From Melioribacteraceae bacterium (lineage in GTDB: Bacteria > Bacteroidota > Ignavibacteria > Ignavibacteriales > Melioribacteraceae): a stretch of DNA of 64,000 nucleotides. The position numbers and the translations under genes were made by a program. The DNA lies in the NCBI GenBank assembly GCA_027030245.1, contig JALVFE010000010.1:62001-126000 (forward strand), read 5' to 3'. Positions 1-64,000 of this stretch are shown here, piece after piece (position 1 is the first letter of the stretch; each line of letters begins with the position of its first letter). The notes beneath the pieces were generated by a model. That model worked only from the letters and a program-made list of their open reading frames with translations, was not told the DNA's origin and searched no databases.

Positions 1-19
1 GCGCAATCCGGAGTCTATA

Positions 20-40
20 GAAATGTTTCGGAAATGTTTC
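20..40 (+). repeat. Left copy of a perfect 21-bp inverted repeat
   Basis: The sequence is GAAATGTTTC-G-GAAATGTTTC, a 10-bp unit in tandem. Its exact reverse complement lies at 23054-23074, so the pair brackets the whole CRISPR-Cas island. One single unit also occurs near 2674. It may be an element boundary or just a member of a dispersed genomic repeat family. Confidence 0.6.
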
Positions 41-156
41 CATTGTTTCGCGTGCGTTAATTAAGAATTATTTTTGCAGAAGAAAAAATTATTAGATTGA
101 AGTTAAATCATAACCGTTATTTCTCTATTTAAATCTGTAAAAAAGGATTTTAAATA

Positions 157-1005
157 ATGAACAAAATACAAAGAATCATAGCGGCAATTGACGCAGAATT
201 GGAAAGAACAGGTAAAGATTATTTAACTGCGATAGAAGCAGCGGCACTTTTGGATAAGTTAAATATTTTAAAAGACAGTTCCTCCAGACCCGGCTTACCT
301 TTGCGTAAATTATTACGCGCCGGAAAAATCCCGCATGCATATCAGAACAAAGGAAAAAATTCCAAGTGGATTATTCCGCATTCAAAAACTGGAAATAAAA
401 ATAAATCACGGGAAATCCCCCAAAGAAATAAGAAAGTAGATTCAAAGATTAATACATTAAGTAATGTGAATGTTGAGAAAATTTCTAAATTAATCTCAAA
501 AGCGAGAGAAAAATATAAACCGGAAAAAATCAAATACTTATTAATAGCCGAAGCCCCGCCGGATAATCTCGAAAGATTTTTTTATTATCCGGATGTCCCG
601 AGTGCCGACTATCTTTTCTTGGGAGTGATCTCCGTGTTGTATCCGGCTGACAAAATTGAATATCTGGATAATTTTCGCAGTCCCAAATTAAAGGAAACGC
701 TTTTGAATAAATTAAAAGACGAAGGATTTTATCTGATTGATTTATTGGATGTTCCGAAAAGTTATTATAAAGGGATTTTACAAAATGCCTCATATGGAAT
801 GATGGAAAAAATTAAAAAAATAGCAGATAACGACACGCGCATAATATTAATTAAAGCTAACATCTATGATATTATGTACAAAAAATTAAAAACGGAAGGA
901 CTCAATGTAATTAACAAAAGAATTGAATTTCCGGCTTCGGGAAACCAGAAAAAATTTTATGTGAATTTCAAAGACGCTCTTATAAAAGCAGAATATTTTA
1001 AATAA
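157..1005 (+). CDS. Unrecognised 282-aa protein, HTH-like N terminus
   Basis: Not recognised as a named family. Residues 20-75 look like an excisionase-type helix-turn-helix with wing (AAALLDKL, then GLPLRKLLRAGKIPHAY and KWIIPHS). A basic linker follows (75-110). The rest is a mixed alpha/beta domain opening with KYLLIAEAPPDNLERFFYY; this AEAPP strand-turn recalls uracil-DNA-glycosylase-like folds, but that is only a resemblance. The ATG is preceded by an AAAAAGGA ribosome site. The gene is 150 bp upstream of cas6 on the same strand, separated by an AT-rich gap that probably holds the cas promoter, so co-function with the CRISPR locus is possible but not shown. Confidence 0.75.
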   Translation: MNKIQRIIAAIDAELERTGKDYLTAIEAAALLDKLNILKDSSSRPGLPLRKLLRAGKIPHAYQNKGKNSKWIIPHSKTGNKNKSREIPQRNKKVDSKINTLSNVNVEKISKLISKAREKYKPEKIKYLLIAEAPPDNLERFFYYPDVPSADYLFLGVISVLYPADKIEYLDNFRSPKLKETLLNKLKDEGFYLIDLLDVPKSYYKGILQNASYGMMEKIKKIADNDTRIILIKANIYDIMYKKLKTEGLNVINKRIEFPASGNQKKFYVNFKDALIKAEYFK

Positions 1006-1163
1006 GTTTATCTAACAAAAACAGATAAAATTTGATTGTATAAGTTTTTAAAATAGATTGATTATCATAACACTGTACCAAATTAAAATAAAGTTATTTG
1101 AATTAAACAAAAGAAAGTTTTATATTTTAAAAGATTTCCTTTCTAAATTGTGGAGTGGGGCAC

Positions 1164-1979
1164 TTGAGATTACGATTAATCCTCCGGTTGAACGGTTCTA
1201 ACCTGATTTCTGCAAATTATAATTATTCGCTTGCCTCCGCTATTTACAAACTGCTAAATTTCGGTTCCCCCGAATTTACCGCATTTTTACACGATAACGG
1301 ATTTTTATTAAACGGCAAAAGGTATAAATTATTTACGTTTTCTTTAATCTTAAAGAATATTAAAATCTTCCGCGATGTTTTCCGGATTAACGATAATACG
1401 GTTCAACTTTTTATTTCCTCACCCAAAATTGATGATTTTATTAAAAATTTCGTTATCGGTGCTATCAGGTCTAAAGCTTTGGAGATAAAAGCAAACAACA
1501 CTCTAACCCGCTTCTATATTGAGCAAGCGGAACTTCTGCCCGAACCGAACTATTATGGAAAAATGAGATTTTTGTTACTTTCGCCGTTGGTGTTAACCAC
1601 TCTTAAAGAGAGAAACGGGGTTATGCGGCAATATTTTTACAGATATGATGACGATCCGGATGAATTGGAAGAAAAAATAAACAATAATCTTAAAAACAAA
1701 TATAAATTGGTTTACGGCAAAGATTATACCGGTAACGGAATTAAGTTTTCATGGGATAATAATTACATTAAAAGAAGAATAAACTCCGGAAAAAGAATAA
1801 GTAAAAGAATATTGATTACGCGAGAAATGGAAAACCCGGTTAGTATTGTTGCAATGCAGGCTCCGTTTTATCTTGAAGGCGATAATAAGTTGATTAAAGT
1901 CGGATACGAGTCCGGTTTCGGTGAAAAAAACTCAATGGGCTTTGGAATGGCGGCGGTTACACTCACAAACAAAAATTAA
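1164..1979 (+). CDS. cas6: CRISPR endoribonuclease Cas6
   Basis: Cas6 cuts the precursor crRNA within each repeat and leaves the 8-nt 5' handle that the Csm complex needs. The protein opens MRLRLILRLNGSN, has the ferredoxin-like N-terminal half, and ends in the glycine-rich loop GFGEKNSMGFGMA near the C terminus, the hallmark of the family. Length (about 271 aa) is typical. I chose the TTG at 1164 because GGAG lies 8 nt upstream; a GTG at 1155 is in frame but has no ribosome site. The general-base histidine is not obvious by eye, as is common in this variable family. It is the first gene of the cas operon. Confidence 0.93.
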   Translation: MRLRLILRLNGSNLISANYNYSLASAIYKLLNFGSPEFTAFLHDNGFLLNGKRYKLFTFSLILKNIKIFRDVFRINDNTVQLFISSPKIDDFIKNFVIGAIRSKALEIKANNTLTRFYIEQAELLPEPNYYGKMRFLLLSPLVLTTLKERNGVMRQYFYRYDDDPDELEEKINNNLKNKYKLVYGKDYTGNGIKFSWDNNYIKRRINSGKRISKRILITREMENPVSIVAMQAPFYLEGDNKLIKVGYESGFGEKNSMGFGMAAVTLTNKN

Positions 1980-1983
1980 TTTT

Positions 1984-2658
1984 ATGAGATCAATAGACCA
2001 AATAAAAGCAGATTATAATCTTTTTATTGATATTCAAATTGCGAAATATCTGAAAACGGTCAATAAAGATAGTTTTAGTAATGATAGTGAAGCTAGAACT
2101 GTTATAGAAAAGGTTATCAAAACTTATAATGAGATAATTGCTCCCGAGCATCTTAAACTCGATAATTTAACACTTTCAGCAAAAACGGCTTGGTTTAATT
2201 CCATTGAAGTAAATTATGAAGAAGACTATGATACTCGTTTTATTGAAACTATAAATATCACCGGAAATAAATTTGAAAATACCGAGAATGACAATTATGA
2301 TTTATTTCCATTCTTGGAAGAAGGTTTACTCCCGTTAATTATTTTTACCGGACCGGCTTTAAGAACTTACGGGTTACCAATAGAAAGATTTAAGAAACTG
2401 CTTGGCGGAGAAGAACCGACTGAAATAGAAGAGGATTTGATTACTTGGGCTGTAGATATTGTATTTTATGTTATGGGTTCAATATTTGAAGACACAAAAA
2501 AGGCCAAGAAAGAGAGTTTAAATATAGCAATAGAAATTGCAATGGAATTTTTAAACGAACAAGATTCGAAGGAAGTTGTAAATGAAATTAAGGCACAAAT
2601 AAATGATACGTTCGAATCCGAAGAGGAAAGTAAAGCCAAAAAAAGAAAAAAGAAATAA
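1984..2658 (+). CDS. Unrecognised 224-aa protein between cas6 and csm1
   Basis: I do not recognise this protein. It starts at ATG 1984, 4 nt after the cas6 stop, so it is almost certainly translated from the cas mRNA. Composition is acidic and mostly helical. A hydrophobic central stretch (LFPFLEEGLLPLIIFTGPALRTYGLP) is too broken to be a clear membrane helix, and a second (ITWAVDIVFYVMGSIFED) follows. The C terminus is a lysine-rich tail (ESKAKKRKKK). No catalytic motif is visible. Its place inside the core operon rather than in the accessory block suggests a role tied to the effector complex or its processing. An in-frame upstream start (1921) would overlap cas6 by 59 bp and is unlikely. 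Confidence 0.85.
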   Translation: MRSIDQIKADYNLFIDIQIAKYLKTVNKDSFSNDSEARTVIEKVIKTYNEIIAPEHLKLDNLTLSAKTAWFNSIEVNYEEDYDTRFIETINITGNKFENTENDNYDLFPFLEEGLLPLIIFTGPALRTYGLPIERFKKLLGGEEPTEIEEDLITWAVDIVFYVMGSIFEDTKKAKKESLNIAIEIAMEFLNEQDSKEVVNEIKAQINDTFESEEESKAKKRKKK

Positions 2659-2741
2659 AGGGAAATATTACCGAAATGTTTCTGGCCTTTGAGTTAAGAA
2701 AGTAACGGAATAAATTTGAATAAAAAATTTTGGGAATTGAA

Positions 2742-5378
2742 ATGAACTTATCGAATGAAGAAAAAACTCTACTTTTAGGCGCATTGTTTCACGATATTGG
2801 GAAATTTGAGCAGAGAGTTTTATCAAAAAAAATCTCTCATTCGGAATTGGGTGCTCAATTTGTGGATGAACTTAAAGATGAATTCCTAAAAGTTTTGAGA
2901 AATGAAAATGATGTTGAATCTGTAAAGAAAATAATACGGTCTCATCATATTAAAAATCCAGATAATGCTTTAATAGAAATTACAAAAAAGGCAGATCACT
3001 TATCAGCAAGCGAAAGAGTGAACTTTGATAAAGAAGACGATTGGCAAGAGAAATGGTCGCATAAATTTATGACTTCTTTATTCTCAAAGATATATTTAAA
3101 TCAAAATGACAAAAGTGCGAGAAAAACTAAATATTATGCACACCGATTGCTAACAAAGAAGAATTATAAAATATTAATCCCCCAATATGAAACCGAAAAA
3201 GATATAAAAGAATCTTCCGCAAACTATCCAACGAATACTTTTGACGATTTTACAAAAGATATTAAAGCTGTTTTTTCAATTTATGAAGATGAGAATGATT
3301 TCCCGACATTAATTAATCTATTGTTAATTGTTTTTGAAAAATACTTATGGTGTATTCCCGATTTTACCGGAAGTGAAAATACGGATATATCTTTTTATAA
3401 TCATTTGAAAGATGTTGCCGGTATAGCGCATGCAATTTATAAATCGGATAATGAAGGAACAAAATTAAATTTGATTATTGGTGATTTACCGGGAATCCAA
3501 AAATATATCTTTAATGTTGCAAATAGAAAACCGGCGAAAATTCTACGAGGCCGCTCAATTTTTGTGCAAATATTAACCAGGCAAATAGCGTCAAGAATCT
3601 TAAATAAACTTGGATTAACGGATGCAAATTTAATCATGTTAGCCGGAGGTAAATTTTATATTATTGCTCAAAATTCTGAAGAATTTAATTCTAACTTTAG
3701 CCAAATCAGAAAAGAAATTGACGATCTATTGATTAAAAATTTTAATTTTCAAATTAGCTTTTCAACCGTTGCCTATTCTTTCGATTACATTAAGCTGATG
3801 AATAAAGAAATTACTTTTGGTGATATTATTGATGAAGCATCGTACCAGTTGTTGTTAAAAAGAAATCAACAATTTGAAAATTATTTTTTTAACAAAGGTA
3901 ATTTAGATGAAGCGAAATTTATCATTTCAGAAAAATACATTGAACCAAAAATAGAAAATGATACTAATTCTGTTAAATGTGCTGTTACGGATTTCCCAAT
4001 ACGCAAAGCAAGAGAAAAAACAATTGAAAATGAATTAACTGTCGATAAGCAAGTATGGAATGAATATCGGATTGGAAGTGATGTTACTAAAAGTAATTTA
4101 ATTATTGAATTTGATGCATCATTATCGAATGTGGAAGACGTTAAACCCCTGAAAAAATATAAAGTCAATAATAATCCTAAAATCATTTTAAATCCGGTTC
4201 TGGACGACTTACTGAAATATAAGGATAGGAAAATATTAAAGAATGCATTGATTATGGAAGTGGCTAATTATACTACTAAAGCAGTAGATGCTGAAAATGT
4301 TGTTATGGATTTTGAGGATATGGAAAAATCTAATAATGGTGCGCAAATAATGAGTTTAATTAAGGGTGATATTGATAATCTTGGTTTGATAATGTCTTCC
4401 GGTCTTGCTGGAAATAAAGACTTTGATAATGAAAATCTTGAAAACGAAAAAGACGAACCTTTTGATTTAACAGGTATTTCAAGAACTACAACATTGAGCA
4501 ATCACTTGAAATACTTCTTCAGTTTTTCATTAAATGGATTCCTCGAAGACTGGGAGAATGGAAAAATTTTGGATGAAAGTGAAAAAGAAAAATTCAATGA
4601 TAGATTTTTATCTACGGAAGATGGTAAAAAGGAATTTGAGGAATATATTAAAGATAGAAAAGTGTATACCGTTTTTGCCGGGGGCGATGATTTAATGATA
4701 ATATGTCCGCAAAGTTCTTCATTAAAATTGGTAGAGGCATTGAATTCGACTTTTAATGATTTTATTTGTGAAAATCCCGAAGTTCATATTAGTTATTCCA
4801 TTACAAATTTTAAACATAGTACTCCAATCAGAATTGTTGCTGATATGGCGGAAGAAAATCAAGACAGGGTCAAAAGCAAATTTAAGGCTAGTGATTTAAA
4901 AAACGAGAAAAGCGGAACACTCAAAAGTTTTGAAAAAAGAATTAGTGAAGAACCCGATATTTTTTATGAAAAAAATGATAAGGCTGCAATAAGGCTATTT
5001 AATACAAATGTTAAAAATTCCTTAATTAATAAAATGTTAAGTTTCAGAGAAATGCTTATTAATTGGGTAAATGATGAAGAAAATAAGGTAACACGAGGAG
5101 TATTAAGGAACCTTCTTTATTTCTCAAAAATTATGAAAGATTTTAATGAAAAAAATGATACCCGTTTATTGATGTGGCATCCGAAGATGACTTATATGAT
5201 TAATAGATTATTGAAAGACAAAAACGGTAACTATGTTAATCCCGAAGTAGCCGAATTTTTTGACACAGCTTTAAAAATAAATAATGGTCAAGATATTCAA
5301 GCTATAATACTTGAACAGATTCTATATCCGGTTGTTTGCGAAGCAATATATGGAACTAGAAATTATAAAGGAGTATAA
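2742..5378 (+). CDS. csm1: Type III-A effector large subunit Cas10/Csm1
   Basis: The signalling subunit of the Csm complex: on binding target RNA it makes cyclic oligoadenylates and can cut single-stranded DNA. The N-terminal HD domain is intact (LFHDIGKF, H17-D18, then SHSELG and a second SHH). The first Palm-like domain lies around residues 230-350. The second Palm domain has GDIDNLG near 540 and the cyclase motif FAGGDDL at about 644-650, so both activities are predicted. Length (878 aa) fits Csm1. I prefer ATG 2742 over TTG 2730 because it begins the HD domain directly; neither has a strong ribosome site. It is followed after 1 nt by csm2. Confidence 0.96.
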   Translation: MNLSNEEKTLLLGALFHDIGKFEQRVLSKKISHSELGAQFVDELKDEFLKVLRNENDVESVKKIIRSHHIKNPDNALIEITKKADHLSASERVNFDKEDDWQEKWSHKFMTSLFSKIYLNQNDKSARKTKYYAHRLLTKKNYKILIPQYETEKDIKESSANYPTNTFDDFTKDIKAVFSIYEDENDFPTLINLLLIVFEKYLWCIPDFTGSENTDISFYNHLKDVAGIAHAIYKSDNEGTKLNLIIGDLPGIQKYIFNVANRKPAKILRGRSIFVQILTRQIASRILNKLGLTDANLIMLAGGKFYIIAQNSEEFNSNFSQIRKEIDDLLIKNFNFQISFSTVAYSFDYIKLMNKEITFGDIIDEASYQLLLKRNQQFENYFFNKGNLDEAKFIISEKYIEPKIENDTNSVKCAVTDFPIRKAREKTIENELTVDKQVWNEYRIGSDVTKSNLIIEFDASLSNVEDVKPLKKYKVNNNPKIILNPVLDDLLKYKDRKILKNALIMEVANYTTKAVDAENVVMDFEDMEKSNNGAQIMSLIKGDIDNLGLIMSSGLAGNKDFDNENLENEKDEPFDLTGISRTTTLSNHLKYFFSFSLNGFLEDWENGKILDESEKEKFNDRFLSTEDGKKEFEEYIKDRKVYTVFAGGDDLMIICPQSSSLKLVEALNSTFNDFICENPEVHISYSITNFKHSTPIRIVADMAEENQDRVKSKFKASDLKNEKSGTLKSFEKRISEEPDIFYEKNDKAAIRLFNTNVKNSLINKMLSFREMLINWVNDEENKVTRGVLRNLLYFSKIMKDFNEKNDTRLLMWHPKMTYMINRLLKDKNGNYVNPEVAEFFDTALKINNGQDIQAIILEQILYPVVCEAIYGTRNYKGV

Positions 5379-5379
5379 A

Positions 5380-5757
5380 ATGAGCTATCCAGAATTTTTT
5401 ATTGATGGAAAATTGAACAAAGCCCTGATAAATGATGAAGGGACGAACAATGTTGCTGCTATAGCAAAGTTTTTAAAAGAGAGAAGTAAATTAAATATCA
5501 ACCAATTACGCAAGTTTTATGATTCTTTTGTTAGGATTCATAATTCGACAGTTGATAGTGAAACTAAAAAAGTTCAATTATTGATGCTAAAAGCAAATGT
5601 GGAATATTCTGCAAACAGATTAAAGATACAAGAATTTTCAAACTTTTTTAAGAACAGAATCAATATAGTTTTGAAACAAACCGAAGATTTTCAAAAGTAT
5701 ATGAATGCATTAAAAATGCATTTTGAAGCATTAGTTGCTTATTTCCCAAAACGATAA
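5380..5757 (+). CDS. csm2: Csm complex small subunit Csm2
   Basis: A short, all-helical protein of 125 aa right after csm1, the normal place for the small subunit (Cas11) that lines the crRNA-target duplex. It carries the family pattern of an N-terminal KLRKFYD-like helix (NQLRKFYDSFVRIHN), a middle helix LLMLKANVEYSANR and a C-terminal helix with FKNYMNALKMHFEALVAYF-like spacing. The start is set by an AAAGGAG ribosome site at 5368-5373, 6 nt ahead of ATG 5380; a longer frame from 5311 only overlaps csm1. It has no enzymatic motif, as expected. Confidence 0.92.
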   Translation: MSYPEFFIDGKLNKALINDEGTNNVAAIAKFLKERSKLNINQLRKFYDSFVRIHNSTVDSETKKVQLLMLKANVEYSANRLKIQEFSNFFKNRINIVLKQTEDFQKYMNALKMHFEALVAYFPKR

Positions 5758-5776
5758 AATAAATTCAAAAATAAAA

Positions 5777-6367
5777 ATGAGTAGCGTTATGGAAAAAACA
5801 AAGTGTAAAATTTTAATCAATGTTGTAACGGGGTTACACATTGGTATCGGTAGTGACAGACCGGAAATCGGTGGTGTCGATAATCCCTTCATTAAAGATC
5901 CTATTTCTCAAATGCCATATATTCCGGGAAGTTCATTAAAAGGGAAATTACGAAGTTTATTAGAAATTGAGTCTGATTATTCTGATTCTGATGTTGAAAA
6001 ATTTTTCGCCGGAGATGATAATGGGCCTACTCGCTTAATTTTTAGAGATCTTTTCCTATCTGATGAATGGCGAAAAAAGTATGAATCCGGCGAAGCTCAG
6101 ACTGAAATAAAAACAGAAATAAAAATTGATAGACAAAAAGGCACTGCAGCACCTGGCGCTCTTCGTTCTACTGAAAGAATACCCCCAAGCACTATATTTG
6201 AAGGTGAGATATTAATACGTTACAAAAACGATAGTGAAAAAAAAGAAATTGATGCTATGCTTAAAACAGCTGTAGAATTGTTAAATAATGATTATTTGGG
6301 TGGTTCCGGAAGCCGTGGTTATGGAGCTGTAAAAGTAATATTAAAAGAAGAAAGCAATGAGAAATAA
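5777..6367 (+). CDS. csm3: Csm complex backbone subunit Csm3 (Cas7, target RNase)
   Basis: Csm3 forms the helical backbone along the crRNA and cuts bound target RNA every 6 nt. The diagnostic N-terminal block is clear: GLHIGIG, then GGVDNPFIKDP with the catalytic aspartate (D35 from this start), then YIPGSSLKGKLRSLLE. The thumb region has a typical IKIDRQKGTAAPGALRSTERIP stretch, here split by lysine-rich residues, and the C-terminal G-loop is GGSGSRGYGAVK. Starts at 5777 or 5789 are both possible. The nuclease residue is intact, so the complex should cleave RNA and so switch off its own signal. Confidence 0.95.
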   Translation: MSSVMEKTKCKILINVVTGLHIGIGSDRPEIGGVDNPFIKDPISQMPYIPGSSLKGKLRSLLEIESDYSDSDVEKFFAGDDNGPTRLIFRDLFLSDEWRKKYESGEAQTEIKTEIKIDRQKGTAAPGALRSTERIPPSTIFEGEILIRYKNDSEKKEIDAMLKTAVELLNNDYLGGSGSRGYGAVKVILKEESNEK

Positions 6368-7298
6368 AATGATAAGATTAAATTTTGAAACTATTACACC
6401 ACTTCATATATCGAATGGTAATCAGCTAGCTTATAATTTGGAATATATTGCTAATGATGGTTACTTGTCGAAATTAAACACGTATGCTAAAAAAAGAATG
6501 GCGGAATACTCGCTATTCGACTTCTCGAAAGAATATAATTTTCGAGATGTTGCAAAAATAATTGGGGATAATAAGAATATATTTGACGACTCTTGTTTTG
6601 AATATAAAGTTGCTATACTTGATTCGTTTGAAGAATTTTTAAATAACGAAAGACGAGACGGTCAAAAAATTGTGCAAGAATTTATTAATTCAAATGGTAA
6701 ATTTTACGTACCTGGTAGCTCCGTTAAAGGAATGTTAACCACTATTTTAGGTAGAGATGAAAATAATCCATTAGGAATAAATCCTAAGGAACCTTATATC
6801 CAAGATAAATTTGTAATAACTGATTCTGAATTCATCCCGTCAGATAATTTTGTGGTGGATATTGCATATAGACCTCCCTCAATAAACTTAATCGTACTAG
6901 ACGTTGAGAATAAATTCAGTTGTGAAATACGCAGTATTGGTAATTTGAGCTTAAAAAAACTCCAAGAAAAATTATCAGCCTATTCTCATAAACAATTGAG
7001 AAAAGCTAAAAATTTTGTTGAGAAATTTAAAGAAAAGGAACGAAAACCTGGCGGAGCAACTAATTATTTTAAAATGCTTGAAAAAATGGTAGAGTACGAA
7101 CCTCCTAATGATACTTATTTAGTTAATTTAGGATTCGGGGGAGGAAGCTATTATAAAATATATGATTTTGTCCCAATTCCAAAATTTCCCAGTAAAAGAA
7201 AAAAGAATATAAAGGAAGAAGCACATACTACATTTGCTGTTAATATTGATAATAATTTTTATCAACTTGGTTGGTGTGAACTAAAAATAGAAGAATAA
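6357..7298 (+). CDS. csm5: Csm5-like RAMP subunit
   Basis: A Cas7-type RAMP protein that caps the 3' end of the crRNA in the Csm complex. Visible blocks are FETITPLHISNG at the N terminus, YVPGSSVKGMLTTILGR at about 118-134 and a C-terminal glycine loop GFGGGSYYKIYDF, all typical of Csm5. It overlaps csm3 by 11 bp (ATG 6357); an internal ATG at 6369 is an equally good start. Its place before csm4 is the reverse of the usual csm3-csm4-csm5 order, so the two assignments rest on motifs rather than on position. Confidence 0.88.
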   Translation: MRNKMIRLNFETITPLHISNGNQLAYNLEYIANDGYLSKLNTYAKKRMAEYSLFDFSKEYNFRDVAKIIGDNKNIFDDSCFEYKVAILDSFEEFLNNERRDGQKIVQEFINSNGKFYVPGSSVKGMLTTILGRDENNPLGINPKEPYIQDKFVITDSEFIPSDNFVVDIAYRPPSINLIVLDVENKFSCEIRSIGNLSLKKLQEKLSAYSHKQLRKAKNFVEKFKEKERKPGGATNYFKMLEKMVEYEPPNDTYLVNLGFGGGSYYKIYDFVPIPKFPSKRKKNIKEEAHTTFAVNIDNNFYQLGWCELKIEE

Positions 7299-7302
7299 AA
7301 AC

Positions 7303-8292
7303 ATGGTAACAATAAAAAAATTAAAACTTAAACTTAAATCCGGTTTGCTTTCGGAGTTACAATCCGATACGATCTTCGGGCATTTTGCTTGGCGATTTAA
7401 AGAATATCATGATGAGAAATTAAATGACTTTTTAGAATTTTTCATCAATGATAATCCGATATTTACAATTTCCGATGGTTTTTTTGAAAAACATTTTTGG
7501 GATGAAAACCGTGAAGAAGTAATTGATAAAGTAATGTATTTCCCCAAACCGTTAAAACTAACCCCGCCGAAATTTATAAATAATAACAAAAAAGAAAGAT
7601 TAATTAATTTTATAAAACAAAAGGAAAGAAAAGGAAGAACTCTTATTACCTTAGAAGAACTTAACTACTTCTTAAGAAATGACATGGAAAATTTTGAAAA
7701 ATCTATTGAACAACCGCTTACCAAACCACCAAAATTTGAAGAAGATCTTAGAGTGAGTGTTGAAATTGATCGAAATACATTAAAAAGTAAAGAAGGCAAT
7801 CTGTTTTCTTACCACCCAAAATATTTGGATGATGATACTTTTATTGTTATTTATATTAAGATATTAAATAATGAAAAATTTAATGAATATGAATGCGAAA
7901 ATATTTTGCGAGATGTTTTTGAAATTGGTTACGGTAAAAAGAAATCTTCCGGATACGGACAATTTGAAGTCCTAAGTTTTGAAGATTTTAACGGGTTTGA
8001 AGAGTCATCAGAACCGAATGGCTTTATTTCATTAAGTCATTATCTTCCTTCAAACAATGACAAAGTCAATGAGGGATATTACGATATAAATGTAAAATAC
8101 GGCAAGTTTGGTGAAGAAAAATCAAATTCCCATAATCCATTTAAACCACCGATTCTTTTGTTAAAACCCGGGAGCTGTTTTCTTACGGATGAAAGAAAAG
8201 ATTTTTATGGTAGAGTAATTAAAAGTGTTAGTGATTATCACCCGAACACAATCCACAACGGCATTGCATTTACTCTTGCTTGTAGATTTTGA
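7303..8292 (+). CDS. csm4: Csm4-like RAMP subunit
   Basis: Csm4 (Cas5-type RAMP) holds the 5' handle of the crRNA and contacts Cas10. The N-terminal block LLSELQSDTIFGHFAWRF (about 15-32) is the SDT(L/I)FG signature of the family. The C-terminal half has GYGKKKSSGYGQFEV, the lysine/glycine loop that binds crRNA. The gene follows csm5 by 4 nt. Length (329 aa) is normal. It is the last gene of the effector cassette; a palindromic repeat cluster follows at once, so the core operon may end or be attenuated here. Confidence 0.9.
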   Translation: MVTIKKLKLKLKSGLLSELQSDTIFGHFAWRFKEYHDEKLNDFLEFFINDNPIFTISDGFFEKHFWDENREEVIDKVMYFPKPLKLTPPKFINNNKKERLINFIKQKERKGRTLITLEELNYFLRNDMENFEKSIEQPLTKPPKFEEDLRVSVEIDRNTLKSKEGNLFSYHPKYLDDDTFIVIYIKILNNEKFNEYECENILRDVFEIGYGKKKSSGYGQFEVLSFEDFNGFEESSEPNGFISLSHYLPSNNDKVNEGYYDINVKYGKFGEEKSNSHNPFKPPILLLKPGSCFLTDERKDFYGRVIKSVSDYHPNTIHNGIAFTLACRF

Positions 8293-8295
8293 TAT

Positions 8296-8359
8296 ATTCG
8301 TGAATCCGTGGCTGAAAAAATTAAGCCGCTGATTTGTTAATAATTGGCGCATTCGCGGC
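8296..8359 (+). repeat. GCCGC...GCGGC palindromic repeat, copy 1
   Basis: A hyphenated palindrome: GCCGCTGATTTGTTAATAAT then TGGCGCATTCGCGGC at 8325-8359, with a partial extra arm ATTCGTGAATCCGTGGC just before it. It sits 4 nt after csm4. Related copies fill nearly every gap between here and 15.0 kb. Confidence 0.75.
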
Positions 8360-8391
8360 GGAATTTTTGAATTAATACAGAGAACTATAAA

Positions 8392-8748
8392 TTGGCAAAA
8401 GCTTTAATTCCCGAAGAGAAAATTTTCAATTCAATTATAGTTTTGCGTAACCAAAAAGTAATGCTCGACAGCGATTTGGCAAAACTTTACGGAGTTGAAA
8501 CAAGAGTTCTAAAGCAAGCCGTTAGGAGAAATATAGAGAGATTCCCGGCAGATTTTATGTTTGAACTGACCAATAAAGAATGGAAAGAGATAGAATAATT
8601 CCGGAAAGGAGTTTTAAGATCACAAACTGTGACCTTAAATTCCAAAAGGGGAAAACATTCGAAATATCCGCCATTTGCTTTTACGGAGCAAGGTGTTGCA
8701 ATGTTGTCTTCGGTTCTTAAAAGTGAGCAAGCTGTAAAAATAAGCCGC
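8392..8748 (+). pseudogene. Broken ORF6N/KilA-N-type DNA-binding protein
   Basis: The first 68 codons (TTG start, 8392-8598) encode a clear ORF6N domain: ILRNQKVMLDSDLAKLYGVE-like sequence, then LKQAVRRNIERFPADFMFEL. After a stop at 8596 the sequence still reads like the rest of the family in another frame: [20 protein letters not shown], then [20 protein letters not shown] up to 8748, where a palindromic repeat interrupts it. So the gene has a stop/frameshift and has lost its 3' part to a repeat. Such proteins are often carried by mobile or TA-rich regions. It is unlikely to work as a full-length protein. Confidence 0.8.
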
Positions 8749-8778
8749 TAATTCGCTAATAATTTGCGAATTCGCGGC
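8744..8778 (+). repeat. GCCGC...GCGGC palindromic repeat, copy 2
   Basis: GCCGCTAATTCGCTAATAAT followed by TTGCGAATTCGCGGC. It begins exactly where the recognisable ORF6N coding remnant ends, which suggests insertion into that gene. Confidence 0.75.
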
Positions 8779-8886
8779 AAAAGGAAGACTCGGTAATTCC
8801 CAGCTCATTTTTATTGAATAGTTTGATTTTAGGAAAAATGCTATTATATTTGTACATATTTATGTACAAAAATGGAGCTTGTAATC

Positions 8887-9141
8887 ATGCTTACCACAAC
8901 AATATCCGAATTTAGAAAAAATATGAAAAGATATCTTGATTCGGTTAATAAAAATTTTGAGACCTTAATTGTTAACCGTGGCAAAGACAAAGGAATTGTG
9001 ATAATGTCGATCGAAGAATATAATTCTTTGTTAGCCACGCATCACGAACTTAGGTCTGCAAAAAATATAGAAAGGTTGGATTCTGCTATTGAAAAATTCA
9101 TAAAAGGTAAATCGTTTGAAAAAAAATTAATTGACGAATGA
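8887..9141 (+). CDS. yefM: Type II antitoxin, Phd/YefM family
   Basis: An 84-aa antitoxin that neutralises the toxin encoded next and represses the shared promoter. The N terminus MLTTTISEFRKNMKRYLDSV plus LIVNRGKDKGIVIMSIEEYNSL is the standard YefM DNA-binding and dimer fold; the acidic C-terminal tail is the toxin-binding part. ATG 8887 gives the family's normal start; an earlier ATG at 8872 only adds five residues. A TTGTACATAT/ATGTACAAAA partial palindrome at 8850-8872 just upstream is a plausible autoregulatory operator. It overlaps the toxin by 4 bp. Confidence 0.93.
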   Translation: MLTTTISEFRKNMKRYLDSVNKNFETLIVNRGKDKGIVIMSIEEYNSLLATHHELRSAKNIERLDSAIEKFIKGKSFEKKLIDE

Positions 9142-9401
9142 AATTCAAGTTTCTTTTTGTGGAAGAACCGTGGGAAGATTATTTATATTGGCAAAAAACC
9201 GATAAAAAAATATTGAAGCGCATTAATGAGATTTTAAAAGATATATCCTGTCATCCTTTCGAAGGTCTTGGTAAACCCGAACCGCTTAAACATAAATATA
9301 AAGGACTTTGGTCTCGGCGCATTACAGATGAACACCGGCTCATTTATCAAATTAAGGATGATGAAATAAGAATAATAAAATGCCGTTTTCATTATGATTA
9401 A
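9138..9401 (+). CDS. yoeB: Type II toxin YoeB (ribosome-dependent mRNase)
   Basis: An 87-aa RelE-superfamily toxin that cuts mRNA in the ribosomal A site. The family core is nearly textbook: EEPWEDYLYWQ, KILKRINEILKDI, HPFEGLGKPEPLKH, GLWSRRITDEHRLIYQ and a C-terminal KCRFHYD with the catalytic histidine-tyrosine end. Glu, Arg and His positions used by YoeB are all present. ATG 9138 overlaps the antitoxin stop, as usual. Being inside a type III accessory block it may stabilise the island, or act as a growth brake alongside the CARF effectors; the second is inference. Confidence 0.94.
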   Translation: MKFKFLFVEEPWEDYLYWQKTDKKILKRINEILKDISCHPFEGLGKPEPLKHKYKGLWSRRITDEHRLIYQIKDDEIRIIKCRFHYD

Positions 9402-9419
9402 ATCTCCGTACATAAGTCA

Positions 9420-9471
9420 GCCGCTGATTCGCGCATTCGCGGCAAAAGAAACAAGCCGCTAATTCGCTAAT
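9420..9471 (+). repeat. GCCGC...GCGGC palindromic repeat, copies 3 and 4
   Basis: GCCGCTGATTCGCGCATTCG then CGGC (9420-9443), followed by a half copy GCCGCTAATTCGCTAAT (9455-9471). They lie in the 130-bp gap between yoeB and the DUF2130 gene. Confidence 0.75.
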
Positions 9472-9531
9472 GAAACTAACATAATAATACGGATGAATGG
9501 CTTTTCAAAATAAATAAAATAAAGGTTTGCA

Positions 9532-10758
9532 ATGATTGAAAAAATTAAATGCCCCAATTGCGGTTACACATTTGATGTTGAAGAAGCACTTTCCGATAAA
9601 CTTAAAGCTCATCTCGAAAAAGAATACGAAGAAAAATTAGCCGCTCAAATTTCAAAACTGAATTCCGAAAAACAAAAATTAAAAGCCGAAAAAGAAAAAC
9701 TAGAATTGGAAAAAGAACGGCAAGAAGAATTACTGAAAAAGGAAGTGAACAAATTGCTTTTGAAAGAGAAGAAAAAAATGGAGAAATCGATCTTCGAAGA
9801 ATTCGAAGAAAAAATAAAAGCGCTTGAAGAAGAAAATGAAAGACGGAAAAAAGAAAACAAGAAACTTAGAAAGAAAGAATTGGAATTGATGAAAAGGGAA
9901 AACGAGTTGAGCGAAAAAGAAGAAGAAATGCGTATGAAATTGGAAAAAGAGATGTTACGAAAAGAAAAAGCAATAGAAGAAAAAGCCCGCAAAAAAGAGC
10001 GGGAAAATTATGAACTGGAGAAACGGGAATTAATGAAACAATTGGAGGACAGCAAAAAACTTGCCGAAGAAATGAAACGCAAGGCGGAACAAGGTTCCAT
10101 GCAACTTCAAGGTGAAGTTCAAGAATTGGCAATAGAAGAACTCCTTAAAAATGCTTATCCGTTCGATATTATAGAAGAAGTGCCGAAAGGAATAAAAGGC
10201 GCAGATTGCATCCAAACAGTGATAAACAATCTCAGGCAAGAATGCGGTAAAATAGTTTACGAGAGTAAAAGAACGAAAAATTTTTCAAAGAGTTGGATAG
10301 ATAAACTGAAACAAGATCAATTAAAATGCAAAGCCGATATTGCCGTTTTGGTTACTCAAGCATTACCGGATGATATCGAAAGATTCGGTGAGAAAAATGG
10401 AATATGGATATGCGGATTCAGGGAATTAAAAAGCTTGTCGTTTGTTCTTAGGGAAATGTTGATTAAAACACATTCGGTGAAAAAAGCGCAAGAGAATAAA
10501 GGCGATAAAATGGAGCTTTTATATAATTATCTCACGAGCAACGAATTTGTGCAAAATGTTAGAAGAATAGTGGAAAATTACGATGCGATGTTGGAACAAT
10601 TAAATTCCGAGAAAAAAGCAATGCATAAAATTTGGGCGCAACGCGAAAAACAAATTTGGACCGTTCAAGAAAATCTTGCCGCTTTGTTCGGTGCTATTAA
10701 AGGAATAGCCGGCAAAGAACTGAAAACAGCTAAGGTTCTGGAACTTCCGGATAAATAA
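9532..10758 (+). CDS. DUF2130 domain protein with zinc ribbon and long coiled coil
   Basis: Three parts are visible. An N-terminal half zinc ribbon (CPNCGYTFDV, residues 7-16) is followed by a highly charged coiled coil (about 30-185, runs of KEKE and RKKE). A C-terminal DUF2130 domain starts at QLQGEVQELAIEELL, then GADCIQTVINNL, CGKIVYESKRTKNFSKSWI and KADIAVLVTQALP. The GADC...YESKRTK spacing resembles a PD-(D/E)xK nuclease core, which is the usual suggestion for this family, but its function is not established. The start is ATG 9532 with an AAAGG ribosome site. It is often chromosomal; here it sits between toxin genes and CARF genes. Confidence 0.88.
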   Translation: MIEKIKCPNCGYTFDVEEALSDKLKAHLEKEYEEKLAAQISKLNSEKQKLKAEKEKLELEKERQEELLKKEVNKLLLKEKKKMEKSIFEEFEEKIKALEEENERRKKENKKLRKKELELMKRENELSEKEEEMRMKLEKEMLRKEKAIEEKARKKERENYELEKRELMKQLEDSKKLAEEMKRKAEQGSMQLQGEVQELAIEELLKNAYPFDIIEEVPKGIKGADCIQTVINNLRQECGKIVYESKRTKNFSKSWIDKLKQDQLKCKADIAVLVTQALPDDIERFGEKNGIWICGFRELKSLSFVLREMLIKTHSVKKAQENKGDKMELLYNYLTSNEFVQNVRRIVENYDAMLEQLNSEKKAMHKIWAQREKQIWTVQENLAALFGAIKGIAGKELKTAKVLELPDK

Positions 10759-10777
10759 ATTAAGTGAAGTAAAATTT

Positions 10778-10840
10778 GCCGCTAATTCGCGAATAATTGG
10801 TGCATTCGCGGCAAAAGGAAAAAGCCGCTAATTCGCGAAT
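10778..10840 (+). repeat. GCCGC...GCGGC palindromic repeat, copies 5 and 6
   Basis: GCCGCTAATTCGCGAATAAT then TGGTGCATTCGCGGC (10778-10812), followed by the half copy GCCGCTAATTCGCGAAT (10824-10840). This is the clearest full copy of the family and mirrors the full-plus-half layout at 9420-9471. Confidence 0.78.
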
Positions 10841-10878
10841 GAATGATAAAACTATTTAATAATTAATGGAGAATAGTA

Positions 10879-12012
10879 GTGAAAAAATTGATAATATCTA
10901 CAGTCGGTACAAGTATTTTAACAAATGTTATCGAAAATAATAATGAAAGGGCCGAATTGTATAATAATTCAAACTGTAGGTCTAAAGATGAATGTCCGGA
11001 ATCTGCGATTAAGCTTATAGACCAACTTAGAGAAAAAGCTTTGGAAAAATTATCACAAAATTTAGATTCTACAAGTTTAAGAAGATTAAGCGCTGAACTA
11101 AACGGAATTTACGGATTGTTTAACGGAACAAAAATAAACAATCAAGATTTTCATTATTTAATTACAACCGATACATACCAAGGTAAAATATGCGGTGAAA
11201 TTCTAAGAGAATTTTTTATCAAAAAAGGAATAAATGTTGATATTTATACTCCACGAGAATTAACAACTAAAACTAAATATAACTTTGAACAAGGCGTAAA
11301 AAATTTATTGAAATGGTGTGATGAAAATTTGACCGGTTACAAAAAATCTGGGTATGAAATAATATTTAATCTTACCGGAAGTTTTAAAAGTTTGCAAGGT
11401 TATATGAATACAATCGCAATGTTCTATGCTGATAAAATAATATATATTTTTGAGTCAGAAAAGGCAGAGTTAATCGAGATCCCGCGACTTCCAATAGAAA
11501 TAGATAACAAAATCATTGAAGAACATAAAGATAAGATTATACTAATGTCAGCCGGTTATAATTATACCAATAAAGATGATATAATTAATTTGCCTAAAAC
11601 TATAATTGATGAATTCGAAGGGACATTTTTTCTTTCTGTTTGGGGAAAACTTTTATGGGATAAAACAAAAGGTAAAATACTTGTTAAAGATTTAATTGAA
11701 CTTCCATTTTTAGAGTATACTGATAAATTCAGAAAACTTTTTAATGAAGCAACAGATACAGATAAAGTTATACTACAAGAAACATTGGCAAAAGTGTCTA
11801 AAATTTTAATGGAAAATGATTTTGATATTTCAAAATTAAAGCAAGACGGCGGCTTGAAATACGAAAATTATACTAATAAAAAAGATGAAAACAATAATTC
11901 TATCGGGCATTTTAGAATTTCTCAAAGTGATAGAATTAGTTGCGTTGCTAAAAATAGAAAACTTTATCTTCGTAAATTTGGTCGGCATGATTTTGTAAAT
12001 GATAATCCGTAA
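10879..12012 (+). CDS. CARF-domain protein (APE2256/TIGR02619 type) with RelE-like C terminus
   Basis: A CRISPR ancillary protein expected to sense cyclic oligoadenylate made by Cas10. The N-terminal CARF fold shows ISTVGTSIL (5-13), HYLITTDTYQGKICGE near 94-109 and the ligand-loop motif IFNLTGSFKSLQGYM near 162-176, which match the APE2256 family. A linker follows the helical middle. The last 80 residues (IGHFRISQSDRISCV, then LYLRKFGRHDFVNDNP) look like the arginine-rich core of a RelE-type mRNA interferase, so ligand binding may release RNase activity. The RelE reading is by eye and less sure than the CARF. TIGR02619-like relatives without it act as ring nucleases. Confidence 0.85.
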   Translation: MKKLIISTVGTSILTNVIENNNERAELYNNSNCRSKDECPESAIKLIDQLREKALEKLSQNLDSTSLRRLSAELNGIYGLFNGTKINNQDFHYLITTDTYQGKICGEILREFFIKKGINVDIYTPRELTTKTKYNFEQGVKNLLKWCDENLTGYKKSGYEIIFNLTGSFKSLQGYMNTIAMFYADKIIYIFESEKAELIEIPRLPIEIDNKIIEEHKDKIILMSAGYNYTNKDDIINLPKTIIDEFEGTFFLSVWGKLLWDKTKGKILVKDLIELPFLEYTDKFRKLFNEATDTDKVILQETLAKVSKILMENDFDISKLKQDGGLKYENYTNKKDENNNSIGHFRISQSDRISCVAKNRKLYLRKFGRHDFVNDNP

Positions 12013-12041
12013 AAAATATATTAAGATAAATTTTAAATAAA

Positions 12042-12063
12042 ATTCGCGAATTCGCGGCTACTA
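12042..12063 (+). repeat. GCCGC...GCGGC palindromic repeat, partial copy 7
   Basis: ATTCGCGAATTCGCGGCTAC, lying 8 nt before the next start codon, so it probably overlaps the 5' untranslated region of the Card1-like gene. Confidence 0.65.
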
Positions 12064-12070
12064 ATTTCCT

Positions 12071-12991
12071 ATGAAAATTTTAGTTAATCTTATTGGCGAA
12101 CAACCTATACCGAACCTTTTGCCTGCTTTATATTTGAAGCCGGAGAAAAATATTATTCTTTATACCGATAAAACATCTTCGGTTGCAAAAAGATTGCATA
12201 AAATTGGAATTATGTATGGAGAAAGAAAAACAATTTCCCAAAAAAGAAAAATAGAAGCCTACAATATTAATTCGGTAATAAATACTTTAGTTGAAATTTT
12301 TAATACGTATCAAAATGATGAAATAATCTTTAATATTACCGGTGGAACAAAACTTATGTCTATCGGTATGTTTAACTTTGCTGCTAAACATAAAGTGCCG
12401 GTAGTTTACTTAAAAAGCGAAAAGAATAAAAATATTCTTTATACAATAAACCCGACAGGTTCCACAAGATTGGAATCTTCCTATGTTGAATTGCCCGAAT
12501 TATTAACCGTCGATTTGTATCTCCGTGCTCATTTGTGGAAATACCGGATTAGTAAAGACGATTCAAATGTATATTCTTACGGACTCATGTACGAAAATGC
12601 GGTAATTAATGCACTAAGAAGAAACAACTTCGAAGTTATTCAGAATGTAAAACCTGCCGGAGAAGGCGAGCAAGTGGAAATTGATGCTGTTTTTAGACTT
12701 AAAGGTACAAACAATGTTGCAATTGCGGAAATTAAAGTGGGTGATTATAAAATGGAAAGACCTAAAAAGGGAATTGACCAACTATCAACCGCCGGCAGCA
12801 GGGAATATTTGGGCATTTACACGAAAAAATATTTAATAACAGCGCGTAAACTTTCGGAAAATATTAAAGCCGCCGCAAATGCACATAACGTTATCGTAAT
12901 AGATCAAATTAAATATAATAAATATAAAAATATTATATTTGAAGATTCTGAAAAATATTTAATTGATAAAATTATAAGGACCTTGAACTGA
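12071..12991 (+). CDS. Card1/Can2-like CARF nuclease (DUF1887)
   Basis: A cyclic-oligoadenylate-activated nuclease. The CARF half starts ILVNLIGEQPIPNLLPALYL and contains FNITGGTKLMSIGMF (about 93-107), both typical of the Card1/Can2 group. The C-terminal half is a PD-(D/E)xK nuclease: YGLMYENAVINAL, then GEQVEIDAVFRL (acidic pair near 203-205) and AIAEIKVGDYK (catalytic Glu and Lys near 217-219). Relatives nick or degrade DNA and single-stranded nucleic acid when the cell is infected. All active-site residues are present. Start ATG 12071 has no strong ribosome site. It is followed after 2 nt by a small gene, so the two are co-translated. Confidence 0.92.
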   Translation: MKILVNLIGEQPIPNLLPALYLKPEKNIILYTDKTSSVAKRLHKIGIMYGERKTISQKRKIEAYNINSVINTLVEIFNTYQNDEIIFNITGGTKLMSIGMFNFAAKHKVPVVYLKSEKNKNILYTINPTGSTRLESSYVELPELLTVDLYLRAHLWKYRISKDDSNVYSYGLMYENAVINALRRNNFEVIQNVKPAGEGEQVEIDAVFRLKGTNNVAIAEIKVGDYKMERPKKGIDQLSTAGSREYLGIYTKKYLITARKLSENIKAAANAHNVIVIDQIKYNKYKNIIFEDSEKYLIDKIIRTLN

Positions 12992-12993
12992 TA

Positions 12994-13362
12994 ATGCTTA
13001 TTAATTTATCGAATCATCCGCTTGAAAAATGGCAGAAAAATCAAACGGAAACCGCAAAGAAATTATACGGCACCTTGCGCGATCTTCCGTTTCCGCAAAT
13101 AAATCCGAACTGGGATGAAGATAAAGTCGAAGAATACGCTAAATTATATTTCGACGAAATTCTTGCAATTTTGGAAAGCTCGAGTGAACCCACTAACGCC
13201 GTGCATGTTATGGGCGAACTTACCTTTACGTTTAATTTAGTTAACAAATTGCTAAGGCAGAATATCGAATGTGTTGCTTCCACAACGGAAAGGCAGACAA
13301 TCGAAGATAATGATTCCAAATTGAGTGTGTTCAATTTCGTAAAATTCAGAAAGTATAAATGA
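12994..13362 (+). CDS. Small Rossmann-like CRISPR-associated protein, possible ring nuclease
   Basis: A 122-aa protein 2 nt behind the Card1-like nuclease. The pattern LINLSNHPLEKWQKNQ, DLPFPQINPNWDED, then AVHVMGELTFTFNLVNKLL, CVASTTERQT and VFNFVKFRKYK reads as a beta-alpha-beta fold with a glycine-turn and an STTER loop. I have the impression of seeing this pattern as a stand-alone small protein in type III loci, of the sort now called Csx15/Csx20 and linked to cyclic-oligoadenylate breakdown, but I cannot assign it firmly. Coupling to a CARF nuclease fits an off-switch role. A palindromic repeat begins at its stop codon. Confidence 0.82.
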   Translation: MLINLSNHPLEKWQKNQTETAKKLYGTLRDLPFPQINPNWDEDKVEEYAKLYFDEILAILESSSEPTNAVHVMGELTFTFNLVNKLLRQNIECVASTTERQTIEDNDSKLSVFNFVKFRKYK

Positions 13363-13387
13363 GCCGCAGATTCGCGAATTAGCGGCT
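13362..13387 (+). repeat. GCCGC...GCGGC palindromic repeat, copy 8
   Basis: AGCCGCAGATTCGCG then AATTAGCGGCT, a nearly perfect palindrome starting at the last base of the preceding stop codon. It could form a stem-loop in the mRNA between two accessory genes. Confidence 0.78.
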
Positions 13388-13402
13388 AAAATTTTTTTTA
13401 TT

Positions 13403-13795
13403 ATGAATGATATAATTTACAAAGATGAAAGTTACCAAATAATCGGTAAGTGTTTTGAAGTGCATAATAATTTGGGACCCGGATTTTTGGAAATTGTTTA
13501 TAAAGATGCACTTGAGTATGAATTCAAAAAGGCAAATATTCCTTTTGAAAGAGAAAAAGAATATATAGTTAATTATAAAAATGCTATTCTTCCGCATAAA
13601 TTTTACGCCGACTTTGTTGTATTCGATAAAATTATTTTGGAAGTAAAAGCCGTTGCCGGCATTTCGGATGAATTCGTTGCACAAGCGCTTAATTATTGTA
13701 AAGTATCGGGAAACAAATTGGCTCTAATCGTAAATTTCGGTGAACTAAAACTTAATTTTAAAAGGATTGTTTTAGAGAAAGGAAGAATGATATAA
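13403..13795 (+). CDS. GxxExxY family protein (PD-(D/E)xK-like)
   Basis: A 130-aa protein with the eponymous motif LGPGFLEIVYKDAL near residues 26-39, then LPHKFYADFVVFDKIILEVKAV (D near 75, ExK near 83-85) and QALNYCKVSG, the standard layout of this PD-(D/E)xK-like family. Function is unknown; it is common in Bacteroidota and Chlorobiota genomes and often sits between other genes without a fixed partner. Here it is flanked on both sides by copies of the palindromic repeat, which hints that it arrived with them. Confidence 0.92.
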   Translation: MNDIIYKDESYQIIGKCFEVHNNLGPGFLEIVYKDALEYEFKKANIPFEREKEYIVNYKNAILPHKFYADFVVFDKIILEVKAVAGISDEFVAQALNYCKVSGNKLALIVNFGELKLNFKRIVLEKGRMI

Positions 13796-13809
13796 TAAAA
13801 AAATAATAA

Positions 13810-13862
13810 AAGCCGCGAATTCGCGGCTTAAATTTTTTGCCACTAATGCACGAATTAGCAAC
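13810..13862 (+). repeat. GCCGC...GCGGC palindromic repeat, copies 9 and 10; terminator-like
   Basis: AAGCCGCGAATTCGCGGCTT (13810-13829) is a perfect 20-bp palindrome followed by AAATTTTTT, so it could end transcription of the gene before it. A degraded second copy (GCCACTAATGCACGAATTAG) follows up to the ribosome site of the next gene. Confidence 0.72.
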
Positions 13863-13878
13863 TAAAAAGGAATTAACA

Positions 13879-14973
13879 ATGAAAAATATTTTACTTGCAA
13901 TATCGGGATTAACTCCGCAAATAGTTACGGAAATGTTATACGCACTTTCCATTCAAAAGGGAATTAAAATCGATGAAATCTATATTATTACAACAAAGCG
14001 CGGTTTGGAAGTTCTGCAAGGAAAAGATAAAGATGAAAAAACTCCCGTAACGCCTTTAAGAAAAGAAATTAATGAACTGTGCACAACTTACGGTATTAAA
14101 AAGCCGAAATTCAATATTAAAAAGAATGTAATTGTTGCGGAAATGGAATCGCTTAAATTATACGATATAAAAACAGATAAGGAAAACAAACTGTTCCCCA
14201 ACAAACTTGCGGAAGTATTAAAAACTCTTACTGCCGACGAAAATAATATTATCCACGCTTCTCTTTCCGGCGGAAGAAAATCAATGTCGGCGCATCTTGC
14301 GCTTGTAATGTCTTTATTTGCCCGCTCTCAAGATAAACTATATCATGTTTTAACAGATGAAAAATATGAATTTAAAAATTTTTATCCTAAAGATAATGAG
14401 GAAGAACGTGCGCTTGTTGTAGCCGAAATTCCATTCGTCCGGTTGAGATGTATTAACGATCCCTTGCTTAAGGAAGATATTTCATATTCGGATTTGGTTG
14501 AAAAAACGCAGAAAAAACTTCGCTACCTTACCGAAAATGCTAAACTTGTTGTTGAGCTAAAGAAACAACTTGTACGTTACAAAGATAAAGCCGTTAAATT
14601 AACTCCAATGGAAATCGGTTTGTACACAACATTTGTACAAGAAAAAATAAATACCGGTGGAGGAATTGAAAAATACAAGCTGATATATTCAAAAAAATTC
14701 GCAAAAGAATTAGAACAATTTCTATCCGAAAATTTCAATATGGTTTTTGATAAAACCGGTAATAAATCGGAGAGTAACAAACATTGGACGGAAGAGGGAA
14801 TTGAAGAGAAATATTTCCTTTCGCTTAAATCGAAAATTAACGGGAAAATTAAAAATCTTTTTGACGATATGGAGTTAGCTGAAGAGTTTATGATATCCAC
14901 AAAAGGAGGATACGGTTACGCGGATTATTATATTAAAGCTCCTAAAAATAAACTTGGTATTAATTATGAATAA
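13879..14973 (+). CDS. CARF protein of the NE0113/TIGR02584 family (Csm6-type ring nuclease)
   Basis: A type III ancillary protein. The CARF domain is clear: ILLAISGLTPQIVTEMLYAL at 4-23 and the ligand loop HASLSGGRKSMSAHLALVM near 124-142, plus IPFVRLRCINDPLL after it; this set defines the NE0113 family. Databases call it a Csm6-like ring nuclease, which would degrade cyclic oligoadenylate. I cannot find the R-x4-H HEPN motif of true Csm6 RNases in the C-terminal half, which supports a signal-eraser role. The start is ATG 13879, 8 nt after AAAAGG; an earlier in-frame ATG at 13837 falls inside a repeat. A half repeat follows the gene. Confidence 0.9.
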   Translation: MKNILLAISGLTPQIVTEMLYALSIQKGIKIDEIYIITTKRGLEVLQGKDKDEKTPVTPLRKEINELCTTYGIKKPKFNIKKNVIVAEMESLKLYDIKTDKENKLFPNKLAEVLKTLTADENNIIHASLSGGRKSMSAHLALVMSLFARSQDKLYHVLTDEKYEFKNFYPKDNEEERALVVAEIPFVRLRCINDPLLKEDISYSDLVEKTQKKLRYLTENAKLVVELKKQLVRYKDKAVKLTPMEIGLYTTFVQEKINTGGGIEKYKLIYSKKFAKELEQFLSENFNMVFDKTGNKSESNKHWTEEGIEEKYFLSLKSKINGKIKNLFDDMELAEEFMISTKGGYGYADYYIKAPKNKLGINYE

Positions 14974-15000
14974 TTCCGATTGAAAAAACATTCTTTTTAA

Positions 15001-15020
15001 TTAGCGCATTCGCGGCTAAA
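15001..15020 (+). repeat. GCCGC...GCGGC palindromic repeat, partial copy 11
   Basis: TTAGCGCATTCGCGGCTAAA, half of the family palindrome, in the 174-bp gap before the small membrane protein gene. It is the last copy before the adaptation genes. Confidence 0.65.
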
Positions 15021-15147
15021 AAAAATCACTTCCCCGCACATACTTACACCGGAAACATTTCAGCAATATTTCATTCCTTTAACATCTCATTATAATTAAA
15101 TAAGTTGCATTAGAGAAGAATAAAAATTATTAAATGGTAAAATATTT

Positions 15148-15369
15148 ATGAATTTACTAACCGAAACAATTGTTCTTCTTCTGGGAGTGGTGATAATATT
15201 ACCGCTATTCTTGGATGTTGAGGAGCCTGTTGCTAAAATCTTTTTTCTGATATACGTGATTATATTCATATCATTATTCAATGTGCATGCTGTATTGCTT
15301 GGGCTTTCAATATTAGTGACCATTTTCTTATTGATTACTTATAATCAGAAACAAAAAACGGATAGGTAA
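15148..15369 (+). CDS. Small three-helix membrane protein in the cas1 operon
   Basis: A 73-aa protein that is almost entirely hydrophobic: predicted membrane helices at about 4-22 (LLTETIVLLLGVVIILPLFL), 28-44 (VAKIFFLIYVIIFISLF) and 46-64 (VHAVLLGLSILVTIFLLIT), ending in a short basic tail NQKQKTDR. It belongs to no family I know. Its stop is 1 nt before the cas1 start, so it must be translationally linked to cas1. Start ATG 15148 has a weak ribosome site. The coding strand is favoured by this coupling. A membrane effector or toxin for the CRISPR response is one idea; there is no motif to prove it. Confidence 0.72.
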   Translation: MNLLTETIVLLLGVVIILPLFLDVEEPVAKIFFLIYVIIFISLFNVHAVLLGLSILVTIFLLITYNQKQKTDR

Positions 15370-15370
15370 A

Positions 15371-16447
15371 ATGAAACAACGACTCTACATATTTTCGGAT
15401 TCTGTTCTAAAAAGAAAAGCAAACACTCTCTTTGTCGAAACCGTTGTTAACGAAAACGAAGACGGCGATGAAGAATTTTTAGAAAACGACAAAGAAGATT
15501 ATTTGATTGGCAAAGAAGAGATAATCCCTTCCGGAGACAAGAAATACATACCCGTTGAAAACATTGATTCGATAACTTCAATCGGGTCGGTCCGTTTCAA
15601 CTCGCGGTTCTTGTATTTCTTGTCTCAAAATTCCATCCCGCTTCACGTGGTTAATTACAGAGGGGATTACAGCGGTTCCTTCATTCCGAGCGAACGTCAA
15701 TTTTCCGGTTCGGTTTTATTGAAACAATCGGCGGCATATAAAAACTTCGAGCTTCGTTTAGCGATTGCAAAAGAAATGATAGACGCTTCTGTTCACAACA
15801 TGATTGCAAATCTTAAATATCATAACAACAGAGGCTGCGAACTTTCGGATGTGATTGAATATATGGAAGAATACAGAAACGATATTCGAACATGCGATAC
15901 GGTTGACGAACTGAGAGGAATAGAAGGAATTATAAGAAGGGCATATTACGAATCGTGGCGCAACATATTTAACTATCCGGTTAACTTTTACAAAAGGATT
16001 AAAAACCCTTCGCCCGATATTATCAACTCACTTATTTCATACGGCAACGCTATTGTTTACGGATTATGTCTGAACGAAATTTTCCAATCCCGTCTTTATC
16101 CCGAAATCGGATTTGTTCATGAACCCGGCGACGGAAAACTTAGTCTTGTTTACGATATTGCGGATATTTTCAAACCGTTACTTACCGATAGAATAATTTT
16201 CAAAGTAATAAATAAAAACATTCTTTCCGAACAAGACGCATTCGTAAGAAACGGCGTATGTTACATTAAAAAAGAAGCCAAGAAAAAATATGCGCAAGAA
16301 TTTGAGACAAAGATGCACACAAAATTTAAAATGGACGGAAAAAATAAAAAAGTAACATACAAAAGAGTTGTTAGAGAAGAATGCTATAAACTCATTTCCT
16401 TTTTGGATGAAAAAGCGGAATATAACGCATACAAAACAAGATGGTAA
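15371..16447 (+). CDS. cas1: CRISPR integrase Cas1
   Basis: With Cas2 it inserts new spacers at the leader end of the array. The beta-rich N-terminal domain carries an acidic insertion (residues about 25-45) not present in most Cas1. The helical C-terminal domain holds the three metal ligands: Glu in LRGIEGIIRRAYYESW (near 184), His in GFVHEPGDGKLSL (near 250) and Asp in VYDIADIFKP (near 263). The type fits I-B/III-associated Cas1. The tail LISFLDEKAEYNAYKTRW is short, and there is no reverse transcriptase fused to it, so RNA-derived spacers would need another route. Confidence 0.96.
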   Translation: MKQRLYIFSDSVLKRKANTLFVETVVNENEDGDEEFLENDKEDYLIGKEEIIPSGDKKYIPVENIDSITSIGSVRFNSRFLYFLSQNSIPLHVVNYRGDYSGSFIPSERQFSGSVLLKQSAAYKNFELRLAIAKEMIDASVHNMIANLKYHNNRGCELSDVIEYMEEYRNDIRTCDTVDELRGIEGIIRRAYYESWRNIFNYPVNFYKRIKNPSPDIINSLISYGNAIVYGLCLNEIFQSRLYPEIGFVHEPGDGKLSLVYDIADIFKPLLTDRIIFKVINKNILSEQDAFVRNGVCYIKKEAKKKYAQEFETKMHTKFKMDGKNKKVTYKRVVREECYKLISFLDEKAEYNAYKTRW

Positions 16448-16451
16448 ATTC

Positions 16452-16769
16452 ATGTCCGTTCAAATAAAGCAATTGGTTTCCGATCACAAAAAATTACGTA
16501 AGATGTATTACATTTTAGTTTACGATATAGCCGATGTAAAAAGACTGCCGAGAATATTAAAAATTTGCCGGAAATATCTTTATTGGGTTCAAAAATCGGT
16601 ATTCGAAGGCGAAATGACCAAAAGTCAATTTTTATCCATAAAAGCCGAGTTGCTTTCAAAAATTAATAAAAAAGAAGATTCGGTAATATTTTATGTGATA
16701 AGAAATAAAGAAGTAATCCGGAAAAAGATTCTCGGAGTAGAAAAAAACGAAATAACCAATTTTATTTAA
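16452..16769 (+). CDS. cas2: CRISPR adaptation protein Cas2
   Basis: The dimeric bridge of the Cas1-Cas2 integrase. The core MYYILVYDIADVKRLPRILKI has the first-strand aspartate of the family, followed by YLYWVQKSVFEGEMTKSQF and the closing strand DSVIFYVI. ATG 16452 lies 4 nt after the cas1 stop and gives 105 aa with an 18-residue N-terminal extension; an internal ATG at 16503 would give the usual short N terminus and may be the real start. It is the last cas gene before the leader. Confidence 0.94.
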   Translation: MSVQIKQLVSDHKKLRKMYYILVYDIADVKRLPRILKICRKYLYWVQKSVFEGEMTKSQFLSIKAELLSKINKKEDSVIFYVIRNKEVIRKKILGVEKNEITNFI

Positions 16770-16789
16770 ATTAATTTGATATAATTTGT

Positions 16790-16810
16790 AGGTCAACCTG
16801 CCAGGTTGAC
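16790..16810 (+). repeat. GGTCAACCTG palindrome, copy 1
   Basis: GGTCAACCTG-C-CAGGTTGACC, a perfect palindrome with a 1-nt centre, 20 nt after cas2. Copies recur at 20643, 21921, 22901, 22936, 24041, 24571, 24610, 24646, 24751 and (degraded) 24787. Confidence 0.8.
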
Positions 16811-17301
16811 CGCAGCCCAAATTTTTGAGCAGCTTTATACGTGTCATGCCGAACTCGGTTCGGCATCTCATTTAACAACGGGTTCATTTTAAATTTCAAA
16901 ACGATCCGCCGCGCCGAAGAGAACAACACGATTTTTACCGTAATATTTTTCTGAAAACGTTAGTATTACTTGTTATACTGAACTTGTCTCGGCATCCGAT
17001 TGTTTATTTTAGAGCCCGAAACGATTTTCCAATGGCGGACGGAATTACGATTTGAAGTTTTAGACAACCTCAAGCCGCGTTTGTACATAAACCTGCAAAA
17101 TTGAACGAAATCAAATTATTGAGCATCTTCCCGTGTTGACCTACTACGATAATTACTTACTGTACATACTAATATTTTACACTAAACCACCCAATCTTAT
17201 CTTACGATTTTTCCTTCACTTTTGCAGTGCGTTACTCAGAAAAAATGCATAATTACACCAAAAATACAACCTAAAAGTAACTTTGGCACGATTTTATTAA
17301 T

Positions 17302-17410
17302 TTTCGTCGATCGACCAAAAATTACAAAAATTTAAAACCAAAAGTGAGAAAACGGGCTAAAAACGAACTTTTTGATTTAAAATTCCGCAAAAAAACAACG
17401 ATCGACGAAA
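17302..17410 (+). repeat. 12-bp inverted repeat in the leader
   Basis: TTTCGTCGATCG at 17302-17313 and its exact reverse complement CGATCGACGAAA at 17399-17410, 56 nt before the first CRISPR repeat. The left arm is part of a smaller palindrome, GTCGATCGAC. It may bind a host factor or mark the integration site. Confidence 0.65.
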
Positions 17411-17465
17411 CTGCGAAAATGGGCTGTTTTGTTGCAAAAGTTGTGATTTTTGCGTATTTTTAGCT

Positions 17466-19747
17466 GTACTAATCGGACTATATTAGAATTGAGACCTCCT
17501 AATTTGTTATTGAAAAATAAAATTCAATTAGTACTAATCGGACTATATTAGAATTGAGACGATAAGTGGATTGCTAGCTTAAACTTATCAATGATGTACT
17601 AATCGGACTATATTAGAATTGAGACCAAAAATAGTTGTTCGAGTGATGTTTGCCGATCATTGTACTAATCGGACTATATTAGAATTGAGACTTTAATTCC
17701 TTGATTTTTTCCTGGATAGCCAAATACTCGTACTAATCGGACTATATTAGAATTGAGACTATCGAAAGTGCTTTTGGGCATATCAGCAGGAACAAGTACT
17801 AATCGGACTATATTAGAATTGAGACACTTTTAAATACCGTTTAAAAAAACGGTATAAAAAAGTACTAATCGGACTATATTAGAATTGAGACCTCTTTTTA
17901 CTTTTTTCATTTTATCACCCTTTAATTTGTACTAATCGGACTATATTAGAATTGAGACTTTATTAAGTTCATTTTCTATATGTTTTGCTAATTTGTACTA
18001 ATCGGACTATATTAGAATTGAGACACATTACGTTCCAAGATGGCGACCAAAGCAAAACTTGTACTAATCGGACTATATTAGAATTGAGACATAAAAAAAG
18101 GCACCTATCAAGATGCCTTGTCTTTTAAGTACTAATCGGACTATATTAGAATTGAGACTTTCAGTCCTGCTTGCAAAATATAAAAACCTGCTTGTACTAA
18201 TCGGACTATATTAGAATTGAGACTCCAAACGTTTTTCATGCTTTTGTGCTTCTTCTACGGGTACTAATCGGACTATATTAGAATTGAGACTTCAAAGAAC
18301 TTGCAGACGTCTCAACAACGCCTGCAAGTACTAATCGGACTATATTAGAATTGAGACTTTATTAAGTTCATTTTCTATATGTTTTGCTAATTTGTACTAA
18401 TCGGACTATATTAGAATTGAGACCTCCATTACTTGATCGGCTGGGCGTCCTGTTATTTGGTACTAATCGGACTATATTAGAATTGAGACTAATAACAGAT
18501 AAAAATACGTCTAACAATGTTGCATCAGTACTAATCGGACTATATTAGAATTGAGACACCTTTCTCTTTTGCGAAAATTGACTGTTTTTCAATATGGTAC
18601 TAATCGGACTATATTAGAATTGAGACGCCAATTGGCATCAGAATCCAATTTTACAGATATCCAGTACTAATCGGACTATATTAGAATTGAGACAACGGAT
18701 ACTATCACTAAGGAAAGCTGAAAAACCAGTGTACTAATCGGACTATATTAGAATTGAGACTAAGTTGAAGGTATTTCTTTGAGTATGTCGTTTATGTACT
18801 AATCGGACTATATTAGAATTGAGACAAGCCTGAGACCGCTTGTATAAAATCTTTTTTCGGTACTAATCGGACTATATTAGAATTGAGACTTTTGTTAATG
18901 AGTGATAAGCGGGTAATTATTCAACGTACTAATCGGACTATATTAGAATTGAGACTCAAATCCATTAAACCTTATCATATATCCTTCTAAGTACTAATCG
19001 GACTATATTAGAATTGAGACTAGAATTAAATACCAAAGGAGATGCTACAATATCAAGTACTAATCGGACTATATTAGAATTGAGACCATCTTACTTGGTT
19101 CATTTTTTAACTCCTTTTTTATTATTGGTACTAATCGGACTATATTAGAATTGAGACCTCCCAAGCTTTCAGAATGTTTTCCCATTGATCTTGTACTAAT
19201 CGGACTATATTAGAATTGAGACTAAGGTTAATAATAAAACTATCATCAACCTTATTTAGTACTAATCGGACTATATTAGAATTGAGACCCTTCAGATACC
19301 ATTTTCACTGAAACAAGCCATTTGTACTAATCGGACTATATTAGAATTGAGACTATGTTAAACTTAAAATTGTTCTGTTTCCAAAAAACAGTACTAATCG
19401 GACTATATTAGAATTGAGACTTCTTTTAATAATCATCTACCGAAATATAAGCAATTTGTACTAATCGGACTATATTAGAATTGAGACTTAGTAATTTTTC
19501 CATTCAATTCATTCCAAAACGTACTAATCGGACTATATTAGAATTGAGACTCCCTCAGTTTGTCCTTATATTCTATCGAAGTCATAAAAGTACTAATCGG
19601 ACTATATTAGAATTGAGACTGTTAAATAATTTTTTATTTTTTTCACCAGCGCATCTGGTACTAATCGGACTATATTAGAATTGAGACTTAATCGCAATCT
19701 CAAGTGCTTTTAATCGGACTAGTACTAATCGGACTATATTAGAATTG
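17466..19747 (+). CRISPR. CRISPR array, 34 intact repeats plus one decayed, 34 spacers
   Basis: The 30-bp repeat begins GTACTAATCG, continues GACTATATTA and ends GAATTGAGAC; the last 8 nt (ATTGAGAC) would be the crRNA 5' handle, close to the common ATTGAAAC. All 34 copies from 17466 to 19687 look identical. The 35th (19722-19747) keeps 26 bp and then changes to TCCC. Spacers are 33-41 bp. Spacers 8 (17959-17994) and 14 (18358-18393) are identical. Spacer 34 contains TTAATCGGACTA, a piece of the repeat. Reverse complements of most spacers read as coding or as gene-edge sequence, so crRNAs from the plus strand would be antisense to target mRNA. The leader lies on the left, next to cas2. Confidence 0.99.
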
Positions 19748-20616
19748 TCCCGATACGACTCGATAAATAGAACGAATCGGGATCCCGACATAGTACTACA
19801 TATCGCCTTGACGTCGGGAAGACGGGTTGATGCCCGTTTGATTTATTATGTGAAATTGTTCTTTGCTAATCGGACTATGCCAAAGACATCCCTTCGGTTA
19901 TTAGAATTGTCGAGCCGGAAGGCTATTTAGGATTCTGCGAGATCCCGACAGAACATTACTTATCGCCTCGACGTCGGGAAAACGGGTTGATGCCCGTTTT
20001 GATTTATTATGTGAAATTGTTCTTTGCTAATCGGACTATGCCAAAGACATCCCTTCGGTTATTAGAATTGTCGAGCCGGAAGGCTATTTAGGATTCTGCG
20101 AGATCCCGACATAGTACTTCTTATCGCCTCGACGTCGGGAAAACGGGTTGGTGCCCGTTTGTTTTGCAATGCGAAGATGTTCGGGACTAATCGGTCTATG
20201 CCGCAGGCAGAATTGTCGAGCCGGAAGGCTATTTAGGATTTGGCGAGATCCCGACATAGTACTACTTATCGCCTTGACGTCGGGAAGACGGGTTGGTGCT
20301 TGTTTGATTTATTATGTGAAATTGTTCATTGCTAATCGGACTATGCCGAAGTCAGAATTGCCGAGCCGGAAGGCTATTTAGGATTCTGCGAGATCCCGAC
20401 ATAGTACTTCTTATCGCCTTGACGTCGGGAAGACGGGTTGGTGCCCGATTGATTTATTATATGAAATTGTTCATTACTAATCGGACTATGCTACAGGCAT
20501 CCCTTTGGTTATTAGAATTGTCGAGCCGGAAGGCTATTTAGGATTTGGCGAGATCCCGACATAGCACTACTTATCGCCTTGACGTCGGGAAAACAGGTTG
20601 GTGCCAGTTTAAAAGT
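19748..20616 (+). repeat. Tandem 145-161-bp units containing CRISPR-repeat fragments split by hairpins
   Basis: Units start at 19781, 19941, 20102, 20247, 20392 and 20552 (the last partial), counting from GATCCCGACA. Each contains, in order, GTACT, then CTAATCGGACTAT, then ATTAGAATTG: the first 26 bp of the CRISPR repeat in pieces. The pieces are separated by inserts that can fold: TCCCGAC...GTCGGGA and ACGGG...CCCG in the first, CCGAAG-like...CTTCGG in the second, AGCC-GGAA-GGCT in the third. Units 3 and 4 lack about 15 bp of the second insert. The lead-in 19748-19780 has its own arms TCCCGAT...ATCGGGA. Short frames across the units are not convincing genes. Confidence 0.9.
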
Positions 20617-20892
20617 AAGTCAAAGTGAAGCTCTCAATTGTAGGTCAACCTGCCAGGTTGACTGAGGACATAATTTGTAAATTAACCAATCAGGCTAACC
20701 AAAAGAAATGCAAAATATCTGATTGGAATTTACTAGTGGAATAATAACGAATTATTCATTATTCTGTTTCTTAAGCTGTTGTTAGTATCTTTGCTTCTCA
20801 ATTGGCAATTAAATTAACTATACTTAAGACATTCTTTTGGGTAATAGCAATCAAACACAACATCGACTAAGTTAATATTACGTTATAAATAC
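20617..20892 (+). other. Gap after the tandem units
   Basis: Holds a GGTCAACCTG-type palindrome at 20643-20663 (last base changed to T) and then AT-rich sequence leading to the next gene. No convincing coding frame. Confidence 0.6.
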
Positions 20893-21186
20893 TTGAAAAA
20901 GAAATATTTACCATTTGAAACGAAATTAGAATATGAATATCCCGGCTTACGCTTGCTCTTTGCCGTTGAAGGTGGCGCATACTTTTTTGCCAAGAAAAAA
21001 GACAAATTCTTTATCATTTCAGATTTTGGAACTTTGGCAGAATTTGTAGAAAAAGATGAGTTCGATAAGCTTAAAAAAGAATATGAGTTTACAAATAAAG
21101 ATGAATGTCGACGTTTTATTAATGAATTAATCAACAGTACGAAAAAAGAACAAATTAATATTAATCTTCCCATTGAAATTTTATAA
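20893..21186 (+). CDS. Unrecognised 97-aa protein
   Basis: Not recognised. It reads as a small alpha/beta protein (LRLLFAVEGGAYFFAKKKDK, then FFIISDFGTLAEFVEKDEFD) with a lysine-rich N terminus and a helical C-terminal half ending INLPIEIL. The only start in frame is TTG 20893, without a clear ribosome site. A same-strand PD-(D/E)xK-like gene follows after 23 nt with a good AAGGGG ribosome site, so the two form an operon. That layout recalls a two-gene defence or toxin-antitoxin unit, but there is no homology to support it. The opposite strand also has a frame of the same size; context favours this one. Confidence 0.65.
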   Translation: MKKKYLPFETKLEYEYPGLRLLFAVEGGAYFFAKKKDKFFIISDFGTLAEFVEKDEFDKLKKEYEFTNKDECRRFINELINSTKKEQININLPIEIL

Positions 21187-21209
21187 TCACATTACATAAG
21201 GGGAAATAA

Positions 21210-21824
21210 ATGAATATCATTAAAACAATTGACTTGCTTTTGGATTGGAAAAAATTACCGGCTTATCGAGCTGAGCCTAGAGTCGATTTTATTGTTGCGG
21301 GTGCGTTACCGGAAATCCTAAGAGAAAGATATAATGAAGAAATAAAATTAATTATACCTGAATTACCAATTAGGATTGGAAGTATTTATCCCAAAATTAA
21401 TATTAATAAGTCATATAAGGTTGACTTTTATGTTTTATTAAATAACGGTAAAAACATTTTCATTGAATTTAAAACCGATTCTAATTCAATACGAACTGAA
21501 CAAGATAAATATTTAGAAGCGGCACAAAATGTAGGAATGAAAAAGATTTTGGAAGGAATTGTTGAAATTTCTAAGGCATCAACGTACAAAACGAAATATT
21601 CTTATCTGATTAATAAATTAATTTCCAATTCACTTCTTTCTGTTACTAAAGATGGATTTAAGGTGAAAGTTAAAAGTAATAAAATTGATCTTCTATACAT
21701 TCTACCTAAAGCCAAAAAACAAAATGAAATTGGATTTGATGAAGTAGGGGAGATAATGAAAAATAGCAATGATAAGTTTTATAAACATTTCGGTGAAATT
21801 TTACAAAGTTGGTCAAATAATTAA
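21210..21824 (+). CDS. PD-(D/E)xK-like protein of unknown function
   Basis: A 204-aa protein with a central strand pair YKVDFYVLLNNGKNIFIEFKTD (about 70-91), where D73 and the E-x-K at 88-90 fit the catalytic core of the PD-(D/E)xK nuclease superfamily. The N-terminal RVDFIVAGALPEILRER and the following helices QDKYLEAAQNVGMKKILEGI also suit such a fold. I do not recognise a named family. It is preceded by an AAGGGGAAATAA ribosome site and forms an operon with the 97-aa gene. Likely a restriction-like or phage-defence enzyme; this is inference. Confidence 0.72.
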   Translation: MNIIKTIDLLLDWKKLPAYRAEPRVDFIVAGALPEILRERYNEEIKLIIPELPIRIGSIYPKININKSYKVDFYVLLNNGKNIFIEFKTDSNSIRTEQDKYLEAAQNVGMKKILEGIVEISKASTYKTKYSYLINKLISNSLLSVTKDGFKVKVKSNKIDLLYILPKAKKQNEIGFDEVGEIMKNSNDKFYKHFGEILQSWSNN

Positions 21825-22219
21825 ATACGGATATCAAGCTTTTTCACTTGCCTACTTTTTGAGTAGAGTTTTAACAATTAAGATTGCGATGGAGAGTGGG
21901 ATGGCGCTCACGAATTTGTAGGTCAACCTGCCAAGTTGACTAAAAGAATAGGTTAAATACTTGATTAATAATTTCTAAAGAAAAATAATTCAATATTTTC
22001 TAGCCCTTTTCCTTTTACCTTAACCTTAGCCTTAACCTTAGCCTTAACCTTAGCTTTATCCTTAGCCTTCTTTTCAATGCATCTAAACTGTTCAATTTAA
22101 GCTCTCCGTATTTTTTGTTTCAGATAATAATCCTAAATTATAAAGATTAATAGGACTTGAATATTTTTGAAAATAGACGTATATTATTAATATAATTATA
22201 CGTCAAGCGGAGGTCAAAA
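21825..22219 (+). other. 395-bp gap with a palindrome and a tandem CCTTAACCTTAG tract
   Basis: Contains GGTCAACCTG-C-CAAGTTGACT-like palindrome at 21921-21941 and a degenerate 12-bp tandem (CCTTAACCTTAG, about four turns) at about 22011-22067. An AT-rich stretch with GTATATTATTAATATAATTATACG at 22178-22203 (in two 10-bp arms, CGTATATTAT and ATAATTATACG) lies just ahead of the toxin-antitoxin pair and could be its operator. No gene seen. Confidence 0.55.
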
Positions 22220-22462
22220 ATGAACACAAAATTAACTTTAAGAATAGACGAAAAATTAATCAAGTCAGCAAAAGAATATTCGGCACGAAAAGGTAAGTCT
22301 GTTTCGAAACTTGTAGCGGAGTTTTTCCAACTAATTCAAAACGAAAAGTTCGAAAGAGAAAAACAATACACCCCCACAGTTAATTCTCTTAAGGGAGTCC
22401 TCAAAGGTAAAAGAGTTTCTGAAAAAGATTATAAAAAATTCTTGGAGAAAAAGTACCGATGA
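22220..22462 (+). CDS. Antitoxin of a PIN-domain pair (DUF6364-like, ribbon-helix-helix)
   Basis: An 80-aa protein with the opening TKLTLRIDEKLIKSAKEYSARKGKSVSKLVAEFF, the ribbon-helix-helix pattern of DUF6364-type antitoxins. The C-terminal half (TVNSLKGVLKGKRVSEKDYK) is the usual toxin-wrapping segment. It has an AGCGGAGG ribosome site 8 nt ahead of the ATG. It overlaps the PIN toxin by 4 bp. The AT-rich palindrome just upstream is a good candidate operator for autorepression. Confidence 0.9.
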   Translation: MNTKLTLRIDEKLIKSAKEYSARKGKSVSKLVAEFFQLIQNEKFEREKQYTPTVNSLKGVLKGKRVSEKDYKKFLEKKYR

Positions 22463-22875
22463 AAATTTTATTTGATACTAATGTGTTGTTAGATGTATTA
22501 CTTGACAGACAACCTTATTCTGAACATGCTGCTTATTTACTTTCCAAAGTTGAGAGATCCGAAATACAAGGATATATTTGTGCAATAACACTAACGACGG
22601 TTCATTATTTACTTGCAAAGTCACTAGGTAAAGCACGAAGTAAAAAATATATAAAATTAATTTTATCACTTTTCAAGATTGCTCCGGTTAACAAAGCTAT
22701 CTTGGAAAAAGCAATCAACAATAAATTTATTGATTTTGAAGATTCTGTAATTTATGAATCCGGTATTTTTTCCGGAGTTGAATACATAGTAACCAGAAAC
22801 ATTAAGGATTATAAATACTCACAAATTCCGGTTTACGAACCTTTCGAGTTTATTAAAATTATTAGCAATTTATAA
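22459..22875 (+). CDS. PIN-domain toxin (VapC-like RNase)
   Basis: A 138-aa PIN-domain ribonuclease paired with the antitoxin before it. The metal-binding acidic residues are in place: D in ILFDTNVLLDVLLDR near residue 6, the E/D of FIDFEDSVIYESG near 93-96, and the closing D of IVTRNIKDYKYS near 116. Relatives cut tRNA or rRNA when freed from the antitoxin. ATG 22459 overlaps the antitoxin stop. It ends the accessory part of the island on this side; palindromes follow. Confidence 0.93.
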   Translation: MKILFDTNVLLDVLLDRQPYSEHAAYLLSKVERSEIQGYICAITLTTVHYLLAKSLGKARSKKYIKLILSLFKIAPVNKAILEKAINNKFIDFEDSVIYESGIFSGVEYIVTRNIKDYKYSQIPVYEPFEFIKIISNL

Positions 22876-22900
22876 ACGGTATAATATCAAAAAGTTGTAA

Positions 22901-22956
22901 GTCAACCTGCCGGATTGACCAAAACTACGTCTGTACGTCAACTTGCCAAGTTGATC
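22901..22956 (+). repeat. GGTCAACCTG palindrome, copies 4 and 5
   Basis: GTCAACCTGC-CGGATTGACC at 22901-22920 and CGTCAACTTG-C-CAAGTTGATC at 22936-22956. In the second the arm changes from CCTG/CAGG to CTTG/CAAG on both sides, so pairing is kept. Confidence 0.75.
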
Positions 22957-23053
22957 TAAAAAAATGATCACGGCTTTTTGATGCTATTTTCTTACCTATA
23001 ACCTTTACTTGCACTTTTACTTTTCTTCACCGCTTTTTTCTGTTTATAAACCC

Positions 23054-23074
23054 GAAACATTTCCGAAACATTTC
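23054..23074 (-). repeat. Right copy of the 21-bp inverted repeat
   Basis: GAAACATTTC-C-GAAACATTTC, the exact reverse complement of 20-40. It lies 55 bp before the ARPP-1-type gene and marks a possible right edge of the CRISPR island. Confidence 0.6.
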
Positions 23075-23129
23075 TATTAAATAATTTTCGACAAAATATT
23101 ATTATTTTACAATAAAAAAGGAGGCTGCT

Positions 23130-24035
23130 ATGAACATTAATATTTTAAGTTTCCAGCAGATAAAAGAAATGTCTCTTGTACAATTTTCTACTGAAAAACA
23201 AAACACTTTCGATTACATAAGTCTTACTAACGCCATTGAGAAAAATTATTTGGAAATTACCGAAATAGACGAAACGGCGGATGTAAATAACATTATCGCA
23301 TATAACAAATCGGATAAATATATTTTCATAATGGACGGAGATATTTTGGAAGGTGCAAAACAAAACAGGGTTATGAATACGTCCGTTTTGTTAGCACCGA
23401 ACAGAAAATATATTATTCCCGTTAGTTGTGTAGAACAAGGACGATGGAATTTTGTATCCAAAAATTTCAAATCCGCAGATTATTCGGCGCCTTTCAAGCT
23501 GCGCAGCAAAAAGATGAGAGAAGTACAAGAAAATCTTTTTACGAGGGGAGAACATTTGTCCAATCAAGGAGAAGTTTGGGAGGATGTTCATCGTTATGCA
23601 AGTCACTTCAGAGTAAGTTCTGCTACTGCAAATTTATCGGATGTTTACAAAAAGAAGGAAAGCGACTTTAAAGAATTTATTGATTCGTTTGAAATTACGG
23701 AAGGTGCAAACGGAATAGCTGTTTTCGCCAGGAAAAAAATGTTATGCATCGATGTATTTAATCGTACTGATATTTATTCTGAATATTTCGAAAAGATTCT
23801 AAAAAGTGTAGCATTTGAAATATTTTCATTAAAAGAAAAAGATGAAAAAATATCGGAAGCCGAAGCAAAATTCAAAACACAAGATTTCTTTGACACGTTA
23901 GAAAATACCGATAAAAAAGAATTTGACAGTGTCGGCGTGGGGAGTGAGTTCAGGTATCAGACGGATTCGTTTACCGGGTTTTATTTACAATATAAAGAAC
24001 ACTTAATTCACCTGACCGGTTTGTCACTTAATTAA
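23130..24035 (+). CDS. ARPP-1-type domain protein of unknown function
   Basis: A 301-aa protein built around FIMDGDILEGAKQNRVMNTS and LLAPNRKYIIPVSCVEQGRW, which is the core of the domain named ARPP-1 in Pfam (DUF6569-like). The domain is widespread and its activity is not known; some relatives are linked to ADP-ribosylation systems. No signal peptide is present, so it should be cytosolic. The start has an AAAAAAGGAGG ribosome site 8 nt ahead of ATG 23130, so translation should be strong. It stands alone, with repeat-rich gaps on both sides, and just outside the right copy of the 21-bp inverted repeat. Confidence 0.82.
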   Translation: MNINILSFQQIKEMSLVQFSTEKQNTFDYISLTNAIEKNYLEITEIDETADVNNIIAYNKSDKYIFIMDGDILEGAKQNRVMNTSVLLAPNRKYIIPVSCVEQGRWNFVSKNFKSADYSAPFKLRSKKMREVQENLFTRGEHLSNQGEVWEDVHRYASHFRVSSATANLSDVYKKKESDFKEFIDSFEITEGANGIAVFARKKMLCIDVFNRTDIYSEYFEKILKSVAFEIFSLKEKDEKISEAEAKFKTQDFFDTLENTDKKEFDSVGVGSEFRYQTDSFTGFYLQYKEHLIHLTGLSLN

Positions 24036-24946
24036 ATTGCAGGTCAACTTGGCAGGTTGACCTACATCTAAATAAAATTACACTTAAGATTGGCTGATTG
24101 ACATGAGCCAAATTAAAAGGGTTGTCTTGTAAGGGGAGGCTGTTCGTTGCAAGCGATTGGTTCAGCATCTAACTCAAATCACGAGTTCTTTTTAGATCCC
24201 GAAATGAATTCGAGATGACTGGTTCTGTTCTGTGTCATGCTGTTCGCCGAAGGCGAATTGTTTCAGCATCTGCTTCAACTTCACTGCTACCACCGTCCAC
24301 ACTGGGTTAGAATTAGATTATTTTTCATTAGCGAATTTGCGGCAATTTTAATTGTTCTTTCTAGATCCCGAAACTAGTTCGGGATGACAGGTTAAAAACA
24401 ATCCGCTGTGGCGGTTGGGATAACAGAAAAGAAATTCCGAAGCCCAAATTCCAAACGACAAATGACTAATTCCCAATGACAAGTGACCGATGACAAGTGA
24501 CCATTGACAAATGACGATTGACAAATAACGATTTTTAAGTTTTTAAGATAGCCCCATAAAGCAAAATTGTAAGTAAACCTTTCCAAGTTGACCGAAGCCC
24601 ATGATTGTAGGTCAACATGCTATGTTGACCAAATCCAAATTTATACGTCAACTTGTTAAGTTGATGTTAAACAATAGTACAACTTATTACGCCAAGTTGG
24701 TCAAAAATTGCTTGCGGATAATTTTTCAAAATTGACCGAAACAAATTATTAGGTCAACCTGACAGGTTGACCTACAAAGCAAAATTGTAATTAAATCTTT
24801 TCAAGTTGACCAAAGACAAATGCTAATTTTGCAGTTAAATCTGAAGTGAGAAAATAAAATATTCCGGAACCTTTTTTCTTCGGTTTCTACTCATTCAACA
24901 TATCAATAAATAAAATAGTTTTGTGCTAAACTTTTTTCAAGAAACT
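24036..24946 (+). repeat. 911-bp gene-free gap packed with dispersed palindromes
   Basis: Three repeat kinds are mixed here. GGTCAACCTG palindromes: 24041-24063, 24571-24592, 24610-24630 (arms GGTCAACAT/ATGTTGACC), 24646-24666, 24751-24773 and a worn copy at 24787-24812. GATCCCGAAAC...GTTCGGGATGAC-type elements: about 24189-24226, 24233-24272 and 24363-24389. A degenerate tandem of AATGACAAGTGACC/ATTGACAAATGACG words fills 24450-24535. A half copy of the GCCGC palindrome is near 24325. No coding frame is convincing; the gap separates plus-strand genes from minus-strand ones. Confidence 0.75.
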
Positions 24947-25291
24947 TTATCCCGGAGGCCATTGCATTCTTCTTCCGCCGAGCAAATGCATGTGCAAATG
25001 GTAGACTTCCTGTCCGCCGTTTTTATCGCAATTGATTACCAAGCGGAAACCGTCTTTGGAAATTCCTTCTTTTTCGGCAATTTCATTAGCGGCATCGAAC
25101 ATGGCGGCAAGTAAATCCGCATGCTTTTCGCCTTTGATTTCTCTTACCGTGGGAATTTCTTCTTTTGGGATTATTAAAATGTGTACGGGAGCTTGCGGAT
25201 TGATATCCCGGAATGCCATTACTTTATCGTTTTCGTAAACGATATCCGCCGGTATTTCGCGATCGATGATCTTTTTAAATATTGTACTCAT
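24947..25291 (-). CDS. hinT: HIT-family purine nucleoside phosphoramidase HinT
   Basis: A 114-aa histidine-triad hydrolase that cleaves adenosine or guanosine phosphoramidates and lysyl-AMP. It has the family order FKKIIDREIPADIVYENDKV, FRDINPQAPVHILIIPKEEI and the catalytic triad HLHMHLLGGRRM (about 98-109). Length and sequence are textbook. It lies 19 bp downstream of the sigma-54 regulator on the same strand, so they are probably co-transcribed, though the two have no known functional link. It is the first ordinary chromosomal gene after the island. Confidence 0.96.
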   Translation of the reverse strand: MSTIFKKIIDREIPADIVYENDKVMAFRDINPQAPVHILIIPKEEIPTVREIKGEKHADLLAAMFDAANEIAEKEGISKDGFRLVINCDKNGGQEVYHLHMHLLGGRRMQWPPG

Positions 25292-25310
25292 TTTTCTCCC
25301 GGTTTATTTT

Positions 25311-26672
25311 TTACGAAATGTTATTCTTTTCAATTCCGTATTTTTTCATTTTATTGTATAAATGACTTCTTTGAATATCCAATGCTTCGGCAGTTTTACT
25401 TATATTCCAGTTATGAGCTTCCAATTGTTTGATGATGAATTTCTTTTCCGCTTTTTCCTTAAATTCCTGGAACGAATTTGTAACGTTCAATAAATCATCC
25501 GTATCGTGCTCCCCAACCGGAGCATATTTTTTTACATCGGATAACGTTAATTTTTCTCCGGGCACCATTATTACAAGCCGCTCTATAAAATTTCTCAACT
25601 CTCTTACATTGCCTGTCCACGGAAGTGTTTTAAGAAATTCTACTGCATCCGTGTCCAACTCTTTTAGCGGAAAATTGTTTTTTACACAAATTTGTTTTAC
25701 AAAATGACGCGCCAAAACGGGAATATCTTCGGTTCTTTCCCTTAACGGCGGAATATAAATCGGTATTACATTCAATCTATGGAACAAATCTTTCCGGAAA
25801 TTTCCTTTTTCAATCTCTTCTTGAAGGTTTTTATTCGTTGCCGAGACAATTCGCACGTCAACTTCAATTTTTGAGTTCCCGCCCACGCGTTCGATTATTC
25901 CGTTTTCTATTGCTCTTAATACTTTTGCCTGCGCTTGAAGGCTCATATCGCCGACTTCATCCAAAAACAGCGTGCCACCGTTTGCAAGCTCGAATTTTCC
26001 GATTCTTTTTTGCATTGCTCCCGTAAATGCTCCCTTTTCATGCCCGAAAAGTTCGGATTCTATCAATTCGTTAGGTATTGCGGCGCAATTTACTTCTATA
26101 AACGGTTTATCTGCTCTTAAACTTTGTTTATGAATTTCGCGGGCAACAAGCTCTTTTCCGGTTCCGTTATCGCCCGTAATTAAAATTCTTGCTTCGGTGG
26201 GAGCTACGCGGCTGATAGTTTCCAAAATATCTTTTATTGCTTTACTTTCGCCGAGTATTTGCGATTCAGTTTGTAAATCTTTTTTTAATTGTTCGTTTTC
26301 TTTAATTAAAGATGAAGTTTTAAGCGCATTACGTATGCTTATCAACAATTTATCACGGTCAATCGGTTTTTCTATAAAATCAAAAGCGCCTAATTTTGTT
26401 GCTTTAATTGCGTTTTCCAGACTTCCGTGTGCCGAAATAATAATTACGCTCACCAAAAGTTTTTTTTCGGTAATGATTTTTAATATTTCGAATCCGCTTT
26501 TACCTGGCATTTGAATATCGAGAAGCAGAACATCGTACGGAAAATTAACCAACTTTTCAATTCCTTCATCGGGACTTGTGGTGTACTCGACGGAATAATT
26601 TTCGTATTCCAAAATCATCTTAAGACTTTCGCAAATTTCTTGCTCGTCGTCGATTATTAATATTCTACTCAT
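25311..26672 (-). CDS. NtrC-family sigma-54-dependent response regulator
   Basis: A 453-aa two-component regulator. Receiver domain 1-115 has the phosphoacceptor Asp in LLLDIQMPGKSG (near 52) and a conserved Lys in FIEKPID. The AAA+ domain has Walker A GDNGTGKE (about 165), the sigma-54 contact loop GAFTGA (in ELFGHEKGAFTGAM) and Walker B GGTLFLDEVGDM. A Fis-type helix-turn-helix closes it (NISKTAEALDIQRSHLYNKMKKYG). It should open sigma-54 promoters once phosphorylated. No sensor kinase is next to it, so the partner lies elsewhere. A hypothetical secreted protein gene is directly upstream (8 bp). Confidence 0.96.
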   Translation of the reverse strand: MSRILIIDDEQEICESLKMILEYENYSVEYTTSPDEGIEKLVNFPYDVLLLDIQMPGKSGFEILKIITEKKLLVSVIIISAHGSLENAIKATKLGAFDFIEKPIDRDKLLISIRNALKTSSLIKENEQLKKDLQTESQILGESKAIKDILETISRVAPTEARILITGDNGTGKELVAREIHKQSLRADKPFIEVNCAAIPNELIESELFGHEKGAFTGAMQKRIGKFELANGGTLFLDEVGDMSLQAQAKVLRAIENGIIERVGGNSKIEVDVRIVSATNKNLQEEIEKGNFRKDLFHRLNVIPIYIPPLRERTEDIPVLARHFVKQICVKNNFPLKELDTDAVEFLKTLPWTGNVRELRNFIERLVIMVPGEKLTLSDVKKYAPVGEHDTDDLLNVTNSFQEFKEKAEKKFIIKQLEAHNWNISKTAEALDIQRSHLYNKMKKYGIEKNNIS

Positions 26673-26679
26673 AATTTTT

Positions 26680-27342
26680 TCAATTAATTGTCGGTACGGA
26701 ATAAAACAAATAATATAACTTCATTACATCGGACGGCATAAGGTTTTTATTCTTTCTTAATTCTTTGCCGAACAATTCGCCTAAGCTGTTCGTTAGAATA
26801 TCCCTTTCGTCCAATCCGCCGCCCACTTCGAACGAAGCTTCGAATAACTCCACAAAAATACCCATAAACTTCGATAAATTAAAGAAACCTTGATTGTATG
26901 CTAAAAACGAATTGCCGAAAAAGTGTGCAACTTTATCTTTGTCTCCGAAATTTGTTTCCGGAGAATCGAAGTAGATTTTTTTCGGGAGATTTTTAACCTT
27001 CCGATTGAATAAAGTTTCATCAACGGAAGGCAAATGTAAATTTACTTTTCCAAGCGGAGGCAGATGAACGGGCATTTTGTTGAAAGGTAAAGTCGCAAAA
27101 GTCAATGACAGCAAAGCTTCTGAGTAGTCGCCGTTGTGATATTCCAATGCCTTTGAGTATAACGTATCGATAAGCTCCAAATCGGAATTGGAACTTTTAA
27201 GAAGAGTAAATTCTTGGGAAACTATATATTCGGATAAAAAATACACCGCATCCGAAAGACTTTTTTCGCTTTGTGAACGGATGACACCCGTACAAACACC
27301 GTAAATAATAAAGAAAGCCAGATAGGTAAAAAATTTGGTCAT
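26680..27342 (-). CDS. Secreted or membrane-anchored protein of unknown function
   Basis: A 220-aa protein with an N-terminal signal-like segment (FFTYLAFFIIYGVCTGVIRSQ). The rest is soluble and mostly helical. A stretch near 135-150, KDKVAHFFGNSFLAYNQGFF, recalls the DKxxHF motif of small lipoproteins such as YfiM/DUF2279, but the match is faint. A proline-rich part (MPVHLPPLGKVNLHLPSVDE) lies in the middle. It is upstream of the NtrC-type regulator with only 7 bp between them, so it heads the operon that also includes hinT. Divergent from the acyl-CoA dehydrogenase gene, sharing a 124-bp promoter gap. Confidence 0.8.
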   Translation of the reverse strand: MTKFFTYLAFFIIYGVCTGVIRSQSEKSLSDAVYFLSEYIVSQEFTLLKSSNSDLELIDTLYSKALEYHNGDYSEALLSLTFATLPFNKMPVHLPPLGKVNLHLPSVDETLFNRKVKNLPKKIYFDSPETNFGDKDKVAHFFGNSFLAYNQGFFNLSKFMGIFVELFEASFEVGGGLDERDILTNSLGELFGKELRKNKNLMPSDVMKLYYLFYSVPTIN

Positions 27343-27466
27343 AACAAAATATATTATTTATTCTCGTAAAAAAGCAATATTTTTAAAGAAAGAATCACAA
27401 ACGAATTTTAATAAGTTAAACTTGTAATTTTTCTAAAACTGTTTGTAAAATTTTGAAAGGAGAACA

Positions 27467-28615
27467 ATGGACTTCAATTTCACGGAAGAACAAATTTTGA
27501 TAAGAAAAACGGTAAGGGAATTTGCCGAACAAGAGATAAAACCAAAGGCGAAAGAATTGGACGAACAGGAAAAATTTTCGCCCGAGTTAACGAAAAGAAT
27601 GGGGGATTTGGGACTTTTCGGAATGACGTTGCCGGAAAAATACGGCGGTCAGGGAATGGACACACTTTCTTATATTATTGCCGTGGAAGAATTGGCAAGG
27701 GTCGATGGTTCGCATGCGGCTACTCTTGCGGCTCACAATTCGCTTGGTATCGGTCCCATTTATTATTACGGAACCGAAGAGCAAAAACAAAAATATTTAC
27801 CTAAACTCTGCACCGGAGAACATCTTTGGGCTTTCGGTCTGACCGAGCCGAATGCCGGTTCCGATTCGAGAGGAACGAAAACCACAGCCAAACTCGAAGG
27901 TAACGAATGGGTGATTAACGGTTCAAAAATATTTATCACAAACGGTTCGGCTGAAATTTCGCTTGGTTGCACGGTTCAAACCGTTACCGGAAAAACGGAA
28001 GAAGGGAAAAAAATATTTACCACAATTTTGGTGGAAAACGGAACTCCGGGTTTCACGGCAAAAGTAATGCACGGGAAAATGATGTGGCGCGCGTCAAATA
28101 CTTCCGAACTATATTTCGATAATTGCAGAGTTCCGAAAGAAAATATTCTCGGCGAAATCGGGCAAGGTTCCAAAATAATGCTAAGCACTTTGGATAACGG
28201 CAGACTTTCAATTGCCGCAATGGGTTTGGGGTTGGCGCAAGGCGCTTACGAAATGGCGCTTAAATATGCTAAAGAAAGGGAACAATTCGGCAGACCGATA
28301 TCAAAATTTCAGATAATTGCCTTTAAGCTTGCCGATATGGCTATGAAAATTGAGCTTGCGAGAAATTTACTTTACAAAGCTTGCTGGTTAAAAGATCAGG
28401 GCGAACTTTTTGCCAAAGAAGCTGCAATGGCTAAATTATATTGTTCGGAAATTGCCAAAGAAGTTGCGGACGATGCAGTGCAGATACACGGCGGATACGG
28501 TCTTATGAAAGAATACGATGTGGAGCGGTTTTACAGGGATCAAAGACTTTTGCAAATAGGTGAAGGTACTTCGGAAATTCAGAGATTGGTAATTTCCAGA
28601 TATATCGGTTGCTGA
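27467..28615 (+). CDS. Acyl-CoA dehydrogenase (short/branched-chain type)
   Basis: An FAD enzyme that oxidises acyl-CoA to the 2-enoyl-CoA in beta-oxidation or amino-acid breakdown. All family blocks are present: LGLFGMTLPEKYGGQGMD, AFGLTEPNAGSDSRG (flavin contact), WVINGSKIFITNGS, and REQFGRPISKFQ. The catalytic base is Glu in GEGTSEIQR (E366), the short-chain/butyryl type position. Length 382 aa is standard. An AAAGGAG site lies 8 nt ahead of the ATG, and a TTG...TGTAAAATTTTG promoter-like sequence is upstream. The electron acceptor would be ETF, not encoded here. The exact chain length cannot be told from sequence alone. Confidence 0.95.
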   Translation: MDFNFTEEQILIRKTVREFAEQEIKPKAKELDEQEKFSPELTKRMGDLGLFGMTLPEKYGGQGMDTLSYIIAVEELARVDGSHAATLAAHNSLGIGPIYYYGTEEQKQKYLPKLCTGEHLWAFGLTEPNAGSDSRGTKTTAKLEGNEWVINGSKIFITNGSAEISLGCTVQTVTGKTEEGKKIFTTILVENGTPGFTAKVMHGKMMWRASNTSELYFDNCRVPKENILGEIGQGSKIMLSTLDNGRLSIAAMGLGLAQGAYEMALKYAKEREQFGRPISKFQIIAFKLADMAMKIELARNLLYKACWLKDQGELFAKEAAMAKLYCSEIAKEVADDAVQIHGGYGLMKEYDVERFYRDQRLLQIGEGTSEIQRLVISRYIGC

Positions 28616-28812
28616 CTTTATCGCATTTCAATTGCATCTAATAGTTAAAAGTTAGTCAATTTATAATTTTTACCCGGATCGGTGCATTCGTGACTTACGC
28701 CACAACAAGCATTCTATTATTTTTATTAAATGCGGAAAATTTGTAACTTTTTTGTTTCATAAACGTCAAAATGTTCGTTCGATAAAAACATTTGTTCATC
28801 GGAGAAAAAAGT

Positions 28813-30138
28813 ATGAAAAAGTTTGTTTTAATTTTATTATCAATTACGTTCACGTTCTCTACCGGAATTTTCGCCCAGAAGCAAAAAATCCTTACTCTTG
28901 AGAAAGCGATATCGATTGCGCTTAACAAAAACACCGATGTAATTAAAACAAAAAACAATTTGGTAACGAATGAAGCACAAGTAAAGAGCGCTTACGGTGA
29001 TTTACTTCCCGATTTCAGACTGGGAGGAAGTTGGAGTTGGACGAGAATCAACGACGATGATCTAGCTGTATATCGTACCGAAACGAGAAATTGGGTGCTC
29101 AGTGCCGGCGGAAATATAGTATTGTTCGACGGTCTTTCCAATCTGGCAAACATCGATCAAAAAAAGAACGATCTAGAATCTGCCGAAAATTTATTCGAAA
29201 AACTCAAGCAAGATATTATCTATCAAACAACGGAACTTTATTATAATGTATTAAATGCCCGCGAACTTGTAAAAGTGAGACAAGATAATTTAAAGTTTAA
29301 CAAAAAGCTTTACGAAGATATTGTAGAAAGAAATAAAGTAGGTTCGGTGCCGATAGCTGATGTTTATACGCAACAAGTTCAGTTCGGTAACGCGCAACTG
29401 GCTCTAATACAAGCTCAAAACGATTATGAGAACGCTAAAAGTATTCTCTTGAATTTTCTCGCACTTGATATTCTTGAAGATTACAGATTGGAAGACCCGA
29501 TAAGAGAAAAACAAAAAGTCGAGTTGGATAGCTATATAAGAGAATTTCAAAATATTGAAAGCATGGTAAATGTTGCTTTGAAAAACAGAAAAGATTATCT
29601 CGGCAAAAAATTATCTCTTGCATCTGCCGAAAACGGATTGACAATTGCGCAAAGCGGATTATTTCCTAATTTAAGCGGTAATTATAATTTCTCAACACGC
29701 GCCAGTTCGCCCGATGACCTTTTTACAAGACGGGAATGGTCGTTGGGACTTTCGTTAAATATTCCTATTTTCTCAAATTGGAATACCGAAGCTCAGATTC
29801 AGTTTGCGAAAATTAAAATAGAAAATACGAAAGAAGATTTAAATGCTTTGGAAAGGCAAATTAAAATAGAAATTAAACAAGGTTATTTAGATTTGGTTGC
29901 GGCAAAGAAAAGATTGGATGTAAGTACTGCAAATGTTAAAGCCGCCGAAGAAAATAGAAAAATTAATCAAGAAAGATATAACTTGGGTTCGGGAACCATT
30001 CTCGATGTTTTGCAGTCAGATAAAGATTATACTCAAGCGCAAAGCGATAAAATTAATGCTTTGTATGAATATTATAAACTTCGGGATAAACTCTTAAATT
30101 CGTTGGGAAGAATTAATCCGAACGCATTTGAAAATTAA
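28813..30138 (+). CDS. TolC-family outer-membrane channel
   Basis: The outer-membrane exit duct of a tripartite efflux system. A signal peptide (MKKFVLILLSITFTFSTGIFAQ) precedes two long helical-barrel repeats typical of TolC proteins: LTLEKAISIALNKNTDVIKT, later LSLASAENGLTIAQSGLFPN in the middle, and NQERYNLGSGTILDVLQSDK near the C terminus. Length 441 aa is normal. ATG 28813 begins the signal peptide and has a GGAG site upstream; an earlier in-frame start at 28792 is not needed. It starts a five-gene operon with adaptor, ATPase and two permeases. Confidence 0.94.
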   Translation: MKKFVLILLSITFTFSTGIFAQKQKILTLEKAISIALNKNTDVIKTKNNLVTNEAQVKSAYGDLLPDFRLGGSWSWTRINDDDLAVYRTETRNWVLSAGGNIVLFDGLSNLANIDQKKNDLESAENLFEKLKQDIIYQTTELYYNVLNARELVKVRQDNLKFNKKLYEDIVERNKVGSVPIADVYTQQVQFGNAQLALIQAQNDYENAKSILLNFLALDILEDYRLEDPIREKQKVELDSYIREFQNIESMVNVALKNRKDYLGKKLSLASAENGLTIAQSGLFPNLSGNYNFSTRASSPDDLFTRREWSLGLSLNIPIFSNWNTEAQIQFAKIKIENTKEDLNALERQIKIEIKQGYLDLVAAKKRLDVSTANVKAAEENRKINQERYNLGSGTILDVLQSDKDYTQAQSDKINALYEYYKLRDKLLNSLGRINPNAFEN

Positions 30139-30171
30139 AAATTAAAAAAAATACTAAAGGAGCTTACTGAT

Positions 30172-31446
30172 ATGGCAAATTCAAAGCCGAAAAAAAAGAA
30201 AAAAGTTCTAATATTCGGATTTCTTGCTGTTCTGCTTGCAGTGGTAATTGCTTTGATATTGTTAAATAAAAACAAAGAAAAAGTAATTAAAGTTGAAACT
30301 GAAAAAATTACAAAACGCGATATTACGCAAGTGGTTTCCGCAACGGGTACCATTAATCCGGTTGACCAAGTAATTCTAAGACCCGAAGTAACCGGGGAGA
30401 TTGTGGAACTTCCGGTTAAAGAAGGCGATAAAGTAAAAAAAGGTCAGCTTTTAATAAGATTGAAACCCGATCAATATATCGCCAGAAGAAATAAAGCCAA
30501 GGCAAGTCTCGATTTTGCCAAAGCCACGCTTGCGGAAAGACAGGCATCGCTTGCCGAAGTTGAATCGAATTACAAAAGGGTTAAAGAGCTTTATCAAAAA
30601 AATCTTGCCAGCGAAGCCGATTTGGAAGCGGCGCGTTCAAGTTATCTGCGTACCAAAGCGCAAGTGGACGCGCAAATTTCTTCAGTTATGCAAGCCGAAG
30701 AGAGTTTTAAAGACGCTCAAGTTGAATTGGCAAAAACGGCAATTTATTCTCCGCTTAACGGAACTATCACCGTGTTGAATGTGGAAAAAGGAGAGCGGGT
30801 TTTGGGAAGCTCCTTCAGTCAAGGCACGCATCTTATGACGGTTGCGGATCTTAACAGCATGGAAGCAACGGTTGAAGTGGACGAAAACGATGTTGTATTA
30901 ATCTCGGTCGGCGATACCGCAAAAATCAAAATCGATGCTTTCGGTGAAAAGGAATTTTTGGGAACCGTTTCGCAAATCGGCAATGCCGCAAAAGCAACTG
31001 GAATCGGAACGCAAGAAGAAGTTGTAAACTTCGATGTGAAAATCCGGTTGGATAATCCTGATTTGCAAATACGACCGGGTATGTCGTGTGACGCGGAAAT
31101 TCAAACGGAAACTAAAAAAGACGTAATTGCCGTTCCAATTCAATCGGTTACTTCGAGAATGCCCAAAAGAAAAAAAGGTGAAGAAAGAAAAGCCGGTAAA
31201 AAGAAAAGAAAACCCGTTGAAGTTGTTTTCATTGTGGAAGATAATTTAGCGTTAATGAAACCTGTGAAAACGGGAATCAGCGACGATTCGTATATCGAAA
31301 TTATCAAAGGCGTCGAAGAAGGTCAAATGGTCGTTACAGGACCTTACCGTGCTATTTCCAAAGAACTTCAAGACAGCACGAAAGTGATGTTGGCAAGTAA
31401 ATTCTCTAAAAACGGAAACGATAAAAAAAGCGGAAGCGGGAAATAA
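30172..31446 (+). CDS. Periplasmic adaptor of a MacA/HlyD-type exporter
   Basis: Links the inner-membrane permeases to the TolC channel. It has an N-terminal membrane anchor (VLIFGFLAVLLAVVIALILL, about 14-33), the lipoyl half-motif EVTGEIVELPVKEGDKVKKG, a helical hairpin (about 110-190), a second lipoyl half (AIYSPLNGTITVLNVEKGERV) and a beta-barrel with the usual IRPGMSCDAEI. A basic insert (MPKRKKGEERKAGKKKRKP, near 325-345) is unusual for the family. Start ATG 30172 follows an AAAGGAG site. Next gene starts directly after the stop. Confidence 0.94.
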   Translation: MANSKPKKKKKVLIFGFLAVLLAVVIALILLNKNKEKVIKVETEKITKRDITQVVSATGTINPVDQVILRPEVTGEIVELPVKEGDKVKKGQLLIRLKPDQYIARRNKAKASLDFAKATLAERQASLAEVESNYKRVKELYQKNLASEADLEAARSSYLRTKAQVDAQISSVMQAEESFKDAQVELAKTAIYSPLNGTITVLNVEKGERVLGSSFSQGTHLMTVADLNSMEATVEVDENDVVLISVGDTAKIKIDAFGEKEFLGTVSQIGNAAKATGIGTQEEVVNFDVKIRLDNPDLQIRPGMSCDAEIQTETKKDVIAVPIQSVTSRMPKRKKGEERKAGKKKRKPVEVVFIVEDNLALMKPVKTGISDDSYIEIIKGVEEGQMVVTGPYRAISKELQDSTKVMLASKFSKNGNDKKSGSGK

Positions 31447-32169
31447 ATGAATAACATTATTAAACTGGAACATATTGCAAAAATATACGAAGTAGGCGCG
31501 GAAAAAGTTCATGCTCTTAAAGATGTTTCGTTAACCATAGATGAAAACGAATATGTAGCGATTATGGGCCCTTCCGGTTCGGGGAAATCAACGTTAATGA
31601 ACATTATCGGTTGTTTGGATACACCGACGAAAGGCACTTACATTTTTACCGGTGTAAACGTAAGCGAAATGGACGACAACGAACTAGCGGAAATACGTAA
31701 CAAGGAAATCGGTTTTGTGTTTCAAACATTTAACCTTTTGCCGCGTTCAAACGCTTTGCATAATGTGGAATTACCGTTAATTTATGCCGGTATTCCTAAA
31801 AACGAAAGGCAAGAAAAAGCGATTCAAGCTCTTAAAAGTGTCGGCTTGGAAGACAGAATTTATCATAAACCGAATGAACTTTCCGGTGGTCAAAGACAAA
31901 GGGTGGCAATTGCCAGAGCGCTTGTAACAAATCCGTCTATTATTTTAGCCGACGAGCCGACAGGTAATCTCGATACAAAAACCGGCGAAGATATAATGGC
32001 TTTGTTTAACGAACTGCATGAAAAAGGTCATACTATTATTTTGGTTACGCACGAAGAATATATTGCCGAACATGCCGAAAGAATTATCAGGTTAAGGGAC
32101 GGTTTGATAGAGCGGGACGAACCGGTTGAAAACCGCGTAATACCGAATCATACTTTAAGTGAAGGTTGA
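31447..32169 (+). CDS. MacB/LolD-type ABC transporter ATPase
   Basis: The ATPase that powers the MacB-like permeases downstream. Walker A is GPSGSGKST (about 39-47), the Q-loop is VFQTFNLL, the signature is [15 protein letters not shown] and Walker B is [12 protein letters not shown], followed by the H-loop VTHEE. A length of 240 aa and the [13 protein letters not shown] insert are typical of the MacB/LolD group. ATG 31447 directly follows the adaptor stop. Such systems export peptides, siderophores or toxins, or move lipoproteins; substrate cannot be inferred. Confidence 0.96.
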
Positions 32170-32170
32170 T

Positions 32171-33412
32171 ATGAAAAGATTTTTTTTCGATTTGAAAGAA
32201 GGAATAATAATTTCGCTTAAAGCTATTGCCGCAAATAAAATGCGCGCCATTCTGACAACGCTGGGGATTATCATAGGAATTGTGGCTGTTACAACAATGT
32301 CCACCGCTATTGTAGGTTTACGGGAAGCGTTTTTGAGTTCGCTTTCTTCTTTGGGCAATGATGTTCTTTACGTTGACAAATTCGAGTGGTTCGGCTCCAG
32401 AAACTGGCGGCAATACAGAAACAGAAAAGATATAACATACGATCAATATGTAAAATTGAGAGAAATGCTTCCGGCGGATGCTTACGAAGCTATGGCGCCG
32501 AATAAACGGACTTTTGGCAAGACAGTAAAATATAAGCAAAGATCAGTTCAAGCCACGTTGATTTACGGAACAACGGAAGAGTTTATAAAAACAAGCGGCG
32601 CAATCCCGGAAAATGGAAGGTTTATGAACGAATTCGAAGTTAAAGCCGGAAGGCGGGTTTGTATAATCGGGCAGGACATTGCAAAAAATTTATTTCCGAA
32701 TATGGACCCGCTAAACAAGTACATAAGGATTAACAATGTCCCGTTAAAGGTAATTGGTGTTCTGGAAAAACAAGGCAGCGCGTTTTTCGGAAGTTTCAGT
32801 ATGGACGGTCAAATAATTATGCCGCTTAAAGTTTTTGAAAGGTTGTTCGGTCAAAGACACGGACGAATGTTGATTGATATAAAAGTGGCGGACGTAAATA
32901 AAATGGACGACGTTAAGGAATTGGTAACAGCCGTAATGCGAACCGTAAGAAAAGTACCGCCCGGCAAACCGAACGATTTTGCGGTTAACAGACAAGATGT
33001 ATTCACCGAAGTTTACGATAAAACGGTAGGCGTTGTTGCTCTTGCCGGAATTGTAATTACGGCGCTTTCTTTGTTTGTCGGGGCAATCGGTATAATGAAT
33101 ATAATGTTTGTCTCCGTTACCGAAAGAACAAAGGAAATCGGAATTCGGAAAGCGATCGGCGCCAGAACTTGGTCGATTCTTTTGCAGTTTCTTTCCGAAG
33201 CCGCAATTATTTGTATGATAGGAGGCGTAATCGGTTTAATCATTTCATTCCCGTTGAGTCTTATTATTGATAGATTTTTACCTACGGCAATGCCGTTGGA
33301 TATTGTTTTTCTGTCGCTTGTAATTTCGGCGTTGGTGGGAATTATTTCCGGATTTTTGCCTGCGTATAAAGCGTCTCGATTAAATCCGGTTGAGGCATTA
33401 AGATATGAGTAA
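32171..33412 (+). CDS. MacB-like ABC permease, first copy
   Basis: An FtsX/MacB-type permease of 413 aa. One membrane helix near 20-45 (MRAILTTLGIIIGIVAVTTM) is followed by a large periplasmic core domain (about 50-275), then three helices in the FtsX domain with the hallmark GIMNIMFVSVTERTKEIGIRKAIGA and a closing SRLNPVEALRYE. The start is ATG 32171, 1 nt past the ATPase stop, with a GAAGG site; a GTG at 32159 overlaps the ATPase and is less likely. It is paralogous to the next gene and they may form a heterodimer. Confidence 0.94.
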   Translation: MKRFFFDLKEGIIISLKAIAANKMRAILTTLGIIIGIVAVTTMSTAIVGLREAFLSSLSSLGNDVLYVDKFEWFGSRNWRQYRNRKDITYDQYVKLREMLPADAYEAMAPNKRTFGKTVKYKQRSVQATLIYGTTEEFIKTSGAIPENGRFMNEFEVKAGRRVCIIGQDIAKNLFPNMDPLNKYIRINNVPLKVIGVLEKQGSAFFGSFSMDGQIIMPLKVFERLFGQRHGRMLIDIKVADVNKMDDVKELVTAVMRTVRKVPPGKPNDFAVNRQDVFTEVYDKTVGVVALAGIVITALSLFVGAIGIMNIMFVSVTERTKEIGIRKAIGARTWSILLQFLSEAAIICMIGGVIGLIISFPLSLIIDRFLPTAMPLDIVFLSLVISALVGIISGFLPAYKASRLNPVEALRYE

Positions 33413-34652
33413 CATGAAAACAAATGTACAGTTGATAGAAAGCGTAAGAATGGCAATGGATTCGTTGCGCTCGAATAAACTTCGTTCCGCGCTTACGCTT
33501 CTTGGAATAGCAATCGGTTTATTCTCGATTATTGTTGTGATGACGTCAATAGGCGCCATTCAAAACAGCTTCGAAGATGCTTTCAATTCAATCGGAACAA
33601 ATAATTTTATTATTCAGAAATATCCGGCAATTCAAATTGGGCACGGCGCCAGAGCAAAATACAGAAACAGAAAAGATATTACAATAGATCAAGCGGAAAG
33701 ATTAAAGGAAATTACCCGCTTACCCGAAGCTGTCGGAATTACATTGCGAAGAAGTAGCCGTACGGTAAAATACTTAAACAATAAAACCAATCCCGATGTT
33801 ACGCTCGTAGGAATGAATTTGGATCAATTTAAAATTGAAGATTATGAAATTGAAGACGGACGAGGATTTACCCAACAAGATATGCGCTCTTCAAAATTCG
33901 TTTGTGTAATCGGTAATGATATTGTTCAGAAACTTTTCAAAACCATTGAACCTGTTGGGCAAACAATAAAAATCGATAACGCAAAATTCGAAGTTATAGG
34001 AACCGTAAAGAAAATCGGAAGTATTTTAGGTCAAGGTCAGGATAACTTTGTCGCTATTCCTATTTCAACTTATGAAAGACTTTTTGGGGATAAAAGCAGC
34101 GTAACGGTAACCGTAATGGCAAGAAGCAAAGAATTGTTACCGAAAACAATGGACGAAGTTATCGGGGCTTTAAGGATGATCAGAAAAGTACCCGCCGGAA
34201 AAGATAACGATTTTGAAATTGTAACGAACGATCAATTAATCGAACAATTTAACGACATTACAAAATACTTTAAACTTGGAGCAGGCATAATCGCATTCAT
34301 TGCATTGGTTGCGGCGGGAATCGGGATTATGAACATTATGCTTGTAAGCGTAACCGAACGTACGCGGGAAATTGGAATCCGTAAAGCCATCGGAGCTAAG
34401 AAAATTACAATCAAAACACAGTTCATTATCGAATCGATGATACTTTCCCTTATCGGCGGGTTAATCGGTATTTTATTAGGGGTTATCGGCGGAAATATCG
34501 TAGCCGTTTATCTTGGTGTAACGGTTATTCTTCCTATCGAATGGATTTTAATCGGTTTGGTCGTTACTTCCATAGTCGGAGTAATTTTCGGCGTTTATCC
34601 GGCAGCTAAAGCTTCCAATCTCGATCCGATAGAAGCGTTGCGCTACGAATAA
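33405..34652 (+). CDS. MacB-like ABC permease, second copy
   Basis: A 415-aa paralogue of the permease before it, with the same layout: N-terminal helix (LRSALTLLGIAIGLFSIIVV), periplasmic core, and FtsX domain with GIMNIMLVSVTERTREIGIRKAIGA and the end SNLDPIEALRYE. It overlaps the first copy by 8 bp. Two distinct permeases with one ATPase suggest an asymmetric transporter rather than the MacB homodimer. It is the last gene of the exporter operon; a DUF5362 gene follows after a 69-bp gap with its own promoter-like sequence. Confidence 0.94.
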   Translation: MSNMKTNVQLIESVRMAMDSLRSNKLRSALTLLGIAIGLFSIIVVMTSIGAIQNSFEDAFNSIGTNNFIIQKYPAIQIGHGARAKYRNRKDITIDQAERLKEITRLPEAVGITLRRSSRTVKYLNNKTNPDVTLVGMNLDQFKIEDYEIEDGRGFTQQDMRSSKFVCVIGNDIVQKLFKTIEPVGQTIKIDNAKFEVIGTVKKIGSILGQGQDNFVAIPISTYERLFGDKSSVTVTVMARSKELLPKTMDEVIGALRMIRKVPAGKDNDFEIVTNDQLIEQFNDITKYFKLGAGIIAFIALVAAGIGIMNIMLVSVTERTREIGIRKAIGAKKITIKTQFIIESMILSLIGGLIGILLGVIGGNIVAVYLGVTVILPIEWILIGLVVTSIVGVIFGVYPAAKASNLDPIEALRYE

Positions 34653-34721
34653 TTTTTTCCGCAATTGAATTTTTAAAAATTCCGGCTTATATTAAATCCA
34701 AAATTATTAACGGGGTGCGGT

Positions 34722-35141
34722 ATGAACGAAACTTTCATTAACGAACCTGATGCCGGACCGGCATCTTCGCAATTAAGCGGAATTTCCCTAATGTTTTCTC
34801 AAATGATTACCGACATGAAATTCGTAGGTATGTTCATAATAATTTACGGAGCTTTAACATCGTTATCAATAATCGGGGCATTAATCGGTGTACCGCTTAT
34901 TTTCGTCGGCGTAAGAATGCGTGAATCGGCTGATTTCTTTCAAACTTATCAAATGACGAAGGACAAAACCGCGCTTATAAGCGCTTTCGATGCTCAAGCA
35001 AAATATTTCAGAATTGCTAAAATTTTAATTATTATTAGTCTAATTTTAATGATTGGTTATTTTGTTTTGATTTTCACTTTTTTCACATACTTGTTTAACC
35101 AAGTGCCTGGTTACGAAAGTATAACAATGTTGTTAAAATAA
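34722..35141 (+). CDS. DUF5362-family membrane protein
   Basis: A 139-aa protein with two or three membrane helices: about 32-62 (MKFVGMFIIIYGALTSLSIIGALIGVPLIF in two parts) and 100-125 (ILIIISLILMIGYFVLIFTF). The intervening GVRMRESADFFQTYQMTKDK is the conserved cytosolic loop of the DUF5362 family. Function is unknown. It has a GGGGTG site ahead of ATG 34722. It stands between the exporter operon and the large outer-membrane protein and is not clearly part of either. Confidence 0.85.
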   Translation: MNETFINEPDAGPASSQLSGISLMFSQMITDMKFVGMFIIIYGALTSLSIIGALIGVPLIFVGVRMRESADFFQTYQMTKDKTALISAFDAQAKYFRIAKILIIISLILMIGYFVLIFTFFTYLFNQVPGYESITMLLK

Positions 35142-35155
35142 CGGAACAAATTGCC

Positions 35156-35186
35156 TTGAATTAACAAAATTCACAATTTAGATTTG
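35156..35186 (+). promoter_or_regulatory. Predicted Bacteroidota-type promoter
   Basis: TTG at 35156-35158 and TAGATTTG at 35179-35186, 20 nt apart, match the TTG/TAnnTTTG promoter consensus known in Bacteroidota. It lies about 80 bp ahead of the large outer-membrane protein gene. Confidence 0.4.
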
Positions 35187-35267
35187 TAATCGGTTTTGTT
35201 AACAAATTTACGTTAATATGAACTAAATTTACTTTTGTAAATCAACTCATAACTTAAGACAAAATTC

Positions 35268-38200
35268 TTGCAAAAATCGATTACATATTTCCTTTTGTTT
35301 GTTCTGCTTTTAAGTTCCATAACTCTTGCTCAAAACAAGTATCTTACTGTAAACGTTGCCGATACTTTCCGCATTAATCTCGAAAACGAATATTTTCTTT
35401 CCGCAGTAAGCGTCGTGCCGTTTTCGGAAAATGTATTATTAAATCGTAAAAAACTTTCCCGGCCAGAATATGAAATCAATTATCCCGCAAAGAAAATCAG
35501 CTTATCTACTGATTTGCAATATTCGTTGTTCGATACACTCGTTGTAAAATACCAAGCGGTCTTTATTCCGTTAAAAAAAGAATACAAAAACAAAACATTG
35601 GTTGTTCACTACGACGATTTGCACAAAGATTCGATTTTAGTTGCGGAAGAAAAATCTGTTAAACTTACTCCGGAAAGTATTTTCGGAGCGAACTTAAAGA
35701 AAAGCGGAGCCGTAATCCGCGGGTTTACGCTCGGAACGAACAAAGATTTTTCGCTTACTTCCGGGCTGCGTTTACAGCTTTCCGGTAAACTTTCCGATGA
35801 CATAGAAATAGTTGCGGCGCTTACAGACGAAAACACTCCAATCCAACCCGAAGGAAACAGCGAGAGGCTTGAGGAACTCGATAAAGTATTTATTCAAATC
35901 CGTCATCCTAATGCCGAAGGAACTTTCGGCGATTACGATTTGATTACGGATATCGGGGAGTTCGGAAAAATTCACCGTAAATTGCAAGGACTTAAAGCGG
36001 TCGGGAAAGCGGGCGATTACTCGGCGTCGGTTTACGTTGCAAGCTCAAGAGGAAAGTTTACCACAAATAATTTCCAAGGTATTGACGGTGTGCAAGGTCC
36101 GTATATTCTACGCGGTGAAAATAACGAGAAAAATATTATCATTATAGCGGGAAGCGAAAGGGTTTACGTTGACGGAAGGAAAATGGTTCGCGGTGAAAAT
36201 AACGATTATGTAATCGAATACTCGAATGCGCAAATTACTTTTACTCCAAAAGTTTTAATTACTTCGGCAAGCAGAATTATCGTCGATTTTGAATATACCG
36301 ACAGAAAATACGAACGAAATATTTTCGGGGGAACGGCGAATGCAAATTTTTGGAAAGATAAACTGAGTCTGAAAATCGGTTACTCGCAAGAAGGGGACGA
36401 TAAGTTTGCGCCGATCGATTTTATTTTGAACGACGATGACAGAAAAATATTGGAAAACGCAGGCGATGATTTTACAAAGGCTTCCAAATCCGGTGTAACG
36501 CTTGCGCAACCGGATTCTACCGACAAAGTAACCGGAACTTACACGAAAGTCGATACGGTAATTAACGGGAAAGATTTTTCCTATTACGTTTATATGCCCG
36601 GTTCGCCTTCTGCAATTTATAATGTCAGATTCAGTTTCGTCGGCGAGGGCAAAGGCGATTATGTCAAAGAAGGTTTGGGAAATTATAAATTTACCGGAAT
36701 CGGAAAAGGAGCATACTTGCCTTTGGTGTTTTTGCCCTTACCGCAGTTAAAGCAAAGCGGTAACATTTTATTAACCGGTAAACCTTTTAAGGATGTTACT
36801 TTCGGTTTCGAGTTGGCGGGAAGTATGTTCGATAAAAACCGTTTTTCGGAATTGGACGACGGCGATAACGGTGCATTAGCCGGAAATATGTTTCTGAATA
36901 TAGGAAAACAAAAAGTGGAAATCGGGGATGTTATTCTCGGTGAGGTAAGTTTGAAATACAACGAGCGTTATACACAAAGCAGATTCACCACAATCGACCG
37001 TTACAACGAAATTGAGTTTAACCGGAATTATAACATTACGGAGCAGACAAATCAAAATTCCGACGAAAGGCTGCGCCGTATTTCTTTATCTTTTTCGCCG
37101 GTGAAACAATTGAACATTCTTTCGAGATACGATTATCTATCGAGAGGTTCTTTACAAACCGACAGATACATAAACCAATTGAAATTACACAACGAAAAGG
37201 ATTACGACATTTTTATCAATACCGATTATTTGAAAAACAAAAACAATTTGAGAAAAACAAAATGGCTGCGCAGTAACGGGAATATATCGTTTTCGTTTTG
37301 GAAAATAAAAACCGGCGTGGAATTTCTTTATGAAGACAAAAACGAACGGAATACGGAAAACGATACTTTGCTTAACTCGTCGCTTAAATACGAAGACTTA
37401 TTGCCGTATTTAAGTTTGTTAAATATTAAATCACTAAGTTTAGCATTAAAATATTCGTTCAGAAATGAATATTTTCCGCTAAACGGAATTCTGCAAAAAG
37501 AATCTTGGGCGCATACGCAGATTTATTCTTTAACATATACGGGGAAGCGGTTCAAAACCGGTTTGGATATTACGGTAAGAAATAAAAAATACACATGGAA
37601 CTTTGCCAAACTGGGCAGATTAGATAACGAAACAATTTTGGTAAGATCGGATTCCAGATTTAATTTTTTGAAAAGGTTTGTTTCCGGTAATTTGTATTAC
37701 AACACCGCAACGGAAAAAACCGCAAAACTGGAAAGAGTTTTTATACGCGTACCGCAAGGAACGGGAAATTATGAATATCTTGGTGATTTGAATAATAATG
37801 GTATTGCGGATGAAAATGAATTTGCTCCAACAATTTATAATGCTGATTATATTTTAACAACAATCCCGACCGACGAACTTTTTCCGGTGATTAATCTTAA
37901 AGCGAATGTAAGAGTAAAATTGGAACCGTCGCGGTTGATCAAACCGAAATCATTTTTGGCAAAAGCAGTCTCTGCGCTTACCGATGAACTCTCTTTCAGA
38001 GTAGAAGAAAAAAGTAAAGAAAAGGATTTGGAAAAAATTTATCTGATGAAGTTCAGTAACTTTTTAAATGACTCGACCACAATCCACGGGTTCAATGTAT
38101 TCCAAAACGATTTTTATATTTTCAAAGGAAGAAGGGATATTTCGTTACGGTTCAGATATCTTCAGCGTAATAGTTTGAATCAATTTAACACGGGAATAGA

Positions 38201-38732
38201 AAAAGGATATTACAGACAAAGAAGCGCAAGGCTTGATTTCAGATTGGTTAAGGAAATAAACGTCAGAAGCGAATATGTAAATTTAACCGATAATTTAATC
38301 GCTTCGGTTAATTCAAACAGGGCGAGATTGCTTACGGAGAATTTGCTTTCGTTGGAGTTTTCGTACAGACCGTTAAATAAATTGGAAATAGGTTTTAAAA
38401 TCAGAACGGGAAGGGATTTGGATGAATATCCTGCTAACCCGACGATTATCGATTTTAATTCACAAACTCTGAGAATGACTTATTCGATGTTACGAAAGGG
38501 AAGAATACGGTTTGAGATTGAACGGAACGAACTTAATCCGAACACAACGGAGAATAAAATTCCGTTTGAAATTCTAAAAGGCAACACCGTTGGTAAAAAC
38601 TACCGCTGGATGTTAAATTTCGATTACAGAATTGCAAGATATTTACAAATAACGGCAAACTATACCGGCAGATTGCAAGGAAGCGGAAAAGTAATAAATA
38701 TTTTACGCGCTGAAGCGCGGGCACATTTCTAA
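35268..38732 (+). CDS. Very large predicted outer-membrane beta-barrel protein
   Basis: A 1154-aa secreted protein. The start is a TTG at 35268 that gives an immediate signal peptide (SITYFLLFVLLLSSITLAQ); no ATG lies nearby. After a beta-rich N-terminal domain comes FTLGTNKDFSLTSGLRLQLS then GKLSDDIEIVAALTDENTPI, and from about 550 onward the sequence is a run of alternating polar/aromatic strands, typical of an outer-membrane barrel, ending in RAEARAHF. The SGKL..DIEI.AALTDENTPIQPEG pattern faintly recalls the SprA translocon of type IX secretion, which is twice as long. I would call it a SprA-reminiscent barrel of unknown role. A Nudix gene follows with its own ribosome site. Confidence 0.82.
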   Translation: MQKSITYFLLFVLLLSSITLAQNKYLTVNVADTFRINLENEYFLSAVSVVPFSENVLLNRKKLSRPEYEINYPAKKISLSTDLQYSLFDTLVVKYQAVFIPLKKEYKNKTLVVHYDDLHKDSILVAEEKSVKLTPESIFGANLKKSGAVIRGFTLGTNKDFSLTSGLRLQLSGKLSDDIEIVAALTDENTPIQPEGNSERLEELDKVFIQIRHPNAEGTFGDYDLITDIGEFGKIHRKLQGLKAVGKAGDYSASVYVASSRGKFTTNNFQGIDGVQGPYILRGENNEKNIIIIAGSERVYVDGRKMVRGENNDYVIEYSNAQITFTPKVLITSASRIIVDFEYTDRKYERNIFGGTANANFWKDKLSLKIGYSQEGDDKFAPIDFILNDDDRKILENAGDDFTKASKSGVTLAQPDSTDKVTGTYTKVDTVINGKDFSYYVYMPGSPSAIYNVRFSFVGEGKGDYVKEGLGNYKFTGIGKGAYLPLVFLPLPQLKQSGNILLTGKPFKDVTFGFELAGSMFDKNRFSELDDGDNGALAGNMFLNIGKQKVEIGDVILGEVSLKYNERYTQSRFTTIDRYNEIEFNRNYNITEQTNQNSDERLRRISLSFSPVKQLNILSRYDYLSRGSLQTDRYINQLKLHNEKDYDIFINTDYLKNKNNLRKTKWLRSNGNISFSFWKIKTGVEFLYEDKNERNTENDTLLNSSLKYEDLLPYLSLLNIKSLSLALKYSFRNEYFPLNGILQKESWAHTQIYSLTYTGKRFKTGLDITVRNKKYTWNFAKLGRLDNETILVRSDSRFNFLKRFVSGNLYYNTATEKTAKLERVFIRVPQGTGNYEYLGDLNNNGIADENEFAPTIYNADYILTTIPTDELFPVINLKANVRVKLEPSRLIKPKSFLAKAVSALTDELSFRVEEKSKEKDLEKIYLMKFSNFLNDSTTIHGFNVFQNDFYIFKGRRDISLRFRYLQRNSLNQFNTGIEKGYYRQRSARLDFRLVKEINVRSEYVNLTDNLIASVNSNRARLLTENLLSLEFSYRPLNKLEIGFKIRTGRDLDEYPANPTIIDFNSQTLRMTYSMLRKGRIRFEIERNELNPNTTENKIPFEILKGNTVGKNYRWMLNFDYRIARYLQITANYTGRLQGSGKVINILRAEARAHF

Positions 38733-38747
38733 CCTGAGGAGAATGAT

Positions 38748-39218
38748 ATGAAAGTAACATCGTATATGATTGAAGCGCATGTATTTAAATGGGTAAGTAA
38801 TGAGATTAAATACTTAATACTTAAAAGGTCGGAAGATCAAATTTATCCGGGAATTTGGCAAATGGTTACGGGCACAATCGCGGAAGGAGAAAAAGCCCAT
38901 GAAACGGCTCTTCGTGAAATAGCAGAAGAGACTTCACTCAAAGCAAAAAAAATGTGGGTTGTTCCTTTTGTAAATTCATTTTATTCGTATCAAAAAGATT
39001 CGGTTTGCATGGTTCCCGTATTTTGCGTTGAAGTTGAGCGGAACGATAAAGTAATTTTATCCGGCGAACACAGTGAATTCAAATGGGTCGACGTTTCCGA
39101 AGCGAAAAAATTATTTGCATGGGAAGGGCAGCGAAGATCACTTGAAATTATAAATCAGTATTTAACGGAAGAAAATTCCGCCCTGCACTTCACCGAAATA
39201 CCATTAATAAGAAGATGA
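38748..39218 (+). CDS. Nudix hydrolase
   Basis: A 156-aa pyrophosphohydrolase. The Nudix box is complete: GTIAEGEKAHETALREIAEE (about 45-64), with the REIAEE metal site intact. The fold continues with SFYSYQKDSVCMVPVFCVEV and HSEFKWVDVSEAKKLFAWEG. It looks closest to the dihydroneopterin-triphosphate pyrophosphatase (NudB-like) type, although substrate cannot be read from sequence. A strong GAGGAG site precedes ATG 38748. The gene is 15 bp downstream of the large outer-membrane protein, so shared transcription is likely but function is probably unrelated. Confidence 0.93.
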   Translation: MKVTSYMIEAHVFKWVSNEIKYLILKRSEDQIYPGIWQMVTGTIAEGEKAHETALREIAEETSLKAKKMWVVPFVNSFYSYQKDSVCMVPVFCVEVERNDKVILSGEHSEFKWVDVSEAKKLFAWEGQRRSLEIINQYLTEENSALHFTEIPLIRR

Positions 39219-39950
39219 GTGATATACCGTTTCAATCATATTAAATAGAAATAAATGGGACTGTCTTAAAATTTAAAAATCGTCATCCTATCCGCCAACG
39301 GTGTCTTGAGTAGAACTTGTCATCCCGTCCGCCGTCGGCGGATTGTTTCGGGATCTAAAACAAACATGTCATTCCGTCCGCCACGGCGGATTGTTTCGGG
39401 AGCTAAAATAAACATGTCATTCCGAACTTGTTTCGGAATCTAAAAAATAAACGCCACGAATTCACAAATGAAAAACCATAATCGGGATGCAAAATGTATG
39501 CTTCTCACGTCTTACGTCTCACGTTTTACGTTTGGAATTTGTTATTTGAAATTTGGAATTTCTTGCCTGTCACCTAAAAATTCATTTTATTTTAAATTTG
39601 AAGGGGAATTATGCCATGATTTTATATTGTAAGTTTTATGTAAAATTATTAAATTCATTTCTAGCAGAAATGAATGTGGTTGATTAAAACACAAAAATAA
39701 TTGAAACATAAACGGGATAAAAAGTTAAGCGATTAGAAAGCAGAATAATTTGTGCAAACAGCACAACAAAATCGACTTAGTAATTTAAAAAGTAAATAGC
39801 TCATGCCAACGGAAAACAAAACAGAACGGTTTTTAGGGAGAAAGTAATGCTTGCTGATAAACAAATGGGATGTTGTTTCCTGCGGGTTAATAAATGGTTA
39901 TATTACCAAACAAAAAGATTCGCATTAAAAGTTAAAATGATGGGGTTACT
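39219..39950 (+). repeat. 732-bp gap with nested palindromic elements
   Basis: At 39283-39447 there are three or four copies of a GTCAT(C/T)CCG...CGG(G/A)ATCTAAAA element. In two, an inner stem (CCGCC-GTC-GGCGG, then CCGCC-AC-GGCGG) is nested in the outer ATCCCG/CGGGAT stem; in the third the inner stem is gone. A half GCCGC repeat-like word lies at 39449. A low-complexity run of TCACGTCTTACG words is at 39508-39535. From 39560 on the sequence is AT-rich with no gene. A GTTAAGC word at 39724 might be a cassette edge (see the attC-like site). Confidence 0.6.
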
Positions 39951-41228
39951 ATGAAATTACTCAGAAAAATAATAATACACTTTTGCTTGTTGACCTTTCT
40001 ATTTCATCAAACATCTTTAGGGCAGACTTGGGAAAGACTTAATGAACCGCCATCTGGATGCGATAAAGTTGAGATACTTAATAATGATATTATTGCTATA
40101 TCTCATACAACTGGAGTTTCTATTTCTTTAGACAAAACAAAAACATGGTCTCATACATTAAACACTTACAATATTCTTAATTTTTTAAAATTCGATAATT
40201 CGTTGTTTGCGCTTGGTGGGGCAGACGGCCCGTTTATTTATGTATCAGATAGCATAGGCACAAATTGGAATAATATTGTGAATAGCATAATAGTTGAGCC
40301 ATATGTTACAAAGATAGCTATTAGAGATTCAAATCATATTTATGCATTGGCTACAGAATTCGGAGGTGAAAATGCACATATTTATAAAACAACTGATGGT
40401 GGAACAAACTGGGTTTTACAATCAATAGAAGCTAAGGATTTTAGAATATTTCTTGCTGGCGAAGAAAATATTTTATATGGTCTTAACTATAACACTGGCT
40501 TTTATATTTCCTTTGATGAGGGTATAACTTGGGAGAACAAAATAAATGGCATCACAAGTGATGTGTTTTATTCACTTGCACAAACCGAAAATGGTGATTT
40601 ATTGATATCGACAAGCGGTGGTAAAATTTATTATTCTTCTAATAATGGTGACATGTGGTTTTCTAGAACAGAATATTTTGCTGACAACTGTTCATTAATG
40701 GATATAGAAATATCATCTAATGGTAATGTTTATGTTGTGGCAGAAGATTCGGCAAGTATTTCGGTTCATAAATCAACTGATCAAGGAATTACATGGACTC
40801 AGGTTGGAAGTGATTTAGCATTACAAATTGGGTATCCACACGGTATTTATTTTGGTGACATGGCTATTTCACATGATGAAAAAATTATATTAATTGTAGA
40901 CGGACGTTTATATTCGAAAGATTCTGTGTATACAACGTCCATTGAAAAAGAACGATCAATTAATGATTCTTATTATTTGAGCCAAAATTACCCTAATCCT
41001 TTTAATCCAAGCACAACCATTAGTTACTCATTACCGCACAATGGGTCTGTTCAATTAAAAGTTTATGACATACTTGGAAGAGAGGTTGTAACCTTAGTTA
41101 ACAAAGAACAAACTAGGGGCAATTACAAAGTAGAGTTTAATGCTAATAATATGCCGAGCGGTATATACTTTTACAGATTACGAAGTAGTGATTTTGTAGA
41201 TACTAAAAAGATGCTTTTATTGCGATAA
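39951..41228 (+). CDS. Secreted BNR/sialidase-repeat protein with T9SS sorting domain
   Basis: A 425-aa exported protein. A signal peptide (IIIHFCLLTFLFHQTSLGQ) is followed by a beta-propeller made of BNR/glycosyl-hydrolase-type repeats: the Asp-box pattern recurs as ISLDKTKTWSH, IYKTTDGGTNWVLQ, ISFDEGITWENK, YSSNNGDMWFSR and HKSTDQGITWTQ. The last 80 residues are a type A sorting signal (SQNYPNPFNPSTTISYSLP, then YDILGREVVTLVNKE and SGIYFYRLRSSDF), which sends it through the type IX secretion system to the cell surface. A GGGG site precedes ATG 39951. Base composition is more AT-rich than the neighbouring core genes, and an attC-like hairpin lies 6 nt after the stop, so it may be a mobile cassette. 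Confidence 0.93.
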   Translation: MKLLRKIIIHFCLLTFLFHQTSLGQTWERLNEPPSGCDKVEILNNDIIAISHTTGVSISLDKTKTWSHTLNTYNILNFLKFDNSLFALGGADGPFIYVSDSIGTNWNNIVNSIIVEPYVTKIAIRDSNHIYALATEFGGENAHIYKTTDGGTNWVLQSIEAKDFRIFLAGEENILYGLNYNTGFYISFDEGITWENKINGITSDVFYSLAQTENGDLLISTSGGKIYYSSNNGDMWFSRTEYFADNCSLMDIEISSNGNVYVVAEDSASISVHKSTDQGITWTQVGSDLALQIGYPHGIYFGDMAISHDEKIILIVDGRLYSKDSVYTTSIEKERSINDSYYLSQNYPNPFNPSTTISYSLPHNGSVQLKVYDILGREVVTLVNKEQTRGNYKVEFNANNMPSGIYFYRLRSSDFVDTKKMLLLR

Positions 41229-41233
41229 TTAAT

Positions 41234-41311
41234 GCGTAACAACCAAACCAACTTGACCGCCGTACTAGTGCGGATTTTTTGCTAAGTTGAAGTTTGGGTT
41301 TGTTGTTAGAT
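41234..41311 (+). other. attC-like recombination site
   Basis: Left end GCGTAAC-AACCAAACCAACTT and right end AAGTTGAAGTTTGGG-TTTGTTGTTAGAT can pair across an imperfect hairpin: TAACAAC with GTTGTTA, then AAACC/GGTTT-type and AACTT with AAGTT, with unpaired bulges between. The right end closes in GTTAGAT, the R' box form of many integron attC sites. The site is 78 nt and begins 6 nt after the stop of the preceding gene, as in a gene cassette. No integrase gene is in the window. Confidence 0.45.
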
Positions 41312-41592
41312 TGAAAAATGCTTGTCAAAAATTTGGTCGCCGTGCTTGCGTAAACGAAAAATAAGCAGGGTTTAAAAAACGAATATTTGTCGTTATGCTT
41401 GTCAATGCTCTGTGGGACCGAACAAATTATGCCAAAGGCATCACCCCAACCAATTTTTAGACATTGGGAATTTGCAACGCAGTTAGATTGTTTAATTAAT
41501 AAATTACTCCACAATTGAAAAATTATTTGCTACCCCAAAATTTTATTAGTATATTTTTACGTACAAAATTTGATATAAAAAAAGGTATTAAT
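41312..41592 (+). other. Gene-free segment between two GTTAGAT boxes
   Basis: From 41312 to a second GTTAGATTG (41484) no gene is visible. A second weak inverted pair lies inside (GCGTAAACGAAAAATA at about 41346 against AATATTTGTCGTTATGC ending near 41401). It may be a cassette without a reading frame or a decayed site. The AT-rich leader of the toxin-antitoxin pair follows. Confidence 0.4.
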
Positions 41593-41874
41593 ATGAGACA
41601 AATAAATTTAGAAAGTGACATAAAACCACTATCCGAGTTTAGAGCGAATACGGCAAAATTTGTTAAACAAATTAAAAAAACAAAACGCCCTTTAATTTTA
41701 ACTCAACACGGAAAAAGTACTGCAGTGTTGCTAGATGTTTCTGCGTATCAAACTCTTATTGAAAATCTTGAACTCCTTCAGGAAATCCAAATAGGGGAAA
41801 ACCAGATATCCGAAGGCAAATATTTAACCCATGCCCAGGTAAAAAAAAGGATAAATGAACGATACAATAAATGA
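41593..41874 (+). CDS. Type II antitoxin, Phd/YefM family
   Basis: A 93-aa antitoxin: LESDIKPLSEFRANTAKFVKQIKKTKRPLIL has the Phd/YefM DNA-binding fold, then TQHGKSTAVLLDVSAYQTLIE as dimer strand and helix, and a C-terminal helix that binds the toxin. ATG 41593 has an AAAAAAAGG site 6 nt ahead; the longer frame from 41515 only adds non-homologous residues. It overlaps the toxin by 4 bp. The pair is bounded by GTTAGAT at 41484 and ATCTAAC at 42194, which suits transport as an integron cassette, where such pairs are common. Confidence 0.93.
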   Translation: MRQINLESDIKPLSEFRANTAKFVKQIKKTKRPLILTQHGKSTAVLLDVSAYQTLIENLELLQEIQIGENQISEGKYLTHAQVKKRINERYNK

Positions 41875-42179
41875 AAATAATTTGGACAGAACAAGCAGTA
41901 GGTAAGTTAGAAAAATATACTGATTATATCGCTTATGATAAACCGGAAGTAGCTTTAAAATGGGCTAAAAAGATACAAGACTCAGTTGAGAAACTTAAAG
42001 ATTTCCTAATGTTAGGGAGGGAAATACCTGAAATTCAAATATCTGAAATAAGAGAGTTAATAATAGGAGAATATCGAGTCATTTATCGATTGGAAACTAA
42101 CTTAATATCCATTATTACTATTTATCATTCGAAACAGCTTCTAAAAAAAACGGAAATATTGAAAAGAAAGAAAACATAA
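41871..42179 (+). CDS. Type II toxin, RelE/ParE family
   Basis: A 102-aa RelE/ParE-superfamily toxin: IIWTEQAVGKLEKYTDYIAYDKPEVALKWAKKI is the two-helix opening, and IRELIIGEYRVIYRLETNLISIITIYHSKQLL the beta-sheet with the family's conserved arginine (GEYRVIYR) and closing H. The helical hairpin and the absence of the YoeB-type catalytic end favour a ParE-like gyrase poison over an mRNase, but this cannot be settled by eye. ATG 41871 overlaps the antitoxin stop. Confidence 0.92.
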   Translation: MKIIWTEQAVGKLEKYTDYIAYDKPEVALKWAKKIQDSVEKLKDFLMLGREIPEIQISEIRELIIGEYRVIYRLETNLISIITIYHSKQLLKKTEILKRKKT

Positions 42180-42538
42180 AGGTAAAAATAAAAATCTAAC
42201 AATCACTTCTGTACGGACGTTACTACGCGCTGTAGAACATTTTCTTCAGACAGTTTTATTTGTTCCTGCAGCGCCGGTTAAGACTAACTGTTATACAATA
42301 CTGGCATACTATTTCCCCAAAACCAAGAAAATATTATTTTGGCTCATTTACTAATTGAATTTTAGTTTATCATTAATGAATAAACGGTATTCTCTGTTAC
42401 ATTACAAGATTAGATCTTATAAAATTTCAAATCTTGTTAAGCATCTGAGCATCGTCTCGCGTTTTTTTTCCACTCCGTTTTTTTAACTTAAATTTTCCAA
42501 ATAATTGTTTACATTTGAAATCAAAAATAAGGATTGTT
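42180..42538 (+). other. Gap holding a possible second attC-like site
   Basis: ATCTAACAATC starts at 42194 and GTTATAC ends near 42296; the two sides pair only in part (about 12 of the first 20 positions), so this is a weaker attC candidate than 41234-41311. ATCTAAC is the exact complement of the GTTAGAT box at 41484, as expected for the two ends of one cassette. The remainder up to the kinase gene is AT-rich with no gene. Confidence 0.4.
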
Positions 42539-43456
42539 ATGCCTCTTTTAATCATCGGTTCCGTTGCACTCGATTCAATCGAAACTCCATTTGACAAAGT
42601 AAAAGATGCGCTCGGCGGCTCGGCTACGTATATTTCTTTGGCCTCGAGCTATTTTACAAATCCCGTTTACCCCATTGGCGTTGTCGGGGAAGATTTCCCG
42701 GATGAATATTTTAAAATGCTCGAAGATCATAATATTTTGACCGACGGGATTGAAAAGGTCCCGGGCACTAAAACTTTCCGCTGGGGAGGAAAGTACCACT
42801 ATGACCTGAATTCAAGAGACACAATATTCACCGAACTTAATGTGTTTGAATCTTTCGATCCGGTATTAAACGAAAGGGCGCGGAAGAGTTCTTTTGTTCT
42901 GTTGGGAAATATAATGCCTGCTCTGCAATTAAAAGTGCTCGATCAACTTGAGAATCCGAAATTTGTTGTTTGCGATACAATGAATCTTTGGATAGAAAAC
43001 ACACGCGAAGATTTACTCGAAGTGCTCAAACGTATTGACGTGTTAATCATAAATGATTCCGAAGCTCGGTTATTAACTAACGAACCGAATTTAATTAAAG
43101 CCGCATCGATGATTAGAAAAATGGGACCGGAATTGTTAATTATAAAAAAAGGCGAGCACGGAGCTCTGCTTTTCCAAAACGATACCATTTTTTCGGCTCC
43201 CGCGTATCCTTTGGAAAATATTTTCGATCCTACCGGCGCCGGAGATTCGTTTGCCGGCGGTTTTATCGGATATTTGCACAAAACACGTGATTTAAGTTTT
43301 GATAATTTAAAACGTGCAGTGATTTACGGAAGCACAATGGCTTCGTTTTGTGTCGAGGAGTTTAGTACAAAAGGACTTGAAGATTTGGACAAACTCCAAA
43401 TTCACGAAAGATTTTTAGAATTCCGCGAACTATCGAGGTTTGACGATGTCGAATAA
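42539..43456 (+). CDS. PfkB-family carbohydrate/nucleoside kinase
   Basis: A 305-aa kinase of the ribokinase fold. It starts LLIIGSVALDSIETPFDK, shows the substrate loop GGSATYISLASSYF, and ends with the PfkB signature DPTGAGDSFAGGFIGYL, whose Asp is the catalytic base. Lengths and spacing are normal. The start is ATG 42539 with an AAGGAT site; a TTG at 42515 would add eight residues. It overlaps mtnA by 11 bp, so it is translationally coupled to methionine salvage; a nucleoside or methylthioribose-type substrate is thus conceivable, but the real substrate is unknown. Confidence 0.92.
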   Translation: MPLLIIGSVALDSIETPFDKVKDALGGSATYISLASSYFTNPVYPIGVVGEDFPDEYFKMLEDHNILTDGIEKVPGTKTFRWGGKYHYDLNSRDTIFTELNVFESFDPVLNERARKSSFVLLGNIMPALQLKVLDQLENPKFVVCDTMNLWIENTREDLLEVLKRIDVLIINDSEARLLTNEPNLIKAASMIRKMGPELLIIKKGEHGALLFQNDTIFSAPAYPLENIFDPTGAGDSFAGGFIGYLHKTRDLSFDNLKRAVIYGSTMASFCVEEFSTKGLEDLDKLQIHERFLEFRELSRFDDVE

Positions 43457-44480
43457 TTTCAAATCCATTTCATTTGACAACGATTATTTGATTTTAATAA
43501 ACCAAACAAAATTGCCGCTTACCGAAGAATATATTAAAACGGATGATTACGAAAGAATTGCGCTTGCAATCGAACGGCTCGAAGTAAGGGGAGCGCCGGC
43601 TATCGGTGTTACAGCCGCTTACGGAGTTGCACTGGCATTTAAAAATAATCAGCAAAATAAAAATGAGGCTTTTACAAAAGTTTACAATCGCCTTGCGGCA
43701 ACCCGTCCGACAGCCGTAAACTTGTTTTGGGCGCTGGAGGAAATGAAAAAAACTTTCGACGCCAATAGCGAACAGGATAATATTTATCAAATACTTTTGG
43801 AAAAGGCCAAGCAAATACATCAAGACGATATAAATATGTGTGATGCAATCGGCAGAAACGGTTTGGAAATCTTCGATAAAAAATCTGTTGTTTTAACGCA
43901 TTGCAATACGGGACAGTTGGCAACGGGCGGAAACGGTACGGCATTCAACGTAATTAAAACCGGCTTCGAAAACGGAATGGTCGCCCATGTTTATGCGGAC
44001 GAAACAAGACCGCTTTTGCAAGGTTCCCGCTTAACCGCTTTCGAACTTGAAAAAGCCGGCATCCCGTTTTCAATTATTACCGATTCAACAGCGGCATTTT
44101 TAATGAAACAAGGTAAAGTTGATTTGGTTGTGGTCGGCGCCGACCGGATTGCAGTAAACGGAGATGCGGCAAACAAAATCGGTACATACAATCTTGCGGT
44201 TTTGTGTAAACATCATAACATACCGTTTTACATTGCTGCGCCCGTTACAACAATTGATACCGGTTGCCCGACTGGTGACGATATAAAAATCGAGCTCCGC
44301 TCAAAAGACGAAGTATTAAAAATAAAAGATATACAAATCTCCAAACCTTCGTATGACGTTTATTCCCCGGCATTCGATGTTACTCCCGCCGGCTTGATTC
44401 ACGGAATTATTACCGACGAGGGCTTGTTTAGGTATCCGTACGATTTTTCGGAAATTAGACCCGGGAAAAACAACCGCTAA
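43446..44480 (+). CDS. mtnA: S-methyl-5-thioribose-1-phosphate isomerase MtnA
   Basis: Converts methylthioribose-1-phosphate to methylthioribulose-1-phosphate in methionine salvage. The protein has RLEVRGAPAIGVTAAYGVAL, the catalytic Cys region LTHCNTGQLATGGNGTAF, YADETRPLLQGSRLTAFEL and VVGADRIAVNGDAANKIGTY, all diagnostic of MtnA in the eIF2B-like superfamily. Length 344 aa is normal. ATG 43446 is used, inside the end of the kinase gene. Coupling to a PfkB kinase might supply the phosphorylated substrate. Confidence 0.95.
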   Translation: MSNNFKSISFDNDYLILINQTKLPLTEEYIKTDDYERIALAIERLEVRGAPAIGVTAAYGVALAFKNNQQNKNEAFTKVYNRLAATRPTAVNLFWALEEMKKTFDANSEQDNIYQILLEKAKQIHQDDINMCDAIGRNGLEIFDKKSVVLTHCNTGQLATGGNGTAFNVIKTGFENGMVAHVYADETRPLLQGSRLTAFELEKAGIPFSIITDSTAAFLMKQGKVDLVVVGADRIAVNGDAANKIGTYNLAVLCKHHNIPFYIAAPVTTIDTGCPTGDDIKIELRSKDEVLKIKDIQISKPSYDVYSPAFDVTPAGLIHGIITDEGLFRYPYDFSEIRPGKNNR

Positions 44481-44542
44481 ATTTTATCTTCATTTTATTT
44501 TGCTTATCTTTTACGGTATCCAATTTTAATCGAGCGGATTTT

Positions 44543-45280
44543 ATGTCTGAAATTTCCACTGTCAAAGGAATTGTACTAAAAAAAATCGAGTTCGGCGATA
44601 CGAGTCACATTGTAACGCTTTATACGAAAGAACACGGAAAACTTTCCGCAATAATCAAAGGGTCGCGATCTTCCAAATCCAAAATGGGAAATAAAGTCGA
44701 TGTAATGAACTTTGTGGAAGTTGTTCTTTACAGAAAAAAGAGCAGGGAAGTGCAAATCATTTCTCAAGTCGATCTTATCAACCCGTTTCCCAAAATAAAA
44801 GAGAATTTGGAAAAACTTAAATATGCAACCGCCGTTTTGGAACTTCTTCTTGCGCTGATTCCCGAAGACGATGTTAACGAAAGATTATTTACCGGAACGG
44901 TGAAAGCCTTAGAGAAACTTGACGAATCGGAAAAGTTGGACGCAAACATATTTGCCAAGTACCTGATGTTTTTTATAAAAGAAATCGGTTACGAAATCCA
45001 ACTTCAATATTGCACGGAATGTAATGCCGATTTGAGAAAAAGTGATTCTTTTGCATTTAAGCCCGATCAAGGAATATTATGTTCGGAGTGCAAAAATTTA
45101 TACGATTTCGCCGAAGGAATTACAAAGGAACATTTTGATTTACTCAATTGTCTAAACACCAAAAATTATTGTGAAAATTTTAGAAAGAGAGCAATAAAAC
45201 AAATTATCAAACTGTTGGAGAAATATTTAATTTACCATATACCGGAATTTAAGGGTATAAAATCTTTTCAGTATTATTAG
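44543..45280 (+). CDS. recO: DNA repair protein RecO
   Basis: The RecF-pathway mediator that loads RecA on SSB-coated DNA. The N-terminal OB-fold starts STVKGIVLKKIEFGDTSHIV with the LYTKEHGKLSAIIKGSR block, and the C-terminal helical part contains the zinc-binding set CTECNADLR (about 155-160) and CSECKNLYD (about 178-181). Length 245 aa is standard. The gene is 62 bp after mtnA and 22 bp ahead of the Do-type protease; these neighbours are not functionally linked. Confidence 0.94.
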   Translation: MSEISTVKGIVLKKIEFGDTSHIVTLYTKEHGKLSAIIKGSRSSKSKMGNKVDVMNFVEVVLYRKKSREVQIISQVDLINPFPKIKENLEKLKYATAVLELLLALIPEDDVNERLFTGTVKALEKLDESEKLDANIFAKYLMFFIKEIGYEIQLQYCTECNADLRKSDSFAFKPDQGILCSECKNLYDFAEGITKEHFDLLNCLNTKNYCENFRKRAIKQIIKLLEKYLIYHIPEFKGIKSFQYY

Positions 45281-45302
45281 AGAAATAGGAGGATAAATAT
45301 TC

Positions 45303-46802
45303 ATGGAACGAAAGAATTTAATAGGTGCACTTGCGCTAATTTTGATAGGAGTAGTATTCGGAGCCGTATTGGTTTCAAGTTTCGGATGGGTTAAACCGAG
45401 TATGGCCGAGGTCCAGATTGGAAGCGAAAACCCTCCGGTTCAACAATCGATTACTGATGCAAAATCCTTTAATGATGCATTTGTCCAAGTAGCCGAAAAA
45501 GTCACACCTTCGATAGTTAAAATCAATGTCTTAAGTAAAATAAAATCCGATGTACACGATAAGTTTAAGTTTTTCTTTCCCTTCGATGACAATTTCCCAA
45601 AAGAGCAGGAAGCATCCGGCAGCGGAGTAATTATTTCCGAAGACGGTTACATACTTACAAATAATCACGTAGTAAAAAATGCCGTGGATGTGGAAGTTTC
45701 GTTGAATGATAAAAGAAGATTCAAAGCAAAAATTATCGGTACCGATCCGTTGACCGACTTAGCGGTAATTAAAATTGATGCTAAAGATTTACCCGCCGCG
45801 TATTTGGGTGATTCGGATAAACTGAAAGTCGGAACTTGGGTTATGGCAATTGGCAACCCGTTATCCTTGGCATCTACCGTAACAGCAGGAATTGTAAGCG
45901 CAACCAACAGAAGTCTGAGATTAATCAAAGACAGTTACGGCGTTGAAGATTTTATTCAGACCGATGCCGCTATAAATCCGGGTAACAGCGGAGGCGCGTT
46001 GGTAGATTTATCCGGTGCAGTGGTTGGAATTAATACCGCAATAGCAACAAGCGGAATGTCGCCAACTTATATTGGTTACGGATTTGCCATACCGATTAAT
46101 CTTGCTAAAGCCGTAGCACAAGATTTAATTGCAAACGGAAAAGTAAGCCGGGGTTATATCGGAATTAAAATTTCGGAAGTCGATGCCGCAATGGCAAAAG
46201 CGGTCGGACTGGATAAACCGAAAGGTGTTATGGTTCAAGAATTAGTTGAAGGCGGTGCGGCGGAAGAAGCCGACATTAAAGCCGGCGATGTCATTCTTAA
46301 AATTGATGATAAAGAAGTTAACCAACCCAACGAGCTTCAAAGTTATGTGGCAACAAAGCGCGCCGGTCAAACGGTTACTTTAACGTTATTCAGAGACGGT
46401 GAAATTATTAAGCGCGAAGTTACGTTGAAAAAACGGGATACCGACGAAGAAGAATCGAAAAAAGTGGATGAGGAACGTGAAACCAAAAAAGACAACAAAG
46501 GTTTGGAAGAAGTTACATTTAAAGATTTGGGATTGACGGTTAAAGATATGACCGAGAGACAATATAAAAAATACGGAACAGACCATGGAATCATCATCAC
46601 TGACGTAAAAAGGTTCAGCAATGCCGATAACCAAGGTTTGCGTCCGGGTTACGTTATCACCGAAGTGGATAACGAAGAAATAGATTCCGTTCAGGATTTC
46701 GAAGATATTGTCGACAGTAAAAAAGGAAAAGCAATTCTCCTAAAAGTCCGTGTGGATAAGAAAAATTCTTTCTTTGTCGGTTTGGAAATACCTGAAGAAT
46801 AA
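45303..46802 (+). CDS. Do-family periplasmic serine protease (DegP/DegQ-like)
   Basis: A periplasmic quality-control protease. An N-terminal membrane anchor/signal (LIGALALILIGVVFGAVLVSS) precedes a trypsin-like domain with the triad His in TNNHVVKNA (H122), Asp in DPLTDLAVIKID (D152) and Ser in NPGNSGGALVD (S229). Two PDZ domains follow (about 285-375, containing SRGYIGIKISEVD; and about 400-495, containing LGLTVKDM and IITDVKRFSNAD). A charged linker rich in E and K separates them. An AGGAGG site lies ahead of ATG 45303. A terminator follows the gene. Confidence 0.95.
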   Translation: MERKNLIGALALILIGVVFGAVLVSSFGWVKPSMAEVQIGSENPPVQQSITDAKSFNDAFVQVAEKVTPSIVKINVLSKIKSDVHDKFKFFFPFDDNFPKEQEASGSGVIISEDGYILTNNHVVKNAVDVEVSLNDKRRFKAKIIGTDPLTDLAVIKIDAKDLPAAYLGDSDKLKVGTWVMAIGNPLSLASTVTAGIVSATNRSLRLIKDSYGVEDFIQTDAAINPGNSGGALVDLSGAVVGINTAIATSGMSPTYIGYGFAIPINLAKAVAQDLIANGKVSRGYIGIKISEVDAAMAKAVGLDKPKGVMVQELVEGGAAEEADIKAGDVILKIDDKEVNQPNELQSYVATKRAGQTVTLTLFRDGEIIKREVTLKKRDTDEEESKKVDEERETKKDNKGLEEVTFKDLGLTVKDMTERQYKKYGTDHGIIITDVKRFSNADNQGLRPGYVITEVDNEEIDSVQDFEDIVDSKKGKAILLKVRVDKKNSFFVGLEIPEE

Positions 46803-46820
46803 AATAATTAAGACATTTCA

Positions 46821-46847
46821 AAATCCCGCTCCGGCGGGATTTTTTTT
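46821..46847 (+). terminator. Rho-independent terminator
   Basis: Stem AAATCCCGC and GCGGGATTT (9 bp) with loop TCCG, followed by a T-run to 46847. It ends the transcript of the Do-type protease gene. Confidence 0.93.
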
Positions 46848-46944
46848 GCTCTTTTTGCATTTGCATAAGAGATAAGTTTTATTGAAAAACAATATAAAGT
46901 TTCGTTATCTTTGATAATAAATTCAATTAAATTTTTGGTTTCAA

Positions 46945-48162
46945 ATGATTCGATTTCTAACTGCGGGCGAATCGCACGGTAAAGCTTTAAGCGTAATAAT
47001 CGAAGGATTCCCTTCCAATTTTGTTCTTACCGAAGATTATATTAACGAACAATTAAGAAGACGTCAGCTCGGTTACGGGCGTGGCGGAAGAATGAAAATA
47101 GAAACCGATACGGCGGAGATATTATCGGGCGTAAGATTCAAGAAAACTTTGGGAACGCCGATTGCGCTAAAAATAACAAATAACGATTGGGTGAATTGGA
47201 CCGGGAAAATGACACCCGGGAAGAAAACGACGGATGTGGAAAAAATAACCGTTCCCAGACCCGGGCATGCCGATTTGGTTGGGGTTTCAAAATATAATTT
47301 TAATGATATACGCAACTCTATTGAACGCTCGAGTGCAAGGGAAACGGCAGCCCGTGTTGCCGCCGGTTCCGTTGCAAGAAGATTTTTGGAGGAATTCGGA
47401 ATTACCGTGGGCAGTTTTGTGGAAAGTATCGGAAGCATTTATCCCGGAAACAATTTTTTAACAAAACTTTTAAGTAACAAACTTCCGAAAAACTTTACGG
47501 GTTGGCAGCTTTCCGTAAAAGCCGATAAAAGTCCGGTGCGCGTATTGGATAAAAAACAAGAAGCGCAGATTATCGATTTAATAAAAGAAATAAAAAAGAA
47601 AGGCGACACACTTGGAGGAACTTTTGTTACGGTGGCAACCGGAATTCCCGTGGGATTGGGTTCCTTTGTTCATTACGACAGAAGATTGGATACCGATATT
47701 GCTTCCGCTATAATGTCAATCAATGCGGTTAAAGGCGTTGAAATCGGCAGCGGATTTACTTCTGCCGCAAGCTTCGGATCGGAATCGCACGATGAAATTG
47801 TAATCCGCAACGATAAAATTACGAGAAAGAGTAACAGAGCGGGCGGAATAGAAGGCGGAATTTCCACCGGACTTCCGGTTATCGTTAGGGGAGCGATGAA
47901 ACCGATTGCAACTCTTATGTCGCCCATCGAAACGGTTGATTTGGCTACAAGAAAAAAAGTAATGGCGCGGAGGGAAAGGAGCGATTTTGTTGCGGTTCCG
48001 GCCTGTGCGGTTATTGCCGAATCGATGCTGGCTCTGGTTCTGGCAAAACACATGCTTATTAAATTCGGCGGTGATTCGATTGAAGAAACGAAAGATAATT
48101 TCAAAATGTATGTTCGCAAACTTGATAAAAGAATAAAGAAGAATTTTTACAAAAGAAAATGA
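46945..48162 (+). CDS. aroC: Chorismate synthase AroC
   Basis: The last step of the shikimate pathway, forming chorismate from EPSP with reduced FMN. The signatures GESHGKALSVIIEG (8-21), RRQLGYGRGGRMKIETD and the closing SPIETVDLATRKKV are all present. ERSSARETAARVAAGSVARR is the central conserved helix. Length 405 aa. ATG 46945. Its stop overlaps the start of the MBL-fold gene by 4 bp (ATGA), so the two are translated together. Confidence 0.97.
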   Translation: MIRFLTAGESHGKALSVIIEGFPSNFVLTEDYINEQLRRRQLGYGRGGRMKIETDTAEILSGVRFKKTLGTPIALKITNNDWVNWTGKMTPGKKTTDVEKITVPRPGHADLVGVSKYNFNDIRNSIERSSARETAARVAAGSVARRFLEEFGITVGSFVESIGSIYPGNNFLTKLLSNKLPKNFTGWQLSVKADKSPVRVLDKKQEAQIIDLIKEIKKKGDTLGGTFVTVATGIPVGLGSFVHYDRRLDTDIASAIMSINAVKGVEIGSGFTSAASFGSESHDEIVIRNDKITRKSNRAGGIEGGISTGLPVIVRGAMKPIATLMSPIETVDLATRKKVMARRERSDFVAVPACAVIAESMLALVLAKHMLIKFGGDSIEETKDNFKMYVRKLDKRIKKNFYKRK

Positions 48163-48797
48163 TTAAGATTAAAAAATTTATATTTAGTCCGTTTCAAGAA
48201 AATACTTATGTGTTTTGGAACGAAAAAACCAAAACTGCCGCTATTATCGATCCGGGATGTTTGGAAAGACGCGAAGAAGAAGAATTGGCAAAATTTATAG
48301 AAGACGAAGAATTGCAAATCCGTTATTTGTTTAATACCCATTGTCATATCGACCATATTTTCGGGAATGCTTTCGTTAAGTTAAAATACGAATGCGTTTT
48401 CTATGCGCCGGAAAAAGATTTGGAATTATTAAATAATATGGAAGCTCAAGCCGGGGCTTTCGGAGTGAAAGTTAAATTGTCTCCCAAGCCCGATAAATTA
48501 ATCACCGGCGAGTTTGAACTCGATTTTGACGGTATTCCCGTAAAATTTTTATTTACGCCCGGGCATACACCCGGAGAATTTTCAATTTATTTGCCGACGG
48601 AAAATATTTGTTTTACCGGCGATGTGCTTTTCCGGGAAGGAATAGGACGCACTGATCTCTGGGGAGGAAATTATTCCGTTTTGATGGATTCGATTAATAA
48701 TAAATTATTAACTTTGCCGGGGGAAACTAAAATATTACCTGGACACGGCGAAGAATCCACAATTAAATACGAAAAAGAAAATAACCCGTTTCTTTGA
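48159..48797 (+). CDS. MBL-fold metallo-hydrolase (glyoxalase II-like)
   Basis: A 212-aa metal-dependent hydrolase. The zinc motif is FNTHCHIDHIFGN (about 65-77), with the further ligands in FTPGHTPGEFSIYL and FTGDVLFREGIGRTDL and the last His in ILPGHGEES. This is the glyoxalase II-like group, which hydrolyses thioesters or related substrates; the C-terminal glutathione-binding domain is absent. It overlaps aroC by 4 bp. Confidence 0.94.
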   Translation: MIKIKKFIFSPFQENTYVFWNEKTKTAAIIDPGCLERREEEELAKFIEDEELQIRYLFNTHCHIDHIFGNAFVKLKYECVFYAPEKDLELLNNMEAQAGAFGVKVKLSPKPDKLITGEFELDFDGIPVKFLFTPGHTPGEFSIYLPTENICFTGDVLFREGIGRTDLWGGNYSVLMDSINNKLLTLPGETKILPGHGEESTIKYEKENNPFL

Positions 48798-48825
48798 ATA
48801 TAATTAACACACATAAATTTACCGT

Positions 48826-49596
48826 ATGCAAAAATCAAGAAAAAAAGAAATTCTAAAACGTTTAAGAGTTTCGTTTGCTATTACGCTATCAATATTATTT
48901 GTTTACTTTCTTTTTTTCGAAGTTATTATTCCCGATCCCAAATTTTTACCGAGACCATCGGTAATATTCGAGGCTTTCCCTTCGCTTTGGTCGGATTATC
49001 ATCTGCCTTCGCGATTCGCGGTTACATTTTCCGTTGTTTACTTTTCGCTTTTCGGAAGTTACATCCTTCTTCATTTAATGAGGGTAGGCATCATAAAATT
49101 TCATTACTTATTTCCCGAATTGCTAAAACTTCCTAATGTATTACGGTATTTTCCCACGTTTTTTTTCATGCTTCTTTTTGCCCATTGGTTTGGCGGAAAT
49201 ACGTTAGCTGAGTTTGCATTCGGTTTTATATATGCTTTTGTAATTTTAGTGTTGGCTCTTCTCCGTGAAATACCAAACGTAAAACAAGAATATCTCGATG
49301 CCGCAAAAAGTCTTAAACCTTCCTACCATTCTCTAATTTCGGATGTAATATGGAAATATTGCCAACCGGTGGTAAGCGGAAAGGCGGAAGACTTGCATTA
49401 CAGCATTTGGATTGTGGTAATGATTTATGAAATTCTTGCCCAGGAAAACGGAATCGGCTCTATCTATTTTGAAGCCTTAAAATATAAAGATCTTCCGGTA
49501 ATTATTTTACTTGGAATCTTGATGAGCTTTGTGATTTTATTCGGTAAAATAGTTATCAAACGGATTGAAGAAAAAATAGTTTTTTGGGAAAGTTGA
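48826..49596 (+). CDS. ABC transporter permease (SsuC/TauC-like)
   Basis: A 256-aa inner-membrane protein with about six helices (for example ITLSILFVYFLFFEVI, FAVTFSVVYFSLFGSYILL, VILVLALLREIPN, and IILLGILMSFVILFGKIVI at the end). The cytosolic loop REIPNVKQEYLDAAKSLKPS is the EAA-type contact site for the ATPase. This is the nitrate/sulfonate/taurine permease family (BPD_transp_1). It overlaps the ATPase gene by 1 nt. No substrate-binding protein is next to it, so the transported compound is unknown. Confidence 0.88.
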   Translation: MQKSRKKEILKRLRVSFAITLSILFVYFLFFEVIIPDPKFLPRPSVIFEAFPSLWSDYHLPSRFAVTFSVVYFSLFGSYILLHLMRVGIIKFHYLFPELLKLPNVLRYFPTFFFMLLFAHWFGGNTLAEFAFGFIYAFVILVLALLREIPNVKQEYLDAAKSLKPSYHSLISDVIWKYCQPVVSGKAEDLHYSIWIVVMIYEILAQENGIGSIYFEALKYKDLPVIILLGILMSFVILFGKIVIKRIEEKIVFWES

Positions 49597-50354
49597 TGAA
49601 AAATACCAAACTGGAAATAATAAACGTTTCGAAAGAGTATAAAGACGACTTCGGTTTTAAAGTAAGCCTTTTGGAAAATATTTCTTTTGAAATTTCCCCG
49701 GAACGTTGTTCGGCTGTTATAGCTCCCAAAGGTTCTGGAAAAACTTCGTTGTTGAAAATAATTGCCGGCTTGGAAAATCCTACAAGCGGACAAATTATAG
49801 AACACCGTTTTATGAATATTGTATTTATCCCAACCAAACCTTCTTCTTTTCCGTGGTTTTCTGTCAATGAAAATCTGAAGTTCGGTTCCAAATTGGAGAG
49901 TGAGGATGAATTAAAGAACATTGTTAAGATTATTGGACTTGAAGGTTACGAAAACCATATACCGCATAACAAAAGTTTGGGATTCAGATTCAGAATTGCC
50001 ATGGGAAGGGCATTGGCAAACAAAGCCGATTTAATTATTCTCGACGAACCCTTTAACGAAATGGAGATTGTTACCAAAGAGGAAATGTATGATTTGGTGC
50101 GGAATATTTTCAGGGAATATAAAATTCCGTTTTTAATTGGCACCACAAACATTACGGAAGCAATATTCCTTGCCGATAAAATCCATCTGATGAAGAAAAA
50201 TCCCGGCAAATTAATTGACGAATTGGATGTTGATTTGCCGGCCGGTAGAAACGTGCAAATTCTAAGCGAACCGGATTTTAATGAAATCAGAGTGAAAATT
50301 GAAAATATATTCAAAACGAAAGAATCGTATAAATCATTAAATTTTTACATTTAA
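49596..50354 (+). CDS. Divergent ABC transporter ATPase
   Basis: A 252-aa ATPase coupled to the permease before it by a 1-nt stop/start overlap (ATG 49596). Walker A reads APKGSGKTS, with alanine at the first position normally held by glycine. The signature LSGGQ is replaced by [16 protein letters not shown], with only the arginine/alanine part kept, while Walker B ([11 protein letters not shown]) and the H-loop region are normal, though the H-loop His is an Asn (GTTNITEA). Such changes often mark regulatory or slow ATPases. It may still be active. Confidence 0.88.
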
Positions 50355-50364
50355 CGGAATTGTG

Positions 50365-51909
50365 ATGAAAGAAAAATTCGAAAAACTGAACGAACTCCGC
50401 AAAGAGGCGCAATTGGGCGGAGGAGAAAAAAGAATTGAATCCCAACACAAAAAAGGTAAATTAACCGCCCGCGAGAGAATCGAATTGCTTGTCGACAAAG
50501 GAAGTTTCGAAGAAGTGGATATGTTCGTAAGGCATCAAACGAGGGAATTCGGATTGGAAAATCAAAGGTTTTTAGGCGACGGCGTGGTAACCGGTTTCGC
50601 AAAGATAGACGGCCGGCCGGTTGCTTTATTCAGTCAGGATTTCACCGTGCTCGGCGGCTCACTTTCCGAAGCGCACGCGAAAAAAATTGTAAAAATTATG
50701 GATATGGCAATGAAGCTGGGAATTCCCGTAATCGGAATAAATGATTCGGGCGGGGCAAGAATTCAAGAAGGTGTGGTGAGTCTCGGAGGTTACGCCGATA
50801 TTTTTCTGAGGAATACTTTGGCATCCGGAGTCATTCCCCAAATTTCGGCGGTTATGGGTCCTTGCGCCGGCGGCGCGGTTTACTCGCCTGCCATTACCGA
50901 TTTTATTTTTATGGTGAAAAATTCAAGCTATATGTTTGTAACCGGTCCGAACGTTGTAAAAACGGTTACGCACGAGGAAGTAACTTTCGAAGATTTGGGC
51001 GGCGCAGATACTCATTCCACCAAATCCGGTGTGGCTCATTTCAGTTACGAAAGCGAAGCGGAAACATTTCAGAATATCAGAAAATTGATGGGCTATTTGC
51101 CGCTCAATTGGCGTGATTTCCCGCCGGAAAAAGAATTTGATTTCAACGCGAATTTGGAATTACCCCAATTGGATGAAATTGTTCCCGATAACCCGAACAA
51201 ACCATACGATATGTACGATGTGATAAATGCGCTTGTGGATGACGGGGAATTTTTGGAAGTTCATAAAAATTTTGCTGAAAATATAATTGTGGGTTTTGCA
51301 AGAATCGGCGGAATGTCCGTTGGAATTGTTGCAAATCAACCTGCGGTTTTAGCGGGTGTTCTTGATATTAATTCATCGAACAAAGCCTCGCGGTTCGTCC
51401 GTTTTTGCGATGCGTTTAACATCCCGCTGCTTGTTTTGGAAGACGTTCCGGGATTTTTACCGGGCACCGACCAGGAATGGAACGGAATAATAAAGAACGG
51501 AGCGAAGTTATTGTTTGCCTTTGCAGAAGCCACTGTTCCCAAAATTACGGTGATAACCAGAAAAGCATACGGCGGCGCTTACGATGTGATGAATTCCAAA
51601 CATATTCGCGGCGACTTCAATTTCGCATGGCCTTCCGCCGAAATAGCGGTTATGGGTCCGAAAGGTGCCGTGGAAATTATTTTTAAGAGGGAAATCGAAA
51701 AAGCGGAAAACCCGGAGGAAGCATTGAACGGATTTTTGCAAGAGTATGTTGAAAAGTTTGCCAATCCTTATATTGCCGCCGAGCGTGGTTATATTGATGA
51801 TGTTATTTTCCCGCGTGAGACCAAAATAAAAATTATTAAGGCTTTGCAATTACTTAAAACAAAAGTCGATACGAATCCGAAAAAGAAGCATCCGAATATT
51901 CCGTTGTAG
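50365..51909 (+). CDS. Acyl-CoA carboxylase carboxyltransferase subunit (PccB-like)
   Basis: The beta subunit of a biotin-dependent acyl-CoA (propionyl- or acetyl-CoA) carboxylase. It begins [35 protein letters not shown], and has the oxyanion-hole glycines [13 protein letters not shown] and [14 protein letters not shown], then [17 protein letters not shown] and a PPEEALNGF-like end. The 514-aa size is typical of PccB. ATG 50365 is used; a GTG at 50362 is adjacent. The biotin carboxylase and carrier genes are not in the window. Confidence 0.95.
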
Positions 51910-51911
51910 GA

Positions 51912-52337
51912 TTATGAGCTTCTAAGACTGTAAACTGCTGCTTCTTCCGTGTAATATATATCAAAAACTTCTATTAAACTGGTCGCGGTAAATGAAGCCG
52001 GAATATTGTTTTCGTTCATTATTAATTTGAGCTTTCCGTTATTTGCTTTCAATTTTTTCAAAGCAAAGATTAACGCTCCGATGAAAGTGGAATCGATTAT
52101 TTCAACTTTTCTCAAATCAACTACCATTTTCTTAATTCCGCTCTCAATTTTTTCGGAAACGAGATTTTTGAATTCCGGAGCTTCGTAAGATGTAGCCCTT
52201 TCGAAATTTAATTTTATCATTACAACATCGTCAGTTAAATTTTCACTTTTGAAATATTCAAAAGCTTGAGGTATTACCGGACTTCCGCCCAAAAATACTC
52301 CGCCAGAACTGCTATGTCTCAATAAATAATCTTTCAT
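51912..52337 (-). CDS. STAS-domain protein
   Basis: A 141-aa protein. The C-terminal 110 residues form a STAS fold (DDVVMIKLNFERATSYEAP, KKMVVDLRKVEIIDSTFIGA, LKLIMNENNIPASFTAT), the domain of anti-sigma-factor antagonists such as SpoIIAA. The IIDSTFIG motif contains the serine that is usually phosphorylated. Its partner kinase is not encoded nearby. Convergent with the carboxylase gene; the stop lies 3 bp from its end. An N-terminal 30 residues (HSSSGGVFLGGSPVIPQ) are of unclear role. Confidence 0.85.
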   Translation of the reverse strand: MKDYLLRHSSSGGVFLGGSPVIPQAFEYFKSENLTDDVVMIKLNFERATSYEAPEFKNLVSEKIESGIKKMVVDLRKVEIIDSTFIGALIFALKKLKANNGKLKLIMNENNIPASFTATSLIEVFDIYYTEEAAVYSLRSS

Positions 52338-52471
52338 TGTATAACTCCATTATTTTTGTTTGCAATTAATGAAAAATCGGACTTGAAATTTGTGCTCTGG
52401 AACAACCGTGTGATAGGGATCAAATAATGTATGTTGGGTATGTATCGGGTGCCGGAAGGACGGGTTTACAA

Positions 52472-52501
52472 AAAAGCGATTAGAAAATTCTAACCGCTTT
52501 T
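52472..52501 (-). terminator. Terminator of the minus-strand membrane cluster
   Basis: On the minus strand AAAAGCGGTTAGAA and TTCTAATCGCTTTT form a long stem (one mismatch) with a T-run after it. It lies 21 bp past the stop of the 52522 gene and closes the cluster that runs from 62 kb down to here. Confidence 0.75.
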
Positions 52502-52521
52502 GTAAAAAAAATGATAGTGGA

Positions 52522-53151
52522 TTAACCTTTAATTTTTTTCATAAAACCCCAGGTATATGCAAGAGCCATTAAAAACAAAAGGGGAGCAAGAATAGCCATT
52601 ACAAAATCTTGAGAAAAGAATAAAAATTGTTTGCCCGATTTCAAAAATGCGAGAGCAATTCCACCTAAACCGATTAATACACCACCGATGGTAACACCGA
52701 TAAAACCGCTAGGAGCTTTCTTGTCTCTAATTGTAAGAATCGGGATGAGGAAAATTGATAATCCGGCAACGGAATGAACAATAATTAATGTAATTACTTG
52801 AAGACCGTGTGACACATCCGTAAATCTTGTTAGAATAATTGCTATTAGTCCGATAACGGCAAAGATTTTATAGGGTTTACTCAGTTTTTCGTAAAATTCG
52901 CAATATAAGCCCAGAGAAAGAGCAAGGGGAATAAATGTAGTTACTACAATTACCCACGGACTTGGCAAAATACCCCAACCTAAGAGAATAAGCAAAACCC
53001 CTGCAACCAGTAAAACCAAAAATGCAACCATATAAAATATGTTGGCTTTCGGTTTCGGGGTTTTTGATTGAAATTCTTGATAAAATCTAAAAACAAGGTA
53101 TGCGGCGGTTAATCCGGTAAGCAAAAGCATTAAAACGTCGAAGAGACTCAT
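52522..53151 (-). CDS. Six-helix membrane protein, paralogue of the 57665 gene
   Basis: A 209-aa protein of six or seven membrane helices (MLLLTGLTAAYLVFRFY, LVLLVAGVLLILLGWGI, VVTTFIPLALSLGLYCEF, IIVHSVAGLSIFLIPIL and others). It is not a family I can name. It is clearly related to the protein at 57665-58252: both share LLxLLGWGI/LLLMGFEI, then VTTFIPLALSLGLY/VTSLIPITLSLGLA, and a late H-x5-FLLPI segment. The histidine in that segment (VHSVAGLSIFL) is common to both. It is the last gene of the cluster, followed by a terminator. Confidence 0.8.
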   Translation of the reverse strand: MSLFDVLMLLLTGLTAAYLVFRFYQEFQSKTPKPKANIFYMVAFLVLLVAGVLLILLGWGILPSPWVIVVTTFIPLALSLGLYCEFYEKLSKPYKIFAVIGLIAIILTRFTDVSHGLQVITLIIVHSVAGLSIFLIPILTIRDKKAPSGFIGVTIGGVLIGLGGIALAFLKSGKQFLFFSQDFVMAILAPLLFLMALAYTWGFMKKIKG

Positions 53152-53326
53152 TTTGTTTCTCCTTTATTTGTGAAGAGTAGATTTATTTATTATTTAATTC
53201 TCTTCTACCTAAGGAGCTAATATCAGATAAAAAAATCCTATTACAATTATACAAAAAAAATATAAATAGACAAAGTTATCTTAATAGCAAAAACATAATT
53301 TTTTAAATTCAATTATATATAAAATG

Positions 53327-53704
53327 CTATTTAGATTTGTAGCCGGCGTAAGCAAGGGTAAACCAACCACCGACAAAAGCAATACCGCCGATCGGTGTAA
53401 TGTAGCCCATTTTTATTTGTAGAAAGGCAATTATGTACAAACTTCCGGAAAAGAATAAAATCCCGATTAAGAATAAAATACCGGCAATGTTAAGCAACTT
53501 GGTTTGTTCTTTGAAATAATTATAAGAAAGCGCTACGGCAAATAGTATTAAAGCGTGATGCATTTGGTAGCGGACTGCTTTTCCGAAAGTGATAACGGCA
53601 TTGTGTTGTTTTAGAATTTCAGCGCCGCCATGAGCGCCGTACGCTCCAAATGCGACTGCAAGTCCGCCTAAAATTGCGGCAGATATAAAAAACAGCTTTT
53701 TCAT
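53327..53704 (-). CDS. DUF423-family membrane protein
   Basis: A 125-aa protein with four membrane helices. The hallmark sequence is GGLAVAFGAYGAHGGAEILK near the N terminus, followed by RYQMHHALILFAVAL and FSGSLYIIAFL, all typical of the DUF423 family. The function is unknown. It lies between the porin-like gene and the last membrane protein of the cluster, with a 175-bp gap after it. Confidence 0.92.
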   Translation of the reverse strand: MKKLFFISAAILGGLAVAFGAYGAHGGAEILKQHNAVITFGKAVRYQMHHALILFAVALSYNYFKEQTKLLNIAGILFLIGILFFSGSLYIIAFLQIKMGYITPIGGIAFVGGWFTLAYAGYKSK

Positions 53705-53717
53705 TTTGAATCCCTTG

Positions 53718-54707
53718 TTAAAATGATATGACTAATTGTATAAAACCTTGAGTAGTGTTTTTTCCCGTTAATTTATTTGCAACTATTTCTGCCCTAATCG
53801 AAATGTTGTCGTCAAAGTCGTAGCCGAGCGTAGCAGAGTATCTTTTTTGGGAATCATTTAGTTCTTTGTTGGTAGAATCGCATTCCCAACCGCCTGCCCG
53901 TAACGTAAGAAACATAGGAAAACTAATTAATTTTTCAAATCTGGTTAGAATTTGAACATAACCACCGTAATGCATTTTATCGTTTAATACTTCATCGGGT
54001 TTGCCTTCGTAAACACCTTTCATCCAGAGAAATTCCGATTTAATTTCGATAATATCGATTAAAATTTGTAAATCGATACCGCTTAACCAATCGTTTATTT
54101 GTTTCAAGTCTTTTATGTCTGCGGAATGCGAAAATCCGATTTCCAAAAAAGGGAAAAATTTATATCTGATATTTCCGCCAAAACTAATACCTTCTTTAAA
54201 ACCGTTGACTGCCCAAACCTCGAATTTTAATTTTTCGAAAAATACATGAAAATCTATTCCCACATCGTTCCATCCGGCAATTGTTTTTTCAATCACCAGG
54301 GGTTGCGAAATTGTTGGTCTATCCGGCGATGCGTAAGAAAGGTAATCCAATCCGAACGGCATATCGAATTTACCGATTTGAAGGGCAGAATGTTCATAAA
54401 CTTCTTCCCGCCTAGGATGTTTTCCCCGGCTATCGTCAAAAGCGTAATGGATAAAAGCCATAGCCAATTCCATTTGTCCCGAGTTGCTGTTATACGCAAC
54501 GGCCGTTCCAACCGAATAATGTGATCGGTTTTCGTAGCTTACATCTAGTTCGAATTGATTTATGTAAAATTGTTTTGTTTCTTTGGTGGGTAATTTGTTT
54601 ATCCCGATTACATCGAAAAATCCGCTGATTTCCATTTGAGCCGTAGTGTTTACCGCTAAAAAGAAGAATAACACAAACATAATGCCGGATGTTTTTGGAA
54701 AATTCAT
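53718..54707 (-). CDS. Porin-like outer-membrane protein
   Basis: A 329-aa exported protein. A signal peptide (SGIMFVLFFFLAVNTTAQ) is followed by alternating beta strands typical of a small porin: FYINQFELDVSYEN, LQIGKFDMPFGLDYLS and a closing strand QGFIQLVISF that ends in phenylalanine, as outer-membrane barrels do. The phrase GKFDMPFGLDYLSYASPDRPT is similar to that in phosphate-selective-type porin families, but the substrate is unknown. It is part of the minus-strand cluster, 13 bp from DUF423. Confidence 0.85.
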   Translation of the reverse strand: MNFPKTSGIMFVLFFFLAVNTTAQMEISGFFDVIGINKLPTKETKQFYINQFELDVSYENRSHYSVGTAVAYNSNSGQMELAMAFIHYAFDDSRGKHPRREEVYEHSALQIGKFDMPFGLDYLSYASPDRPTISQPLVIEKTIAGWNDVGIDFHVFFEKLKFEVWAVNGFKEGISFGGNIRYKFFPFLEIGFSHSADIKDLKQINDWLSGIDLQILIDIIEIKSEFLWMKGVYEGKPDEVLNDKMHYGGYVQILTRFEKLISFPMFLTLRAGGWECDSTNKELNDSQKRYSATLGYDFDDNISIRAEIVANKLTGKNTTQGFIQLVISF

Positions 54708-54722
54708 TTTATTCCGGATAAA

Positions 54723-55184
54723 TTAATTTTTCTTTACATAAACTTTCGAAGATTTTAATTGTAAAGACCAAAATTCTTTATGATAAACAAAAGCGGCTAA
54801 GAACAAAGCCAAACCTATACCTACGTAAACCGGAGCTAAGATAAATTTCGGGATTAATTCGGTTGATCGCATAATAAAACCCATCGACATCATTACGGCA
54901 ACTAAAAAGTACATTTGCCAACGTTGGAATGCGAATACGCACACTTTTTCGGGATATTTGGAAATCCTATTAATGTTTTTTACCGCCAAGTGTCTGAATC
55001 CGAACCAGGATATAATTAGTCCCAGCACTCCACCTGCCGAATAAGCAAATCCGATCTGCCAAAGTTCGAAATTAGCAAACCATTTGGCAGCAATTAAATT
55101 GAGCAATATACCAACAATGTTCCAGATAACCGCAGAGAGCAAGATCAAATATTTTCTATTTACAGCAGGTTTAAATTTTCTCAT
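54723..55184 (-). CDS. Four-helix membrane protein of unknown function
   Basis: A 153-aa protein with about four helices (KYLILLSAVIWNIVGILLN, FAYSAGGVLGLIISWFGF, QMYFLVAVMMSMGFIMRS, FILAPVYVGIGLALFLAAF). I do not recognise a family. The start at 55184 avoids overlapping the terminator hairpin at 55207-55233 that belongs to the upstream gene; a longer frame from 55241 would run through it. Downstream is the porin-like gene, 15 bp away. Confidence 0.75.
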   Translation of the reverse strand: MRKFKPAVNRKYLILLSAVIWNIVGILLNLIAAKWFANFELWQIGFAYSAGGVLGLIISWFGFRHLAVKNINRISKYPEKVCVFAFQRWQMYFLVAVMMSMGFIMRSTELIPKFILAPVYVGIGLALFLAAFVYHKEFWSLQLKSSKVYVKKN

Positions 55185-55206
55185 ATTGTAATTTAGTTTA
55201 AGAAAT

Positions 55207-55233
55207 AGAAAGAGCCGTTTTCCGGCTCTTTCT
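55207..55233 (-). terminator. Terminator-like hairpin
   Basis: AGAAAGAGCCG and CGGCTCTTTCT (11-bp stem, 5-nt loop) 11 bp after the FadL-like gene on the minus strand. A T-rich stretch follows, so it probably ends or attenuates that transcript before the next gene. Confidence 0.75.
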
Positions 55234-55243
55234 ATAATCAAAC

Positions 55244-56449
55244 TTACAACCTATAATTTAACTCGAAATAAAACATATTAAATTCAGCTTCAATTTTATT
55301 AGCAGGCGTAGTATTTGAAGTAACTTCGTTGTGCAAACCTCTGGTATAAGAAATTGTTGAAAGAAGATTTTTATTCCACGCTTTTTGAATACCAAGAGAA
55401 ATATGATGTTCCACTACGGCAATTGAACCTAGGTTGTTATTTACATCTTCTTCCCCGATAGGTGTAGCACCATAAGACCATCCTGCAAGAAGTTTTAATC
55501 CTTTATGAGGCACAAATTCCGTTCCCAGGGAATAAACCATTTGATCTTCCCAACCGAAAGATAAAGGAATTACATATCCGCTTGGTGAAGTAAGTTCGAT
55601 TTTTTCCATAACAGCAGACTGGTTAATCCACTTTACATCACTTTCAATTAGTAGCTGATTATTGGGAGTAAATGATATTCCGAAAGCTATTTGCTGCGGG
55701 CTATTCATCTCCATTTTGTAAATCCCATCTCCACCTGCTGGGGGCAACAAACTTGTACCGTTAAATTCATATTCCGCAATTTTCATTTCCGAAATATAAG
55801 ATAAACCAAGTTGTAGTAAGGAGCTGGCTTTAAAAATTAAACCGACACTACCTCCGAAACCCCATCTTTCGGACTGTGGCAATATAAATGCAGGGGATTT
55901 TAAGGCTAGAGATTGATTCCCAATTTGTAATGAAATACCGACAACAAAATTTTCATTTATGCTGTATGCAATTGTAGGCGTTATTTTTAACAATCCCTTT
56001 TTCGTAACTATCGATACGTTTTCCGGAAAAGGAGTACTTGGATTATCTAATAGGGTAGTGGCAGGAAAATCTGTCCCTAAGCCGGATACTCCTCCGGCCG
56101 CCATACCAATTGTTAAATTTTTACTAATTCGTACTATTACTCCATTCCCCATACCTAAATAAGCGTTGGCGCCGCTTTCCGTTGTTTTTTCCATAGGAGT
56201 ATTTATTGCACGAGTAATTTTTCTGGGGGGATTAATTACTCCAAAGCCCATATCGAACTCAATCTTATCGAATTTTAGAACCCCAATAGCGGCAGGATTA
56301 TAAATCATGCACGGTGCATCAACTGGGGATGCTATAATAGAACCGCCTCTCGCAAATTGTAATGCAGTCACACCAATCATTTGGTCAGCTTTTTGCGCCC
56401 AAATAAATGACGGTAAAACAAATAATATTACTATTAATATTTTTTTCAT
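55244..56449 (-). CDS. FadL/OmpP1-like outer-membrane transporter
   Basis: A 401-aa barrel of the FadL type, which moves hydrophobic compounds across the outer membrane. Signal peptide MKKILIVILFVLPSFIWAQ, then LQFARGGSIIASPVDAPCMI and YNPAAIGVLKF, the family's NPA motif, then glycine-rich strands, ending in NMFYFELNYRL with an aromatic-leucine end. The start is ATG 56449 with a GAGG site 7 nt upstream; the TTG at 56455 is not needed. It sits downstream of the 56491 gene and may be co-transcribed from the operator region at 57.6 kb. Confidence 0.88.
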   Translation of the reverse strand: MKKILIVILFVLPSFIWAQKADQMIGVTALQFARGGSIIASPVDAPCMIYNPAAIGVLKFDKIEFDMGFGVINPPRKITRAINTPMEKTTESGANAYLGMGNGVIVRISKNLTIGMAAGGVSGLGTDFPATTLLDNPSTPFPENVSIVTKKGLLKITPTIAYSINENFVVGISLQIGNQSLALKSPAFILPQSERWGFGGSVGLIFKASSLLQLGLSYISEMKIAEYEFNGTSLLPPAGGDGIYKMEMNSPQQIAFGISFTPNNQLLIESDVKWINQSAVMEKIELTSPSGYVIPLSFGWEDQMVYSLGTEFVPHKGLKLLAGWSYGATPIGEEDVNNNLGSIAVVEHHISLGIQKAWNKNLLSTISYTRGLHNEVTSNTTPANKIEAEFNMFYFELNYRL

Positions 56450-56490
56450 TTTCAATCCTCAAAAATTTAATAAGAGTAAAATTTTATTTA

Positions 56491-57561
56491 CTACTCTTCT
56501 ATAAACATTTTTCTAAAAACAGGAATTAAGAAAATAATCAGTAAAACAAGTGAAAGAATTCCGCCTACAAACCATTCAAAAGAACTTCGTACGAAATAAA
56601 CATAAAATCCCATCATTGCCGTAGCAAAGGCGGTAGTTAACACCATATAGTAAGCGAATTTTTTCTTCATTGCCAAAAACGGAATGGCAAGAATCATTAA
56701 ATATGATGAAATGTAGTTTGCATATCCTCCAAGCAATAGGGCTAAAGTATTTGGATTATATGTGGGTTTGGAAAATTTAACAATTTGCGGAACCACCTTA
56801 AGATCTTTTGTAACAATATCAACAACTTTATCGGGTTGCAAAGAATCGATTTGTGCTTGTGAAATTGTTGTTAAAGCCAATGCATTGTAGTAATCCAAGT
56901 TTGTAAAATAATTACCAAGCGGATTAAAATCTCCCGGAGGATTTGCAGTTAAAAGTTCGGGAATAAAAATGAAATATCTTACACCGTGCTGACCATTCAT
57001 GAAAACCATACCGGCAACAATTCCGAGAAATGTGTAGGGGATTAAGCGAAGTATTTTGTTTTTTATAGTATCTTCGTCTAATAGTAAAAATATGTAGTAA
57101 AAAAGTAAACCGAACAGCATCACCCATAACACCGGTGCTGCTGGGGATGTTCCGGCTGGAGGTGGGAGAATTCCCGGTACCGGACCTTTCGAGTAATCCG
57201 ATACGACCAATACCATCCAAGGAATCCACATCGTCATTCCGGCTACCGAAGGAATTGCGGCTAAACCGAGCATAATACTCCTTGCCCATTCATTCCCTTC
57301 GTAGATTTTTTTTGCTATTACAATTGCCAATGCGCCCCCAAGCCAAAGCATAACTAACCAGATGCTGTATGTTGCGCCGAGAATCGGGACTGCGGGATAA
57401 AAATCGGGATCAAACGGAATTAATCTTTCCATTACATTTACAAGTGCTAATTTTAATGTTTTCATCCCTAGCGTTGGCATAACAAACATCATTAAAATAC
57501 CGGCAATTACGGCTGTTACAGCCATAATTGTTCTTTGTTTCTTTGTTGTTTTGTGCAGCAT
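56491..57561 (-). CDS. Polytopic membrane protein of unknown function
   Basis: A 356-aa protein with about eight helices (MAVTAVIAGILMMFVMPTLG, YSIWLVMLWLGGALAIVIAK, MWIPWMVLVVSDY, VMLFGLLFYYIFLLLDED, VLTTAFATAMMGFYVYFV, LSLVLLIIFLIPVF). A large periplasmic loop (about 195-260) lies in the middle and contains the HGVRYFIFIPELL and PGDFNPLGNYFTNLDYYNAL stretches. I do not recognise it. A predicted TetR operator lies 39-62 bp upstream, so this gene starts a regulated unit that includes the FadL-like barrel. Confidence 0.82.
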   Translation of the reverse strand: MLHKTTKKQRTIMAVTAVIAGILMMFVMPTLGMKTLKLALVNVMERLIPFDPDFYPAVPILGATYSIWLVMLWLGGALAIVIAKKIYEGNEWARSIMLGLAAIPSVAGMTMWIPWMVLVVSDYSKGPVPGILPPPAGTSPAAPVLWVMLFGLLFYYIFLLLDEDTIKNKILRLIPYTFLGIVAGMVFMNGQHGVRYFIFIPELLTANPPGDFNPLGNYFTNLDYYNALALTTISQAQIDSLQPDKVVDIVTKDLKVVPQIVKFSKPTYNPNTLALLLGGYANYISSYLMILAIPFLAMKKKFAYYMVLTTAFATAMMGFYVYFVRSSFEWFVGGILSLVLLIIFLIPVFRKMFIEE

Positions 57562-57599
57562 ACCTACCCTCCGTTTTATGTTTTTGATGTCCCCCTTAG

Positions 57600-57623
57600 A
57601 AATAAGTAAATACTCACTTATTT
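57600..57623. promoter_or_regulatory. Predicted TetR operator upstream of the 56491 gene
   Basis: AAATAAGT and ACTTATTT are perfect 8-bp arms around AAATACTC. The core TAAGTAAATACTCACTTA matches TAAGTAAATGACCACTTA at the TetR promoter in 15 of 18 positions, including both outer six-base arms. It is 39 bp ahead of the start codon. Confidence 0.65.
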
Positions 57624-57664
57624 TTATGGGAAATTCTTTATTTCTTGCTCATTGATTGCATACA

Positions 57665-58252
57665 CTAATTTTCCGATAGTCCAAATACAAATAAAACAGT
57701 AGTCATAAAAAGAATAAGGGGAAATTGCTCATATATTTTTTCTTTTAGATTAATAAATTTGTTTAATTTATTTAAGCCTAACAAAATTCCTGTAATGCCG
57801 ATTAATGAACCGCCCAAACTAATAGCTAAAATTTTATATCCGGTTTTTCCGCTACAAAATAAAAATAGGGGAAGTAAAAAGATTACGGAACCGGCTAAGA
57901 AATGAATTGCACCTAAAGAAAGTGCCGAAATTTTGTTTTTTCCGTATAATCTTACTACCATTGCCACAAAGAAACCTATGCCGATTACGGCTATAAAAAT
58001 TTGAGGTTGTTCAAGTTTATCGGTAGCCAATCCAAGAGAAAGTGTTATTGGAATAAGCGAAGTTACGATAGCCACGTAATCGTTTTCCATAATTTCGAAA
58101 CCCATTAACAAAAGTAAAATACACGCAAGCAATAAAACACCGAACGATACGGTATAAAAAGCGGTAGTAAGATCGGAATAAGTATCCATTCCGTTTGCAA
58201 TTTTGTATCCCGCAATTATACTTGTTGCCAAGTATGTTAAGCGATTGAGCAT
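57665..58252 (-). CDS. Six-helix membrane protein, paralogue of the 52522 gene
   Basis: A 195-aa protein of six or so helices (LACILLLLMGFEI, VTSLIPITLSLGLA, IFIAVIGIGFFVAMVV, LGAIHFLAGSVIFLLPLFLF, ILAISLGGSLIGITGILLG, FPLILFMTTVLFVFGL). Starting at ATG 58252 removes a hydrophilic, unrelated 23-residue lead. The AIHFLAGSVIFLLPL helix, with a central histidine, matches the VHSVAGLSIFLIPI helix of its paralogue. It follows the heme O synthase gene by 10 bp, so both are likely one transcript. Function unknown; a heme or quinone link is inference from context. Confidence 0.8.
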   Translation of the reverse strand: MLNRLTYLATSIIAGYKIANGMDTYSDLTTAFYTVSFGVLLLACILLLLMGFEIMENDYVAIVTSLIPITLSLGLATDKLEQPQIFIAVIGIGFFVAMVVRLYGKNKISALSLGAIHFLAGSVIFLLPLFLFCSGKTGYKILAISLGGSLIGITGILLGLNKLNKFINLKEKIYEQFPLILFMTTVLFVFGLSEN

Positions 58253-58262
58253 AATTATCTCA

Positions 58263-59138
58263 TTAAAATAAAGTTCCGAAAATAACAAGAAGCATTGATC
58301 CGAGCATGTATAAAGAAGCATACTTAAAAAGTCCGAAGTTCACATTTTCGGACGGTTTAAATACGCTGGCAAATGCAAGACCGATAATACCTACGGTTAA
58401 AACGGCGAACAACCTTAAATAACCCCACGACAATCCGATTCCGTAAGCTACCAAAGCAATCGAAATTGCAGCTCCCAAACTTGAGAGAGCAATTATAATT
58501 CTCGTTTTATGTTCTCCGTATGTCGAGGGGAAGGTCGGGACGCCCGCTCTTTTGTAATCTTCAAAATATTTTATGCTGAATGTTAAAATATGTGTCGGTA
58601 TCCAAAGTAGAATTGCCAGCGAGAATAAAATTCCAATTACATCAATTTCGCCCATACCGAGTGCTCTGCCGGCTAAAATTGGCATGCCTCCCGAAATTCC
58701 GCCCCAAACAATCGACCAAGCAGTTTTTCGTTTCAACCAAATTGTATAAATCACCACGTCGATAAACAGTCCGGCAAAAACTACAATTCCGAAAATCAAT
58801 GACATACTAAGTGCCAAGCTAACACCGATACCTGAAATTAATAATCCAACAATTAATACTTCCTTGGGTGAAACTTTTCCGGATGGAAGTGGTCGGTGTT
58901 TTGTTCTGTTCATTTTAGCGTCAATATCGCGGTCGTACCACATATTTAGTAAAGTACTACCGCTAATACTTAAAAACAAACTAACGGTTAGTCCAAGTAA
59001 TGTTGACCAATTCATAACCGGACAACGGGCACTCGCATAGCCCGTTATTCCGGTAATTAATAACAAACCGGTTTGTAAACTTTTAATTAACGGTCTGTAA
59101 ATAGCCAAACTTCCTTTTATTTTGGAAATGATTTTCAT
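58263..59138 (-). CDS. ctaB: Heme O synthase (protoheme IX farnesyltransferase)
   Basis: A UbiA-superfamily prenyltransferase that adds a farnesyl tail to heme B to form heme O. Both aspartate-rich motifs are seen: NMWYDRDIDAKMNRTKHRPL (about 66-85) and the second in FSIKYFEDYKRAGVPTFPST. The loop GGISGGMPILAGRA replaces the usual GGAAGALPPLIGW and WIPTHILTFSI replaces WTPPHFW, so it belongs to a divergent branch. Length 291 aa and about nine helices are normal. Heme O is needed by heme-copper oxidases, yet none is recognisable in the window apart from, possibly, the histidine-rich 506-aa protein. It overlaps the SUMF1 gene by 4 bp. Confidence 0.9.
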   Translation of the reverse strand: MKIISKIKGSLAIYRPLIKSLQTGLLLITGITGYASARCPVMNWSTLLGLTVSLFLSISGSTLLNMWYDRDIDAKMNRTKHRPLPSGKVSPKEVLIVGLLISGIGVSLALSMSLIFGIVVFAGLFIDVVIYTIWLKRKTAWSIVWGGISGGMPILAGRALGMGEIDVIGILFSLAILLWIPTHILTFSIKYFEDYKRAGVPTFPSTYGEHKTRIIIALSSLGAAISIALVAYGIGLSWGYLRLFAVLTVGIIGLAFASVFKPSENVNFGLFKYASLYMLGSMLLVIFGTLF

Positions 59139-60085
59139 TGGTTGTCCGTTTGATTATTATTTTCTTGTGGTTCCGGTTTAACATCTCTGGCGCAGCGGAA
59201 ACCAACGTACATACTGTAAAAACTTGGTCCGGCACTGTTTCTTGCCCAAGTGAATAAATTGTATTCATAGTTAGTACGACTGCCGCCACGCATATACCTG
59301 TAGTGCATATTCGGATAATCGTCGCCGCACCATTGCCATACGTTTCCTGCCATATCGTAAAGTCCGTACGGACTTCTATTATCCAATGTTTGATATCCGT
59401 CGTAGTTTTTACCGTTAAAAAATCCGACAGGAGTAGTGGTTATATCTTTGTGAAAGATTTTTTCAAACAAGTTATGACTACTATTGTAATTAGCTATATT
59501 CGGAGAAATTTCCTCACCCCACGGGAAAGTCCTTCCGTCTTTACCACGTGCGGCTTTTTCCCATTCGTTTTCGGAAGGTAACCTCCAACCGTAGAATTGA
59601 GCATAAGCATTAGCCCCGAACCAACTTACAAATGTTACCGGATGGTTTTCATATCCTTTAATTACGGAAAATTTATTTCCGTCATATTTTATACGGATTC
59701 CGGGTTCTTTTAAGTACATATAAACTTTATCACCCGCAGTAATTTTAAATTCATGTTTCCAACCGTCGAATGGATCACCTGGATAATAACCCATAATCGA
59801 ATCGTTAACGATTTTAATTTTGCCCGCTTCCAAAGCTTCGCTTAGATAGTTAGCATATTGTTCATTTGTAACATCGGTAACCATAATTTCGTACGGTTTT
59901 TCAATTATTGTTTTATGTCTGTGTTGACCTTTCATAAATTCACCGGCAGGAATTTGTACCCATTCGCTCGGATTCACGCCGGTCTCTATGTATTTGATAG
60001 GTTCGAGTTCTTTGAACTCTTGTGCAATACAAGACGACAAAAGGAAAAGTACAAATACAAACGAAGGTAAGTTTATCTTTCTCAT
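59135..60085 (-). CDS. SUMF1/FGE-domain lipoprotein
   Basis: A 316-aa exported lipoprotein: signal and lipobox FVLFLLSSCIAQ with Cys near 19. The body is a formylglycine-generating-enzyme-type domain (WVQIPAGEFMKG, TDVTNEQYANYL, HPVTFVSWFGANAYAQFYGW, RLPSENEWEKAARG, FPWGEE, DMAGNVWQWCGDDY, RGGSRTN and VGFRCARD). Relatives without the two active-site cysteines of FGE serve as accessory or structural proteins; here one Cys sits in WQWCGDDY and one in GFRCARD, the latter typical. Overlaps the 506-aa gene by 4 bp and ctaB by 4 bp, so all three are strictly coupled. Confidence 0.9.
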   Translation of the reverse strand: MRKINLPSFVFVLFLLSSCIAQEFKELEPIKYIETGVNPSEWVQIPAGEFMKGQHRHKTIIEKPYEIMVTDVTNEQYANYLSEALEAGKIKIVNDSIMGYYPGDPFDGWKHEFKITAGDKVYMYLKEPGIRIKYDGNKFSVIKGYENHPVTFVSWFGANAYAQFYGWRLPSENEWEKAARGKDGRTFPWGEEISPNIANYNSSHNLFEKIFHKDITTTPVGFFNGKNYDGYQTLDNRSPYGLYDMAGNVWQWCGDDYPNMHYRYMRGGSRTNYEYNLFTWARNSAGPSFYSMYVGFRCARDVKPEPQENNNQTDNQ

Positions 60086-61602
60086 TTTTCCACCTCCATT
60101 TCTACATTAGCGTCTTTTATCGGTTTGGCGGGTAAAATTCTATTTATTTCAAGTTCTGGATTTTCCGCTTCCTTTTTCCACAAAGCTTCTTGTTTAAATA
60201 AGTCGAATAAACGCCAACCTAAAAATATTGCCAAGACGACCAGAATAATTCCCAAACCGAAATCCATTGCTAGCATAGTATAGTTAACAACGGGCGCTTC
60301 GAAATATTCTTTTACAAATAGCCGTTTCATCGAAAATACCGTTGCAGCAGCAAAGGCTAAATCCGAACCGATAATTAAAATCCAGCCGGCCCATTGCCTG
60401 ACTTTTCCTTTAAGTCCCGAAATATCCCAATAATACATGATAATTATAGTAGCAATTAATGCGGCAAGAATATGCCAATGACCGGTAAGTGTAATTCTTT
60501 CTTCCCGTGCCGGCCAAACTCTAAAGATTTTATCTAATTTGATTGCCATGAAAATTCCTACACCGCTTACGGTGAAATTCATGAAAACCATTTGCCAACC
60601 GGGACCGAATTTAAGCGGGTCTTTAAACAAAGCTCTTATTTTATCCATAAAAGTAGGTTTGTCTTTATCCGCAGTTCCTTCGATTATTAATTTTTTCCAA
60701 GAGAAAATAACAAATAGCAATGCCGCTAACATTACACCCACGGAACCGACATAAATAATAGTATGTGCCCAAGGAAGCCAAACTACCGATAAAGCCCCGA
60801 GGGTAAGAGTGATAGAACCGACAATCATTAAATACATAGCCCATTTGTGTAGTGCACCTTTGAAATCGAGCCATCTACCTACAATCAAAGTAATTGCAAC
60901 CGCAACTAACGAAAGCATAATATGTAAATGTCCGATAATCGCTTTTTGTAAAGCGGTTTTGTGAGGATTGCGGATTAAATTTTCGGCAAGAAAAGTTTCA
61001 TGACCGTTTTTCCAATACGAACCTGTCACTGCACCCCACATAGCCGAAAGTAAAGTTAATACTGCCATTGTAAAAAATGCCAAGCGTTCCAAATCCACTC
61101 CCGATTTAGTGTGTGCATAGTCACTGTCGGGAGAAAGGTAATACTCTTTATTCCACGGCCAGAGTGCAACCGCAAGTGAAACACCTGCAAAGAAAATTAA
61201 AGATTGCCCGACCAAAAACAATCCGTGGAAAATGTATTCATGACCGAAATAAGCAAACCATAAACCGAAGACCATTGCCGTTATATAACCGACAGTTATG
61301 GTTGCATTTATATTTGTTTGCTGATGTTTTTTCATTGGAACGAGAGAAGTAATAAAATAAACTTCAATTGCAAGCACAGCCATTGCAATTGTATGATACA
61401 GCATTATAATTCTTCCTTCACGCTCCCAATGATTCAATTCCATACCCAAAGTTCTAACTGTAATATCCCGAACTCCCCATTCGACCATTGGACCGGAAAG
61501 AGTTCCCCAAACTGCAGTAACAATCGAAATTAACGATATAGCAACAAGAACTAATCCTTTGGTGGAACGAAATAGAAAATTAAACCGGTTTAGTTTTTTC
61601 AT
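60082..61602 (-). CDS. Large histidine-rich polytopic membrane protein, possible heme protein
   Basis: A 506-aa protein with at least 12 helices. I do not recognise it. It seems to be built from repeats: LVLVAISLISIVTAVWGTLSG (about 16-36) resembles LAFFTMAVLTLLSAMWGAVTG (about 171-191). Three helices carry paired or single histidines in like settings: RIIMLYHTIAMAVLAIE, AIIGHLHIMLSLVAVA and TLTGHWHILAALIATI. These look like heme-ligand helices, and the first recalls helix II of heme-copper oxidases and NO reductases (R-x-x-H), but no full oxidase motif set is present. It is coupled to a SUMF1 lipoprotein and heme O synthase, which fits a heme-bearing respiratory or stress role. Confidence 0.85.
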   Translation of the reverse strand: MKKLNRFNFLFRSTKGLVLVAISLISIVTAVWGTLSGPMVEWGVRDITVRTLGMELNHWEREGRIIMLYHTIAMAVLAIEVYFITSLVPMKKHQQTNINATITVGYITAMVFGLWFAYFGHEYIFHGLFLVGQSLIFFAGVSLAVALWPWNKEYYLSPDSDYAHTKSGVDLERLAFFTMAVLTLLSAMWGAVTGSYWKNGHETFLAENLIRNPHKTALQKAIIGHLHIMLSLVAVAITLIVGRWLDFKGALHKWAMYLMIVGSITLTLGALSVVWLPWAHTIIYVGSVGVMLAALLFVIFSWKKLIIEGTADKDKPTFMDKIRALFKDPLKFGPGWQMVFMNFTVSGVGIFMAIKLDKIFRVWPAREERITLTGHWHILAALIATIIIMYYWDISGLKGKVRQWAGWILIIGSDLAFAAATVFSMKRLFVKEYFEAPVVNYTMLAMDFGLGIILVVLAIFLGWRLFDLFKQEALWKKEAENPELEINRILPAKPIKDANVEMEVEK

Positions 61603-61634
61603 TATATTTTACCCTTGAATTAGTTAACAAAAAA

Positions 61635-62228
61635 TTAGTCCATTTTAATAGTTAAGATATATTTGACTGTGTTTAGTAACTTATTACCTTCTTTTATAAT
61701 GTCACCCTTAAAATTAGACAATCTCCATTTTGTTACTGTATATCTAATCGATCCTATAATTATTTTAACAAGTTCTTCTTTCCGGATTTTTCCGTTAATA
61801 ATTTCGCCTGAATCTTGTCCGCTTTTAATAATACATAACAGCGCTTCTTCGTGCATATTTAATAACTTCTTGACTTCTTTCGAAAGGGAATGTTTGTTTT
61901 GAAAAATAGACTCAGAAAAAATTACTGAAGCAACCGAAGGTTTCTCAGCAAAGAAGTTAAAGTGATGGTTGAAAATTTTAGTTATTTTTTCCATAGCAGG
62001 GTATTTTGTAGAGCAAGCATTCTCCAAGGTTTTGGACGCTTCGGCTTGAAAAATCTTTATGATGCTAAGCAAGATTTCTTCTTTGCTTTTGAAATGACGG
62101 TAGATAGCGCCTTCCGTAAGTCCAAGTTTAGCAGCAAGATTTTTTATCGTAAATCCTTGAATACCACGTTCGGCAATTAAATCGATTGATTTATCGATTA
62201 TTTTAAATTGCATTTCGGTGAATTTCAT
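61635..62228 (-). CDS. TetR/AcrR-family transcriptional repressor
   Basis: A 197-aa regulator. The N-terminal helix-turn-helix is canonical (IIDKSIDLIAERGIQGFTIK, NLAAKLGLTEGAIYRHFKSK). The C-terminal ligand-binding half is divergent. A palindromic box at 62244-62263, 16 bp ahead of the start codon, is its likely own operator, and a near copy is found at 57.6 kb. It heads the minus-strand membrane cluster and is 32 bp upstream of the 506-aa gene, so it probably autoregulates and controls the whole cluster. Confidence 0.93.
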   Translation of the reverse strand: MKFTEMQFKIIDKSIDLIAERGIQGFTIKNLAAKLGLTEGAIYRHFKSKEEILLSIIKIFQAEASKTLENACSTKYPAMEKITKIFNHHFNFFAEKPSVASVIFSESIFQNKHSLSKEVKKLLNMHEEALLCIIKSGQDSGEIINGKIRKEELVKIIIGSIRYTVTKWRLSNFKGDIIKEGNKLLNTVKYILTIKMD

Positions 62229-62243
62229 TCTAAAACTCTACCG

Positions 62244-62263
62244 TAAGTAAATGACCACTTACA
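62244..62263. promoter_or_regulatory. Predicted TetR autoregulatory operator
   Basis: GTAAGT and ACTTAC arms around AAATGACC; the core is TAAGTAAATGACCACTTA, shared in form with 57603-57620. It lies just upstream of the TetR gene, where it would block that promoter. Confidence 0.68.
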
Positions 62264-62506
62264 AAAATAAGATAAAATACTCTGATTGTCAATAAACGGA
62301 TAATGTATCTTTTTTATTTTTTTGATGATGGATTTTGATGTTTTTTACCATTCAACTGTTCGGTAAATATGGATTTTTAATTATTATTCTCAAAATTATA
62401 AAATACTATTGCGACTAAATCATTAATTAACTAAGTATCTTCAATTTAGTCTAATTTTCCTTTCTTTTTACTCGATAATATAATCAAAGAAAATACTCGA
62501 CTAATT

Positions 62507-64000
62507 ATGGAAAGAGAAAAAGGCGATCTGGGAACCAATAATTTTTTAAGTAAATACTCGAATTAATTATTTCAACTAACCCATAAAGAACTTAAGATAC
62601 TTGAATCATTTGATACTACCGATATTTGTATAGCTGCATACTCTCCGTACAATTATGGGGAAGATTTTATCTTCACTTATTTTAACCAAGCTGCTGAAAA
62701 AGCAGAAGGAATATCAAAAGAAAATGTATTGGGTAAAAAACTTACCGAAGTTTTCCCCGGTGTGGATGAATTTGGGTTACTGAAGGTTTTTAGATATGTT
62801 TTGGATACGGGGAAGGTCAGCATCATCACCTTGCATTGTACAAAGACGAAAGGCATACGGGGTGGCGTGAGAATTTTGTTACAAGATTTCCTTCAGGAAC
62901 AATTGTAACATTCTATTTCAATCAAAATAAAATAATAGACGTTCTAAACGAATCTAAAGAGAAAAGCAAAATTATTGAAAAATTTTTGGAAAACATTCAA
63001 ACCTACGTGTGCATTTTTAATGAAGAAGGTAAAATCAAATTCGTTAACAAAGCTTTATTGGATGATTTGGGATATACTCTTTCGGAGGTTAAAAAACTAA
63101 AGGTTTTTGATCTTCGAAAGTTTGACAAAGCAATTGACTTAAAAGAATACCTTCGAAATTTACAATATAAAGATGTCATTGATTGTAACGCACCTTACAT
63201 TAGTAAAACCGGACAAATTATTTGGGTTAAATCCAAAGTTTATAAAATCAAGTTGTTCGGTGAAAATAATTTTGCTTCCTTTTCACAAAATATTAACTAC
63301 GAAATTGAAACCGAGCAAATACTACAATTACAAAGTGCTGCATTAAGAGCCACAGTAGATGGCATAATCATAACCGATAAAGAGGGTAATATACTTTGGG
63401 TTAATCCTGCATTCACAAAATTAACAGGCTATTCAAAACACGAAGTACTAAGAAAAAATCCTCGAATTTTAAATTCGGGACTTCACCCGAAAGAATTTTA
63501 TGAAAATTTGTGGAAAACGATTCTCTCGGGAAAAGTTTGGAAAGGAAAAATAAAAAACAAGAGGAAAGACGGTTCTATTTATATAGAAGAAATGTCAATA
63601 ACTCCGATTCTGGATGAAAATGAAAAAATTAAAAACTTCATTGCAATTAAACACGATAAAACTGCCGAAGAAGAAGCTTTTCGAGAACTAAAAGTAAGTG
63701 AGGAAAAGTTTAAAGTTATAACCCAAAATGCAATAGAAGCTATAATTACGATGAATGAAAACGGTAAAATAACAATGTGGAATCCTTCGGCAACAAAAAT
63801 GTTCGGATACACGGAAAAAGAGGCTTTAGGAAAAGATTTACATTTGCTGATTGTACCCGAAAAATATAGAGATGTCGCTTACAGAGGATTGAATAGATTT
63901 TTCAAAACAGGAGAAGGGAAAGTAATTGGGAAAACAATTGAATTATCCGGTTTAAAAAAATCGAATGAAGTATTTCCGGTCGAATTATCTCTTTCCAAAG
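62507..64000 (+). pseudogene. PAS-domain sensor gene with in-frame stop and frameshift, runs off the window
   Basis: A frame begins at ATG 62507 (MEREKGDLGTNNFLSKYSN) and hits TAA at 62564-62566, but the same frame continues as a PAS-like domain (DICIAAYSPYNYGEDF, then YFNQAAEKAEGISKENVLG) to about 62812. There the homology jumps to the next frame, which begins GQHHHLALYKDERHTGW and then stays open to the end of the window. Three more PAS-type domains follow: YVCIFNEEGKIKFVNKALLD, GIIITDKEGNILWVNPAFT with LTGYSKHEV, and AIITMNENGKITMWNPSAT with FGYTEKEALG. Such multi-PAS proteins normally end in a histidine kinase or diguanylate cyclase domain, which lies outside. One lesion could be a sequencing error; two suggest a decayed gene. 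Confidence 0.8.

Follow-up and report, generated by a model that had tools for sequence, protein, structure and literature searches.

Tandem units behind a type III-A CRISPR array as the probable outcome of palindrome insertion into a repeat loop

The trailer of the type III-A CRISPR array described here is probably a decayed CRISPR repeat whose loop was invaded by a mini-palindrome and which was subsequently amplified in tandem. The inserted sequence is a dispersed element, and in a related genome the same insertion site is taken by other palindromes within array repeats. Moreover, partial tRNA gene copies hold the 22-bp element (22-mer) in their T-loops and a 19-bp form (19-mer) in their D-loops.

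The array trailers and their interrupted repeat

The window, that is, the whole stretch of 64,000 nucleotides that was analysed, corresponds to C10:62001-126000 of the 3.8-Mb genome G000, and positions without a prefix are window positions. It contains a type III-A locus with Cas10, Csm2-5, Cas1 and Cas2, and three CARF effector genes (CARF-RelE, CARF-PDDEXK and CARF) lie beside the type III-A genes at 10879-14973. The features at the end of the array are as follows.

17466..19687, + strand: CRISPR array B of the type III-A locus, 34 intact repeats GTACTAATCGGACTATATTAGAATTGAGAC by regular expression (regex)
19710..19721, + strand: repeat fragment TTAATCGGACTA, abutting the 5' side of the array B terminal repeat
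19722..19747, + strand: terminal repeat of array B, first 26 bp only, GAGAC lost, insert-free
19748..19782, no strand: 35-bp palindrome TCCCGAT...ATCGGGA, in the place of hairpin A of the later units
19783..19819, no strand: hairpin B, TCCCGAC...GTCGGGA, the first of six within the window
19866..20026, + strand: unit B1, its repeat halves at 19866-19877 and at 19899-19909
19878-19898: insert of unit B1, a decayed 22-mer of 21 bp that separates the repeat halves
19910..19942, no strand: hairpin A of unit B1 (AGCC/GGCT), between the repeat and hairpin B, outside the repeat
20027..20186, + strand: unit B2, insert 20039-20059
20187..20331, + strand: unit B3, lacking by deletion the second half of the insert as well as some of the 3' half of the repeat
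20332..20476, + strand: unit B4, deletion of the same kind as in B3
20477..20616, + strand: unit B5, insert 20489-20509; ends early, past hairpin B and the terminator-like hairpin

The tandem units that an earlier, sequence-only reading had noticed at 19748-20616 are real, with unit starts at 19866, 20027, 20187, 20332 and 20477; Tandem Repeats Finder reports a 145-bp unit in 5.4 copies over 19781-20610. The lengths of B1 to B5 are 161, 160, 145, 145 and 134 bp (B5 measured to 20610), and the inserts do vary in step, as had been stated, B3 and B4 having a shortened insert in common. Elsewhere in the window we observed a short ACCTTA tandem repeat (22017-22069) and, at 39314-39424, TCCGCC..GGCGGA palindromes nested within a larger palindromic repeat, TGTCATTCCG...CGGAATCT.

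G000 has a second CRISPR array, array A, which consists of the same repeat as array B and lies outside the window, at C10:54342-59093, with a leader that resembles that of array B as judged by eye. A sequence search with one unit as query located its trailer at C10:59124-59705, where four units follow one another, A1-A3 in full and A4 as the repeat part only, A3 being shortened as well. The terminal repeat of array A shows the same 26-bp truncation as in array B, and the counterpart of the 35-bp palindrome differs by one base. Units are about as similar between the arrays (87.5-93.8% identity) as within A (91.5-93.3%) or within B (84.1-91.8%), and duplication of the array or of its trailer may lie behind the two copies. 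Near the trailer of array A we also noted the variant repeats ATAATAGAATTGAAAC and ATATTAGAATTGAAAC (L009 12730-13060, i.e., C10:58730-59060), which differ from the repeats at the leader end of array A and from those of array B.

Within the units the repeat is split at a single point, GTACTAATCGGACTA^TATTAGAATTG, as read from unit A1, in which GTACTAATCGGACTA, the insert and TATTAGAATTG succeed one another. Folded alone, the intact repeat forms a CTAAT/ATTAG stem with an 8-nt loop, and the insertion point lies inside this loop. The word CTAATCGGACTAT has 115 copies in the 3.8-Mb genome, all on the same strand (0 on the other), and 0 in the reversed control; array A with its trailer (L009) holds 76 of them and array B with its trailer (the window) the other 39, so that no copy lies outside the two arrays and their trailers and the word is not due to chance. 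Since GTA stands immediately 5' of CTAATCGGACTA in unit A1, the repeat was interrupted once, and the earlier description of three ordered repeat pieces separated by two inserts is wrong. The TCCCGAC/GTCGGGA and AGCC/GGCT hairpins, which had been placed inside the repeat, both lie between repeat copies. As for GTACT, which had been taken for a displaced repeat piece, it is a chance match inside the TCCCGAC hairpin that reads GCACT in A1 and B5 and ACATT in B1; this variation among units, together with the anatomy of A1, rules it out.

The alignment of eight units bears on two functional alternatives. That the units yield a structured RNA with a function of its own, transcribed by read-through from the array, be it a Cas6 sponge, a regulator or a crRNA-like decoy, we consider improbable. 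They do lie on the same strand as the array, trailers of similar layout are present in two species, and the hairpins A, B and T are paired in 32/32, 51/52 and 53/56 cells of the aligned units. However, the fold of the 148-nt unit has a z-score of -0.39 and is equalled or exceeded in stability by 68 of 200 shuffles; none of the pairs in the eight units has both partners replaced to give a different standard pair; the stems of the insert break (21/23 and, for stem 2, 11/16 cells paired); three of the eight units are without part of the ATTAG side; and, for this repeat sequence, only two of the 164 genomes of the order, G000 and G008, were found to have split repeats at an array. Rfam yielded 0 matches at the gathering threshold in the window and 0 at E-values up to 5 over 19650-20700. 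The earlier suggestion of a structured RNA or Cas6 decoy thus appears to gain no support from folding, Rfam or pair counts. Folding and pair counts likewise lend none to a functional small RNA derived from CRISPR, of the CreR or anti-CRISPR RNA kind, which would be expressed and bound by Cas proteins.

A block that stops transcription, in which the ACGGG/CCCGT hairpin with its T-rich tail would end transcription of the array, is a less remote prospect, if still a doubtful one, and would be compatible with insertion followed by amplification. Over 19650-21200, both strands included, 5 terminator-like sites are present against 1.3 expected, three of them in the trailer on the + strand (19820, 19979 and 20434), and the terminator-like stem recurs in 8/8 aligned units (53/56 cells paired); given this recurrence and the three + strand sites, a stop function is possible. 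The tails, GATTTATTAT and ATTGATTTAT, are weak, however, the scan records a consensus match only, and transcription stop explains neither the repeat halves nor the insert.

Under the preferred reading of loop invasion followed by amplification, a 22-bp double hairpin would have entered the loop of the CTAAT/ATTAG stem (GGACTA^TATTAG) at the old end of the array, through a clean insertion with no visible target duplication. The interrupted repeat, along with hairpins A and B and the terminator-like hairpin, would then have multiplied in tandem to give the trailer that both G000 arrays share, and the units are now drifting, with differing loops and breaking insert stems. Such elements would be miniature mobile palindromes that work in the manner of cyanobacterial small dispersed repeats and enter RNA hairpin loops. 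The element could have moved either as DNA or via RNA and probably has no role for the cell, its upkeep being selfish or neutral. A plasmid- or phage-borne trailer was also considered and rejected, with no match among the plasmids and phages searched.

The insert as a dispersed element and its counterparts in a related genome

The sequence-only reading had proposed that palindromic elements inserted into a terminal CRISPR repeat and that the product was then amplified. This proposal is supported by the identity of the insert, a 22-bp element that is dispersed and has copies beyond CRISPR, by other palindromes at exactly this position of the array repeats in a genome of the same genus, and by similar tandems after some tRNA genes. 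The insert is a double hairpin of the form TGCC-NNN-GGCA-TCCC-NNN-GGGA, the stems of which are fixed by the search pattern while the NNN loops differ among copies. With up to three mismatches, GCMKVAGGCATCCCTTYGGGAT has 6 matches outside CRISPR in G000 and 3 in G008; the exact pattern TGCCNNNGGCATCCCNNNGGGA is present in 48 of the 164 genomes of the order and, in a phylum sample of 395 genomes, in 42, with 0 for the reversed control in either set. The earlier reading had named as refuting itself the discovery of the unit far from CRISPR arrays with no repeat-like pieces, or chance as the source of the shared words; the insert does occur far from CRISPR, but the 13-bp repeat-like word is not a chance match. 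The analysis of the 22-mer covers 177 raw sites, 176 with flanks, 144 distinct sites and 82 clusters, sites with a flank shorter than 20 bp and near-duplicates having been left out; the loci were hand-picked, not random, among the matches listed (79 of a first 80 regions from the order, and 20 later ones from the order and the phylum).

The 22-mer is embedded in other repeats, namely CRISPR repeats and tRNA copies, and in 11 of 59 clusters an empty target copy lies within the same fetched locus. The CRISPR and T-arm sites, GGACTA^TATTAG and GGTTC^GAATCC, to which this statement is confined, are clean insertions without target site duplication. For hairpins A and B of the units, no dispersed copies were found, and one TCCCGAC..GTCGGGA located elsewhere has a different interior; the 22-mer therefore does not account for these two hairpins.

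G000 has many palindromes with GC-rich stems (71 occurrences of TCCGCCN2-6GGCGGA versus 2 in the control), and one could imagine an old trailer with hairpins of any source, the short GC-rich stems of which are alike by chance. We regard this as very improbable: the pattern specifies 16 bases and its reversed control is 0 over the 164 and the 395 genomes, and the junction GACTA^T is the same in the units, which were located by that junction, and in the array repeats of G008.

G008, a genome of the same genus, has the same CRISPR repeat on four contigs, and 7 of its 86 repeats fitting the regex carry an insert at GACTA^TATTAG, the same base as in the G000 units (3/51, 3/9, 1/19 and 0/7 by contig), compared with 0 of 104 in the two arrays of G000, repeats outside the regex being left out of both counts. 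Six of these inserts are of a 19-bp form, five of which match TCCGCCNNNGGCGGACAGG exactly while the sixth is altered in a stem, and the seventh is a longer run of such hairpins. Of the 14 spacers beside inserted repeats, 11 were measured, ten being 34-39 bp long and one a gap of 1359, and three were left out as the next repeat falls outside the regex; in two cases the same downstream spacer follows a pair of inserts, which leaves at most five independent contexts. Where the order could be judged, the inserts come late in the array (positions 42, 44 and 51 of 51, and 19 of 19), and in L063 none of the seven leader-adjacent repeats bears one. The inserts may persist mainly in leader-distal repeats and in redundant tRNA copies. 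One G008 array (L060, reverse strand) is broken by a 1.36-kb stretch between regex repeats 8 and 9.

By eye, the trailers of G008 have the layout of those in G000, i.e., repeat half, hairpin, TCCCGA hairpin, AGACGGGTTRGTGC and repeat half, with only 26 bp within the blastn limit when one unit is the query. Among the other genomes, a split-repeat match in G139 was rejected, there being no array; across the contigs of the wider genome set, the split-repeat pattern identified four stretches, two of which match contigs of G008 and two of which are single, array-less and taken as chance. The 19-mer TCCGCCNNNGGCGGACAGG is dispersed as well, in 25 of the 164 order genomes (control 0), with 67 raw sites, 35 distinct sites and 30 clusters.

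Sites in tRNA gene copies and the preference for loops

A rule for a T-arm split at TTC^GA (left side ..GGTTC-like, right side GA..) is fitted by 24 of the 144 distinct 22-mer sites, or 15 clusters, which include at least one site, L154, that fits the rule although its right side is not a T-arm by eye. At 15 of these 24 sites an intact matching tRNA lies in the fetched locus, 27-425 bp away; at nine it is absent. Because GA is part of the rule, the left side was also checked alone: GGTTC or GGATTC precedes the element at 25 distinct sites, 24 of which continue with GA, versus 50 of the 119 other sites, a background frequency of GA that weakens the T-arm reading. In L187 (494-710) an intact tRNA-Gly gene is followed by two 67-bp units, each a copy of the tRNA 3' end whose T-loop holds the 22-mer, and in L096 (1379-1814) a tRNA-Ser gene by 121-bp units of the same make-up. 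These post-tRNA tandem units mirror the post-array units. We further observed an intact tRNA gene followed by tandem 3'-end units carrying the T-loop 22-mer in L215, and similar tandem units with no intact matching tRNA in the fetched stretch in L211 and L213.

The 19-mer resides, by eye, in the D-loops of partial tRNA copies in 3 of its 30 clusters, upstream of intact tRNA-Val, tRNA-Asp and tRNA-Arg genes. Such 5' partial copies, with the intact tRNA downstream, were seen at L246 1370-1753, L254 1480-1631 and L257 1485-1711.

It is conceivable, if not the outcome that we would expect, that insertion and tandem duplication constitute a single event, in which a duplicative process spares the original hairpin gene and marks the extra copies. 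The intact matching tRNAs at 15 of the 24 T-arm sites, the empty-to-filled site periods of 45-443 bp, and the D-loop insert borne by the upstream 5' half copies are all in line with such coupling. Against this, the sites were found via the insert, so that insert-free partial copies were never sampled; hits in essential single tRNAs would be lethal and hence unseen; and the array inserts of G008 sit among ordinary repeats. Given that the insert served to find every site, the element may either cause the tandem copies or survive in copies that are spare.

In statistical terms, a preference for loops has backing for the 22-mer only and is not general. The arms flanking the 22-mer have a mean complementarity of 4.15, versus 3.58 for shuffled partners (sd 0.12; 0 of 500 shuffles reach it), and strong flanking arms are found in 13 of 82 clusters, against 4.1 expected and at most 11.0 in shuffles; however, the number of strong arms stayed at 13 as the clusters rose from 59 to 82, which weakens the loop reading. 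Pairing probability, tested with the 59 clusters obtained first, gives a borderline result (6.44 versus 5.46, sd 0.37; largest of 60 shuffles 6.45). For the 19-mer the flanking arms show no excess (3.40 versus 3.47, 30 clusters), and its preference for loops is drawn solely from the CRISPR and D-loop cases.

As a tentative generalization, to which we give less than even credence, mobile palindromes of 19-22 bp that are widespread in Ignavibacteria and their relatives might target RNA hairpin loops (those of the CRISPR repeat and the T- and D-loops of tRNAs) and enter by a duplicative, gene-sparing process that does not damage the working gene but sets up a tandem series of marked copies 3' or 5' of it, the post-array units being the CRISPR form. 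With respect to a mobilizing enzyme, Y1 transposases are encoded in 146 of the 164 order genomes, with 5 matches in G000, but have 0 matches in G008 (98% complete, 190 contigs), and RAYT is accordingly a weak candidate. A GIY-YIG protein is weak in this role too, with an ORF at only 4 of 56 clustered loci by tblastn, a count that omits L092, which bears the ORF and was merged into another cluster. In L091 (1159-1398), L092 and L093 (1212-1457) small GIY-YIG ORFs stand between the intact tRNA and the inserted 3' copy, and a large part of the stretch, this ORF included, recurs beyond the inserted copy up to the end of the locus in both L091 and L093.

Relation to known elements and meaning

Several described elements invite comparison. 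The small dispersed repeats (SDRs) of Nostoc and its relatives, the subject of work by Elhai et al. in 2008, are reportedly ~20-27 bp long, hairpin-forming, dispersed and nested in other repeats, with variable loops and compensatory changes in the stems, and are not known to have a protein of their own. The 22-mer is similar in being within this size range, hairpin-forming, dispersed, multi-copy and nested in other repeats, whereas the 19-mer is shorter than an SDR size range of ~21-27 bp. SDRs are mentioned in PMC3116915. They belong to another phylum, whereas the inserts analysed here sit in CRISPR repeats and in tRNA copies with tandem units. The foot of REP sequences is GTAG or GTGG; in contrast, either tetranucleotide lies directly left of the 22-mer at 1 of 144 distinct sites. 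REP/REPIN elements are short palindromes with paired hairpins that are non-autonomous and are linked to RAYT transposases (PMC3116915). G008, which has no Y1 transposase match, may be unlike the genomes with REP and RAYT in this respect. IS1397, which according to a title cited in PMC3116915 inserts in palindromic units of Escherichia coli, has a palindromic target in common with the present case, but is a full insertion sequence, compared with 22 bp here.

Mobile DNA inside a CRISPR array has a precedent in a CRISPR locus of Sulfolobus islandicus, where a pING1-like insert separates two repeats (PMC3718332). That element, however, is large and stands between complete repeats, not within a repeat loop. 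Downstream of tyrT in E. coli, the tandem units of rtT repeat the 3' end of the tRNA, and the post-tRNA units described here are likewise tandem, downstream of a tRNA and built from its 3' end. To our knowledge, rtT has no palindromic T-loop insert and is not located beside CRISPR. The trailer shares its repeat sequence and stem, as well as decay of the leader-distal repeats, with an ordinary degenerate CRISPR trailer, and differs from it in the tandem units with an element insert, which are present in two arrays and, by layout, in a second species. Among the open-access matches listed, as judged from titles and the beginnings of abstracts, no publication dealt with palindromes in CRISPR repeats or with T-loop inserts in tandem tRNA copies.

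The present analysis ties an oddity of a CRISPR trailer to a genome-wide process, in which tiny elements occupy CRISPR repeats, some of them inside the array, and spare tRNA copies. The exact empty and filled sites in two types of RNA genes offer material for asking how elements of ~20 bp move, whether as folded DNA or as RNA. Furthermore, invasion by such elements extends to the CRISPR repeat itself, which nevertheless remains in the array.
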